A DNA stretch of 38,081 bases from Bacteroidota bacterium (GTDB taxonomy: Bacteria; Bacteroidota; Bacteroidia; 2-12-FULL-35-15). The stretch is from NCBI GenBank assembly GCA_023251805.1, contig JAHEYB010000004.1, positions 1 to 38,081 of the forward strand, given 5' to 3'. Positions 1-38,081 of the stretch are shown in pieces. A program made the translations under genes and the position numbers. The notes under the pieces were generated by a model. The model saw nothing but the letters and a program-made list of their open reading frames with translations. It was not told the origin of the DNA and made no database searches. The first letter of the stretch is position 1, and every line of letters starts with the position of its first letter.

Positions 1-1227
1 ATGATCAAAATCGTAAGCTGATTCATCAAATGCGTTGCTGGTCCACTCAGCAGCATTTCCAGCCATACAATATAAACCATAATCGTTTGGATTGTAAGAT
101 GCAATTTTTACAGTATGGAGACCACCATCATCGATATAACTACCACGCATTGGCTTAAAGTTTCCTAAGAAACAACCAAGGGCGTTTCTGATATAAGGAC
201 CTCCCCAAGGGAAAGGACTCAATGCATTTCCACCTCTAGCAGCGTATTCCCACTCAGATTCTGTCGGTAAACGGAAGTCGTTCACATAAGATTGGCCATT
301 ACCAACTAACCAGTTGTTAAACAATTGAGTTCTCCAAACACAGAAAGAACGTGCTTGTTTCCAACTAACTCCAACTACAGGATAATCATCATAAGCTGGA
401 TGCCAGAAATACATATTTGTCATTGGCTCATTAAAAGAGTATGTAAAGTCATGTACCCAAGCTAATGTATCAGGGTAAACGTTAATGATATCCTTAACAA
501 TGAATACACTTCTATCTTTATCTTTTTGTTCGCGAGTACTATAATTACCACTTCCATCAGAAACCGCATCTTTAACATCATAGTGACCTAATGTTTTGTT
601 ATCACCAACGCTTGTAGATTGGTAACCATTAATAAAGTCGCGGCCTTTATCATCCGGAGATTTTGAAGGTTTGAAACGATTAGACTTTTGAGCAGCCAAA
701 CGAAGGTTAATCCAGTAATATTCGAAGTTTAATTTACGTGAGTCAATTTCTCTACGTTTGTAGAAACGCTCTTCAACCGGCAAATACATAAATTCAAGAA
801 CCTCTCTTACGTCTGTTTCATCATAAGCGATATCCTCGTCAAAATTTACCAATGGTGGGTCAATTGGCTGTTCATAGTCATCTGTTTCGATACCATGTTC
901 AGCTCTTCCGTCTTCAAACAAAGCACGATGCGCAATTGAGTCTTTCACCCAATATACGAACTGACGATATTCGTTGTTAGAAATTTCGGTTTGGTCAATG
1001 TAAAAAGCCTGAATCGAAACGGTTTTCGACTTGGTGGTGTGTGAGTAAGGAGTATCCTCATCACTTGGTCCCATATTGTAACTTCCCATAGGAATATACA
1101 ACATACCAAACGGATCGATATCGAACCATTCCGGTCGTGGGTGAACACCTACAAGTTCTCCAGTGCTTGTTTTACAACTTGTAAAAGCAATAGCAACTAC
1201 AGAACCTAACAAGAGCAACTTTTTCAT
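1..1227 (-). CDS. gldK: GldK/PorK-type type IX secretion lipoprotein (3' end beyond window)
   Basis: GldK (PorK) is an outer-membrane lipoprotein that with GldN/PorN forms the periplasmic ring of the type IX secretion system. The frame runs 409 codons from ATG 1227 to the window edge without a stop, so the C-terminus is missing. A lipoprotein signal is visible: two lysines, a hydrophobic stretch, then FTSC with the lipidated cysteine at residue 18. The rest is a formylglycine-generating-enzyme (SUMF1) fold, with DPFGMLYIPMGSY near residue 35, RLPTESEWEYAARGG near 315-330 and GNAAEWTS near the edge. In GldK this fold is structural, not catalytic. It lies downstream of porP on the same strand, the order porP-porK known from Porphyromonas; gldL, gldM and gldN are expected beyond the left edge. 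GldJ is a related alternative, but the porP neighbour favours GldK. Confidence 0.85.
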   Translation of the reverse strand, partial: MKKLLLLGSVVAIAFTSCKTSTGELVGVHPRPEWFDIDPFGMLYIPMGSYNMGPSDEDTPYSHTTKSKTVSIQAFYIDQTEISNNEYRQFVYWVKDSIAHRALFEDGRAEHGIETDDYEQPIDPPLVNFDEDIAYDETDVREVLEFMYLPVEERFYKRREIDSRKLNFEYYWINLRLAAQKSNRFKPSKSPDDKGRDFINGYQSTSVGDNKTLGHYDVKDAVSDGSGNYSTREQKDKDRSVFIVKDIINVYPDTLAWVHDFTYSFNEPMTNMYFWHPAYDDYPVVGVSWKQARSFCVWRTQLFNNWLVGNGQSYVNDFRLPTESEWEYAARGGNALSPFPWGGPYIRNALGCFLGNFKPMRGSYIDDGGLHTVKIASYNPNDYGLYCMAGNAAEWTSNAFDESAYDFDH

Positions 1228-1262
1228 ATTTGTTGTTTTTATATTAAACCCCTTTTTGTCAA

Positions 1263-1291
1263 AAATCATCACACCTTTAGTATGATGATTT
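1263..1291 (-). terminator. Hairpin with short T-run between porP and gldK
   Basis: A perfect 9-bp inverted repeat (AAATCATCA / TGATGATTT) with an 11-nt loop is followed on the minus strand by TTTTT. It sits in the 126-nt gap between the porP stop and the gldK start. It could be a partial terminator that lowers gldK expression relative to porP. The stem is AT-rich and the T-run short, so the function is uncertain. Confidence 0.4.
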
Positions 1292-1353
1292 CAAAAGCAA
1301 ATAGAGTAGCTTAAACGATACTAATAATTTAAGGTTACAAAAATTTGATTTTT

Positions 1354-2319
1354 TTACAAGAATCTTACATTCATGTGCCCTTGCTTACGCTCAGGTTTTA
1401 CAAATTTTTTGCAATATCCTAACATTAATTCATGAGTTCCTGCACTGTGACTCTTTAATGCTGAGAGTGTTACGTCATATGCATACCCCAATTTAAATCC
1501 TTTCCACTCCAGCCCTACCATTACCGGAATTGCATCCGTTAGACGATAAGAAACTCCTACAAACACCATTTTGTTCCATCTAGCTAACATGTTGATATCT
1601 AGCTGAGTAGAAGAAGCATCGGATTTTGTTAAAATGGAAGGCGTTAAGTCAAATTGAGTTCCCAATTGAAATTTATAGCCAGCCATTACATAATAGTGAC
1701 GAGCAATTTGGTATTGGAAATCATAAGATAATGGATAGGTATTACCTGCACTACTCTTATCATTGATTTTTTGAGCCGGTAAATGCAAAGATGATAAACC
1801 TACGTACAACTTATCATTTGTGTAATATAAACCAAAACCAACATCATATGTTGTAGCTGATGTTCCTGTCCAAGGAATAGCATTGTCTGTTCCTCCACCA
1901 AATTCGGTTGAAGTACCATCAGGAGCAATAAAATTACCTGTCAAAGATTTATTAATCATACCAGCATCCAAACCAATTCCTAAAGTACCTGAGGTACCAA
2001 TAGCCATATGGAATGAATAAGCTAATTTTGCTTTTAATGTTTTGTCAAAACCTAACTGATCTTGGTCGATTGTGAAACCAATTCCACCATGAGCTATTTG
2101 ACCATAATCAACACTCAAAAGTCCTGTTTTAGGCGCTCCCGGAAATTTATCCCACTGGTCGCGATATAAAATGGTAGCACACAACGCTTTGTTAGTTCCG
2201 GCATAGGCAGGATTCACTGACAAACGATTGAACATATTCATACTGAATTGGGCATCTTGCTGAGCAAAAGTTACCAACCCGGTAATCGAAAATGCAATGA
2301 TAGTAAGGGTTTTTTTCAT
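1354..2319 (-). CDS. porP: PorP/SprF family outer-membrane protein of type IX secretion
   Basis: PorP/SprF proteins are outer-membrane beta-barrels tied to type IX secretion; SprF-type members help secrete adhesins, and others anchor secreted proteins at the surface. The 321-residue protein starts with a signal peptide (MKKTLTIIAFSITGLVTFA, cleavage before QQD). It then has the family's N-terminal signature QDAQFSMNMFNRLSVNPAYAG and many short amphipathic strands with G/Y/W turns (YDVGFGLYYTNDKLYVGLS). It ends in a short polar tail. The length matches the family (about 300-340). Position directly upstream of gldK supports the core PorP role, although Bacteroidota carry many paralogues. No clear TAnnTTTG promoter was found in the 131-nt gap upstream. 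Confidence 0.9.
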   Translation of the reverse strand: MKKTLTIIAFSITGLVTFAQQDAQFSMNMFNRLSVNPAYAGTNKALCATILYRDQWDKFPGAPKTGLLSVDYGQIAHGGIGFTIDQDQLGFDKTLKAKLAYSFHMAIGTSGTLGIGLDAGMINKSLTGNFIAPDGTSTEFGGGTDNAIPWTGTSATTYDVGFGLYYTNDKLYVGLSSLHLPAQKINDKSSAGNTYPLSYDFQYQIARHYYVMAGYKFQLGTQFDLTPSILTKSDASSTQLDINMLARWNKMVFVGVSYRLTDAIPVMVGLEWKGFKLGYAYDVTLSALKSHSAGTHELMLGYCKKFVKPERKQGHMNVRFL

Positions 2320-2450
2320 TTTTTACTTTTTTAATTGAACAGTTTTTTTGCTGTTTTTTATTAAAGTTAGGTCGCTAAATTAAGTATAAGTTTAATAAAA
2401 ACAAAATTTTAAACATTTAATTGTTAATTGTACCAAAATAGTTATCAGCA

Positions 2451-3620
2451 TTATCCTAACTTTTGGTAGGTCTGCCACCAGTTATCAGGCAATTCATCGC
2501 TGCAAGCTGTTTCATAATCGCTATAAGAACAAGGAACCATGTGATGACGTTCAAATTTTATCTGGTGATTCACCGGATAAGGCACATCCATCCACCATCG
2601 GTCGCTTTTATTGCTTTTATAAAAAATAATTTCGTGCTCGTGATCTTTAATCGAAACTCGGTACTTTGTGTATTCCGATTTATCCACAATAGGGTAATCT
2701 TGTTTACGGTTATAAAAACCATCGATAAAATACCAAATCATCTGTGCCACTAAGTGAGCCGTTTGCTTATTGGTATCAAAAGCCGGATTTATTTCATAAA
2801 AACCGATGGATGATAATTTATCGCTCATTCCGGCATAACGGGTAATCTGGCAAGCTTCTTCTCCATAAAAACCATTTGGAGAAGCGTTTCCATTTCCTGG
2901 AGCATCGCTCTGCCGAATAGCCGACATATCAAAACTTAGTAAGTCCGCATTTCTTACAATTGGTTCAACGCCTTCCATATTTTTGCGCACTTTCCCTAAG
3001 CGATGCGTATCAAAGAACAATTTATTCATCAGCTCTACTGAATTTTGATCTACAAAATAAGATTGATATCCAATGTTGCTGAAATTAAAAAGTATGTTTG
3101 GTTTGTGTAAAATAATTTTACTTAAATAGCTTTGGGAATCAAGTCCTTTGTCACCTTCACCAATATCAAAAGAAGAATCCACTGCAACAATATTAATGGT
3201 TTGCTCCATTTTTTGATATGCTAAATAATTGCAATAAGTTAAATCTTGTGAGCCTCCGATAATGATTGGAATGATGTTTTTTTGAATCAACTGAGACAAA
3301 ACATCTGTTACCGCAAAATAACTATCTTCAATAGAATTTCCTTTTTTAATATTTCCAAGATCAACAATTTTTGCTGAATAATTTCCTAGAAATAATTTGT
3401 ATAAATTTTCACGAACATAATCTGCAGCCAACCCACAACCCTCATTATTTAAAGCTTTCCTATCCTCCTCTACTCCAATAATTGCCAAAGAAACGTTTTC
3501 TAAACTGGGAAAATCTTCTCCTTTGATATAGGCTTTTATTATTTTTCCGTAACATGAAGCAGCGTATTTTGTTGCTCCATTAAAGTGACTCGTATCAATT
3601 GGTGTAAAAAATTCCTGCAT
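2451..3620 (-). CDS. Arginase/formimidoylglutamase-fold protein with degenerate metal site
   Basis: This 389-residue protein belongs to the ureohydrolase (arginase/agmatinase/HutG) superfamily, often labelled formimidoylglutamase in Bacteroidota. The fold motifs are recognisable but altered. GGxHD reads GGSQD (122-126), DAHxD reads DSSFD (148-152), and SFDxD reads SFDMS (229-233). A GFYEINP segment at 273-279 corresponds to the usual EF(N)P region. Three of the six expected manganese ligands (two His and one Asp) are therefore replaced, and hydrolase activity is doubtful. There are no hut or arginine genes nearby; the neighbours are porP and topA. A TATATTTG element at 3651-3644, 24 nt before the ATG, may be its -7 box, but no upstream TTTG was seen. 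The family is clear; the function is unknown. Confidence 0.75.
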   Translation of the reverse strand: MQEFFTPIDTSHFNGATKYAASCYGKIIKAYIKGEDFPSLENVSLAIIGVEEDRKALNNEGCGLAADYVRENLYKLFLGNYSAKIVDLGNIKKGNSIEDSYFAVTDVLSQLIQKNIIPIIIGGSQDLTYCNYLAYQKMEQTINIVAVDSSFDIGEGDKGLDSQSYLSKIILHKPNILFNFSNIGYQSYFVDQNSVELMNKLFFDTHRLGKVRKNMEGVEPIVRNADLLSFDMSAIRQSDAPGNGNASPNGFYGEEACQITRYAGMSDKLSSIGFYEINPAFDTNKQTAHLVAQMIWYFIDGFYNRKQDYPIVDKSEYTKYRVSIKDHEHEIIFYKSNKSDRWWMDVPYPVNHQIKFERHHMVPCSYSDYETACSDELPDNWWQTYQKLG

Positions 3621-3736
3621 ACATTTCGAATTACAAATTTTTACAAATATACAAATCTGAATTGTGTCTCACCGATTGAATGACGCTAATTTAAAAATTG
3701 GTTGCCTTTTCCCTACCCTACAATTGAATAGATTCT

Positions 3737-3785
3737 AAAAAAGTAGTTTATAGAGAAATGAATTTCCTTTTCTCTATAACTACTT
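3737..3785 (-). terminator. Intrinsic terminator of topA
   Basis: A 17-bp inverted repeat (arms 3741-3758 and 3769-3785, one bulged T) with a 10-nt loop is followed on the minus strand by a run of six T. It lies 20 nt past the topA stop codon, and on the plus strand there is no T-run, so it acts on topA. Confidence 0.8.
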
Positions 3786-3804
3786 CATTAAAAAAAGATA
3801 CGAA

Positions 3805-6297
3805 CTATTTTTTAAGAGCGACTTTTTTAGCTGTCTTTTTAATAGCAATTTTCTTCACAGCTTTTTTGGTGCTGGCTTTTGCAGGAGATTTAGCAACTTT
3901 AATAACTGCTTTCTTTTTAGGTGCTACTTTTTTCACAGCCGAGCGGGCAGGTTTTGTTGCAGCTTGCTTGAATGGTTTTTTCTCGAATTTTTTCTTAAAG
4001 CGACTTCCTTTACTTGCATTTTTAGGATCTGCAGCAATGGCTAAACATTCTTCCAAAGTCAAAGATGGAGCATCGGTTCCCTTTGGTAATTTAAAATTAT
4101 TTCCATCAATCACCAAATACGGACCCCATCGTCCGTTTAATACTTGAACATCCGGTCGTTCTTCAAACACCTTTATATATTTGTCAATTTCTGCCTGACG
4201 TTTTGCAAGAATTAACTCCACACATCTTTCAGCAGAAACTATCATTGGGTCATCTTCTTTTTTCAAAGAGATGAATAAACTATTGTGGCGAACATAAGGA
4301 CCAAAGCGACCAACTGCAACTACCATTTCTTTGTCTTCAAACATACCAACTACTCGAGGCAATTTAAATAAATCCAATGCTTCTTGGAAAGTAATTGTAT
4401 CCAAGCGTTGATCTTTTCTTAAGCTGGAAAATTTTGGTTTATTGTTTTCATCATTTCCTTCACCAAGCTGAGCCATTGGGCCAAAGCGACCAATACGCAC
4501 ATATAAGTTTTTTCCAGATACAGGGTCAACACCCAATAATCTTTCTCCTGATGCACGTTCTGAATTTTCGGAAGTATCTACTACATTTTTGTGAAATGGT
4601 TTGTAGAAATCGGATAACATTTTAGTCCACAAAATTTTTCCTTCGGCAATTTCATCAAACTCCTCTTCCACTTTTGCAGTGAAATTAAAATCCATAATTT
4701 GAGGAAACTCTTTCAATAAAAAATCATTCACAACCATTCCAATATCTGTAGGAAACAATTTTGATTTCTCAGCGCCTGTTCCTTCAGTTCTTACTTCATC
4801 AGCAATTTTTTGTTCTTTTAAAATCAAGACATTGAAATTACGTTGAACACCTTCTCTATCTTCTTTGACAACATACTCGCGTTTTTGAACAGTAGAAATA
4901 GTTGGCGCGTAAGTAGAAGGACGTCCAATTCCAAGCTCTTCTAATTTCTTAACCAAACTCGCTTCAGTATATCTTGCAGGATGGTGAGTAAAACGTTCCA
5001 TCGCAGTAATTTCATTCATTTTTAATTTTTCTCCCACTTTCATTGGAGGCAACATTCCAGATTGATTTTCTTCATCTTCATCATCTGTGCCTTCTAAATA
5101 CACTTTTAAGAAACCATCAAATTTCAACACTTCACCTTGCACCACAAATTTTTCTGTTGTACCAGAAGCATTTATAACAACTGTTGTTTTTTCTAATTCC
5201 GCATCACTCATTTGAGAGGAGATGGTACGTTTCCAAATTAAATCGTACAAACGTTTTTCACCAGCATCACCATCAACAGTTTGTTTTTCGATATAAGTTG
5301 GGCGGATTGCCTCGTGAGCCTCTTGTGCGCCTTTTGATTTATTTTTATACGAACGAATGTTTAAATAATTTGCGCCATAATTTCCGGTGATGGCTTCTTT
5401 CGCCTGATTGATAGCGGTTTCAGAAAGATTCACAGAATCTGTTCTCATGTAGGTAATTTTTCCACTTTCATATAAACGCTGAGCAACGACCATTGTTTGA
5501 GCAACAGAGAATCCCAATTTACGACTCGCTTCTTGTTGTAATGTAGAAGTTGTAAACGGAGCGGAAGGAGATTTTTTAGTCGGTTTTGTTTCTAAGCTAT
5601 CGATTGTAAAATCTGCATTTTCGCATTTTTTCAAAAAGGCACGTGCTTCATCCAAGGATTTAAATTTTGTAGAAAGTTCCGCTTTAACCGTTGCATTCCC
5701 GGTTGTAAAGGTTGCAGTTACTTTATAAGAAGAAGTGCTATTGAAAGCAACAATTTCACGTTCACGTTCTACAATTAAACGAACGGTAACGGATTGTACG
5801 CGGCCGGCAGACAAAGACGGGCGCACTTTTTTCCATAAAATAGGGGACAATTCAAATCCAACTAAGCGATCCAAAATTCTACGTGCTTGTTGTGCATCCA
5901 CTAAATGTTTATCTATTGTGCGTGGATTCGCAATTGCATTTTTAATTGCCGGTTTGGTGATTTCGTGAAAAACAATACGTTTTGTATTGTTCGCAGTTAG
6001 GCCTAAAGATTCATAAAGATGCCAAGAAATAGCCTCTCCTTCACGATCCTCATCCGTTGCTAACCATACAATCTCTGCTTTTTTTGCTAATGCTTTTAAT
6101 TCGCTAACTACTTTCGATTTATCTGGGGATATTTCGTAATTCGGGGTGAAATTATTTTCAATATCTACACCAAATCCTTTTTTTGCTAAGTCACGAACGT
6201 GACCATAACTCGACTTCACAGTAAATCCTTCTCCTAAAAATCCTTCTATTGTTTTTGCCTTTGCAGGGGACTCTACTATCACTAAATTTTTGCTCAT
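3805..6297 (-). CDS. topA: DNA topoisomerase I
   Basis: Type IA topoisomerase that relaxes negative supercoils by a transient 5'-phosphotyrosine break. The 830 residues begin with the Toprim domain (NLVIVESPAKAKTIEGFLG; acidic cluster TDEDREGE at 81-88). The catalytic tyrosine is Y283 in ITYMRTDSVN. The C-terminal part has no four-cysteine zinc ribbons but several GRFGP/GRWGP repeats (the Toprim_Crpt type), as is usual in this phylum. The last 55-60 residues are a Lys/Ala-rich, histone-H1-like tail, probably for DNA binding. Start ATG 6297 directly precedes SKNLVIVESPAKAK. A possible promoter is TTTCTTTG at 6378-6371 with TTTG about 21 nt upstream. A strong terminator follows. Confidence 0.97.
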   Translation of the reverse strand: MSKNLVIVESPAKAKTIEGFLGEGFTVKSSYGHVRDLAKKGFGVDIENNFTPNYEISPDKSKVVSELKALAKKAEIVWLATDEDREGEAISWHLYESLGLTANNTKRIVFHEITKPAIKNAIANPRTIDKHLVDAQQARRILDRLVGFELSPILWKKVRPSLSAGRVQSVTVRLIVEREREIVAFNSTSSYKVTATFTTGNATVKAELSTKFKSLDEARAFLKKCENADFTIDSLETKPTKKSPSAPFTTSTLQQEASRKLGFSVAQTMVVAQRLYESGKITYMRTDSVNLSETAINQAKEAITGNYGANYLNIRSYKNKSKGAQEAHEAIRPTYIEKQTVDGDAGEKRLYDLIWKRTISSQMSDAELEKTTVVINASGTTEKFVVQGEVLKFDGFLKVYLEGTDDEDEENQSGMLPPMKVGEKLKMNEITAMERFTHHPARYTEASLVKKLEELGIGRPSTYAPTISTVQKREYVVKEDREGVQRNFNVLILKEQKIADEVRTEGTGAEKSKLFPTDIGMVVNDFLLKEFPQIMDFNFTAKVEEEFDEIAEGKILWTKMLSDFYKPFHKNVVDTSENSERASGERLLGVDPVSGKNLYVRIGRFGPMAQLGEGNDENNKPKFSSLRKDQRLDTITFQEALDLFKLPRVVGMFEDKEMVVAVGRFGPYVRHNSLFISLKKEDDPMIVSAERCVELILAKRQAEIDKYIKVFEERPDVQVLNGRWGPYLVIDGNNFKLPKGTDAPSLTLEECLAIAADPKNASKGSRFKKKFEKKPFKQAATKPARSAVKKVAPKKKAVIKVAKSPAKASTKKAVKKIAIKKTAKKVALKK

Positions 6298-6425
6298 ACG
6301 CTAGCTAATTGGGTTTAGGTTTTAAAGAACATGAATTATCGCTGAGATGCCATTTTCTCAAAATTCGTTGCAAAGAAAACAAATCAAAAACGATTTTTGC
6401 AAATTAAATTTGCTTTTGTCAAAAC

Positions 6426-6450
6426 ATATATATATAAATATATATATATA
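6426..6450. repeat. Alternating AT tract in the topA-miaB divergent region
   Basis: Twenty-five bases of alternating A and T, interrupted by one extra A at 6437. The tract lies between the divergent topA and miaB genes, about 40 nt upstream of the miaB promoter. Such tracts melt or extrude easily under negative supercoiling. A link to topA control is only an inference. Confidence 0.7.
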
Positions 6451-6490
6451 AATTTTTTATTTTTTTGTGAAATTATTCGAAATGCGCCAT

Positions 6491-6520
6491 TTTGTCACCC
6501 ATTTATTTTAATTATCTTTG
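6491..6520 (+). promoter_or_regulatory. Bacteroidota-type promoter of miaB
   Basis: TTTG at 6491-6494, an 18-nt spacer, then TATCTTTG at 6513-6520. This fits the Bacteroidota primary sigma factor consensus (TTTG, about 19 nt, TAnnTTTG). Transcription would begin near 6526-6528, leaving a leader of roughly 12 nt before the ATG at 6539. The upstream in-frame TTG at 6518 is part of the -7 box and cannot be the start codon. Confidence 0.8.
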
Positions 6521-6538
6521 TGCTCCATTAAAAATAAA

Positions 6539-7972
6539 ATGAGCGAGAATAAGGTAATTGACGAAAATAAGCAAGGTGAAGCATTAATGTTGGAGCAACC
6601 GACTAAACCAAACGGCAAAAAGCTGTTTTTGGAGAGTTATGGCTGCGCAATGAATTTTTCGGATAGTGAGATTGTAGCTTCTATTTTAAAAGACAAAGGA
6701 TTTTCCACCACAACCGACTTCCACGAAGCGGATGTAATTTTTGTAAACACCTGTGCTATTCGTGAAGGTGCTGAGCAAAGAGTTAGAAAACGTTTAACCG
6801 AATATAAAAAAGCAAAAAAAACAAATCCGGATTTAATTGTTGGTGTGTTGGGCTGTATGGCGGAGCGATTAAAATCTCAATTGCTTGAGCAAGAGAAGTT
6901 AGTGGACATTGTAGTTGGTCCCGATGCTTACCGTAGCTTACCTGAACTGATTGAAATTGCGGAGACGGGTCAAAAAGCGGTGAATGTACTTTTATCAAAA
7001 GAAGAAACGTATGCAGATATTGCTCCTGTGCGTTTAGGCTCGAATGGAGTGACAGCATTTATAAGCATTACTCGTGGTTGCGATAACATGTGTGCATTCT
7101 GTGTTGTTCCGTTTACGCGAGGAAGAGAACGAAGTCGCGATCCAGAAACGATTGTGAAAGAAGCACAAGATTTATTTGAACAAGGATATCGTGAAGTAAC
7201 ATTGTTGGGACAAAATGTTGATTCGTATTTGTGGACAGGTGGCGGATTGAAGAAAGAAAATATTACAGACGAAGAACTAAAAAATGCAACTTCATTTTCA
7301 CAATTGCTTGAAAAAGTAGCTTTGGTAAATCCTGATTTGCGTGTACGTTTTAGCACATCACATCCGAAAGATATGAACGATGAGGTGTTGTATACAATTG
7401 CGAAATACGATAATATTTGCAGTTACATTCACTTGCCAGTTCAATCGGGAAACAGTAGAATTTTGGAAATGATGAACCGCGGTTATACACGTGAATGGTA
7501 TTTGAGTAGAATTGATTCAATTCGAAAAATCATTCCGGATGCGGGTATTTCCATGGATATTATTTCAGGATTTTGTTCGGAGACAGAAGAAGAACATCAA
7601 GATACACTTTCATTGATGGAAGCTGTCAAATATGATTTTGGCTACATGTTTGCGTATAGTGAGCGGCCAAAAACATTAGCAGAACGCAAATATCCAGATG
7701 ATGTACCAGCAGAAGTAAAAAGCAAACGCTTGGCGGAGATTGTAGAATTGCAATTGAAACATTCGGCATTTAGAACAAAAGCAGGAGTTGGAAAAGTGCA
7801 CAGGGTTTTGGTAGAAGGCACTTCTAAAAAATCGAAAGAAGAATTGTTTGGAAGAAACTCACAAAATTGTGTTGTAGTTTTTCCGAAAGAAAATTATAAA
7901 AAAGGAGATTATGTAAATGTGTTGGCGGAGCATTGTACGGGAGGGACGTTGATTGGGAAGGTGGTTAACTAA
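6539..7972 (+). CDS. miaB: tRNA-2-methylthio-N6-dimethylallyladenosine synthase
   Basis: Radical-SAM methylthiotransferase that converts i6A37 to ms2i6A37 in tRNAs reading UNN codons. In the 477-residue product, the N-terminal UPF0004 domain carries three cluster cysteines (C36 in [14 protein letters not shown]72 in VNTCAIRE, C106 in [10 protein letters not shown]). The radical-SAM CxxxCxxC is [10 protein letters not shown] (C181, C185, C188). A TRAM domain closes the protein ([15 protein letters not shown] to [10 protein letters not shown]). ATG 6539 is chosen because the longer frame from TTG 6518 begins inside the promoter -7 box. No Shine-Dalgarno is seen, only an A-rich leader. It is the first gene of the run miaB - sigma-54 activator - lptE. 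Confidence 0.96.
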
Positions 7973-7985
7973 TTTTCAACACTGA

Positions 7986-8004
7986 CCTGCCTGCGGTAGG
8001 CAGG
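7986..8004. repeat. GC-rich palindromic repeat
   Basis: CCTGCCTGCGGTAGGCAGG forms a 7-bp stem with a 5-nt loop. It stands out from the AT-rich surroundings and lies in the short miaB / sigma-54 activator gap. It looks like a dispersed palindromic element. There is no T-run, so it is not a standard terminator. Confidence 0.65.
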
Positions 8005-8007
8005 GTG

Positions 8008-8040
8008 CACGGAGAAATAAAAAAGAGTTTCACAGAGAAA
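8008..8040. repeat. Paired CACRGAGAAA repeat
   Basis: CACGGAGAAA (8008-8017) and CACAGAGAAA (8031-8040) are spaced 23 nt apart just before the start codon of the sigma-54 activator. They directly follow the GC-rich palindrome, suggesting a composite intergenic repeat. Confidence 0.5.
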
Positions 8041-8045
8041 AAAAG

Positions 8046-9278
8046 ATGACAGTTCAGGAGATAAAAAACAGATTTGGAATTATTGGTAGTTCGCCTATTC
8101 TTGACAGAGCAATTGACATTGCGATGCAAGTATCACCAACCGATTTAACGGTATTGATTACGGGAGAAAGTGGAACAGGAAAAGAAGTTTTCCCACAAAT
8201 CATTCATGCATTGAGTGCTCGTAAACATGGGCAATACATTGCAGTAAACTGTGGAGCAATTCCAGAAGGAACAATTGACTCAGAATTATTTGGTCACGAG
8301 AAAGGATCGTTTACAGGAGCGCATGAAGCACGCAAAGGATATTTTGAAGTTGCAAATGGTGGAACAATATTTTTAGATGAAGTAGCGGAAATGCCTATGG
8401 CCACACAAGCGCGTTTATTGCGTGTATTGGAGAGTGGCGAATTTATCAAAGTAGGTTCATCAAAAGTTTTAAAAACAGATGTTCGTGTAGTTGCTGCAAC
8501 CAATGTGAACATTCAACAGGCAATTGAAAAAGGAAAATTCAGAGAAGATTTATTTTACCGATTGAATACTGTTCCGATTGTTGTGCCACCATTACGTGAA
8601 CGCAAACAAGACATTCATTTATTATTCCGGAAATTTGCTTCTGATTTTTCATCCAAATACCGCATGCCCACAATAAAACTAGATGCATCAGCTGAACAAA
8701 TTTTATCGAATTACTATTGGCAAGGAAATGTTCGTCAGTTAAAAAATATTACTGAGCAAATTTCGGTAATTGAAAAAAATCGTGATATCACAGCTGACAT
8801 TATGATAAAGTATTTACCAATTCATCAAACAGCTCAATTACCAGTATTGGCAAGCACATCAACAGCTGGCAATGATTTTAGCGAACGAGATTTACTATAT
8901 AAAGTTTTGTTTGATATGAAGAAAGACATGATGGATTTGAAAAAAATTATTGTCGATTTAATTGAAAACGACAATCAGTTGAATCAAGATTTTCAGCCAG
9001 AAAATGCGCAACTTATTAAAAAATTATTTCAAGATGTAGGAACACCAGAAACGGCAATCCAATTGGGCTACAACACAACTACACCTATCATGGATTCTCA
9101 GAATCAAATTCCTATGACAGAAGTTATAGAAGAAACATTGTCGCTTCAAGAAATTGAAGAAGATATGATTAAAAGAGCATTGACAAAGCACAAAGGAAAG
9201 CGTAAGAATGCCGCAAAAGAGTTAGGAATTTCGGAACGAACTTTGTACCGCAAGATTAATGAATACGGTATTAAATAG
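8046..9278 (+). CDS. Sigma-54-dependent transcriptional activator, no receiver domain
   Basis: An AAA+ enhancer-binding protein that remodels RNA polymerase holding sigma-54. The 410 residues start almost directly with the AAA+ domain: Walker A GESGTGKE (40-47), the sigma-54 contact loop GSFTGA (87-92, usually GAFTGA) and Walker B FLDEVAEM (109-116). A linker of about 100 residues follows. The C-terminus is a Fis-type helix-turn-helix (last 32 residues, KRKNAAKELGISERTLYRKI). There is no N-terminal receiver, GAF or PAS domain, so activity must be controlled by abundance or a separate partner. The same gene recurs between miaB and lptE in Bacteroidota. No sigma-54 promoter (GG-N10-GC) was identified in the window, so its targets are unknown. 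Confidence 0.9.
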   Translation: MTVQEIKNRFGIIGSSPILDRAIDIAMQVSPTDLTVLITGESGTGKEVFPQIIHALSARKHGQYIAVNCGAIPEGTIDSELFGHEKGSFTGAHEARKGYFEVANGGTIFLDEVAEMPMATQARLLRVLESGEFIKVGSSKVLKTDVRVVAATNVNIQQAIEKGKFREDLFYRLNTVPIVVPPLRERKQDIHLLFRKFASDFSSKYRMPTIKLDASAEQILSNYYWQGNVRQLKNITEQISVIEKNRDITADIMIKYLPIHQTAQLPVLASTSTAGNDFSERDLLYKVLFDMKKDMMDLKKIIVDLIENDNQLNQDFQPENAQLIKKLFQDVGTPETAIQLGYNTTTPIMDSQNQIPMTEVIEETLSLQEIEEDMIKRALTKHKGKRKNAAKELGISERTLYRKINEYGIK

Positions 9279-9328
9279 TTCGGAGACGGGAGTTCGGAGA
9301 ATGGAGAAAAATAGATGTTAGATATTAG
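9279..9328. repeat. Heptanucleotide array between the sigma-54 activator and lptE
   Basis: Four 7-bp units (9279-9306) begin right after the stop codon: TTCGGAG twice, alternating with related units, all ending GGAG or GGGAG. After one base of register shift, three further heptamers ending TAG (9308-9328) run into the lptE start codon. The units are degenerate but keep the 7-nt period. Confidence 0.7.
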
Positions 9329-9857
9329 AAAAAATAATATAATTTTCAAAAATTCAAAACACATTTTGATTCTTGTGTCTTGCGTCTTGTGTCTTTTTAC
9401 TAGTTGTAAAATTCATTATTCGTTTACGGGAGGGAGTGTTCCACCAGAAGCAAAAACGGTTTCGGTGCAATATTTTCAAAACAATGCATCACTGGCGCCT
9501 CCAACTTTGAGTCAAACTTTTACGGAAACACTGAAAGATAAATTGAGTTCACAAACTCGTTTATCGATGATAAACAAAGGTGGTGATTTGAGTTTTGAAG
9601 GAAGTGTATCAAATTACACAACAGGACCAATAGCTATACAAAGCACCGACCAAGCAGCTTTAAACAGACTAACCATTACAGTGAATGTAAAATATACTTG
9701 TATGTTTGATGAAAAGAAAAATTTTGAACAATCATTTTCTCGTTATGCCGATTACACGAGTGATCAGAATTTAGCATCCATAGAAGAGCAATTGACAAGA
9801 GAAATAAACGAACAATTGGTACAAGATATTTTTAACAGAGCGTTGAATAACTGGTAG
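9315..9857 (+). CDS. lptE: LptE-family outer-membrane lipoprotein
   Basis: LptE plugs the LptD barrel and helps place lipopolysaccharide in the outer leaflet. The 180-residue protein has a long N-terminal signal with a lipobox (LFTSC, Cys 31). It continues with the family start KIHYSFTGGSVPPEAKTVSV and a mixed alpha/beta body, with TLSQTFTETLKDKLSSQT and a C-terminal helix EEQLTREINEQLVQDIFN. The sequence and gene order match Bacteroidota LptE. ATG 9315 lies in a heptanucleotide repeat, and the hydrophobic core of the signal peptide (residues 19-28) is itself encoded by a second heptamer array, so both start and signal peptide seem built from repeat DNA. A start at TTG 9366 would leave a signal with no basic n-region, so 9315 is preferred. 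Confidence 0.85.
   Translation: MLDIRKNNIIFKNSKHILILVSCVLCLFTSCKIHYSFTGGSVPPEAKTVSVQYFQNNASLAPPTLSQTFTETLKDKLSSQTRLSMINKGGDLSFEGSVSNYTTGPIAIQSTDQAALNRLTITVNVKYTCMFDEKKNFEQSFSRYADYTSDQNLASIEEQLTREINEQLVQDIFNRALNNW
9371..9398 (+). repeat. Heptanucleotide array inside the lptE signal peptide
   Basis: Four tandem 7-bp units with consensus TCTTGTG: units 1 and 3 are identical, unit 2 has one change, and unit 4 is T-rich. Read in frame they give the hydrophobic residues L, V, S, C, V, L, C, L, F. Gain or loss of one unit would shift the frame before the lipobox. Confidence 0.85.
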
Positions 9858-9863
9858 GCAATC

Positions 9864-9891
9864 TTAGTTGTCGGTTGCTAGTTGTTAGTTA
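9864..9891. repeat. Heptanucleotide array between lptE and the TPR protein gene
   Basis: Four 7-bp units close to TTAGTTG (two with one change each, one with two) start six bases after the lptE stop codon. They are followed by TTGG and the A-rich leader of the next gene. Confidence 0.8.
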
Positions 9892-9910
9892 TTGGAAAAT
9901 AAAAAAAATA

Positions 9911-10957
9911 ATGAACAAAGTACAATTCATATCATACGTAGAAACTCCGGAAAAAATGTCGGGGAATGATAGCGTTTTGTTAAACGAATTGTTGAAGAAT
10001 TTTCCTTATTTCCAAACGGCTCATTTGCTTTATGCGAAGAGCTTGCACAACATCAGTAGCATTCATTACAATAATCAGTTACGAGTTACAGCAGCATATG
10101 CAACTGATAGAAAAGTATTGCATCGTTTGATAACAAAACAACAAGGGGCAGAAGTTGTAAAAATTTCTGATACTTCAACTGCACTCATCGTGAAAGAGAT
10201 TTTGGAGGAAAAGAAAATTGAAGAGGCAGTTATTGAATTGATAAAAGAGGACGTTATCGAAAATAAAATTCCAGCAATAATTGTTGAAGAAGTGATAGAA
10301 CAAACAATTGAAGTTGTTCAGGAGGAAAAAGTTGAAGCGATCAAAGAAGAGGAAAAAGTTGAAATTATTAAACCTGGATCTGACGAATTAGAGAAAGAAT
10401 ATGTCTCACAAATTATAGATGCAAGTATTGAAATCGACATTTTATCTACTCCATTAAATCAGGAAAAGGAAGAAAAACAAGAAACAGTTGAATCCAATTT
10501 TGTTTTAAATATTCCTGACACTTCGAACAAATCAAAAGAAGATACTTCGTCTGCACTCAGTGATTCAGATATTGAATCCTTATCGTTCACTGATTGGCTA
10601 AAATATGTAAATACTGGAGAAAAAGTAGTTGAAACACCAATAGTGGAACAAACGACAGAAACTACTGAAAATCAACTAAGTGCATTCGAGTTAATCGATA
10701 AATTTATCAAAGATGAGCCGAAGATAAGTCGCCCTAAAACCGATTTTTTCAGTCCGGTTAACATGGCCAAGCAAAGTGTAGCTGAAGATATTACATTTGT
10801 GAGTGAAACCTTAGCCAAGATCTATGTTTTACAGGGTAATTATGCCAAAGCAATTAAGGCTTACGAAAATTTACGCTTGAAATATCCAGAAAAAAGGCTT
10901 TACTTTGCATCCCAAATTAAAAATTTAAGGAAATTAATTAATCAACAAAAGCAGTAA
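9911..10957 (+). CDS. Acidic TPR-tailed protein, function unknown
   Basis: I do not recognise a named family beyond a Bacteroidota protein found between lptE and secG. ATG 9911 (348 residues, MNKVQFISYVETPEKM) is preferred: a longer frame from TTG 9875 begins inside a heptamer repeat. Residues 1-75 form a conserved-looking helical block (LLKNFPYFQTAHLLYAKSL). Residues 85-200 are a low-complexity acidic region rich in Glu, Ile, Val and Lys, probably disordered. The last 55 residues resemble a tetratricopeptide repeat (SETLAKIYVLQGNYAKAIKA). There is no signal peptide or membrane segment, so it is cytoplasmic, perhaps a scaffold. It is six nucleotides from secG and very likely cotranscribed with it. 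Confidence 0.7.
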   Translation: MNKVQFISYVETPEKMSGNDSVLLNELLKNFPYFQTAHLLYAKSLHNISSIHYNNQLRVTAAYATDRKVLHRLITKQQGAEVVKISDTSTALIVKEILEEKKIEEAVIELIKEDVIENKIPAIIVEEVIEQTIEVVQEEKVEAIKEEEKVEIIKPGSDELEKEYVSQIIDASIEIDILSTPLNQEKEEKQETVESNFVLNIPDTSNKSKEDTSSALSDSDIESLSFTDWLKYVNTGEKVVETPIVEQTTETTENQLSAFELIDKFIKDEPKISRPKTDFFSPVNMAKQSVAEDITFVSETLAKIYVLQGNYAKAIKAYENLRLKYPEKRLYFASQIKNLRKLINQQKQ

Positions 10958-10963
10958 TTTACA

Positions 10964-11320
10964 ATGGGCTCACTTATTTCAATTTTAATTATAGTAGTTT
11001 CGGTATTATTAATCTTAGTGGTTTTGGTACAAAATTCAAAAGGTGGTGGATTGGCTTCATCCTTCTCTTCTTCAAACCAAGTGATGGGTGTTCGTAAAAC
11101 AGCAGACTTTTTAGAAAAAGCTACATGGACATTAGCAGCTACATTGTTAGTATTGTGTGTTATTTCAACATCGTTCAACAAAACTACAAGTGGGGTAACA
11201 GATGGCACAGGCGTAGAATCCGTAAGTCGCAAGAAAGCTGCAGATGATACTGCACCACCTGCAGAAAAAACAGAAGCACCAGCAACACCGGCACCAGTTA
11301 GCCCGGCACCAACAAATTAA
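10964..11320 (+). CDS. secG: Protein translocase subunit SecG
   Basis: Small subunit of the SecYEG channel. Of 118 residues, the first 75 are typical SecG: a first membrane helix (LISILIIVVSVLLILVVLVQ), the cytoplasmic loop NSKGGGLASSF with FLEKATW, and a second helix (TLAATLLVLCVISTSF). A Pro/Ala/Glu-rich tail of about 40 residues follows (PAEKTEAPATPAPVSPAPT), common in Bacteroidota SecG and probably disordered. It is the last gene of its run and is followed by a strong terminator. Confidence 0.95.
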   Translation: MGSLISILIIVVSVLLILVVLVQNSKGGGLASSFSSSNQVMGVRKTADFLEKATWTLAATLLVLCVISTSFNKTTSGVTDGTGVESVSRKKAADDTAPPAEKTEAPATPAPVSPAPTN

Positions 11321-11338
11321 TCCGATAAAAATATTTTT

Positions 11339-11377
11339 AAAAGTGTCAGAATTCAATAGCATTTCTGACACTTTTTT
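11339..11377 (+). terminator. Intrinsic terminator after secG
   Basis: Perfect 11-bp stem AAGTGTCAGAA / TTCTGACACTT (extendable by two A-T pairs) with an 11-nt loop, then seven T. It lies 18 nt past the secG stop and separates that run from groES-groEL. Confidence 0.93.
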
Positions 11378-11502
11378 TCTTATTACAAATGTAACATCTG
11401 CAAAATTGTCGTATTTCAAGAAATAAAATACATATGGTATAATTTCTGATTACGCTGCATTACAAAATTTAAAATATAAGTTAAACTAAATAATAGGATA
11501 AA

Positions 11503-11805
11503 ATGGCAAAGACAAGTTCAAAAGTAAACATCAAGCCAGTAGCAGGAACACAAAACAGAGTGGTTGTAGAAGCAGCTGCTGCAGAGGAAAAAACAGCTAG
11601 CGGAATTATCATTCCGGATACAGCGAAAGAAAAACCACAAAGAGGAAAAGTGATTGCGGTAAGTGATAAAGATGAGAAAGGAAATAAGCCTGAAGTGCAA
11701 GTTGGCGATACAGTATTGTATGGAAAATATGCGGGAACAGAAGTTCAGGTAGAAGGGAAAGATTATTTGATTATGAGAGAAAGCGATATTTTCGCGATTG
11801 TATAA
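11503..11805 (+). CDS. groS: Co-chaperonin GroES
   Basis: Heptameric lid of the GroEL chamber. The 100-residue protein has the Cpn10 order: [20 protein letters not shown], the mobile loop [19 protein letters not shown] that docks on GroEL, the roof segment [19 protein letters not shown], and the closing [19 protein letters not shown] and [12 protein letters not shown] 11503 is preceded by an AT-rich leader. The upstream 125 nt must hold the promoter, because a terminator isolates it from secG. No CIRCE operator (TTAGCACTC-N9-GAGTGCTAA) is present, so HrcA control is not indicated. Confidence 0.97.
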
Positions 11806-11815
11806 AGTAATTGTT

Positions 11816-11847
11816 GATTTTTTGAATTGTTGATTTTTAGAATTTAC
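11816..11847. repeat. 16-nt tandem duplication between groES and groEL
   Basis: AATTGTTGATTTTTTG is followed at once by AATTGTTGATTTTTAG (15 of 16 identical). A second simple repeat, AATCTAAA twice (11889-11904), lies just before the groEL start. The 109-nt spacer seems made largely of such simple repeats. Confidence 0.8.
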
Positions 11848-11866
11848 AATTTCATTCATCGACTAA

Positions 11867-13552
<1,686 letters not shown>

Positions 13553-13574
13553 TATTCATACAGTTTTATACTAG

Positions 13575-13607
13575 AAACCTTCTTGAGAAATCGGGGAGGT
13601 TTTTTTT
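13575..13607 (+). terminator. Intrinsic terminator after groEL
   Basis: AAACCTTC (13575-13582) pairs with GGAGGTTT (13595-13602), 8 bp with one G-U, loop 12 nt, then a run of eight T ending 13607. It begins 22 nt after the groEL stop. Confidence 0.85.
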
Positions 13608-13619
13608 CTGACTATTATC

Positions 13620-13844
13620 ATGTTAAAAAAAAAACATGTAGAGCATGAATTAATTACCTTTGCATACGAAATGGGAAGATTAATAAAAACAGGCTTAATA
13701 GGATTAGCTATAACAATTGTTATTTCTCTACTATTATATTTTACTGCTTCCGTTTCATTTAGAGCATTGGCTCCTTTTTACATGCCTTGGACAGTTTTAT
13801 TATTAATTGGATTGACGAATAAAAAAAAGAAGCAATCAAAATGA
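13620..13844 (+). CDS. Small membrane protein, function unknown
   Basis: Seventy-four residues with no family I recognise. Two hydrophobic stretches (TGLIGLAITIVISLLLYFTA and a second around YMPWTVLLLIGL) and a lysine-rich end (NKKKKQSK) suggest an inner-membrane protein with a cytoplasmic C-terminus. The start is uncertain. ATG 13620 is only 13 nt after the groEL terminator. A TACCTTTG box at 13655-13662 matches the -7 consensus and would point to ATG 13671 (57 residues, MGRLIKTG), although no upstream TTTG is seen. Its stop overlaps the next gene's start (ATGA), so the two are translationally coupled. Confidence 0.55.
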   Translation: MLKKKHVEHELITFAYEMGRLIKTGLIGLAITIVISLLLYFTASVSFRALAPFYMPWTVLLLIGLTNKKKKQSK

Positions 13845-14683
13845 AAAAATATTCTTTTCTTTTTCTATTTATGATTTTAACTTCCGGGATAATGTCTCAG
13901 GACAGCTCAAAGATTGCTTTACCAAAGAAAAAGGGATTGTTTTATTTTTCATGGGGTTATAACAAAGACTGGTTTACTAAAAGCGATATTCATTTCAAAA
14001 ACACATCAACAGAACCAAGTGGTAAAACGGGTGGCGATCAAACCTACGACTTTACTGTATATGATGCAGTAGCTCATGACAGACCAGGATTTGCCGACAT
14101 CTTCAGAACAGACTTGACTATTCCGCAATACGTGTATCGAATCGGATATTATTTTAACGACAAGAGAGATTTGGGGATTGAGATTAATTTCGATCATGCA
14201 AAATATGTGATGGATGATTACCAGAAGGCACATGTAAAAGGCACGATTCACGGGCAAACCATCGACCAAGATACAGTGATTCGGCCGGAAGACTTTTTGC
14301 ACTTTGAGCATTCTGACGGAGCAAATTTTTTGATGTTGAATATAATGAAGCGGCAATTATTTCTTCATTCAAAAAATGACAAACATCTATTATATGGAAT
14401 CGCAAAGGCTGGTTTTGGACCAGTAATTCCAAGAACCGATGTAACCATGTTTGGAGAACACATCAACAATTGTTTTCATATTGCCGGATACTGCGCTGGA
14501 ATTGAAGCAGGTTTTAGATACGAAGGATTTCGTCATGTATATATAGAATACACCGCTAAAGGAGTTTGGGCAAACTACACCAATGTGCTCGCTTATGGAG
14601 CAGGAAGAGCGAATCATCATTTTGGAACTTTTGAGAATATCCTTGTATTGGGTCTTCAATTTGGAGGTGGTCCAAAAAAATAA
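13841..14683 (+). CDS. Exported, probably outer-membrane beta-barrel protein
   Basis: I do not recognise a named family. The 280 residues start with a signal peptide (MKKYSFLFLFMILTSGIMSQ). The mature part has alternating short strands with aromatic and glycine residues typical of small outer-membrane barrels (YVYRIGYYFNDKRDLGIEIN, LLYGIAKAGFGPVIP, HIAGYCAGIEAGFRYEGF), ending with NILVLGLQFGGG. The last strand is followed by PKK, not the usual terminal Phe. It overlaps the preceding small membrane protein by 4 nt (ATGA), so the two may act together. Position between groEL and yqeY gives no functional clue. Confidence 0.65.
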   Translation: MKKYSFLFLFMILTSGIMSQDSSKIALPKKKGLFYFSWGYNKDWFTKSDIHFKNTSTEPSGKTGGDQTYDFTVYDAVAHDRPGFADIFRTDLTIPQYVYRIGYYFNDKRDLGIEINFDHAKYVMDDYQKAHVKGTIHGQTIDQDTVIRPEDFLHFEHSDGANFLMLNIMKRQLFLHSKNDKHLLYGIAKAGFGPVIPRTDVTMFGEHINNCFHIAGYCAGIEAGFRYEGFRHVYIEYTAKGVWANYTNVLAYGAGRANHHFGTFENILVLGLQFGGGPKK

Positions 14684-14710
14684 TCCCGTCACATTTCTGC
14701 AACAGGATTA
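14674..14710 (-). terminator. Probable terminator of yqeY
   Basis: On the minus strand TAATCCT (from 14710) pairs with GGGATTA (to 14681), 7 bp with one G-U and a 16-nt loop, then seven T. The T-run corresponds to the last Lys codons of the convergent gene, so the 3' ends interlock. Confidence 0.55.
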
Positions 14711-14715
14711 ATTTC

Positions 14716-14735
14716 CCTTCGATTACGCTCAGGTA
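14716..14735. repeat. Fragment related to the CTTCGnnTnCGCTCAG palindromic repeat
   Basis: CCTTCGATTACGCTCAGGT shares the core CTTCG-R-Y-T-R-CGCTCAG with the minus-strand element inside ftsZ (15896-15917). It lies in the gap between two convergent genes. Confidence 0.45.
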
Positions 14736-14746
14736 ACCTAATAATA

Positions 14747-15190
14747 TTATTTGCTAAGTAATTCCTTTACGATAGTAGAAATTAATTTACCATCGGCCTT
14801 CCCTGCTAATTGCTTAGATGCTACACCCATTACTTTTCCCATATCGGCCGGAGAACTTGCTCCCACAGACGTGATAATTTTTGCTACTTCAGCTTTCACA
14901 TCTTCTTCGCTCATTTGTTTTGGTAAGTATGCTTCAATAACAGCTGCTTGAGCGATTTCCACATCGGCTAAATCTTTACGATTTTGAGTTATGTATAAGT
15001 CGGCTGTTTCTTTACGTTGTTTTACCATCTTCAACAATGCTTTCATTTCTGTATCATCGTTCAATCCTTCGGGAGAAGTTTTTAGTAATAATATTGCTGA
15101 TTTAATAGCACGTAATGCTTCTAATTTAGCAACTTCTTTCGCCAGCATCGCAGATTTTATGTCTGCATTTATTTTTTCTTCTAGGGCCAT
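14747..15190 (-). CDS. yqeY: GatB/YqeY domain protein
   Basis: A 147-residue helical protein of the YqeY family, homologous to the tRNA-binding C-terminal domain of amidotransferase subunit GatB. Its role is probably in tRNA handling. Markers: LEEKINADIKSAMLAKEV, LEALRAIKSAILLLKTSP, KQRKETADLYITQNRKDLAD, EAYLPKQMSEEDVKAEV and GKVMGVASKQLAGKADGKL. It follows ftsZ on the same strand, as often in Bacteroidota, but a strong terminator (15287-15326) lies between, so it probably has its own promoter in the 96-nt gap upstream of the ATG. Confidence 0.93.
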   Translation of the reverse strand: MALEEKINADIKSAMLAKEVAKLEALRAIKSAILLLKTSPEGLNDDTEMKALLKMVKQRKETADLYITQNRKDLADVEIAQAAVIEAYLPKQMSEEDVKAEVAKIITSVGASSPADMGKVMGVASKQLAGKADGKLISTIVKELLSK

Positions 15191-15284
15191 GTTTATATAA
15201 TTAAAAAATTAAATATTGAATATTGTAATATTTACCGGATAAAGTTAAACAAAAGAACTGAATGTCAATAATCAGTAATTTTCC

Positions 15285-15326
15285 AAAAAAAATCCCTGCT
15301 TTGAAAAATCGAAGCAGGGATTTTTT
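15285..15326 (-). terminator. Terminator after ftsZ, end of the dcw cluster
   Basis: A perfect 15-bp stem (15287-15301 with 15312-15326; GC core TCCCTGC / GCAGGGA) and a 10-nt loop. It is flanked by A-runs on the left and T-runs on the right, so it can terminate in both directions. It starts 17 nt past the ftsZ stop codon on the minus strand. Confidence 0.95.
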
Positions 15327-15342
15327 CGTATTAACCTAAAAA

Positions 15343-17274
15343 TTAATCAACGTTATCGTGTAAAAAAGAATTGTTTGGTTTAATCTCAATTTTCTTTTCT
15401 TCATTTTCGGACAATGTATAACGAGATACTTGTGACTCTGAAGAATGAGGAGTAGAATCTAAATTAATATTTCTTCTTTTGTATGCTGGTTCGTTTTCTA
15501 ATTCAGATAAGCCATTTGGAGATTTTAATTTGAAGCTCAACTCTTTTAATTTAGCAACACGGTCTTGCGCTTTTTTCAATTGCTCATCGTTTTGAACTTT
15601 CGCAACAATAGTATTTTCCTCTTCTTTTTTGGCTTCAACTACCGGCTCAATTTTAGCATACGCTTCATCAATTGTAATTTCGTTTACTATAACTGGAGTT
15701 TCTTCTGCAACTACTTTGTTAGTGATTTCGAATTCAAAAGTTACTGGTTCACTTACCGCTTCAACTTCAAATATTGGCTCAACAACTTCTTGCACTTCAG
15801 CAATTACTTCAGGAGTAATCTCATTTACAATGATTGGAGTTTCTGAAACAACTTCGCTTATTACAACAGGAGTTTCCTCTTCCACAACATTTGTCACACT
15901 GAGCGCAGCCGAAGTGTCCTCTGCAACTATTTCAGCAATTACTTCATTTACAATGATAGGATTTTCATCTACAAAAGTTTCTTCTGTTTCATTTACGAAC
16001 ATTGAAGTTTCTTCTTCTGCAACAACTTCAACTACTTCTTCTACAACGATGATTGGAGTTTCTACTTCAGCAATTACTTCTGGAGTTAATTCATGAACAA
16101 TGGTTGGTGTTTCTTCAACAACTTCAGGAACAAGCTCTACTTTTGCTTCCACTTTAACTTCTTCTTTAAAATAAGAAGTCATTTCCATTGGTTTCAAAGT
16201 GATTTCTTCTACAGCTGGTGTTACTTCAACAATAGGAGTTTCTACTTTTATTTCATCCATCAAAGAGAATATTTTTTTAGCGGGCGCTTTCTCAATTTGA
16301 ATTCCTAAATCTGCTTTTGAATTAAATCCAGTGGCAATGATGGTTACATTTACTTTATCACCCAAAGATGGATCAACACCGTATCCTTTAATAACCTCTG
16401 CAGACATTCCTGCTGCATCTTGTATAAAGTCAGTAATTTCTCCGAATTCATCCATTGTAATTTCGTCCTCACCGCAAGTAACATTTACTAATACATAGCG
16501 TGCACCTTTGATATTACTATCATTTAATAAAGGAGAAGACATTGCTTGTTCAACAGCGCGCAATGAACGATGTTCGCCACTAGCCATTGCAGAACCCATA
16601 ATCGCAACACCACTTTCTTTCATAACTGTTTTTACGTCATTGATATCGGTATTAATTTGCAAAGTGGTAGTAATAATATCAGCGATACCTTTTGCTGCCG
16701 TTGCCAAAATATCATCAGCATGCCCGAAAGCTTCTGTTACTTTTAAATTACCATAAATCTCACGTAATTTATCATTACTGATTACAAGTAAAGTATCCAC
16801 ATTCGCTTTTAATGCTTCCAAACCGGCATCTGCTTGTGCTTTACGTTTTTTGCCTTCAAATCCGAAAGGAATCGTTACGATACCAACGGTTAAAATTCCC
16901 ATTTCTTTGGCTGCTTTAGCAATGATAGGAGCTGCCCCTGTTCCTGTACCGCCACCCAGTCCGGCAGTAATAAAGACCATTTCAGTATTATTTGCCAGTA
17001 AGGCTTTTACTTCTTCAATATTTTCGATTGCAGCATTTTTACCTACTTCTGGCAAAGAGCCTGCACCACGACCTTTTGTTAAACTTGCACCCAAAACTAT
17101 TCTTAATGGAACCGGGCTCATATCCAATGCTTGTTGGTCGGTATTACATACAATAAAATCAACACCTTTGATGCCTTGTTTGTACATGTGGTTCACAGCG
17201 TTACTTCCGCCACCACCTACTCCAATTACCTTAATAATTGAGGAGTTTTCTTTTGGTAAATCAAATTTCATCAT
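15343..17274 (-). CDS. ftsZ: Cell division protein FtsZ with a very long linker
   Basis: Tubulin-like GTPase that forms the Z-ring. The GTPase core (about residues 1-330) has IKVIGVGGGGSNAVNHM, NTDQQAL, and the signature GGGTGTGAAP (107-116). The total is 643 residues, against 383 in E. coli, because of a 230-240-residue linker rich in Glu, Val and Ile. The linker has degenerate repeats of TPxIVNEITPEVIAEV type (PIIVNEITPEVIAEV, TIVHELTPEVIAEV, PVIVNEITIDEA). It also has an in-frame piece, EDTSAALSVTN, encoded by a palindromic repeat. A short binding tail ends IEIKPNNSFLHDNVD. It is the last dcw gene, 150 nt after ftsA. MM at the start leaves two adjacent start choices. Confidence 0.97.
   Translation of the reverse strand: MMKFDLPKENSSIIKVIGVGGGGSNAVNHMYKQGIKGVDFIVCNTDQQALDMSPVPLRIVLGASLTKGRGAGSLPEVGKNAAIENIEEVKALLANNTEMVFITAGLGGGTGTGAAPIIAKAAKEMGILTVGIVTIPFGFEGKKRKAQADAGLEALKANVDTLLVISNDKLREIYGNLKVTEAFGHADDILATAAKGIADIITTTLQINTDINDVKTVMKESGVAIMGSAMASGEHRSLRAVEQAMSSPLLNDSNIKGARYVLVNVTCGEDEITMDEFGEITDFIQDAAGMSAEVIKGYGVDPSLGDKVNVTIIATGFNSKADLGIQIEKAPAKKIFSLMDEIKVETPIVEVTPAVEEITLKPMEMTSYFKEEVKVEAKVELVPEVVEETPTIVHELTPEVIAEVETPIIVVEEVVEVVAEEETSMFVNETEETFVDENPIIVNEVIAEIVAEDTSAALSVTNVVEEETPVVISEVVSETPIIVNEITPEVIAEVQEVVEPIFEVEAVSEPVTFEFEITNKVVAEETPVIVNEITIDEAYAKIEPVVEAKKEEENTIVAKVQNDEQLKKAQDRVAKLKELSFKLKSPNGLSELENEPAYKRRNINLDSTPHSSESQVSRYTLSENEEKKIEIKPNNSFLHDNVD
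15893..15919. repeat. Palindromic repeat inside the ftsZ linker
   Basis: An imperfect palindrome with arms ACACT (15896-15900) and AGTGT (15913-15917) around GAGCGCAGCCGA. It resembles a dispersed palindrome seen in Bacteroidota (CACTGAGC...TCGAAGTG). It is translated as EDTSAALSVTN, a composition unlike the E/V/I-rich linker on either side. Confidence 0.65.
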
Positions 17275-17304
17275 TTTGTTTTTGTTTAAAACGTTTGATA
17301 TTGT

Positions 17305-17318
17305 TGGGTTTCAACCCA
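17305..17318. promoter_or_regulatory. Inverted repeats in the ftsA-ftsZ gap
   Basis: TGGGTT-TC-AACCCA is a perfect 6-bp inverted repeat 31 nt upstream of the ftsZ ATG. A second one, GTTAGT-T-ACTAAC, lies at 17380-17392. The 150-nt gap is the longest inside the dcw cluster, so separate control of ftsZ is plausible. No consensus promoter was found there. Confidence 0.35.
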
Positions 17319-17424
17319 TGTTAATTTTATACTGCCATAAAATTGGGGCTTTTTTTAATGTAGATTTAACGCACTCCTTGTTAGTTACTAACTATGACGT
17401 GTTAATTTCTGCACCATTTTGGGT

Positions 17425-18705
17425 CTATTTCTGAGCTGCATCCTCGTCAAAGAAACTTTTTAGCTTATCAAAAAATCCGGATGTTTTTTCCTTCGAATGG
17501 CCTTTTATTCCTTTTCCGTCACCAATTGTTGAAACCATCTTTTTATTTTGTTTGTCCAGAGTTTGAAGACCTTTCATCACAAGCCCTACAGAAGTAGCAA
17601 ATAAGGGACTTGTTACCTCTTCGCTTCCTTTTGCCAAATGTTCGTTCGGATAACCAACTCTTGTATCCATTCCTGTGATGTATTCAATTAACTGAGAAAC
17701 ATGTTTTAATTGTGCTCCACCACCTGTAACGACAATTCCAGCAATTAATTTTTTCTCATAACCTGAATGTTTGATTTCGTAATACACATGTTCTACAATT
17801 TCTTCCATACGTGCTTGAATAATTGCAGAAAGATTACGGACAGAAATTTCTTTGTGGGCTCGTCCTCTCAAACCAGGAATTGAAACAATTTCATTTTCTT
17901 GATTTTCACTTGCTAAAGCAGAGCCAAATTTCATTTTTAAAAGTTCCGCCTGACTTTTTATGATAGTACATCCTTCCTTTACATCCTCGGTAATAACATT
18001 TCCACCGAAAGGAATAACTGCAGTATGGCGAATGATTCCATCTTGAAAAATGGCAACATCAGTTGTTCCGCCACCAATATCAACCAATACAACACCAGCT
18101 TCCTTTTCTTCGTTGCTCAAAACAGCATCTGCTGAAGCGAGTGGCTCTAATGTTAATTCGGAAACTTCTAATCCTGCTTTTTGAACACATTTATAAATAT
18201 TTCGCGCTGCAGCAATTTGTCCCGTAATGATGTGAAAGTTTGCTTCCAGACGAATACCGGACATGCCAATCGGATTTTTTATTCCCGATTCATTATCAAT
18301 AATGTATTCCTGAGGAAGCACATGAATAATTTCTTCTCCGGGAGCCATCATTAATTTATACATATCATCAATCAAAGAATCTATGTCGTTCTGAGAAATT
18401 TCTTGTTCAATACTAGCGCGTGTTTTTATTCCGCGGTGTTGCATGCTTCGGATATGTTGACCGGCAATACCAACATTCACAACTTTAATATCTACTCCGG
18501 ATTTCGCTTCAGCTTCTGCAACAGCTGTTTGAATCGACTGAACGGTTTGGTCGATGTTTTGAACGACTCCTCTGGCAACGCCAAAGGATTCGGATTTTCC
18601 CATTCCAAGAATTTCGATTTTTCCAAATTCGTTTCTTCTGCCTACGATGGCTACAATTTTTGTTGTTCCGATATCTAATCCTACTACAATTTCTGATGGT
18701 TCCAT
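17425..18705 (-). CDS. ftsA: Cell division protein FtsA
   Basis: Actin-like ATPase that tethers FtsZ to the membrane and recruits later division proteins. The 426 residues show the phosphate loop VGLDIGTTKIVAIVG, the SHS2/1C region (AEAKSGVDIKVVNVGIAGQH), the second phosphate motif VVLVDIGGGTTDVAIF and the adenosine motif GIVVTGGGAQLKHV. The C-terminus has a charged linker and an amphipathic helix (GFFDKLKSFFDED) that should be the membrane-targeting sequence. The start is ATG 18705, 11 nt after ftsQ. Confidence 0.96.
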   Translation of the reverse strand: MEPSEIVVGLDIGTTKIVAIVGRRNEFGKIEILGMGKSESFGVARGVVQNIDQTVQSIQTAVAEAEAKSGVDIKVVNVGIAGQHIRSMQHRGIKTRASIEQEISQNDIDSLIDDMYKLMMAPGEEIIHVLPQEYIIDNESGIKNPIGMSGIRLEANFHIITGQIAAARNIYKCVQKAGLEVSELTLEPLASADAVLSNEEKEAGVVLVDIGGGTTDVAIFQDGIIRHTAVIPFGGNVITEDVKEGCTIIKSQAELLKMKFGSALASENQENEIVSIPGLRGRAHKEISVRNLSAIIQARMEEIVEHVYYEIKHSGYEKKLIAGIVVTGGGAQLKHVSQLIEYITGMDTRVGYPNEHLAKGSEEVTSPLFATSVGLVMKGLQTLDKQNKKMVSTIGDGKGIKGHSKEKTSGFFDKLKSFFDEDAAQK

Positions 18706-18716
18706 TTTATTATAAT

Positions 18717-19523
18717 TTATTTTTTAGTACAAACAATTTGGTTTTTAAATTTTAAGTTAATGATTGAGTATTTATCCCACCAGCCGGTAGTGTTCAAACC
18801 TTGCTGATAGAATGTAAACAATTTTTTAAATTTTTCATCCATATAAGTAGTGTCACCAAATATTATTTTTTGATCCCCTACTATTGGAACAATTTCCATG
18901 TCTTTATCTTTATTGATGTAAATCTGTTGTATTTGAGCACTCCAAAATTTATCTGCATTGATGTAATTGGCCATTGCGTATATTTCATCCAGCATGCTTG
19001 TTTTATTTAATAAACTGTCTTTACCAATATCAGCAATGGAATAAGTATAACGTCTGATAAAAGGTTCCGACAACATGCCATTTGCGATTAATACTTTTGC
19101 AGTATACTTAGTGGAGAGTGGCATAAAAGTTCCTTTATTATCTATATAATAACTATCACCATCTAAATTCATGATTCTAACGACAGGTTTGCGTTGCGTC
19201 ACTTCTACTTTTACTTCACCATCAATTGACATATACACTTCTGCATTTGAAATATCAGCGTGACTATTCAATGATTTTTCAATTTCTGAAACATTTACGC
19301 TTGCTTTTGGCTGGTTTTTAATTGAATCGCCTCTATCTTTTATCAATTGAATAATATCAAATTTGTCTAAAAAATATAAATCATCTTCTTGATTTACCGA
19401 AACATTTAATGCTTTGCACAACAATGCATCTTGTTGCTTGTTCACAAACCCCATTGTAATTAGTAAGCCTATTATTAGGCTTGTCCAAATTGAAATGAAA
19501 AGTATTTTCTTAAACTTTTTCAA
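18717..19523 (-). CDS. ftsQ: Cell division protein FtsQ/DivIB
   Basis: Bitopic division protein linking FtsL/FtsB to the rest of the divisome. The 268 residues have a short basic N-terminus, one membrane helix (ILFISIWTSLIIGLLITMGF), a POTRA-like segment (VSEIEKSLNSHADISNAEVY) and the family motif EVKVEVTQRKPVVRIMNLDG followed by YYIDNKGTFMPLS. The start appears to be TTG 19523, which overlaps the murC stop (TTGA): a tight translational coupling. As usual in Bacteroidota there is no ddl between murC and ftsQ. Confidence 0.9.
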   Translation of the reverse strand: MKKFKKILFISIWTSLIIGLLITMGFVNKQQDALLCKALNVSVNQEDDLYFLDKFDIIQLIKDRGDSIKNQPKASVNVSEIEKSLNSHADISNAEVYMSIDGEVKVEVTQRKPVVRIMNLDGDSYYIDNKGTFMPLSTKYTAKVLIANGMLSEPFIRRYTYSIADIGKDSLLNKTSMLDEIYAMANYINADKFWSAQIQQIYINKDKDMEIVPIVGDQKIIFGDTTYMDEKFKKLFTFYQQGLNTTGWWDKYSIINLKFKNQIVCTKK

Positions 19524-20929
19524 TTTTTTGTTAGTTGGTTTTTAATCGGTTCAACAAATGTGTCGATATCACCTGCTCCCATCGTTATTAATACTTCTAT
19601 ATTTCTTTTGCTCAATTCTTCCATCAAATCAGTTTTCTGACAAATACTTTTATTGGGTGATTTCATTTTATCAAGGAGCATTTGAGAAGAAACGCCTGTG
19701 ATTGGTAATTCCCGGGCTGGATAAATCTCCATCAAAATGCACTCATCTAACAAATCTAAACTTTTAGCAAAATCGTCTGCAAAATCGCGTGTGCGAGAAA
19801 ATAAGTGTGGTTGAAATATTCCTGTAATTTTTTTTCCAGGATACATTTCTTTTGCGGAGCAGATAGTCGCTTTCAATTCTTCAGGATGATGAGCATAATC
19901 ATCAATATAAACCAATTTATCTGTTTTTATATGGTAGTCAAATCGTCTTTTTACTCCTTTAAAAGATGCCAACGCTTTGCTGACAACATCTTCTGAAATA
20001 TTTAATTGACAGGCTACAGCAACAGCAGCAACAGAATTTTCGACATTGTGCAACCCAGGTAAACCAAGCGTAAGATTTTCAAAAATTGTTGTTGGTGTTA
20101 CAATACAATATTTATAAAATCCATTTTCAATTTTAATATTCTTAGCAAAATAATCGGCAGATTCATCATTCACAGAATATGTGATTAGTGTTTTTTCACA
20201 ATTTACTTTTGCTACAATGCTTTTTTTCAAAATCAATTTCGATTTCACTTGTTTTGCAAACAGAGAAAAAGATTCTTCGACATGATTTTTATCTCCATAA
20301 ATATCTAAATGGTCGGCATCTACCGAAGTAATCACGGCAATTTCCGGATGAAGTGTTAAAAAAGAACGATCGTATTCATCTGCTTCAACAACAATATAGT
20401 TGTTGGTTGTTGGTTGTTGGTTGTTAGAGTTTAGATTAGAACTCAACAACAAATTAGTATTGTAATTCTGCGTAATTCCACCTAAAAAAGCAGAAGGATC
20501 TAATCCTGCAGATTTTAAGATGTGAGCAGTTAAGGATGAAGTTGTTGTTTTACCATGCGTTCCGGCCACAGCGATAGTATGCGCAGATTGTGTAATCATC
20601 CCCAAAACTTCAGCTCTTTTTTTAATGTTAAACCCATTTAAATTAAAAAAAACATACTCGCTGTGGTCAAGTGGAACGGCAGGTGTAAAAACGACTAATA
20701 TATTCTCGGTATCAAAAGGAAGCTCTTTAAAATATTTTGGAATGTTACGGATATGATCTTCAAAATGAATTTCAATTCCTTCAGCAATTAATTCATCGGT
20801 AAGTTTAGTTGCCGTTTTATCATAACCAGCTACCTTTTTCCCCATAGCATTAAAGTATCGAGCAAGTGCACTCATGCCGATACCACCAATGCCTAAAAAA
20901 TAAACACTATGAATTTTATTCAAGTCCAT
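19520..20929 (-). CDS. murC: UDP-N-acetylmuramate-L-alanine ligase
   Basis: Adds L-Ala to UDP-MurNAc using ATP. The 469 residues contain the Rossmann start VYFLGIGGIGMSALARYF, the ATP loop AGTHGKTTTSSL (GTHGKTTT 123-130), EADEYDRSFL near 182-191, the C-domain YIDDYAHHPEELKA, and FQPHLFSRT. Between LLLSS and YIVVEADE there is an odd Asn/Gln/Pro/Thr insert, residues 165-177. Residues 168-177 are encoded exactly by a heptanucleotide array (20400-20427). The start ATG 20929 abuts the murG stop codon with no gap. Confidence 0.96.
   Translation of the reverse strand: MDLNKIHSVYFLGIGGIGMSALARYFNAMGKKVAGYDKTATKLTDELIAEGIEIHFEDHIRNIPKYFKELPFDTENILVVFTPAVPLDHSEYVFFNLNGFNIKKRAEVLGMITQSAHTIAVAGTHGKTTTSSLTAHILKSAGLDPSAFLGGITQNYNTNLLLSSNLNSNNQQPTTNNYIVVEADEYDRSFLTLHPEIAVITSVDADHLDIYGDKNHVEESFSLFAKQVKSKLILKKSIVAKVNCEKTLITYSVNDESADYFAKNIKIENGFYKYCIVTPTTIFENLTLGLPGLHNVENSVAAVAVACQLNISEDVVSKALASFKGVKRRFDYHIKTDKLVYIDDYAHHPEELKATICSAKEMYPGKKITGIFQPHLFSRTRDFADDFAKSLDLLDECILMEIYPARELPITGVSSQMLLDKMKSPNKSICQKTDLMEELSKRNIEVLITMGAGDIDTFVEPIKNQLTKN
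20400..20427 (-). repeat. Near-perfect heptanucleotide array inside murC
   Basis: On the plus strand TTGTTGG is repeated three times exactly and a fourth time with one change (TTGTTAG). It is the most regular of the 7-bp arrays in this window. It encodes an Asn/Gln/Pro/Thr loop before the EADEYDRSF motif of MurC. Confidence 0.93.
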
Positions 20930-22039
20930 TTATTTCTTTTTGTTTATTAAGCTCAACACTTCATTAGCTATTACCATTGCCGAGTCCTGAAAAGCAAATT
21001 TTCCAATATTTTCGGAAAGTTTAAAGCATTTTTCCGAGTCGTTTATCAATTCTAACGTTTGTACACACAATTTTTCTTTTGCATCAACATCCTTTAATAT
21101 CACAGCTGCATTGTATGTTACTAAAGCCATTGCATTTTTTGTTTGGTGATCTTCGGCAACATTCGGAGACGGAATTAGAATACAGGGTTTTTTTACCAAG
21201 CATAATTCTGAAACAGAGCTTGCTCCTGCTCTAGAAATAACCAAATCGGAAACAGCATAAGCATAATCCATTTTTTGAATAAAGTCGAATGCTTTGATTC
21301 CTTTTCCTTCGTATTTTAAAACTGCTCGTTTTGCTGTTTCATAAAACCCTTTACCTGTTTGCCAAATCAATTGAATATTATTTTTTTCAAACGATTCCAA
21401 GCACTTGATAATACTTTCGTTAATCGTTCTAGCGCCCAAGCTTCCTCCTATAACAAGGATGTTTTTTTTATCTCTACTTAACCCAAAATATTCAATCCCT
21501 CTTTCTCTTTTTCCATCCAAACTCAAAATATCTTGCCGAACAGGATTTCCAGTCAAAAGAATTTTTTCTTTAGGAAAATACTTTTCCATTCCGGCATAAG
21601 CAACACAAATACGGTCGACTTTTTTGGAAAGTATTTTATTGGTAATTCCCGGGTATGAATTTTGTTCTTGTACCAGTGTTGCTACTCCATTTTTTGCTGC
21701 AACTTGCAACATTGGTCCGCTCGCAAACCCACCAGTACCAATAACTGCGTCAGGTTTAAACGTTTTTAATATTTTTTTGGCTTTCATCAAACTGCTAATC
21801 ACTTTAAAGGGAAAAGCCAAGTTTGACATTGATAATTTTCTTTGAAAACCAGAAATCCAAAGCCCTTCAATGTTATATCCAGCCGCTGGAACTTTTTCCA
21901 TTTCCATTTTTCCTTCGGCACCAACAAATAAAAATTCAGTATCCGGACGTAAACTTTTTATAGCATTCGCAATGGCAATGGCCGGAAAAATATGTCCGCC
22001 TGTTCCTCCTCCACTTACAATAATTCTAAGCGACTGCAA
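20930..22039 (-). CDS. murG: UDP-GlcNAc : lipid I GlcNAc transferase
   Basis: GT28 glycosyltransferase that converts lipid I to lipid II on the inner face of the membrane. The 369 residues show the N-domain loop SGGGTGGHIFPAIAIANA, GTGGFASGPMLQ, VQEQNSYPGITNK, the second glycine loop GGSLGARTIN, and the donor site VISRAGASSVSELC. The start is most likely TTG 22039, within the ftsW 3' end (14-nt overlap), since no ATG precedes the glycine loop. It is followed directly by murC. Confidence 0.95.
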   Translation of the reverse strand: MQSLRIIVSGGGTGGHIFPAIAIANAIKSLRPDTEFLFVGAEGKMEMEKVPAAGYNIEGLWISGFQRKLSMSNLAFPFKVISSLMKAKKILKTFKPDAVIGTGGFASGPMLQVAAKNGVATLVQEQNSYPGITNKILSKKVDRICVAYAGMEKYFPKEKILLTGNPVRQDILSLDGKRERGIEYFGLSRDKKNILVIGGSLGARTINESIIKCLESFEKNNIQLIWQTGKGFYETAKRAVLKYEGKGIKAFDFIQKMDYAYAVSDLVISRAGASSVSELCLVKKPCILIPSPNVAEDHQTKNAMALVTYNAAVILKDVDAKEKLCVQTLELINDSEKCFKLSENIGKFAFQDSAMVIANEVLSLINKKK

Positions 22040-23174
22040 GCTCTCCTCCTTCCTGAGAAACTTCTGTTTCTCTGCTCACACTCAAAATAATTCCGATAGA
22101 AATGCTGGTAAACCAAATGGATGTTCCTCCCATACTAATCAAAGGCAAGGGTTGTCCGGTTACTGGAAATAAATTTACAGCAACAGCCATATTAATCATG
22201 GCTTGAAAAACCAAACTAAATGTTAGGCCAATGGCAAGCAAACTGCCAAATGTTCGTTCGCTTTTATTAGCAATTCGCACTCCTCTAAAAAGCAATACTA
22301 TATATAAGAATACTATAATGACTGCAGTAATTAATCCCCATTCTTCAATGAGGATTGCAAAAATAAAATCGGAGGATGCCTGTGGCAAAAAATTACGAGA
22401 AATACTATTTCCAGGGCCTTGAGGAACAATGCCTCTGGCAATGGCAATTTTGGCTTGTTCCGCTTGAAAGTTACTTTCGCTATCACCATTCTTAAAATTT
22501 TCGATACGTGCTTTCCAAGTAGTACCTCTTGGAATAGCATTCGGAAAATTCCAAATGATTAAAACAAGTAAAGCAATAAAAACAATTCCTGAAGCAATTA
22601 ACAACCACAAATGTTTTGCATTCATTCGGCCTACAAACATTAATACCAAGCAGGTTAAAAATAATAGTGCAGCTGTAGAAAAATTGGCCGGAAAAATTAA
22701 AGCGCATATTACTACTACAGGAATTATTATTGGCAAAAATCCTTGCTTAAAATCTTTTATTACATCTTGTTTGATAGATAGCATACGCGCCACATAAGCA
22801 ATGAGAGCTAGTTTTGCAAAATCGGATGTTTGAAAAGTTAAGGATGTTCCCGGAATTGCCAACCAACGTGAAGCTTCACCAGCGCTAACACCTTTTAATA
22901 ACGTGTACAATAACAATGGTGCAGCAAGTATAACAGCTATTTGAGATATTCTTGAAAAATAAGAATACTTTACTTTATGAATCAAATACATCAAAAATAT
23001 TCCTGAGCCAACAATAAAAATATGCTTGATTAAATACGAAGCTGTATCACCATTTTTATAACGATATGCCAATGCGACCACAGAGCTGTAAACCACCAAA
23101 ATAGATAAGAGAGACAATAGTAAAACTACTGTCCAAATTACCTTATCGCCCTTTATGTATTTAAATAAATTCAC
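22026..23174 (-). CDS. ftsW: SEDS glycosyltransferase FtsW
   Basis: Septal peptidoglycan polymerase acting with FtsI. The 382 residues are mostly membrane segments. Family motifs: WLAIPGTSLTFQTSDFAKLA in the first third, GRMNAKHLWLLI, and the C-terminal VNLFPVTGQPLPLISMGGTS. The start is GTG 23174 (MNLFKYIKGDKVIW), two nucleotides after the stop of the MurD C-domain gene. It overlaps murG at its 3' end. FtsW is preferred over RodA because of the dcw setting. Confidence 0.95.
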   Translation of the reverse strand: MNLFKYIKGDKVIWTVVLLLSLLSILVVYSSVVALAYRYKNGDTASYLIKHIFIVGSGIFLMYLIHKVKYSYFSRISQIAVILAAPLLLYTLLKGVSAGEASRWLAIPGTSLTFQTSDFAKLALIAYVARMLSIKQDVIKDFKQGFLPIIIPVVVICALIFPANFSTAALLFLTCLVLMFVGRMNAKHLWLLIASGIVFIALLVLIIWNFPNAIPRGTTWKARIENFKNGDSESNFQAEQAKIAIARGIVPQGPGNSISRNFLPQASSDFIFAILIEEWGLITAVIIVFLYIVLLFRGVRIANKSERTFGSLLAIGLTFSLVFQAMINMAVAVNLFPVTGQPLPLISMGGTSIWFTSISIGIILSVSRETEVSQEGGELAVA

Positions 23175-23176
23175 GC

Positions 23177-23686
23177 CTATTTTCTTAAATTTTTAATTAC
23201 ATCCTTAAATTCATTTCCTCTGTTTTTATAATTATCAAAAGAATGGTAACTAGGGCAAGCTGGAGAAAATAAAACTACATCGCCTGACAAAGCGTATGCG
23301 GCCGATATTTGAACTGCTTCTTTAATTGTTGATGCTTTCGCGAAAAGCATTTTGTGTGAGGAATAGCATTTCAAAATTTTATCACTATAATTTCCTAAAT
23401 AAACAACAGCTATCACTTTTTGTTTTATTTGTTGAGAGATAACAGAATAATCATTTTCTCTATCATCACCACCAATAATTAGCACAACAGAAGTTTCTAT
23501 TGCTTCTAATGCATTTCTGGTAGCAGTAAGACGAATCGATTTAGAGTCGTTGATGAAAGCAATCCCATTTATTTCATCTACAAATTCTAATTGATGATCG
23601 TCTTCAGAAGAGCGGACACGATTACGAGACAACAATGCCTGATTTAACTTATCGTGGTAGTTTCGTATTTTATTATTTTCTATCAT
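23177..23686 (-). CDS. Standalone MurD C-terminal domain paralogue
   Basis: A 169-residue protein matching only domain 3 (the amino-acid-binding C-terminal domain) of a Mur ligase. From residue 30 it aligns with the adjacent MurD. I count 34 identities in the 69 columns from DH to LG, then shared SPAC and NRGNEF-type motifs near the end. The ATP domain and UDP-binding domain are absent, so it cannot be a ligase alone. The MurD motif DSKATN reads DSKSIR (47-52) and VDKGNDY reads DDRENDY. These replace the residues equivalent to E. coli Thr321 and Lys348, which contact D-glutamate. SPACAS reads SPACPS. The frame is intact with ATG 23686, 35 nt after murD and 2 nt before ftsW. Either a partial tandem duplicate kept for a new role or a slowly decaying remnant. 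Confidence 0.8.
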   Translation of the reverse strand: MIENNKIRNYHDKLNQALLSRNRVRSSEDDHQLEFVDEINGIAFINDSKSIRLTATRNALEAIETSVVLIIGGDDRENDYSVISQQIKQKVIAVVYLGNYSDKILKCYSSHKMLFAKASTIKEAVQISAAYALSGDVVLFSPACPSYHSFDNYKNRGNEFKDVIKNLRK

Positions 23687-23721
23687 CGTATATAAAATTT
23701 AAATAATACAATCAACTAATT

Positions 23722-25062
23722 TTAAAGTGCACGAACTGCTTGTTTAAATTGAGTTCCTCTATCTTCATAATTTTCGAACATATCAAAACTTGCACAAGCA
23801 GGTGACAACAAAACAGTATCTCCCTTTTTACCAATTTTGTATGATTGTGCAACTGCTTCTTTAGCCGATTTAGCCTCCAAAATAGTTTCCACCATTCCAC
23901 CAAAAGCTTTGATGATTTTTTTATTGTCTGTTCCCAAACAAATGATTGCCTTTACTTTTGATTTAATTAAATCATTCAGCATAGAATAATCATTTCCTTT
24001 GTCGACTCCACCAAGGATAAGTATAACAGGATTGTTCATACTTTCTAGAGCGTACCAAGTAGAATTTACATTAGTTGCTTTTGAGTCGTTAATAAATTCT
24101 ATTCCATGAACATTTCCCACCAATTCTAATCGGTGATCGATGTTGTGAAAATCAGAAAGGCTTTCGCGAATAGTTTCTTTTCTGATTTCTACTAGTTTGC
24201 CGGTAACAGCTGCAGCCATAGAGTTGTAGATGTTGTGTTTTCCTTGTAATGCTAGTTCTTGAATTGTCATAAATAAGGGATTAGTGTTAGGTGTATTTAT
24301 TATTAATTGATTGTTTTCTTTTAAGTATGCTCCTATTTCTACTTCCTTTTTGATAGAAATAGGGTATTGTTTTGCTTTAATATTTTTTGTTTCAATCATT
24401 TTCATTGTCACTTCATCATCGATGCAATAAATAAAAGCATCTAGTTCTGTTTGATTTTGAATGATTCTAAATTTTGAATCAGCATAATTTTCAAGTTTAT
24501 AATCATATCTATCTAAGTGATCAGGAGTGATGTTCAAGAGAATAGCGATATCGGCTTTAAACTCAAACATTCCATCCAACTGAAAACTGCTCAACTCCAG
24601 CACATAAAAATCAAAATCGTTTTCAGCCACCTGCAATGCAAAGCTTTTTCCAACGTTACCAGCAAGACCTACATTTAATCCTGCTTTTTGCATCATGTGA
24701 TATGTCAGCAACGTTGTTGTTGTTTTACCGTTACTTCCCGTAATACAAATATTTTTTGCAGTTGTATATCGTCCAGCAAATTCGATTTCTGATATCACAG
24801 GAATTCCTTTTTTGTGCAAGGCTATAATTAAGTCGGCCTTATCAGGGATGCCCGGACTTTTCACTACTTCATCTGCATTTAATATCAAGTTTTCAGAATG
24901 CTTTTCTTCTTCCCACTTGATTCCATTTTTTGAAAGAACGTTTTTATACTTATCTTTTAATTTTCCTTTATCAGAAAGAAAAACATCAAATCCTTTTTTT
25001 TGTGCAAGTACAGCAGTCCCAACACCGCTCTCGCCACCACCAAGTATGACCAGCCTTTTCAT
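23722..25062 (-). CDS. murD: UDP-MurNAc-L-alanine : D-glutamate ligase
   Basis: Adds D-Glu to UDP-MurNAc-L-Ala. The 446 residues comprise [31 protein letters not shown] loop ITGSNGKTTTTLL (GSNGKTTT 109-116), LNITPDHLDRYDYKLENYAD, and the C-domain motifs FINDSKATN (326-331 for DSKATN), GGVDKGNDY (Lys 355) and SPACASFDMFENYEDRG, all intact. ATG 25062 is chosen over an upstream extension: it begins at the conserved [10 protein letters not shown] and its A is shared with the mraY stop (TAATG), the expected coupling. A separate copy of its C-terminal domain follows. Confidence 0.96.
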   Translation of the reverse strand: MKRLVILGGGESGVGTAVLAQKKGFDVFLSDKGKLKDKYKNVLSKNGIKWEEEKHSENLILNADEVVKSPGIPDKADLIIALHKKGIPVISEIEFAGRYTTAKNICITGSNGKTTTTLLTYHMMQKAGLNVGLAGNVGKSFALQVAENDFDFYVLELSSFQLDGMFEFKADIAILLNITPDHLDRYDYKLENYADSKFRIIQNQTELDAFIYCIDDEVTMKMIETKNIKAKQYPISIKKEVEIGAYLKENNQLIINTPNTNPLFMTIQELALQGKHNIYNSMAAAVTGKLVEIRKETIRESLSDFHNIDHRLELVGNVHGIEFINDSKATNVNSTWYALESMNNPVILILGGVDKGNDYSMLNDLIKSKVKAIICLGTDNKKIIKAFGGMVETILEAKSAKEAVAQSYKIGKKGDTVLLSPACASFDMFENYEDRGTQFKQAVRAL

Positions 25063-26324
25063 TACCTCAACTTTAGCGTAACAATTGTCAATACAGCCAA
25101 CATGATTCCTATGATCCAAAAACGTGAAACAATTTTTGATTCATGCATTCCTAATTTTTGATAGTGATGATGTAATGGTGCCATTTTGAAAAGTCGGTTT
25201 TCGCGAGCGTATTCGATTCCAAATTTTTTCTTCATTCGTTTGAAGTATGCTACTTGCATCATTACTGAAACATTTTCCACTAAAAAAACACCACATAGAA
25301 TAGGAATAAGTAATTCTTTACGAATAGCGATGGCGAAAACAGCAATGATTCCTCCTAATGCCAAGCTTCCTGTATCGCCCATAAATACTTGAGCAGGGAA
25401 AGAGTTGTACCATAAGAAACCAACACATGCTCCAACAAAAGCTGCAATAAAAATTACCAGCTCACCTGAATTTGGGATGTACATAATGTTGAGGTAATCA
25501 GCAAAAACAGTGTTACCGGAAACGTAGGCAAGAATTCCCAACACTACTCCAATAATGGCAGAAGTGCCAGTTGCCAATCCGTCAATTCCATCTGTAATAT
25601 TTGCTCCATTGGAAACTGCGGTGACGATAATAATGACAAAAGGGATAAAAATAATCCAAGCCCATTTTTGATAATTATCTCCTAAGAAGGAAAGCAAGGA
25701 TGAATAATCAAACTCATTGTTTTTAACAAAAGGAATGGTGGTTTTCATTGATTTAGTAGCCTCTTCGGAATAAACTGCTATTTGTGTATTTTGCTCAGAA
25801 GTACTAACTACATCCATTGTAGGAATTTTTCCAGCAAATATTTTTTCTTTCACAACTACTTCATCATTACAATAAAGTGTGATTCCCACAATTAGTCCGA
25901 GACCAATTTGTCCGAGCACTTTAAATTTTCCTGCAAGCCCTGCTTTGTTCTTTTTAAATACTTTGATGTAGTCGTCTAAAAAACCAATTGCACCCAGCCA
26001 AATAGTTGAAAGCAACATGAGGATGATGTATACATTGTGAAGTTTTGCAAACAATAAAGTTGGAATTACAATCGCAGAAAGAATAATTAGTCCGCCCATT
26101 GTAGGTGTTCCTTTTTTCTCTAATTGACCTGTTAGTCCTAAATCACGAACCGTTTCACCTACTTGTTTTCTGTGTAACAAATTAATGATACGCTTACCAA
26201 ACACTAATGAAATTAAAAGCGAACCAATCAATGCCATTGCAGCACGAAAAGAGATGTAATGAAATACTCCTGCTCCGGGTAAATCAAATTGTTTGTCTAA
26301 AAAATCAAATAAGTAGTAGAACAT
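25062..26324 (-). CDS. mraY: Phospho-MurNAc-pentapeptide transferase
   Basis: Integral membrane enzyme that makes lipid I from UDP-MurNAc-pentapeptide and undecaprenyl phosphate. The 420 residues carry [10 protein letters not shown], the metal-binding [44 protein letters not shown], and the C-terminal [15 protein letters not shown]. It is about 60 residues longer than the E. coli enzyme. The extra part is an extramembrane insert (around [16 protein letters not shown] to [13 protein letters not shown]) of a kind usual in this phylum. It starts 17 nt after murE and overlaps murD by one base. Confidence 0.97.
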
Positions 26325-26341
26325 TCGTAACGTTTATTTAT

Positions 26342-27805
26342 TTACTTTTCAAATAATTTTAAATTTTCTTGGAGTACCAGCATATCATCAAAATCATGTT
26401 TCACTCCTTTTATTTCTTGGTATTTCTCATGTCCTTTTCCTGCAATCAAAATAATGTCTCCCGGCTTGGCATAGGAGCAAGCTGTTTTTATAGCTTCACT
26501 TCTATCGGTAATGGAAATAGTTTTTTTATTATTTACTGCATCCACACCTTTTTGCATTTGTTTAATAATTGCTTCAGGGTCTTCGCTTCTTGGATTATCA
26601 GAAGTAAGAATTACTTTGTTGCTTAAGTCGCAAGCAATTTTTGCCATCATAGGGCGCTTAGCAGCATCTCTATCACCACCACATCCAACCACAGTAATGA
26701 CTTGTTCATTTCCTGTTCGGATATCCATAATTGTTTTCAGAACATTTACCAATGCATCGGGAGTATGAGCATAATCAACAATTCCAATCACCCCTTCATC
26801 CGTTCTGATGTATTGAAAACGGCCTTCAACAGAAGTTAATGAACTTAATGTGGTCAATACATTTGTTTTATCTTCTTTCAATAAAATTGCTGTGGCATAA
26901 ACAGCCAATAAGTTGTAAGCATTAAAACTTCCGATCAATTTGCTCCACACTTCTTGATTATCAATATTCAAAAGCAGTCCACTGAATTGATTTTCCACCA
27001 CTTTACATTTATAATCCGCCATCGAACGGAGCGAGTATGTTTTTTTTGCAGCTTTAGTATTTTGCAACATTACATCTCCATTTGCATCATCTTTGTTGGT
27101 AAGAGCAAAAGCGTTATTATTTAACAAATCGAAAAAATGTTTTTTTGCTTTGATGTAATCGTCAAATGTTTTATGATAATCCAAATGATCGTGCGTGATG
27201 TTGGTGAAAACGCCTCCAACAAATGACACTCCAGCAATACGGTTTTGCACCACAGCATGTGAACTCACTTCCATAAAGCAATGCGTACAGCCTTTATCAA
27301 ACATCTGCTTCAACAATGCATTTAATTGAATTGCATCTGGAGTCGTGTGTGTGGATGCTAAGACATCGTTGTTGATTTGATTTTTTACAGTGGAAATCAA
27401 ACCTACTTTGTAACCTAATTTTTTAAATAAATTAAACAACAACGTCACAGTAGTGGTTTTACCATTGGTTCCGGTAACACCAACTAATTTTAATTTTTCA
27501 GAAGGATTATCATAAAAATTAGCTGCCACAATTCCCAATGCTGCAGAAGTGTCTTTTACTTTTACAAATGTTATTTTGTCATTTATTTCATTCGGAAATT
27601 CTTCACATAAAATTGCGATGGCACCCTTTTCAATAACTTCGTTCATATAAACGTGCCCGTCATGCTGAGTACCTTTTATCGCAATAAACAAACTGTCCTT
27701 TTCTATTTTGCGAGAGTCAAATGTCAAAGCAGTAATAGCAACATTGGTAGAGCCAACTACTTCAATGATACCTGCTTTATACAATATGTCTTTTAATAAT
27801 TTCAT
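26342..27805 (-). CDS. murE: UDP-MurNAc-tripeptide synthetase, probably meso-DAP adding
   Basis: Third Mur ligase; adds the diamino acid. The 487 residues include LTFDSRKIEKDSLFIAIKGT, the ATP loop GVTGTNGKTTTVTLL (111-119), EVSSHAV, NITHDHLDYHKTFDDYIKAK, and GIVDYAHTPDALVNVL. Near residue 410 the motif TSDNPRSEDPEAI contains DNPR, the signature for meso-diaminopimelate rather than lysine, so the wall should be of DAP type. It lies 13 nt after ftsI and 17 nt before mraY. Confidence 0.96.
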   Translation of the reverse strand: MKLLKDILYKAGIIEVVGSTNVAITALTFDSRKIEKDSLFIAIKGTQHDGHVYMNEVIEKGAIAILCEEFPNEINDKITFVKVKDTSAALGIVAANFYDNPSEKLKLVGVTGTNGKTTTVTLLFNLFKKLGYKVGLISTVKNQINNDVLASTHTTPDAIQLNALLKQMFDKGCTHCFMEVSSHAVVQNRIAGVSFVGGVFTNITHDHLDYHKTFDDYIKAKKHFFDLLNNNAFALTNKDDANGDVMLQNTKAAKKTYSLRSMADYKCKVVENQFSGLLLNIDNQEVWSKLIGSFNAYNLLAVYATAILLKEDKTNVLTTLSSLTSVEGRFQYIRTDEGVIGIVDYAHTPDALVNVLKTIMDIRTGNEQVITVVGCGGDRDAAKRPMMAKIACDLSNKVILTSDNPRSEDPEAIIKQMQKGVDAVNNKKTISITDRSEAIKTACSYAKPGDIILIAGKGHEKYQEIKGVKHDFDDMLVLQENLKLFEK

Positions 27806-27818
27806 AGTCTCTCTTTAG

Positions 27819-29930
27819 TTAAATAAGCTGCAATACTATTTGCGAACCTTTAATGAATGGGGTTCCTGCGGTTATTGATTGTGTTGCAACGGCACCGCTT
27901 CCAATTAATCTTACTCTCATTCCATTATTTTCTAGCAAAAACAAAACATCTCTAGCTGTCATTCCTATCAAATTGGGAACGATGCCTTTTTTTAATGCGT
28001 CTTCGCTATTACTTACTGATAGTGAAACAGAAAGCGAATCATTTTTTGAGTTCACCCAATCTGATTTTTCATCTTCTGAATCATTTTTTATTTTCAAGAC
28101 GGACAGGACATTTTCAATGTCGGGTTGATAACCACATTTTACTTTTGGAGCAGTAAGTGCATATTGAGGTTGTATTGCATTTATTTCTTTATGAATTTCC
28201 AAGCTAGTGGAATACACTTTGTCTGCCACATCTTTAAAAACAGGACCTGCTACAGCACCACCATAATAGGAATCTCCACTTGGCGCGCTTACTACTACAA
28301 TGCAAGCGTACTTAGGATTGTCGGCCGGAAAATATCCAATGAATGATGCTTGATACGTCATTTTACCATTCACCATTCCCATTTGTGCTGTTCCTGTTTT
28401 TCCCGCAATTTGATAATCGGCTGCCCTCAAACTTTTTGCTGTTCCGTTCAATACAACTCCTTCCATCATTTTCCTAGCTTTTTCTACTGTTGCTTTTGAG
28501 CAAATAGCCGGATTAATTACTTCAGGTTTAAATGTTTTAATTGCTTTTCCTCTGCTTCGTATTTCCTTCACAAACATTGGTCGCATCATCTTACCATCAT
28601 TTGCAACTGCTGCATAAAAATTTAAAATCTGCAAAGGGGTAATTCTGGTTTCATAACCATAACTAATCCATTGCAATGAAATTTTTGACCAACTATTGTC
28701 ACTACTATTTTTAATGTATGGTTTGCCTTCGCCCGGAATTGATATGTTCAAAGGCTCGTTCAAATTCATCTTATACAATCGGTCAATATACTGCTGTGGA
28801 TTTTTTGAATAGTACCTAGAAATAATTTTTGTGACACCTACATTTGATGACAATTCAAAAACTTCTTGAACAGTGATTTTACTTTTTTGAGGAGGATGAG
28901 AATCGGCCACTCGTTCGTTGCTATAAAAACAAACACCGTCTCCGATGTCAACAATTTCATTCAAGCTAACATTGTAATCTTCCATCACAGCAACTAGTGA
29001 AGGAAGTTTAAACGTGGAACCAGGAACTGTTGCCACTCCTACTGCATAATTTAAATTTTCTACATAAGTTGAATCTTTCGCTCGTTTTAGATTTGCAATT
29101 GCTTTCACTTCACCAGTTTTAATTTCCATGAGCACTAAACAACCATGGTCGGCACCATGTTTTTTCAATGAATTCATCAAAGAATTTTCGGCAACATCCT
29201 GTACATTGATATCGATGGTAGAAACAATGTCATTTCCATCTTCCGGATCAATCTCGTTTTCATCATTAATTGGTCGCCATACATTTCCAGCAATTCTTTG
29301 CATCCAACGCTGGCCGCTTTTCCCTTGAAGCACACTATCAAAAGCTACTTCCAATCCGTAGGATTTTCCTGTTCCATTTTCATTTACCTTGCCAATGGTA
29401 CGAGCAGCAAGCGCTTGAAAAGGGCGTTCGCGTTTATTGGTTTGCAGATAAACAAAGCCACCACGATTTTTTCCCCTGCTGAGAATTGGAAATTTTTTCA
29501 TTTTTTGCAAATCGGTGTAGGAAACATTGCGTTGAAGTACAACCCATCTGTCGCCACCCTTGCGAGCCTTCGTTAATAACTTTCGGTAGTCTTTGTAGCT
29601 TTTATCTTTGAACAAATTTGACAAGCACAAGGAAAGTGAATCCACGTTGTCGTAGAAAAAATCTTTGGAAATTGCTTCCGTATTCACATCCATTCCAACC
29701 TCGAAATAAGGCAATGAAGTAGCCAATAAACTTCCGTTGGCATCATAGATGTTGCCACGAACTGCTTCAATGTCAAAAAATTTGGTTGAAAATCTTTCTG
29801 CCTGAGCTCTTAGCTCCTCTCCATCAGAAAATTGGATGATACATATTTTGGAAATAATAGCGACACCAAAGAGGCATATAAAAAAATATATGAGATATAC
29901 ACGCCACAGTATGTCTTTTTTAACTTCCAA
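27819..29930 (-). CDS. ftsI: Septal transpeptidase FtsI (PBP3) with one PASTA domain
   Basis: Class B penicillin-binding protein that cross-links septal peptidoglycan with FtsW. The 703 residues have one N-terminal membrane helix (VYLIYFFICLFGVAIIS), a pedestal domain with RGNIYDANGSLLATSLP, and the transpeptidase motifs STFK (catalytic Ser 305), SSN (361-363) and KTGT (511-514). A single PASTA domain closes the protein (VPNLIGMTARDVLFLLENNG to ITAGTPFIKGSQIVL, about 645-703). PASTA tails are common in Bacteroidota FtsI and absent from the E. coli protein. It starts five nucleotides after ftsL. Confidence 0.96.
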   Translation of the reverse strand: MEVKKDILWRVYLIYFFICLFGVAIISKICIIQFSDGEELRAQAERFSTKFFDIEAVRGNIYDANGSLLATSLPYFEVGMDVNTEAISKDFFYDNVDSLSLCLSNLFKDKSYKDYRKLLTKARKGGDRWVVLQRNVSYTDLQKMKKFPILSRGKNRGGFVYLQTNKRERPFQALAARTIGKVNENGTGKSYGLEVAFDSVLQGKSGQRWMQRIAGNVWRPINDENEIDPEDGNDIVSTIDINVQDVAENSLMNSLKKHGADHGCLVLMEIKTGEVKAIANLKRAKDSTYVENLNYAVGVATVPGSTFKLPSLVAVMEDYNVSLNEIVDIGDGVCFYSNERVADSHPPQKSKITVQEVFELSSNVGVTKIISRYYSKNPQQYIDRLYKMNLNEPLNISIPGEGKPYIKNSSDNSWSKISLQWISYGYETRITPLQILNFYAAVANDGKMMRPMFVKEIRSRGKAIKTFKPEVINPAICSKATVEKARKMMEGVVLNGTAKSLRAADYQIAGKTGTAQMGMVNGKMTYQASFIGYFPADNPKYACIVVVSAPSGDSYYGGAVAGPVFKDVADKVYSTSLEIHKEINAIQPQYALTAPKVKCGYQPDIENVLSVLKIKNDSEDEKSDWVNSKNDSLSVSLSVSNSEDALKKGIVPNLIGMTARDVLFLLENNGMRVRLIGSGAVATQSITAGTPFIKGSQIVLQLI

Positions 29931-29935
29931 CGATC

Positions 29936-30349
29936 TTAATCTGCTTTTGAGTTTGTTTTAACTGTTTTTACTAAAATTTTTTTAGGAGGCACCACCGACT
30001 CCTTTATCCCTGTGGCTTGTACAGCCAATGCTTTTGCAACCTCTGTTTGCTTGCTTTTAATTACCAATGAATCCTTTACCACTATATATTGAGTTCTCAA
30101 TTCTTTAATTTCATTTGTTAGTCGGTTTAATTTCCTTACTTGATCATCATCATAATATCCTTTAGCGATGTAGCAAACAGCGAGAAACGACAAAAAGAAA
30201 ATGAAAGGCAATTTTTTAAGTGTTGTTTCTTTTGATAGAAAACTTCCACTTACAACATTGGCAACAGAACGCACCACCTTGTTTTCCTTAACAGGCTTCT
30301 CTGTTTTCGGTTCTTCTACTTTTGGTTGTTCTTTAAATTTGTTTCCCAT
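29936..30349 (-). CDS. ftsL: FtsL-like division protein
   Basis: Small bitopic protein assigned as FtsL by position between rsmH and ftsI and by layout. It has a charged cytoplasmic tail (KEQPKVEEPKTEKPVKENK), one membrane helix (LPFIFFLSFLAVCYIA), then a coiled-coil-like periplasmic stretch (DDDQVRKLNRLTNEIKELRT) and a basic end. It is 137 residues from ATG 30349. A TTG at 30358 would add three residues but sits against a heptamer repeat, so the ATG is preferred. FtsL sequences diverge strongly; the name rests mainly on context. Confidence 0.8.
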   Translation of the reverse strand: MGNKFKEQPKVEEPKTEKPVKENKVVRSVANVVSGSFLSKETTLKKLPFIFFLSFLAVCYIAKGYYDDDQVRKLNRLTNEIKELRTQYIVVKDSLVIKSKQTEVAKALAVQATGIKESVVPPKKILVKTVKTNSKAD

Positions 30350-30355
30350 TTTTTT

Positions 30356-30390
30356 CAATAGACAATTGGCAGTAATCAGTAGACAATTGT
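30356..30390. repeat. Heptanucleotide array in the ftsL leader
   Basis: Five consecutive 7-bp units, each beginning CAAT or CAGT, occupy the region just upstream of the ftsL start. The 118-nt rsmH-ftsL gap is the second longest inside the dcw cluster. It also holds a 6-bp inverted repeat GTCTAC / GTAGAC (around 30440-30465) without a T-run. Confidence 0.75.
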
Positions 30391-30467
30391 TTTAGTTCAA
30401 ATCGTGTTATTTGTTGTCAATTTTATTTCTCTGTCTTTGTCTACTTCTTTTTTGTGTAGACTGTCGA

Positions 30468-31361
30468 CTATTTCTTCTCTGCTATTCTCAATTTTGCACT
30501 TCGTGCTCTGCTGTTCTCTTCATTTTCTTTTGCACTTGGCACTATTGGTTTTCTTGTTATTTGTTTGAAAGGCGTTAATTGATTTCCGTAAAAATCTTTT
30601 TCCACTTCTCCTTCAAATTTTCCACTTCTCATTATATTTTTAACCAGTCTGTCTTCCAAAGAGTGGTAAGAAATCACCACTAATCTTCCTCCTGGTTTTA
30701 ATACTTCCAAACTCTGTATCAACAGCTCTTGCAATACATCCAACTCCTTGTTCACTTCTATTCTCAATGCCTGAAACACTTGTGCGTAATATTGATTCTC
30801 TCTTCCTTTCTTCACGCACTTAGTAATCATCACTTTCAAATCGTTTACTGTATCAATGTGTTTATCTTTTCTATTGTGAAAAATGATTGATGCCAGATAG
30901 CCAGCATTATCAACTTCTCCATACAATTTGAAAATTCGTTTTAAATCCTCTTCGCTATAAGTATTTAAAATATCAGCAGCAGTTTGTTTACCATTTTGAT
31001 CCATTCGCATATCCAACTTTGCGTTAAAGCGGATAGAGAATCCTCTTTCTGCTTCGTCAAACTGATGCGATGAAACGCCTAAGTCGGCAAGCAAACCATC
31101 AATCGGAAGAGCATCGTACATTTTCAAAAAATTTTTCAGGTATCTGAAATTTTGTTTGATGAGTACAAATCGTTCATCATCGATTTTGTTTTTTACTGCA
31201 TCATCATCCTGATCAAAAGCATACAACTTCCCGGTAGTTAAGTGCTTTAAGATTTCGCGGGAATGCCCTCCACCACCAAATGTCACATCCACATATATTC
31301 CCGCAGGATTGATGTTTAAACCTTCAATACAATCTTTTAAAAGAACAGGATTATGATACAT
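30468..31361 (-). CDS. rsmH: 16S rRNA (cytosine-1402-N4) methyltransferase
   Basis: SAM-dependent methyltransferase (MraW) that modifies C1402 in the ribosomal P-site. The 297 residues start with MYHNPVLLKDCIEGLN, then the SAM site YVDVTFGGGGHSREIL, FDQDDDAVK, GLLADLGVSSHQFDEAERGF, ALRIEVNKELDVL and LVVISYHSLEDRLVKN. ATG 31361 is chosen over GTG 31388: it gives the conserved N-terminus and only an 11-nt overlap with mraZ. The length agrees with the family (about 300). Confidence 0.96.
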   Translation of the reverse strand: MYHNPVLLKDCIEGLNINPAGIYVDVTFGGGGHSREILKHLTTGKLYAFDQDDDAVKNKIDDERFVLIKQNFRYLKNFLKMYDALPIDGLLADLGVSSHQFDEAERGFSIRFNAKLDMRMDQNGKQTAADILNTYSEEDLKRIFKLYGEVDNAGYLASIIFHNRKDKHIDTVNDLKVMITKCVKKGRENQYYAQVFQALRIEVNKELDVLQELLIQSLEVLKPGGRLVVISYHSLEDRLVKNIMRSGKFEGEVEKDFYGNQLTPFKQITRKPIVPSAKENEENSRARSAKLRIAEKK

Positions 31362-31827
31362 CTTTGTTATCGTTGGCTGATATTCCACCCATCACATCTT
31401 CAGCAAGTTTTTCAAAGTTTGCAGTACCGCTATTAATAAATTTCTCGTATGCTTTTTTGTCCCAGATTTCGATGCGATCACCTGCTGCTGCCATCACAAT
31501 GTTTTTATTCATTCCTGCAAACGACATCATGTCTTTTGAAATCAGTAGTCGACCTGTAACATCTAATTCAACAGGCACAACACCATAGTTGAACATGCGA
31601 ATGAATTCCACATTTTTTTTCACAAACTTGTTTAGCTTGTTTACCTCTTTCACCATTTCTTTCCAAGTGCCCATAGGATACAGTTCCAGCGACTTGCTGA
31701 AAATGCTTCTCTTCATTACAAAGCCGGCTTTTAACTCTTTGGTGAGCTGCTTCTTGAAAGCAACAGGAAGCATTACGCGTCCTTTCGCATCAGCATTGCA
31801 TTCATAAACTCCAAACAGGCTATTCAT
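31351..31827 (-). CDS. mraZ: Transcriptional regulator MraZ
   Basis: DNA-binding protein of the SpoVT/AbrB fold that represses its own dcw operon. The 158 residues contain two swapped-hairpin half-sites: FGVYECNADAKGRVMLPVAF near the N-terminus and VVPVELDVTGRLLISKDMM in the second half. The start is ATG 31827 (MNSLFGVYECNADAKGR). A longer frame from 31893 would place coding sequence on top of the MraZ boxes and adds residues foreign to the family. It is the first gene of the 16.5-kb dcw cluster and overlaps rsmH by 11 nt. Confidence 0.95.
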   Translation of the reverse strand: MNSLFGVYECNADAKGRVMLPVAFKKQLTKELKAGFVMKRSIFSKSLELYPMGTWKEMVKEVNKLNKFVKKNVEFIRMFNYGVVPVELDVTGRLLISKDMMSFAGMNKNIVMAAAGDRIEIWDKKAYEKFINSGTANFEKLAEDVMGGISANDNKDVS

Positions 31828-31866
31828 TGTGGTTTTATTCTTTAAGCCGTAAAAATAAAAACAATT

Positions 31867-31896
31867 TTCCCACTTTTTACCACAATTTACCACTTT
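31867..31896 (-). promoter_or_regulatory. MraZ box: three direct 10-bp repeats
   Basis: On the minus strand AAAGTGGTAA, ATTGTGGTAA and AAAGTGGGAA follow each other without gaps, 40 nt upstream of the mraZ ATG. MraZ is known to bind tandem GTGG/TGGG repeats with 10-bp spacing in dcw promoters of E. coli and Mycoplasma. The repeats and their place make autoregulation very likely. Confidence 0.9.
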
Positions 31897-32131
31897 GTTG
31901 AAAACTTTTCGTTTTTGAACAAAAAAGAGTGCGAAAAATCAATAAACTATTTGCGTATTAAAATTTGAAATAATGCTCTCTATATCCCTATAATAAAGGA
32001 TTATAAAATTTATACCAAAATGAAAAGCATCCCTTTTTTGTTGATGAGGAGAAAAATGGGAGTCTGAGAACTTCCAGAAAACCGGCAGAAAAAGGTTTTC
32101 GAATGAATACTCTAAAAAACTATCTTTACGC
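31897..32131. other. Divergent intergenic region mraZ / pabB
   Basis: With the MraZ boxes this region makes a gap of 304 nt between the divergent genes. It must carry the dcw promoter on the minus strand, but I find no convincing TAnnTTTG match for it. An imperfect AT-rich inverted repeat surrounds 31980-32008. A 15-codon ATG frame (32021-32068) has no coding support. Confidence 0.6.
32121..32128 (+). promoter_or_regulatory. Possible -7 element of pabB
   Basis: TATCTTTA differs from TAnnTTTG only in the last base. TTTC lies about 20 nt upstream in place of TTTG. The element ends only three nucleotides before the GTG start, so either the transcript is nearly leaderless or the real start is further in. 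Confidence 0.35.
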
Positions 32132-33457
32132 GTGCTAAAAAAACAACTCTACACTCTTCCTTCTACCCTTCAAACTATCAATATTGAAGGGCTAAATGAG
32201 CATTTCGACAAAATTTGTATTTTTGATTCTAACGAAAATGATAACAATAAAAAACACCTATCATCATCTAAACTTATTGCTGTTGGTGCAACACAAGAGT
32301 TTTTGATTGATCAATCAAAAAATATTTTACAAGATTTACAGCAATTTTATGATTCTAAAAAAGGCTGGTTATTTGGATATCTTTCATACGATTTAAAAAA
32401 TGAAATTGAAGCATTAACTTCTAAAAACACAGATAAATTAGGCTTTTCAGTGTTATATTTTTTTTCTCCTAAAGTAGTTTTGCAAATAGAGAATACAGTT
32501 GTTTCGCTTTTTTATGACGATGAATTTGTTTCTGAAAAAGAAGCAAAAAATGTATTTGATATTGCTTTTTTGCAAAAAGAAGAAACAAGTAGCCCTGCAA
32601 CTCAAAAAATTGAAATTCAATCAAAAATCACCAAAGAAGAATATGTTGATTCTGTGAATAAACTAAAAGAGCACATTCAAAACGGTGATATTTATGAAAT
32701 CAATTTTTGTCAGGAATTTTATGTAGAAAATTCATCCATCAATACAATTGATATTTATAAAAAATTAAATGCCATTTCCGGAGCACCATTTTCGGCATAC
32801 TGTAAATTTGGAACACACTATTTGATGTGTGCGAGTCCCGAACGTTTCCTGAAAAAACAAGGGAACAAGCTTATTTCACAACCCATTAAGGGCACAACTA
32901 AACGTTCTAACAACAGCGAAAAAGATGAACAATTAAAAAATGAACTTCTTCATAACGAGAAGGAAAGAAGTGAAAATGTGATGATAGTTGATTTGGTCAG
33001 AAACGATCTTTCTCGCATTGCAAAAAGAGGAAGCGTAAAAGTGGAAGAATTATTTGGTATCTATACTTTTAAGCAAGTTCATCAAATGATTTCCTCCATC
33101 AGCTGTGATATTAGAGAAACCGTTTCTTTTACAGAAATCTTAAGAAGTATGTTTCCGATGGGTTCTATGACCGGAGCTCCGAAAGTAAGTGCCATGAAAC
33201 TTATTGAAGAATACGAAAGTACCAAACGAGGTTTATATTCCGGAGCGGTTGGGTATATCTCACCAGAAGGTGATTTTGACTTTAATGTTGTTATCCGAAG
33301 CATTTTATATAATTCTGAGAACAACTATTTATCCTTTATGGTGGGAAGTGCCATTACTGATAAAGCACAGGCAGAACAAGAATATGAAGAGTGTTTGTTG
33401 AAGGCAAAAGCGATGTTTGAAGTACTTACAACGAATTACGAAAAAAAATACGAATAA
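32132..33457 (+). CDS. pabB: Aminodeoxychorismate synthase component I (PabB-like)
   Basis: Chorismate-binding enzyme of folate synthesis; makes aminodeoxychorismate using ammonia from a glutamine amidotransferase partner, not seen here. The 441 residues end in a typical chorismate domain: NGDIYEINFCQEFYV, CASPERFLKK, PIKGTTKRS (251-258), NVMIVDLVRNDLSRIAKRGS, FPMGSMTGAPKVSAMKLIEE and YSGAVGYISPEGDFDFNVVI. PIKGT, with Lys where anthranilate synthase has Ala, points to PabB rather than TrpE. The start is GTG 32132; no ATG is available and the -7 box is very close, so the N-terminus is uncertain. The last codons run into a TACGAAT simple repeat, and a second diverged copy of its 3' end follows. 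Confidence 0.88.
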   Translation: MLKKQLYTLPSTLQTINIEGLNEHFDKICIFDSNENDNNKKHLSSSKLIAVGATQEFLIDQSKNILQDLQQFYDSKKGWLFGYLSYDLKNEIEALTSKNTDKLGFSVLYFFSPKVVLQIENTVVSLFYDDEFVSEKEAKNVFDIAFLQKEETSSPATQKIEIQSKITKEEYVDSVNKLKEHIQNGDIYEINFCQEFYVENSSINTIDIYKKLNAISGAPFSAYCKFGTHYLMCASPERFLKKQGNKLISQPIKGTTKRSNNSEKDEQLKNELLHNEKERSENVMIVDLVRNDLSRIAKRGSVKVEELFGIYTFKQVHQMISSISCDIRETVSFTEILRSMFPMGSMTGAPKVSAMKLIEEYESTKRGLYSGAVGYISPEGDFDFNVVIRSILYNSENNYLSFMVGSAITDKAQAEQEYEECLLKAKAMFEVLTTNYEKKYE

Positions 33458-33467
33458 TACGAATTAC
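33434..33467. repeat. TACGAAT simple repeat at the pabB 3' end
   Basis: TACGAAA and two copies of TACGAAT, spaced 9-12 nt, span the pabB stop codon and supply its last residues (NYEKKYE). They separate the real pabB end from the duplicate piece. Confidence 0.7.
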
Positions 33468-33468
33468 T

Positions 33469-33504
33469 AAAGCGAAAGCAATGTTCGAGGCATTGACATC
33501 AACG
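33469..33504 (+). pseudogene. Diverged remnant copy of the pabB 3' end
   Basis: Frame 33469 reads KAKAMFEALTST, matching the true PabB C-terminus KAKAMFEVLTT (from 33401). The two copies are 68 nt apart and in different frames. In the 30 aligned bases there are eight differences; only one changes an amino acid (Val to Ala). The copies therefore seem to have diverged while both were coding. The fragment has no start and reads on into the adjacent palindromic repeat. Confidence 0.7.
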
Positions 33505-33510
33505 CTTTTC

Positions 33511-33526
33511 CACTCCGCTCGAAGTG
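33511..33526. repeat. Palindromic repeat between pabB and tilS
   Basis: CACTCCGCTCGAAGTG pairs end to end (CACT / AGTG and an inner CG / CG). It is related by eye to the element inside ftsZ (CACTTCG and CGCTC cores). It lies right after the pabB remnant and before tilS. Confidence 0.6.
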
Positions 33527-33541
33527 ACAACTAAAAATCAG

Positions 33542-33549
33542 TAAATTTG
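33542..33549 (+). promoter_or_regulatory. Possible -7 element of tilS
   Basis: TAAATTTG fits TAnnTTTG and ends four bases before the tilS ATG. No upstream TTTG at the right distance was seen, and AT-rich DNA gives chance matches. Confidence 0.3.
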
Positions 33550-33553
33550 TTTC

Positions 33554-34897
33554 ATGTTAATAGCTTTTACCTCATATATCAAAAAAGAAAAACTGTTTGC
33601 AAAAACGGATACAATTTTATTGACTGTAAGTGGAGGAATTGATTCGGTTGTGATGTCTGAGCTTTTTCATCAAGCTGGTTTAAAATTTGGAATTGCGCAT
33701 TGCAATTTTCAATTAAGAGGCAAAGAAAGCGATGGCGATGAAAATTTTGTGGAAGCATTGGCTGAAAAATACAATGTAAAATTTCATTCGGTTGCATTCG
33801 ACACCTCCACATTTGCAAAAAAAAATAAATTATCCATTCAAGTGGCTGCACGTCAACTTCGTTATGAATGGTTTGAAGAAATCAGAATGCAATTTGATTA
33901 CTCATTTATCGCTACAGCACACCATCAAAATGATGCAATCGAAACAGTTCTTATTAATATAGTCCGCGGGACCGGCATTGCAGGATTACATGGCATTTTA
34001 CCAAAACAAAATAAAATTATTCGTCCTTTACTTTTCACAAACAAAGAGCAAATTGAACTTTTTGCTAAAAAAAATAAACTAAAATTTAGGGAAGACAGCA
34101 GTAACGATTCTGATAAATACGTAAGAAATAAAATTCGACACACCATCATTCCTGTATTAAAAGAAATTAATCCGAATCTGGAAAACTCCTTTACTGAAAG
34201 CATTCAAAACTTAAGAGCTGTTGAACTCATTTATAAAAATGAAATCGATAATAAACGTAAAATAATTATTCGAGAGGAAAATGGAATTAGCACTTTTTCT
34301 ATTTCCGAATTAAAAAAATTGGCACCAATTGAACCTTATTTATTTGAATTTTTACATCCCTTTGGATTTAATTCATCCACCATTCAAGAAATTACAGATT
34401 CACTAAAAAGTATTTCGGGGAAGCAATTTTTTTCAGCAACACATCGCTTGATTAAGGATAGAGATTTTTTATTAGTAGAAAGTCGGAAGCCAGAAGTCGG
34501 AAGTCGGGAAACAAAAAAAACTCTAGTAAAAGAAAAAGAAACAAAATTAAATTTAGGTGAACTAAAATTAACGTTCAAGGCACAAGCAAAAAGTCCCAAC
34601 ACCCAACTCCACTCTCATAACTCTATCGCGACTATCGATTTCGACAAACTAAAATTCCCTCTTGAAATCAGAAAATGGGAAAAAGGAGATATATTTTATC
34701 CTTTGGGAATGAAAGGGAAAAAGAAGTTAAGTGACTTTTTTATCGATAAAAAATTATCTATTCCTGAAAAAGAAAATACCTGGTTACTTGTTTCCGACAA
34801 TAAAATTGTTTGGGTGATTGGTTTGAGGATGGACGAGCGTTTTAAGATTACTGACAAAACGAAGAAAATATATTCAATTCAACAGGTTTTTTCATAA
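33554..34897 (+). CDS. tilS: tRNA(Ile)-lysidine synthase
   Basis: N-type ATP pyrophosphatase that attaches lysine to C34 of tRNA-Ile (CAU), so that it reads AUA. The 447 residues have the PP-loop SGGIDS (26-31), IAHCNFQLRGKESDGDENFV, TAHHQNDAIETVLINIVRGT, GLHGILP, and RPLLFTNKEQIELFAKKNKL with the conserved DSSNDSDKYVRNKIRH. The C-terminal TilS domain ends IRKWEKGDIFYPLGMKGKKK to the terminal helix. Residues 310-319 (ESRKPEVGSR) are an insert encoded by a heptanucleotide array, between the two C-terminal parts. An essential enzyme, so the array must be tolerated. Confidence 0.95.
   Translation: MLIAFTSYIKKEKLFAKTDTILLTVSGGIDSVVMSELFHQAGLKFGIAHCNFQLRGKESDGDENFVEALAEKYNVKFHSVAFDTSTFAKKNKLSIQVAARQLRYEWFEEIRMQFDYSFIATAHHQNDAIETVLINIVRGTGIAGLHGILPKQNKIIRPLLFTNKEQIELFAKKNKLKFREDSSNDSDKYVRNKIRHTIIPVLKEINPNLENSFTESIQNLRAVELIYKNEIDNKRKIIIREENGISTFSISELKKLAPIEPYLFEFLHPFGFNSSTIQEITDSLKSISGKQFFSATHRLIKDRDFLLVESRKPEVGSRETKKTLVKEKETKLNLGELKLTFKAQAKSPNTQLHSHNSIATIDFDKLKFPLEIRKWEKGDIFYPLGMKGKKKLSDFFIDKKLSIPEKENTWLLVSDNKIVWVIGLRMDERFKITDKTKKIYSIQQVFS
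34481..34508 (+). repeat. Heptanucleotide array inside tilS
   Basis: Four tandem 7-bp units of consensus AGTCGGA: units 1 and 3 are identical, unit 2 has two changes and unit 4 one. The unit resembles that at 9279 (TTCGGAG). It is translated as ESRKPEVGSR in a linker of TilS. Confidence 0.9.
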
Positions 34898-34902
34898 CTT
34901 TG
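34895..34902 (+). promoter_or_regulatory. Possible -7 element before the PH-like gene
   Basis: TAACTTTG fits TAnnTTTG and ends seven bases before the next ATG, overlapping the tilS stop codon. No upstream TTTG was found. If used, the transcript would be nearly leaderless. Confidence 0.35.
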
Positions 34903-34909
34903 AAGCACA

Positions 34910-35449
34910 ATGCAAGACGAAATTCTTTTTGAAGAAAAACAATACATCGGCTATAATAAATGGTCGATTCTTTGGCGTACTGTTTTGGCTATGTTTTGTT
35001 TTGTCCTTTATTATTGGAGCGAAAATCCCAAACCGGTAGATGTTGCAATGGTAGAAATTCCTTCTTCACCAGTTGATGAAAATTCGGGACAACTATTTTT
35101 CTTGATGGGCATTATATTAATGACGCTTTCACTGATACTAATATTTGTCCTGCACATTCACACAAAAATTATTGGCAATAGTATTATTTTAGATGGTTTA
35201 TGGACTTCCAGAAAAGTAAAAATAGAATTGAGCAATATAGTAGAGGTAAAAAAAGTGAAATACAGTAAATATTTGCTCAATCGACCTGTTTATAACCTGC
35301 ATTTTAAAAATAAAATTCGCTTTTTCACACAAGGCAATGATGCCTTAGAATTAACCGATAAAGATGGTCTTAAATACCGCATTGGTAGCCAGAAATCGGA
35401 TGAATTTTATAAGGCTTTAGCTGACCTGACTCCTAATAAACTTTCGTAA
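34910..35449 (+). CDS. Two-helix membrane protein with PH-like domain, function unknown
   Basis: No named family recognised. The 179 residues have a short cytoplasmic start, two membrane helices (about 20-40, ILWRTVLAMFCFVLYYW; and about 62-83, LFFLMGIILMTLSLILIFVL), then a soluble domain of short beta strands (IIGNSIILDGLWTSRKVKIE, VYNLHFKNKIRFFTQG, LKYRIGSQKSDEFYKAL). This layout resembles bacterial PH-domain membrane proteins. It starts 12 nt after tilS on the same strand and could be cotranscribed. Confidence 0.6.
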   Translation: MQDEILFEEKQYIGYNKWSILWRTVLAMFCFVLYYWSENPKPVDVAMVEIPSSPVDENSGQLFFLMGIILMTLSLILIFVLHIHTKIIGNSIILDGLWTSRKVKIELSNIVEVKKVKYSKYLLNRPVYNLHFKNKIRFFTQGNDALELTDKDGLKYRIGSQKSDEFYKALADLTPNKLS

Positions 35450-35539
35450 AAAGATTTGCACAATTTGTAACGGATTCTTAATTTGCTCGTATTAATACAT
35501 TGTCTTTGATTTAATTTCTAACAATTAAACGCTCTCGCC

Positions 35540-35836
35540 ATGACAAATACTACAAAAGCATCTCCGGTTTTGATTGAAAAAGAGAATATTAGCGGATTAA
35601 AATTTCCGGATACTGATGTTCTTTCATCAAAAGAAGAAATAAAACTACGATTTTCAAATCTTGAAAGAGCTCTAAAATTAGGGAACCTTGAGCATAATAA
35701 AATCAAAATAATTTTCGAAGATTCGGAAGGCATGAAACTAGTAAACACCACCGTTTGGGGCGTAACCGATAAACGAGTAATTTTAAAACAAGGGGTGGTA
35801 ATACCCATTCACCGAATACATGAGGTAAATGCATAA
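35540..35836 (+). CDS. Conserved small cytoplasmic protein, function unknown
   Basis: Ninety-eight residues, no signal peptide or membrane helix. The sequence ends in strand-rich segments (NKIKIIFEDSEGMKLVNTTV, WGVTDKRVILKQGVVIPIHR, IHEVNA) that look like a small beta-barrel or PH/SH3-like fold. The N-terminal half is helical with a charged LSSKEEIKLRFSNLERAL. The pattern is familiar from unnamed Bacteroidota proteins; no function is known to me. It stands alone, 90 nt from its upstream neighbour and followed by two terminators, so it is probably monocistronic. Confidence 0.65.
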   Translation: MTNTTKASPVLIEKENISGLKFPDTDVLSSKEEIKLRFSNLERALKLGNLEHNKIKIIFEDSEGMKLVNTTVWGVTDKRVILKQGVVIPIHRIHEVNA

Positions 35837-35859
35837 CCTATTGGCATTTATGCTTTTTT
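35831..35859 (+). terminator. First terminator after the 98-residue protein
   Basis: GCATAA (which includes the stop codon) pairs with TTATGC across an 11-nt loop, followed by six T. It is a weak stem but well placed, with a stronger terminator behind it. Confidence 0.55.
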
Positions 35860-35900
35860 AACAGAAAATAGCTATCAATTACTAATAATATTTTGATATT

Positions 35901-35928
35901 AGCCCCGATGTTTCGGGGCTATTTTTTT
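35901..35928 (+). terminator. Second, strong terminator
   Basis: AGCCCCGA / TCGGGGCT forms an 8-bp GC-rich stem with a 4-nt loop, followed by A and seven T. It isolates the dsbD-like gene. A TATCTTTA element (35928-35935), close to the -7 consensus, begins in the T-run and may serve the next gene. Confidence 0.92.
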
Positions 35929-35971
35929 ATCTTTACCTCAGTTCAAATAAAAAGCTATTTAAATCATAAAC

Positions 35972-38080
35972 ATGAAAAACCTTTTTAGATTTTTTCTGCT
36001 ACTCACAGGAGTTTTTGTTTTCCTTAATGCTACTGCTCAAATTGAAAAACCGGTAACATGGAAATTATCCAGTAAAAAGATAAGTAATTGTGAATATGAG
36101 CTACAATTCACTGGAACCATTCAAGAACATTGGCATGTTTACTCCTTGGTTAAAAGCGGTGATGATGGCCCAATGCCCTCAAACATTTTTATAGACAAAG
36201 GCAACGATTATGAACTAGTTGGAAAACCTACAGAAGGCAAACCAATAAAAACAATGGATAAAGTTTTCGAGATGGAAGTTGCTTATTTCGAAAAGACCGT
36301 GACATTTAAGCAAAAAATAAAATTAAAAACCAATAAAGAAGTTGTTGTAAAAGGAAAATACGAATATCAAACATGTACGGAGGAAAAATGTATTTTCGAC
36401 CCACCCACTCCTTTCGAATTTAAATTGCAAGGAAACGATGAATGTTTAGGAGGCACAACAACAAGTGTTGAAATGCCTTGTGTAATTGATTCGGCAGCTG
36501 TTGCAAATGCATTTGAAAAAACCAGCACATCTGTTGCTCCGGTTGCACCTTCCGACACCTCATCAAAATCAAGTACCGAAATTGCTTCAACAAACACAAA
36601 TAATGGTGAACCAAATGCCGAGGATCCTTGGTGGATAATATTTTTATTGGGTTGTTTGGCAGGATTCTCTGCTTTACTTACTCCTTGCGTTTTTCCAATG
36701 ATTCCGATGACAGTAAGCTTCTTTACTAAAAGAAGTAAAAGCAAAAAAGAAGGATTGCGCAACGCAATCATTTATTCATTATCAATTATTGCCATCTATA
36801 CTACCATTGGAATTTTATTTACCGTCATTTTTGGAGTAGATGCATTGCATGCAATGTCCACAAATGTTTGGTTCAATCTCTTTTTCTTTTTAATGCTTAT
36901 TGTTTTTGCAGTATCTTTTTTAGGTGCATTTGAAATTGTATTGCCATCGGCATTTGTAAATAAAATGGATGCAAAAAGCGACAAAGGTGGCTTAATTGGA
37001 ATTTTCTTTATGGCATTTACATTGGCTCTTGTATCATTTTCCTGTACAAGTGCGTTTATTGGTCCATTATTATTTAGTGCAGGAGCAACAGGAAATTTAT
37101 CAGGCCCATTCTGGGGAATGCTAGGATTTTCATCTGCGCTTTCTTTGCCGTTTGGATTGTTTGCTGCTTTCCCCGGCTGGTTAAATTCCCTCCCAAAATC
37201 TGGAGGGTGGCTCAATTCAGTGAAAGTTACTCTAGGATTTTTAGAGTTGGCTTTGGCTTTTAAATTTGCATCCAATGCCGATTTAGTTGTACAAGCAGGA
37301 ATATTAACGCGTGAAGTATTCATCACCATTTGGATAGTTATTTTCGGATTACTTGGAATTTATTTAATGGGCTGGTTTAAACTTTCGCATGATAGTGAAG
37401 TAAAACATCTTTCTGTTACACGATTATTTTTTGCAATAGCTGCTTTGTCGTTCACCGTTTATTTAATTCCAGGATTATGGGGTGCGCCATTAAAAATCAT
37501 CAGCGGTTTTCCTCCTCCTGATTTTTATAGTGAATCACCAAATGGCTTTGGCGGTTCAAAAAATGCTTTGCCCGTAACCGTTCAGAAAAATGAGAATCAT
37601 TCAACAAATAAAAAAGAACATTGCCCGAACGATCTTCCTTGTTTCCATGATTACGATGAAGCATTGGCATATGCAAAAAAAGTGGGCAAACCGTTAATGA
37701 TTGATTTTACCGGTTGGGCTTGTGTTAATTGTAGAAAAATGGAATCGCAAGTATGGCCGGACGCGGGAGTAGACGAGCGAATTAGAAATGAAGTGGTACT
37801 TGTTTCATTATATGTGGATGATAAAACAGAACTTCCAAAAGAACAACAAACTGTTAAAAAATTGGGAACTTCTGATTTTACAATTAATACTATTGGAACA
37901 AAATGGGCTTATATGCAAGCCATTAAATACGAAACCAATTCACAACCACAATATATACTGGTTGACCATAACGAACAAATGCTTACAAAAACAACTGCCC
38001 ATTACGACCCCGATGTAAATAAATACATCAATTGGCTCGATGAAGGAATCAATGAATTTAAAAAACGTAAAGGCAAGTAA
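35972..38080 (+). CDS. dsbD: DsbD-type thiol:disulfide reductase, three-domain
   Basis: Moves electrons from cytoplasmic thioredoxin across the inner membrane to periplasmic thiols. All three DsbD domains are present in 702 residues. After a signal peptide (ending NATAQ) comes the periplasmic alpha domain with its redox pair CTEEKC (C135, C140). The membrane domain (about 220-510) has the paired cysteines in LLTPCVFPMIPMTV (C239) and SFSCTSAF (C358). The thioredoxin-like gamma domain has FTGWACVNCRKM (C584, C587). A Ser/Thr-rich linker joins the first two. The stop TAA falls at 38078-38080, one base from the window end, so the gene is complete. Confidence 0.93.
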   Translation: MKNLFRFFLLLTGVFVFLNATAQIEKPVTWKLSSKKISNCEYELQFTGTIQEHWHVYSLVKSGDDGPMPSNIFIDKGNDYELVGKPTEGKPIKTMDKVFEMEVAYFEKTVTFKQKIKLKTNKEVVVKGKYEYQTCTEEKCIFDPPTPFEFKLQGNDECLGGTTTSVEMPCVIDSAAVANAFEKTSTSVAPVAPSDTSSKSSTEIASTNTNNGEPNAEDPWWIIFLLGCLAGFSALLTPCVFPMIPMTVSFFTKRSKSKKEGLRNAIIYSLSIIAIYTTIGILFTVIFGVDALHAMSTNVWFNLFFFLMLIVFAVSFLGAFEIVLPSAFVNKMDAKSDKGGLIGIFFMAFTLALVSFSCTSAFIGPLLFSAGATGNLSGPFWGMLGFSSALSLPFGLFAAFPGWLNSLPKSGGWLNSVKVTLGFLELALAFKFASNADLVVQAGILTREVFITIWIVIFGLLGIYLMGWFKLSHDSEVKHLSVTRLFFAIAALSFTVYLIPGLWGAPLKIISGFPPPDFYSESPNGFGGSKNALPVTVQKNENHSTNKKEHCPNDLPCFHDYDEALAYAKKVGKPLMIDFTGWACVNCRKMESQVWPDAGVDERIRNEVVLVSLYVDDKTELPKEQQTVKKLGTSDFTINTIGTKWAYMQAIKYETNSQPQYILVDHNEQMLTKTTAHYDPDVNKYINWLDEGINEFKKRKGK

Positions 38081-38081
38081 A

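Follow-up and report, generated by a model that had tools for sequence, protein, structure and literature searches.

MurD is an essential and much-studied drug target. Its third domain has been viewed mainly as the part that moves during catalysis; the same domain carries the D-Glu contacts of the enzyme. MurT of the MurT/GatD pair, a Mur ligase relative that works in a complex, is catalytic and has retained the central ATP domain. Lys348 of MurD is reported to lie near D-Glu, and MurD2, which together with MurL is described from Gamma- and Alphaproteobacteria and actinobacteria, has an Arg at the Lys348 position (PMC8788868). For MurG, binding to MurD has been reported and a role as scaffold of the Mur enzymes proposed (PMC6420597).

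A free-standing MurD domain between murD and ftsW

We analysed a window of 38,081 nucleotides, by which we mean the whole stretch of DNA under study. A gene for a free-standing MurD domain 3 of 169 aa (hereafter the mini; 23177..23686, minus strand) lies in it between a full-length murD (23722..25062, minus strand) and ftsW (22026..23174, minus strand). The murD stop and the mini start are separated by 35 nt (23687..23721, minus strand), and ftsW follows 2 nt downstream of the mini. As listed, the murD frame reaches 25119 with a TTG start; homology among relatives starts near the ATG at 25062. The upstream neighbour of murD is mraY (25062..26324, minus strand), and murG (20930..22039, minus strand) lies downstream of ftsW. 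We take these three neighbours to be ftsW, mraY and murG as named, and they served as the BLASTP references for naming neighbours in other loci.

The mini is MurD domain 3 plus the linker between domains 2 and 3. It scores above the Pfam gathering cut-off for PF02875 (Mur ligase C-terminal domain), with the same fold, which is that of the mobile domain of MurD. Against the NCBIfam murD model TIGR01087 it reaches 137.1 bits, below the cut-off of 211.95. The central ATP-binding domain (PF08245) and the N-terminal domain, both present in the neighbouring MurD, are missing. In the window mini, the positions of E. coli MurD R302, D317, K319, T321 and K348 are taken by Q, D, K, I and R: by alignment, Gln32 (23591..23593), Ile51 (23534..23536) and Arg76 (23459..23461, all on the minus strand) are the equivalents of Arg302, Thr321 and Lys348. 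The first-pass annotation had thus correctly described a gene that encodes only domain 3, with an intact frame 2 nt from ftsW, Ile and Arg in place of Thr321 and Lys348, and no ATP domain. The N-terminal tail (codons 1–29; 23600..23686, minus strand) has a pLDDT below 50 in the model, but R21 and S27 are each found in 114/117 close relatives and D29 in 116/117.

Distribution and gene order

In the window genus, 14 of 36 genomes carry an intact mini without internal stops; 20 have murD (or its end) but no mini, and 2 incomplete genomes gave no match. A survey of the class found a free-standing mini in 81/396 genomes, under 19 family codes by hand count. This total includes two poor f9 members: G323, whose mini has no Pfam match up to E 0.1, and G400, whose second frame (397 aa, stop to stop) overlaps murD. 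The mini was present in f1 (8/18), f4 (3/4), f5 (9/17), f9 (18/19), f10 (6/6), f12 (8/8), f27 (6/7), f31 (2/2), f36 (7/7), f40 (4/18) and f43 (2/2), and in one genome each of f13, f24, f29, f41, f45, f54, f72 and f73; most families in the 396-genome survey do not have it. Six candidates (G040, G116, G243, G249, G281 and G315) were left out of the 81 because they are truncated fragments or belong to other Mur ligases. Given its absence from 20 of the 34 murD-bearing genus genomes and from most families of the class, the mini is dispensable.

No mini was seen among the frames listed for 149 genomes that belong to the phylum's other classes; genomes with a single match were judged on that match count of one, and 2/149 had no match. 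Second matches in G426 and G558 were rejected because they are fragments, lying at the end of a contig or next to a broken MurD frame. Querying a protein database with a single mini sequence returned 203 proteins of 93–296 aa (the best 120 of 203 were listed), some of which may be cut MurD pieces; alignment queries raised the matches to 1110 and 1945, pieces of full MurD included. The close matches come from Bacteroidetes, Bacteroidia, Flavobacteriales, Bacteroidales and Salibacteraceae assemblies, and from these source names we infer that the surveyed class is Bacteroidia. Minis beside ftsW thus occur in many uncultured Bacteroidota. The database names of the protein vary from MurD ligase to hypothetical, glutamate ligase domain-containing and cyanophycin synthetase.

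By coordinates, the mini directly adjoins murD in 79 of the 81 class genomes, with G075 and G284 as the exceptions. The first-pass annotation had proposed a search for recurrence, and the gene recurs in both genus and class. The fetched loci contain a same-strand murD for 64/73 minis (median gap 22.5 nt, range -47 to 577) and ftsW for 65/73 (median gap 17 nt, range -149 to 732), gap values that vary with the start codon chosen. In G075, the sole genome of its family in the sample, a mini-ftsW pair is set apart from mraY-murD and from murG, and murD lies beside mraY and is followed by unrelated genes. The lasting adjacency of the mini to ftsW may be mere inherited gene order.

Some loci hold additional copies. 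Two tandem minis lie between murD and ftsW in G311 (L202 2534-3638). More diverged extra domain 3 copies are found away from murD in L037, L206 and L207 (f4), L189 (f41) and L194 (f45), and those of L206 and L194 are convergent with a gene that we named by eye as aldehyde dehydrogenase-like. An unlinked copy in L162 (G355 C72) opens with a Cys-rich CxxC...CxxC segment and groups with MurD.

Family f72 has the mini without a canonical murD. A short-frame match was obtained in 40/41 genomes, two of them weak, and the order mraY-mini-ftsW with no full murD holds in 21/21 genomes whose fetched locus reaches ftsW. In the nine f72 genomes in which it was classified, the other MurD-like gene lies elsewhere and resembles the window MurD less than it does the MurD2-like part of G284, and Arg occupies position 348 in 5/5 of the MurD2-like proteins aligned. 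This gene and a MurL-like part form a single fused frame in G284, G567, G586 and G596 and are neighbours in G590; in G570, G571, G573 and G583, no MurL was found within the fetched stretch around it. The fusion frames (L204, G284 C12 and others) measure 885–942 aa in the four classified. Glutamate racemase (TIGR00067) was detected in 0/19 f72 genomes versus 10/10 others. A Pfam search of the MurL-like part matched no MurL model; we call it MurL-like because of the order of the fused parts, the lack of a racemase and, as our assumption, its correspondence to the known MurD2/MurL pair. The f72 minis are either orthologues of the other minis or the last domain of a lost murD, and either way the cluster retained a domain 3 without canonical murD.

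Descent and constraint

We built trees of domain 3 sequences from sets of 119, 52 and 64 rows. In the 119-row tree, one branch with moderate support (93/81, below the level that the tree program stars) parts 53 of the 54 minis from 65 MurDs, although few columns and meeting long branches were flagged for this tree and may account for part of the signal that unites the minis. The lone mini on the MurD side is the unlinked G355 copy. AU tests in eight families (f1, f40 and f36 on the 52-row set) rejected a clade of mini and own-family MurD for f1 (p 0.002), f36 (8e-5), f40 (4e-6), f4 (1e-4), f5 (0.024) and f10 (0.027), and did not reject it for f9 (p 0.378) or f12 (p 0.195). The best tree of the 52 rows does not unite the minis, but a single mini clade is not rejected (p 0.486). 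The link of the f72 minis to the others has a support of 45/59 in the 64-row tree.

For 65 of 72 minis, the MurD encoded in the same genome is a more distant match than at least one mini from a different family (G284 of f72, which has no own MurD, was left out). Because a single MurD is here compared with the best match among many minis, we use this as supporting evidence only. The seven minis nearer to their own MurD are 5/5 of f27, 1/7 of f9 and the unlinked G355 copy, and the f12 mini is nearer to some MurDs of other families (61–68%) than to its own MurD (47–50%). Taken together, the branch split, the AU tests and this comparison suggest that most minis seem to come from one old duplication; those of f9, f12, f27 and f72 may have separate histories. 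The first-pass annotation had read the gene as a partial tandem duplication of the local murD and proposed to compare its tree position with the local MurD. A recent duplication of this kind is rejected for f1 by the AU test. Within the genus, presence and absence of the mini need three changes on a tree of 28 genomes, and G018 gives an example of loss, with only 37 aa of the 3' end left as a relic.

Selection was measured as dN/dS by NG86, on the two closest pairs of each family other than f1 unless stated. The 14 closest of the 91 f1 (genus) mini pairs gave 0.05–0.21. In the three closest f1 pairs the mini values were 0.076, 0.061 and 0.105, versus 0.038, 0.046 and 0.060 for the MurD of the same pairs. 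The window's own group of minis is clearly under constraint. The suggestion that a retained but altered domain 3 is under selection in a conserved wall operon thus holds, on recurrence and on these orthologue comparisons, for which the first-pass annotation had called. Its decay scenario (a gene in this genome only, with dN/dS near 1 or stops in relatives) does not: with 14 of 36 genus genomes carrying an uninterrupted mini at such dN/dS values, a decaying murD remnant is rejected for the window genus.

In other families the mini values were 0.03–0.04 (f12), 0.055 (f4), 0.07 (f10), 0.07 (f31, one pair), 0.20–0.22 (f36), 0.22 (f40), 0.26 (f5), 0.42 and 0.11 (f27) and 0.28 and 0.84 (f9), several of these non-f1 pairs having saturated dS. 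Among the ten closest f72 pairs, three of genus g275 gave 0.09–0.12 and the remaining seven 0.15–0.71, several of those at 0.44–0.71 with high dS. Selection is thus weak or uncertain in f9, f27 (one pair), f5 and several f72 pairs. The ratio of divergence in MurD domain 3 to that in domains 1-2 was 0.43 in mini-bearing versus 0.44 in mini-less genus genomes (14 of each), and these equal ratios give no sign that MurD handed over a task; on this comparison we rejected the idea that constraint had moved from domain 3 of MurD onto the mini. Within the genus, the variation of MurD domain 3 is below half that of domains 1-2 (ratio 0.43–0.44); against two other families it is nearly as large (0.81–0.93).

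We numbered the ligand residues of 73 minis and 91 MurDs by alignment to 2wjp_A. MurD has R302, D317, K319 and T321 in 91/91 each and K348 in 90/91. Among the minis, R302 is found in 33/73, D317 in 64/73, K319 in 40/73, T321 in 43/73 and K348 in 10/73, with all five kept in the f12 minis. Positions of the fold are retained: H301 in 67/73, E304 in 71/73, N316 in 71/73, the Pro of SPAC in 73/73 and the last Gly in 70/73. Such loss of ligand residues next to kept fold positions indicates, at the level of sequence, that the mini family as a whole was not maintained as a catalytic part yet kept its fold.

Possible roles and comparison with known systems

Selection on the mini and its persistence in f72 without canonical murD suggest that it probably has a non-enzymatic job. 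Because the catalytic residues drift, the domain is kept without its parent enzyme in f72 and ftsW is its neighbour, a binding module is the best reading. We give about an even chance to the mini being an ancient paralogue of MurD domain 3, without catalytic function, that binds proteins and so acts as an adaptor for the membrane-linked precursor machinery. Behind this reading stand the observed fold, recurrence and gene order, purifying selection in the majority of close pairs, the lost ligand residues and the persistence in f72; protein binding, FtsW or MurG as the partner, and an adaptor rather than an inhibitor are what we infer from them. The mini would have arisen as a domain 3 paralogue in the common ancestor of some lineages of the class. 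MurD domain 3 would carry a docking surface besides its catalytic one, and the mini would keep the docking surface only, holding or sharing a dock with the MraY/MurG/FtsW machinery, most likely on the FtsW/MurG side. FtsW or MurG is our guess from gene order, and the reported binding of MurG to MurD makes it a candidate dock. It is also quite possible, if somewhat less likely than not, that domain 3 has a second, non-catalytic docking role at the division/precursor complex, split off in part of Bacteroidia as a single-domain adaptor that outlives canonical MurD when MurD2/MurL replaces the D-Glu route.

The main rival to an adaptor is a regulator of MurD, a pseudo-domain inhibitor that would bind or compete for the central domain and slow or stabilise the enzyme. 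We consider this unlikely, if well worth weighing. The mini stands beside murD in 79/81 mini-bearing class genomes and has the fold of the mobile domain of MurD, and a protein inhibitor of MurD, MigC, is described from another phylum (PMC12208494). However, Arg302, the molecular handle of the domain movement according to PMC4816537, is lost in 40/73 minis, and f72 keeps the mini without canonical murD, although MurD2 could be bound there. Where MurD is present, the mini may still bind it. A remnant left after an older murD was replaced by a new copy, the alternative raised by the first-pass annotation, is improbable: most close pairs show purifying selection, frames are intact throughout the 19 family codes and a single branch (93/81) has 53/54 minis on one side; the true remnant in the genus, the 37 aa of G018, looks otherwise. 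Recurrence and dN/dS make this alternative unlikely for the window genus, but it could still apply to f12 and f72: the f12 mini is nearer to MurDs of other families (61–68%) than to its own (47–50%), a single clade of f12 mini and f12 MurD is not rejected either (p 0.195), and the f72 mini occupies the usual place of murD, with its link to other minis at 45/59.

A sensor or decoy for D-glutamate (or UMAG) would suit a domain in which the D-Glu contacts of MurD sit. The decoy suggested by the first-pass annotation is nonetheless disfavoured, and we think it very unlikely, because T321, K319, K348 and R302 vary widely among minis and the f72 mini persists where no glutamate racemase was found (0/19 genomes). 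We find it scarcely credible that the mini is a split subunit, a domain 3 acting in trans to complete catalysis with MurD: the two share fold and gene neighbourhood, but the MurDs own an intact domain 3 (91/91 at four positions) and the minis are often without these ligand residues.

A selected, active-site-altered domain 3 beside ftsW, kept where canonical murD is gone, points to a non-catalytic role. Whether Mur enzymes dock at the division machinery is an old question that such a small soluble bait makes directly testable, and sister species with and without the mini offer a natural comparison. Unlike the MurD ligase, the mini has neither substrate nor ATP domain, has replacements at Arg302, Thr321 and Lys348 and falls under the NCBIfam murD cut-off. 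It also lacks the central ATP domain that MurT retains. The likeness to MurD2 of the MurD2/MurL L-Glu pathway is the Arg at the Lys348 position (PMC8788868), but MurD2 is a full ligase, and in f72 the MurD2-like genes lie elsewhere whereas the mini stays in the cluster. The window mini does not qualify as a MurD2, being a single domain, with glutamate racemase present in G000. MigC, the COG0523 inhibitor, resembles it as a separate protein acting on MurD, but is described as a zinc-binding GTPase and not a MurD paralogue (PMC12208494). In the open-licence literature we found no description of stand-alone MurD or Mur ligase domains, of such paralogues or of dcw-cluster duplications. Non-enzymatic paralogues cut from enzymes are known; a version made of a single Mur ligase domain is, as far as the literature was searched, apparently new.
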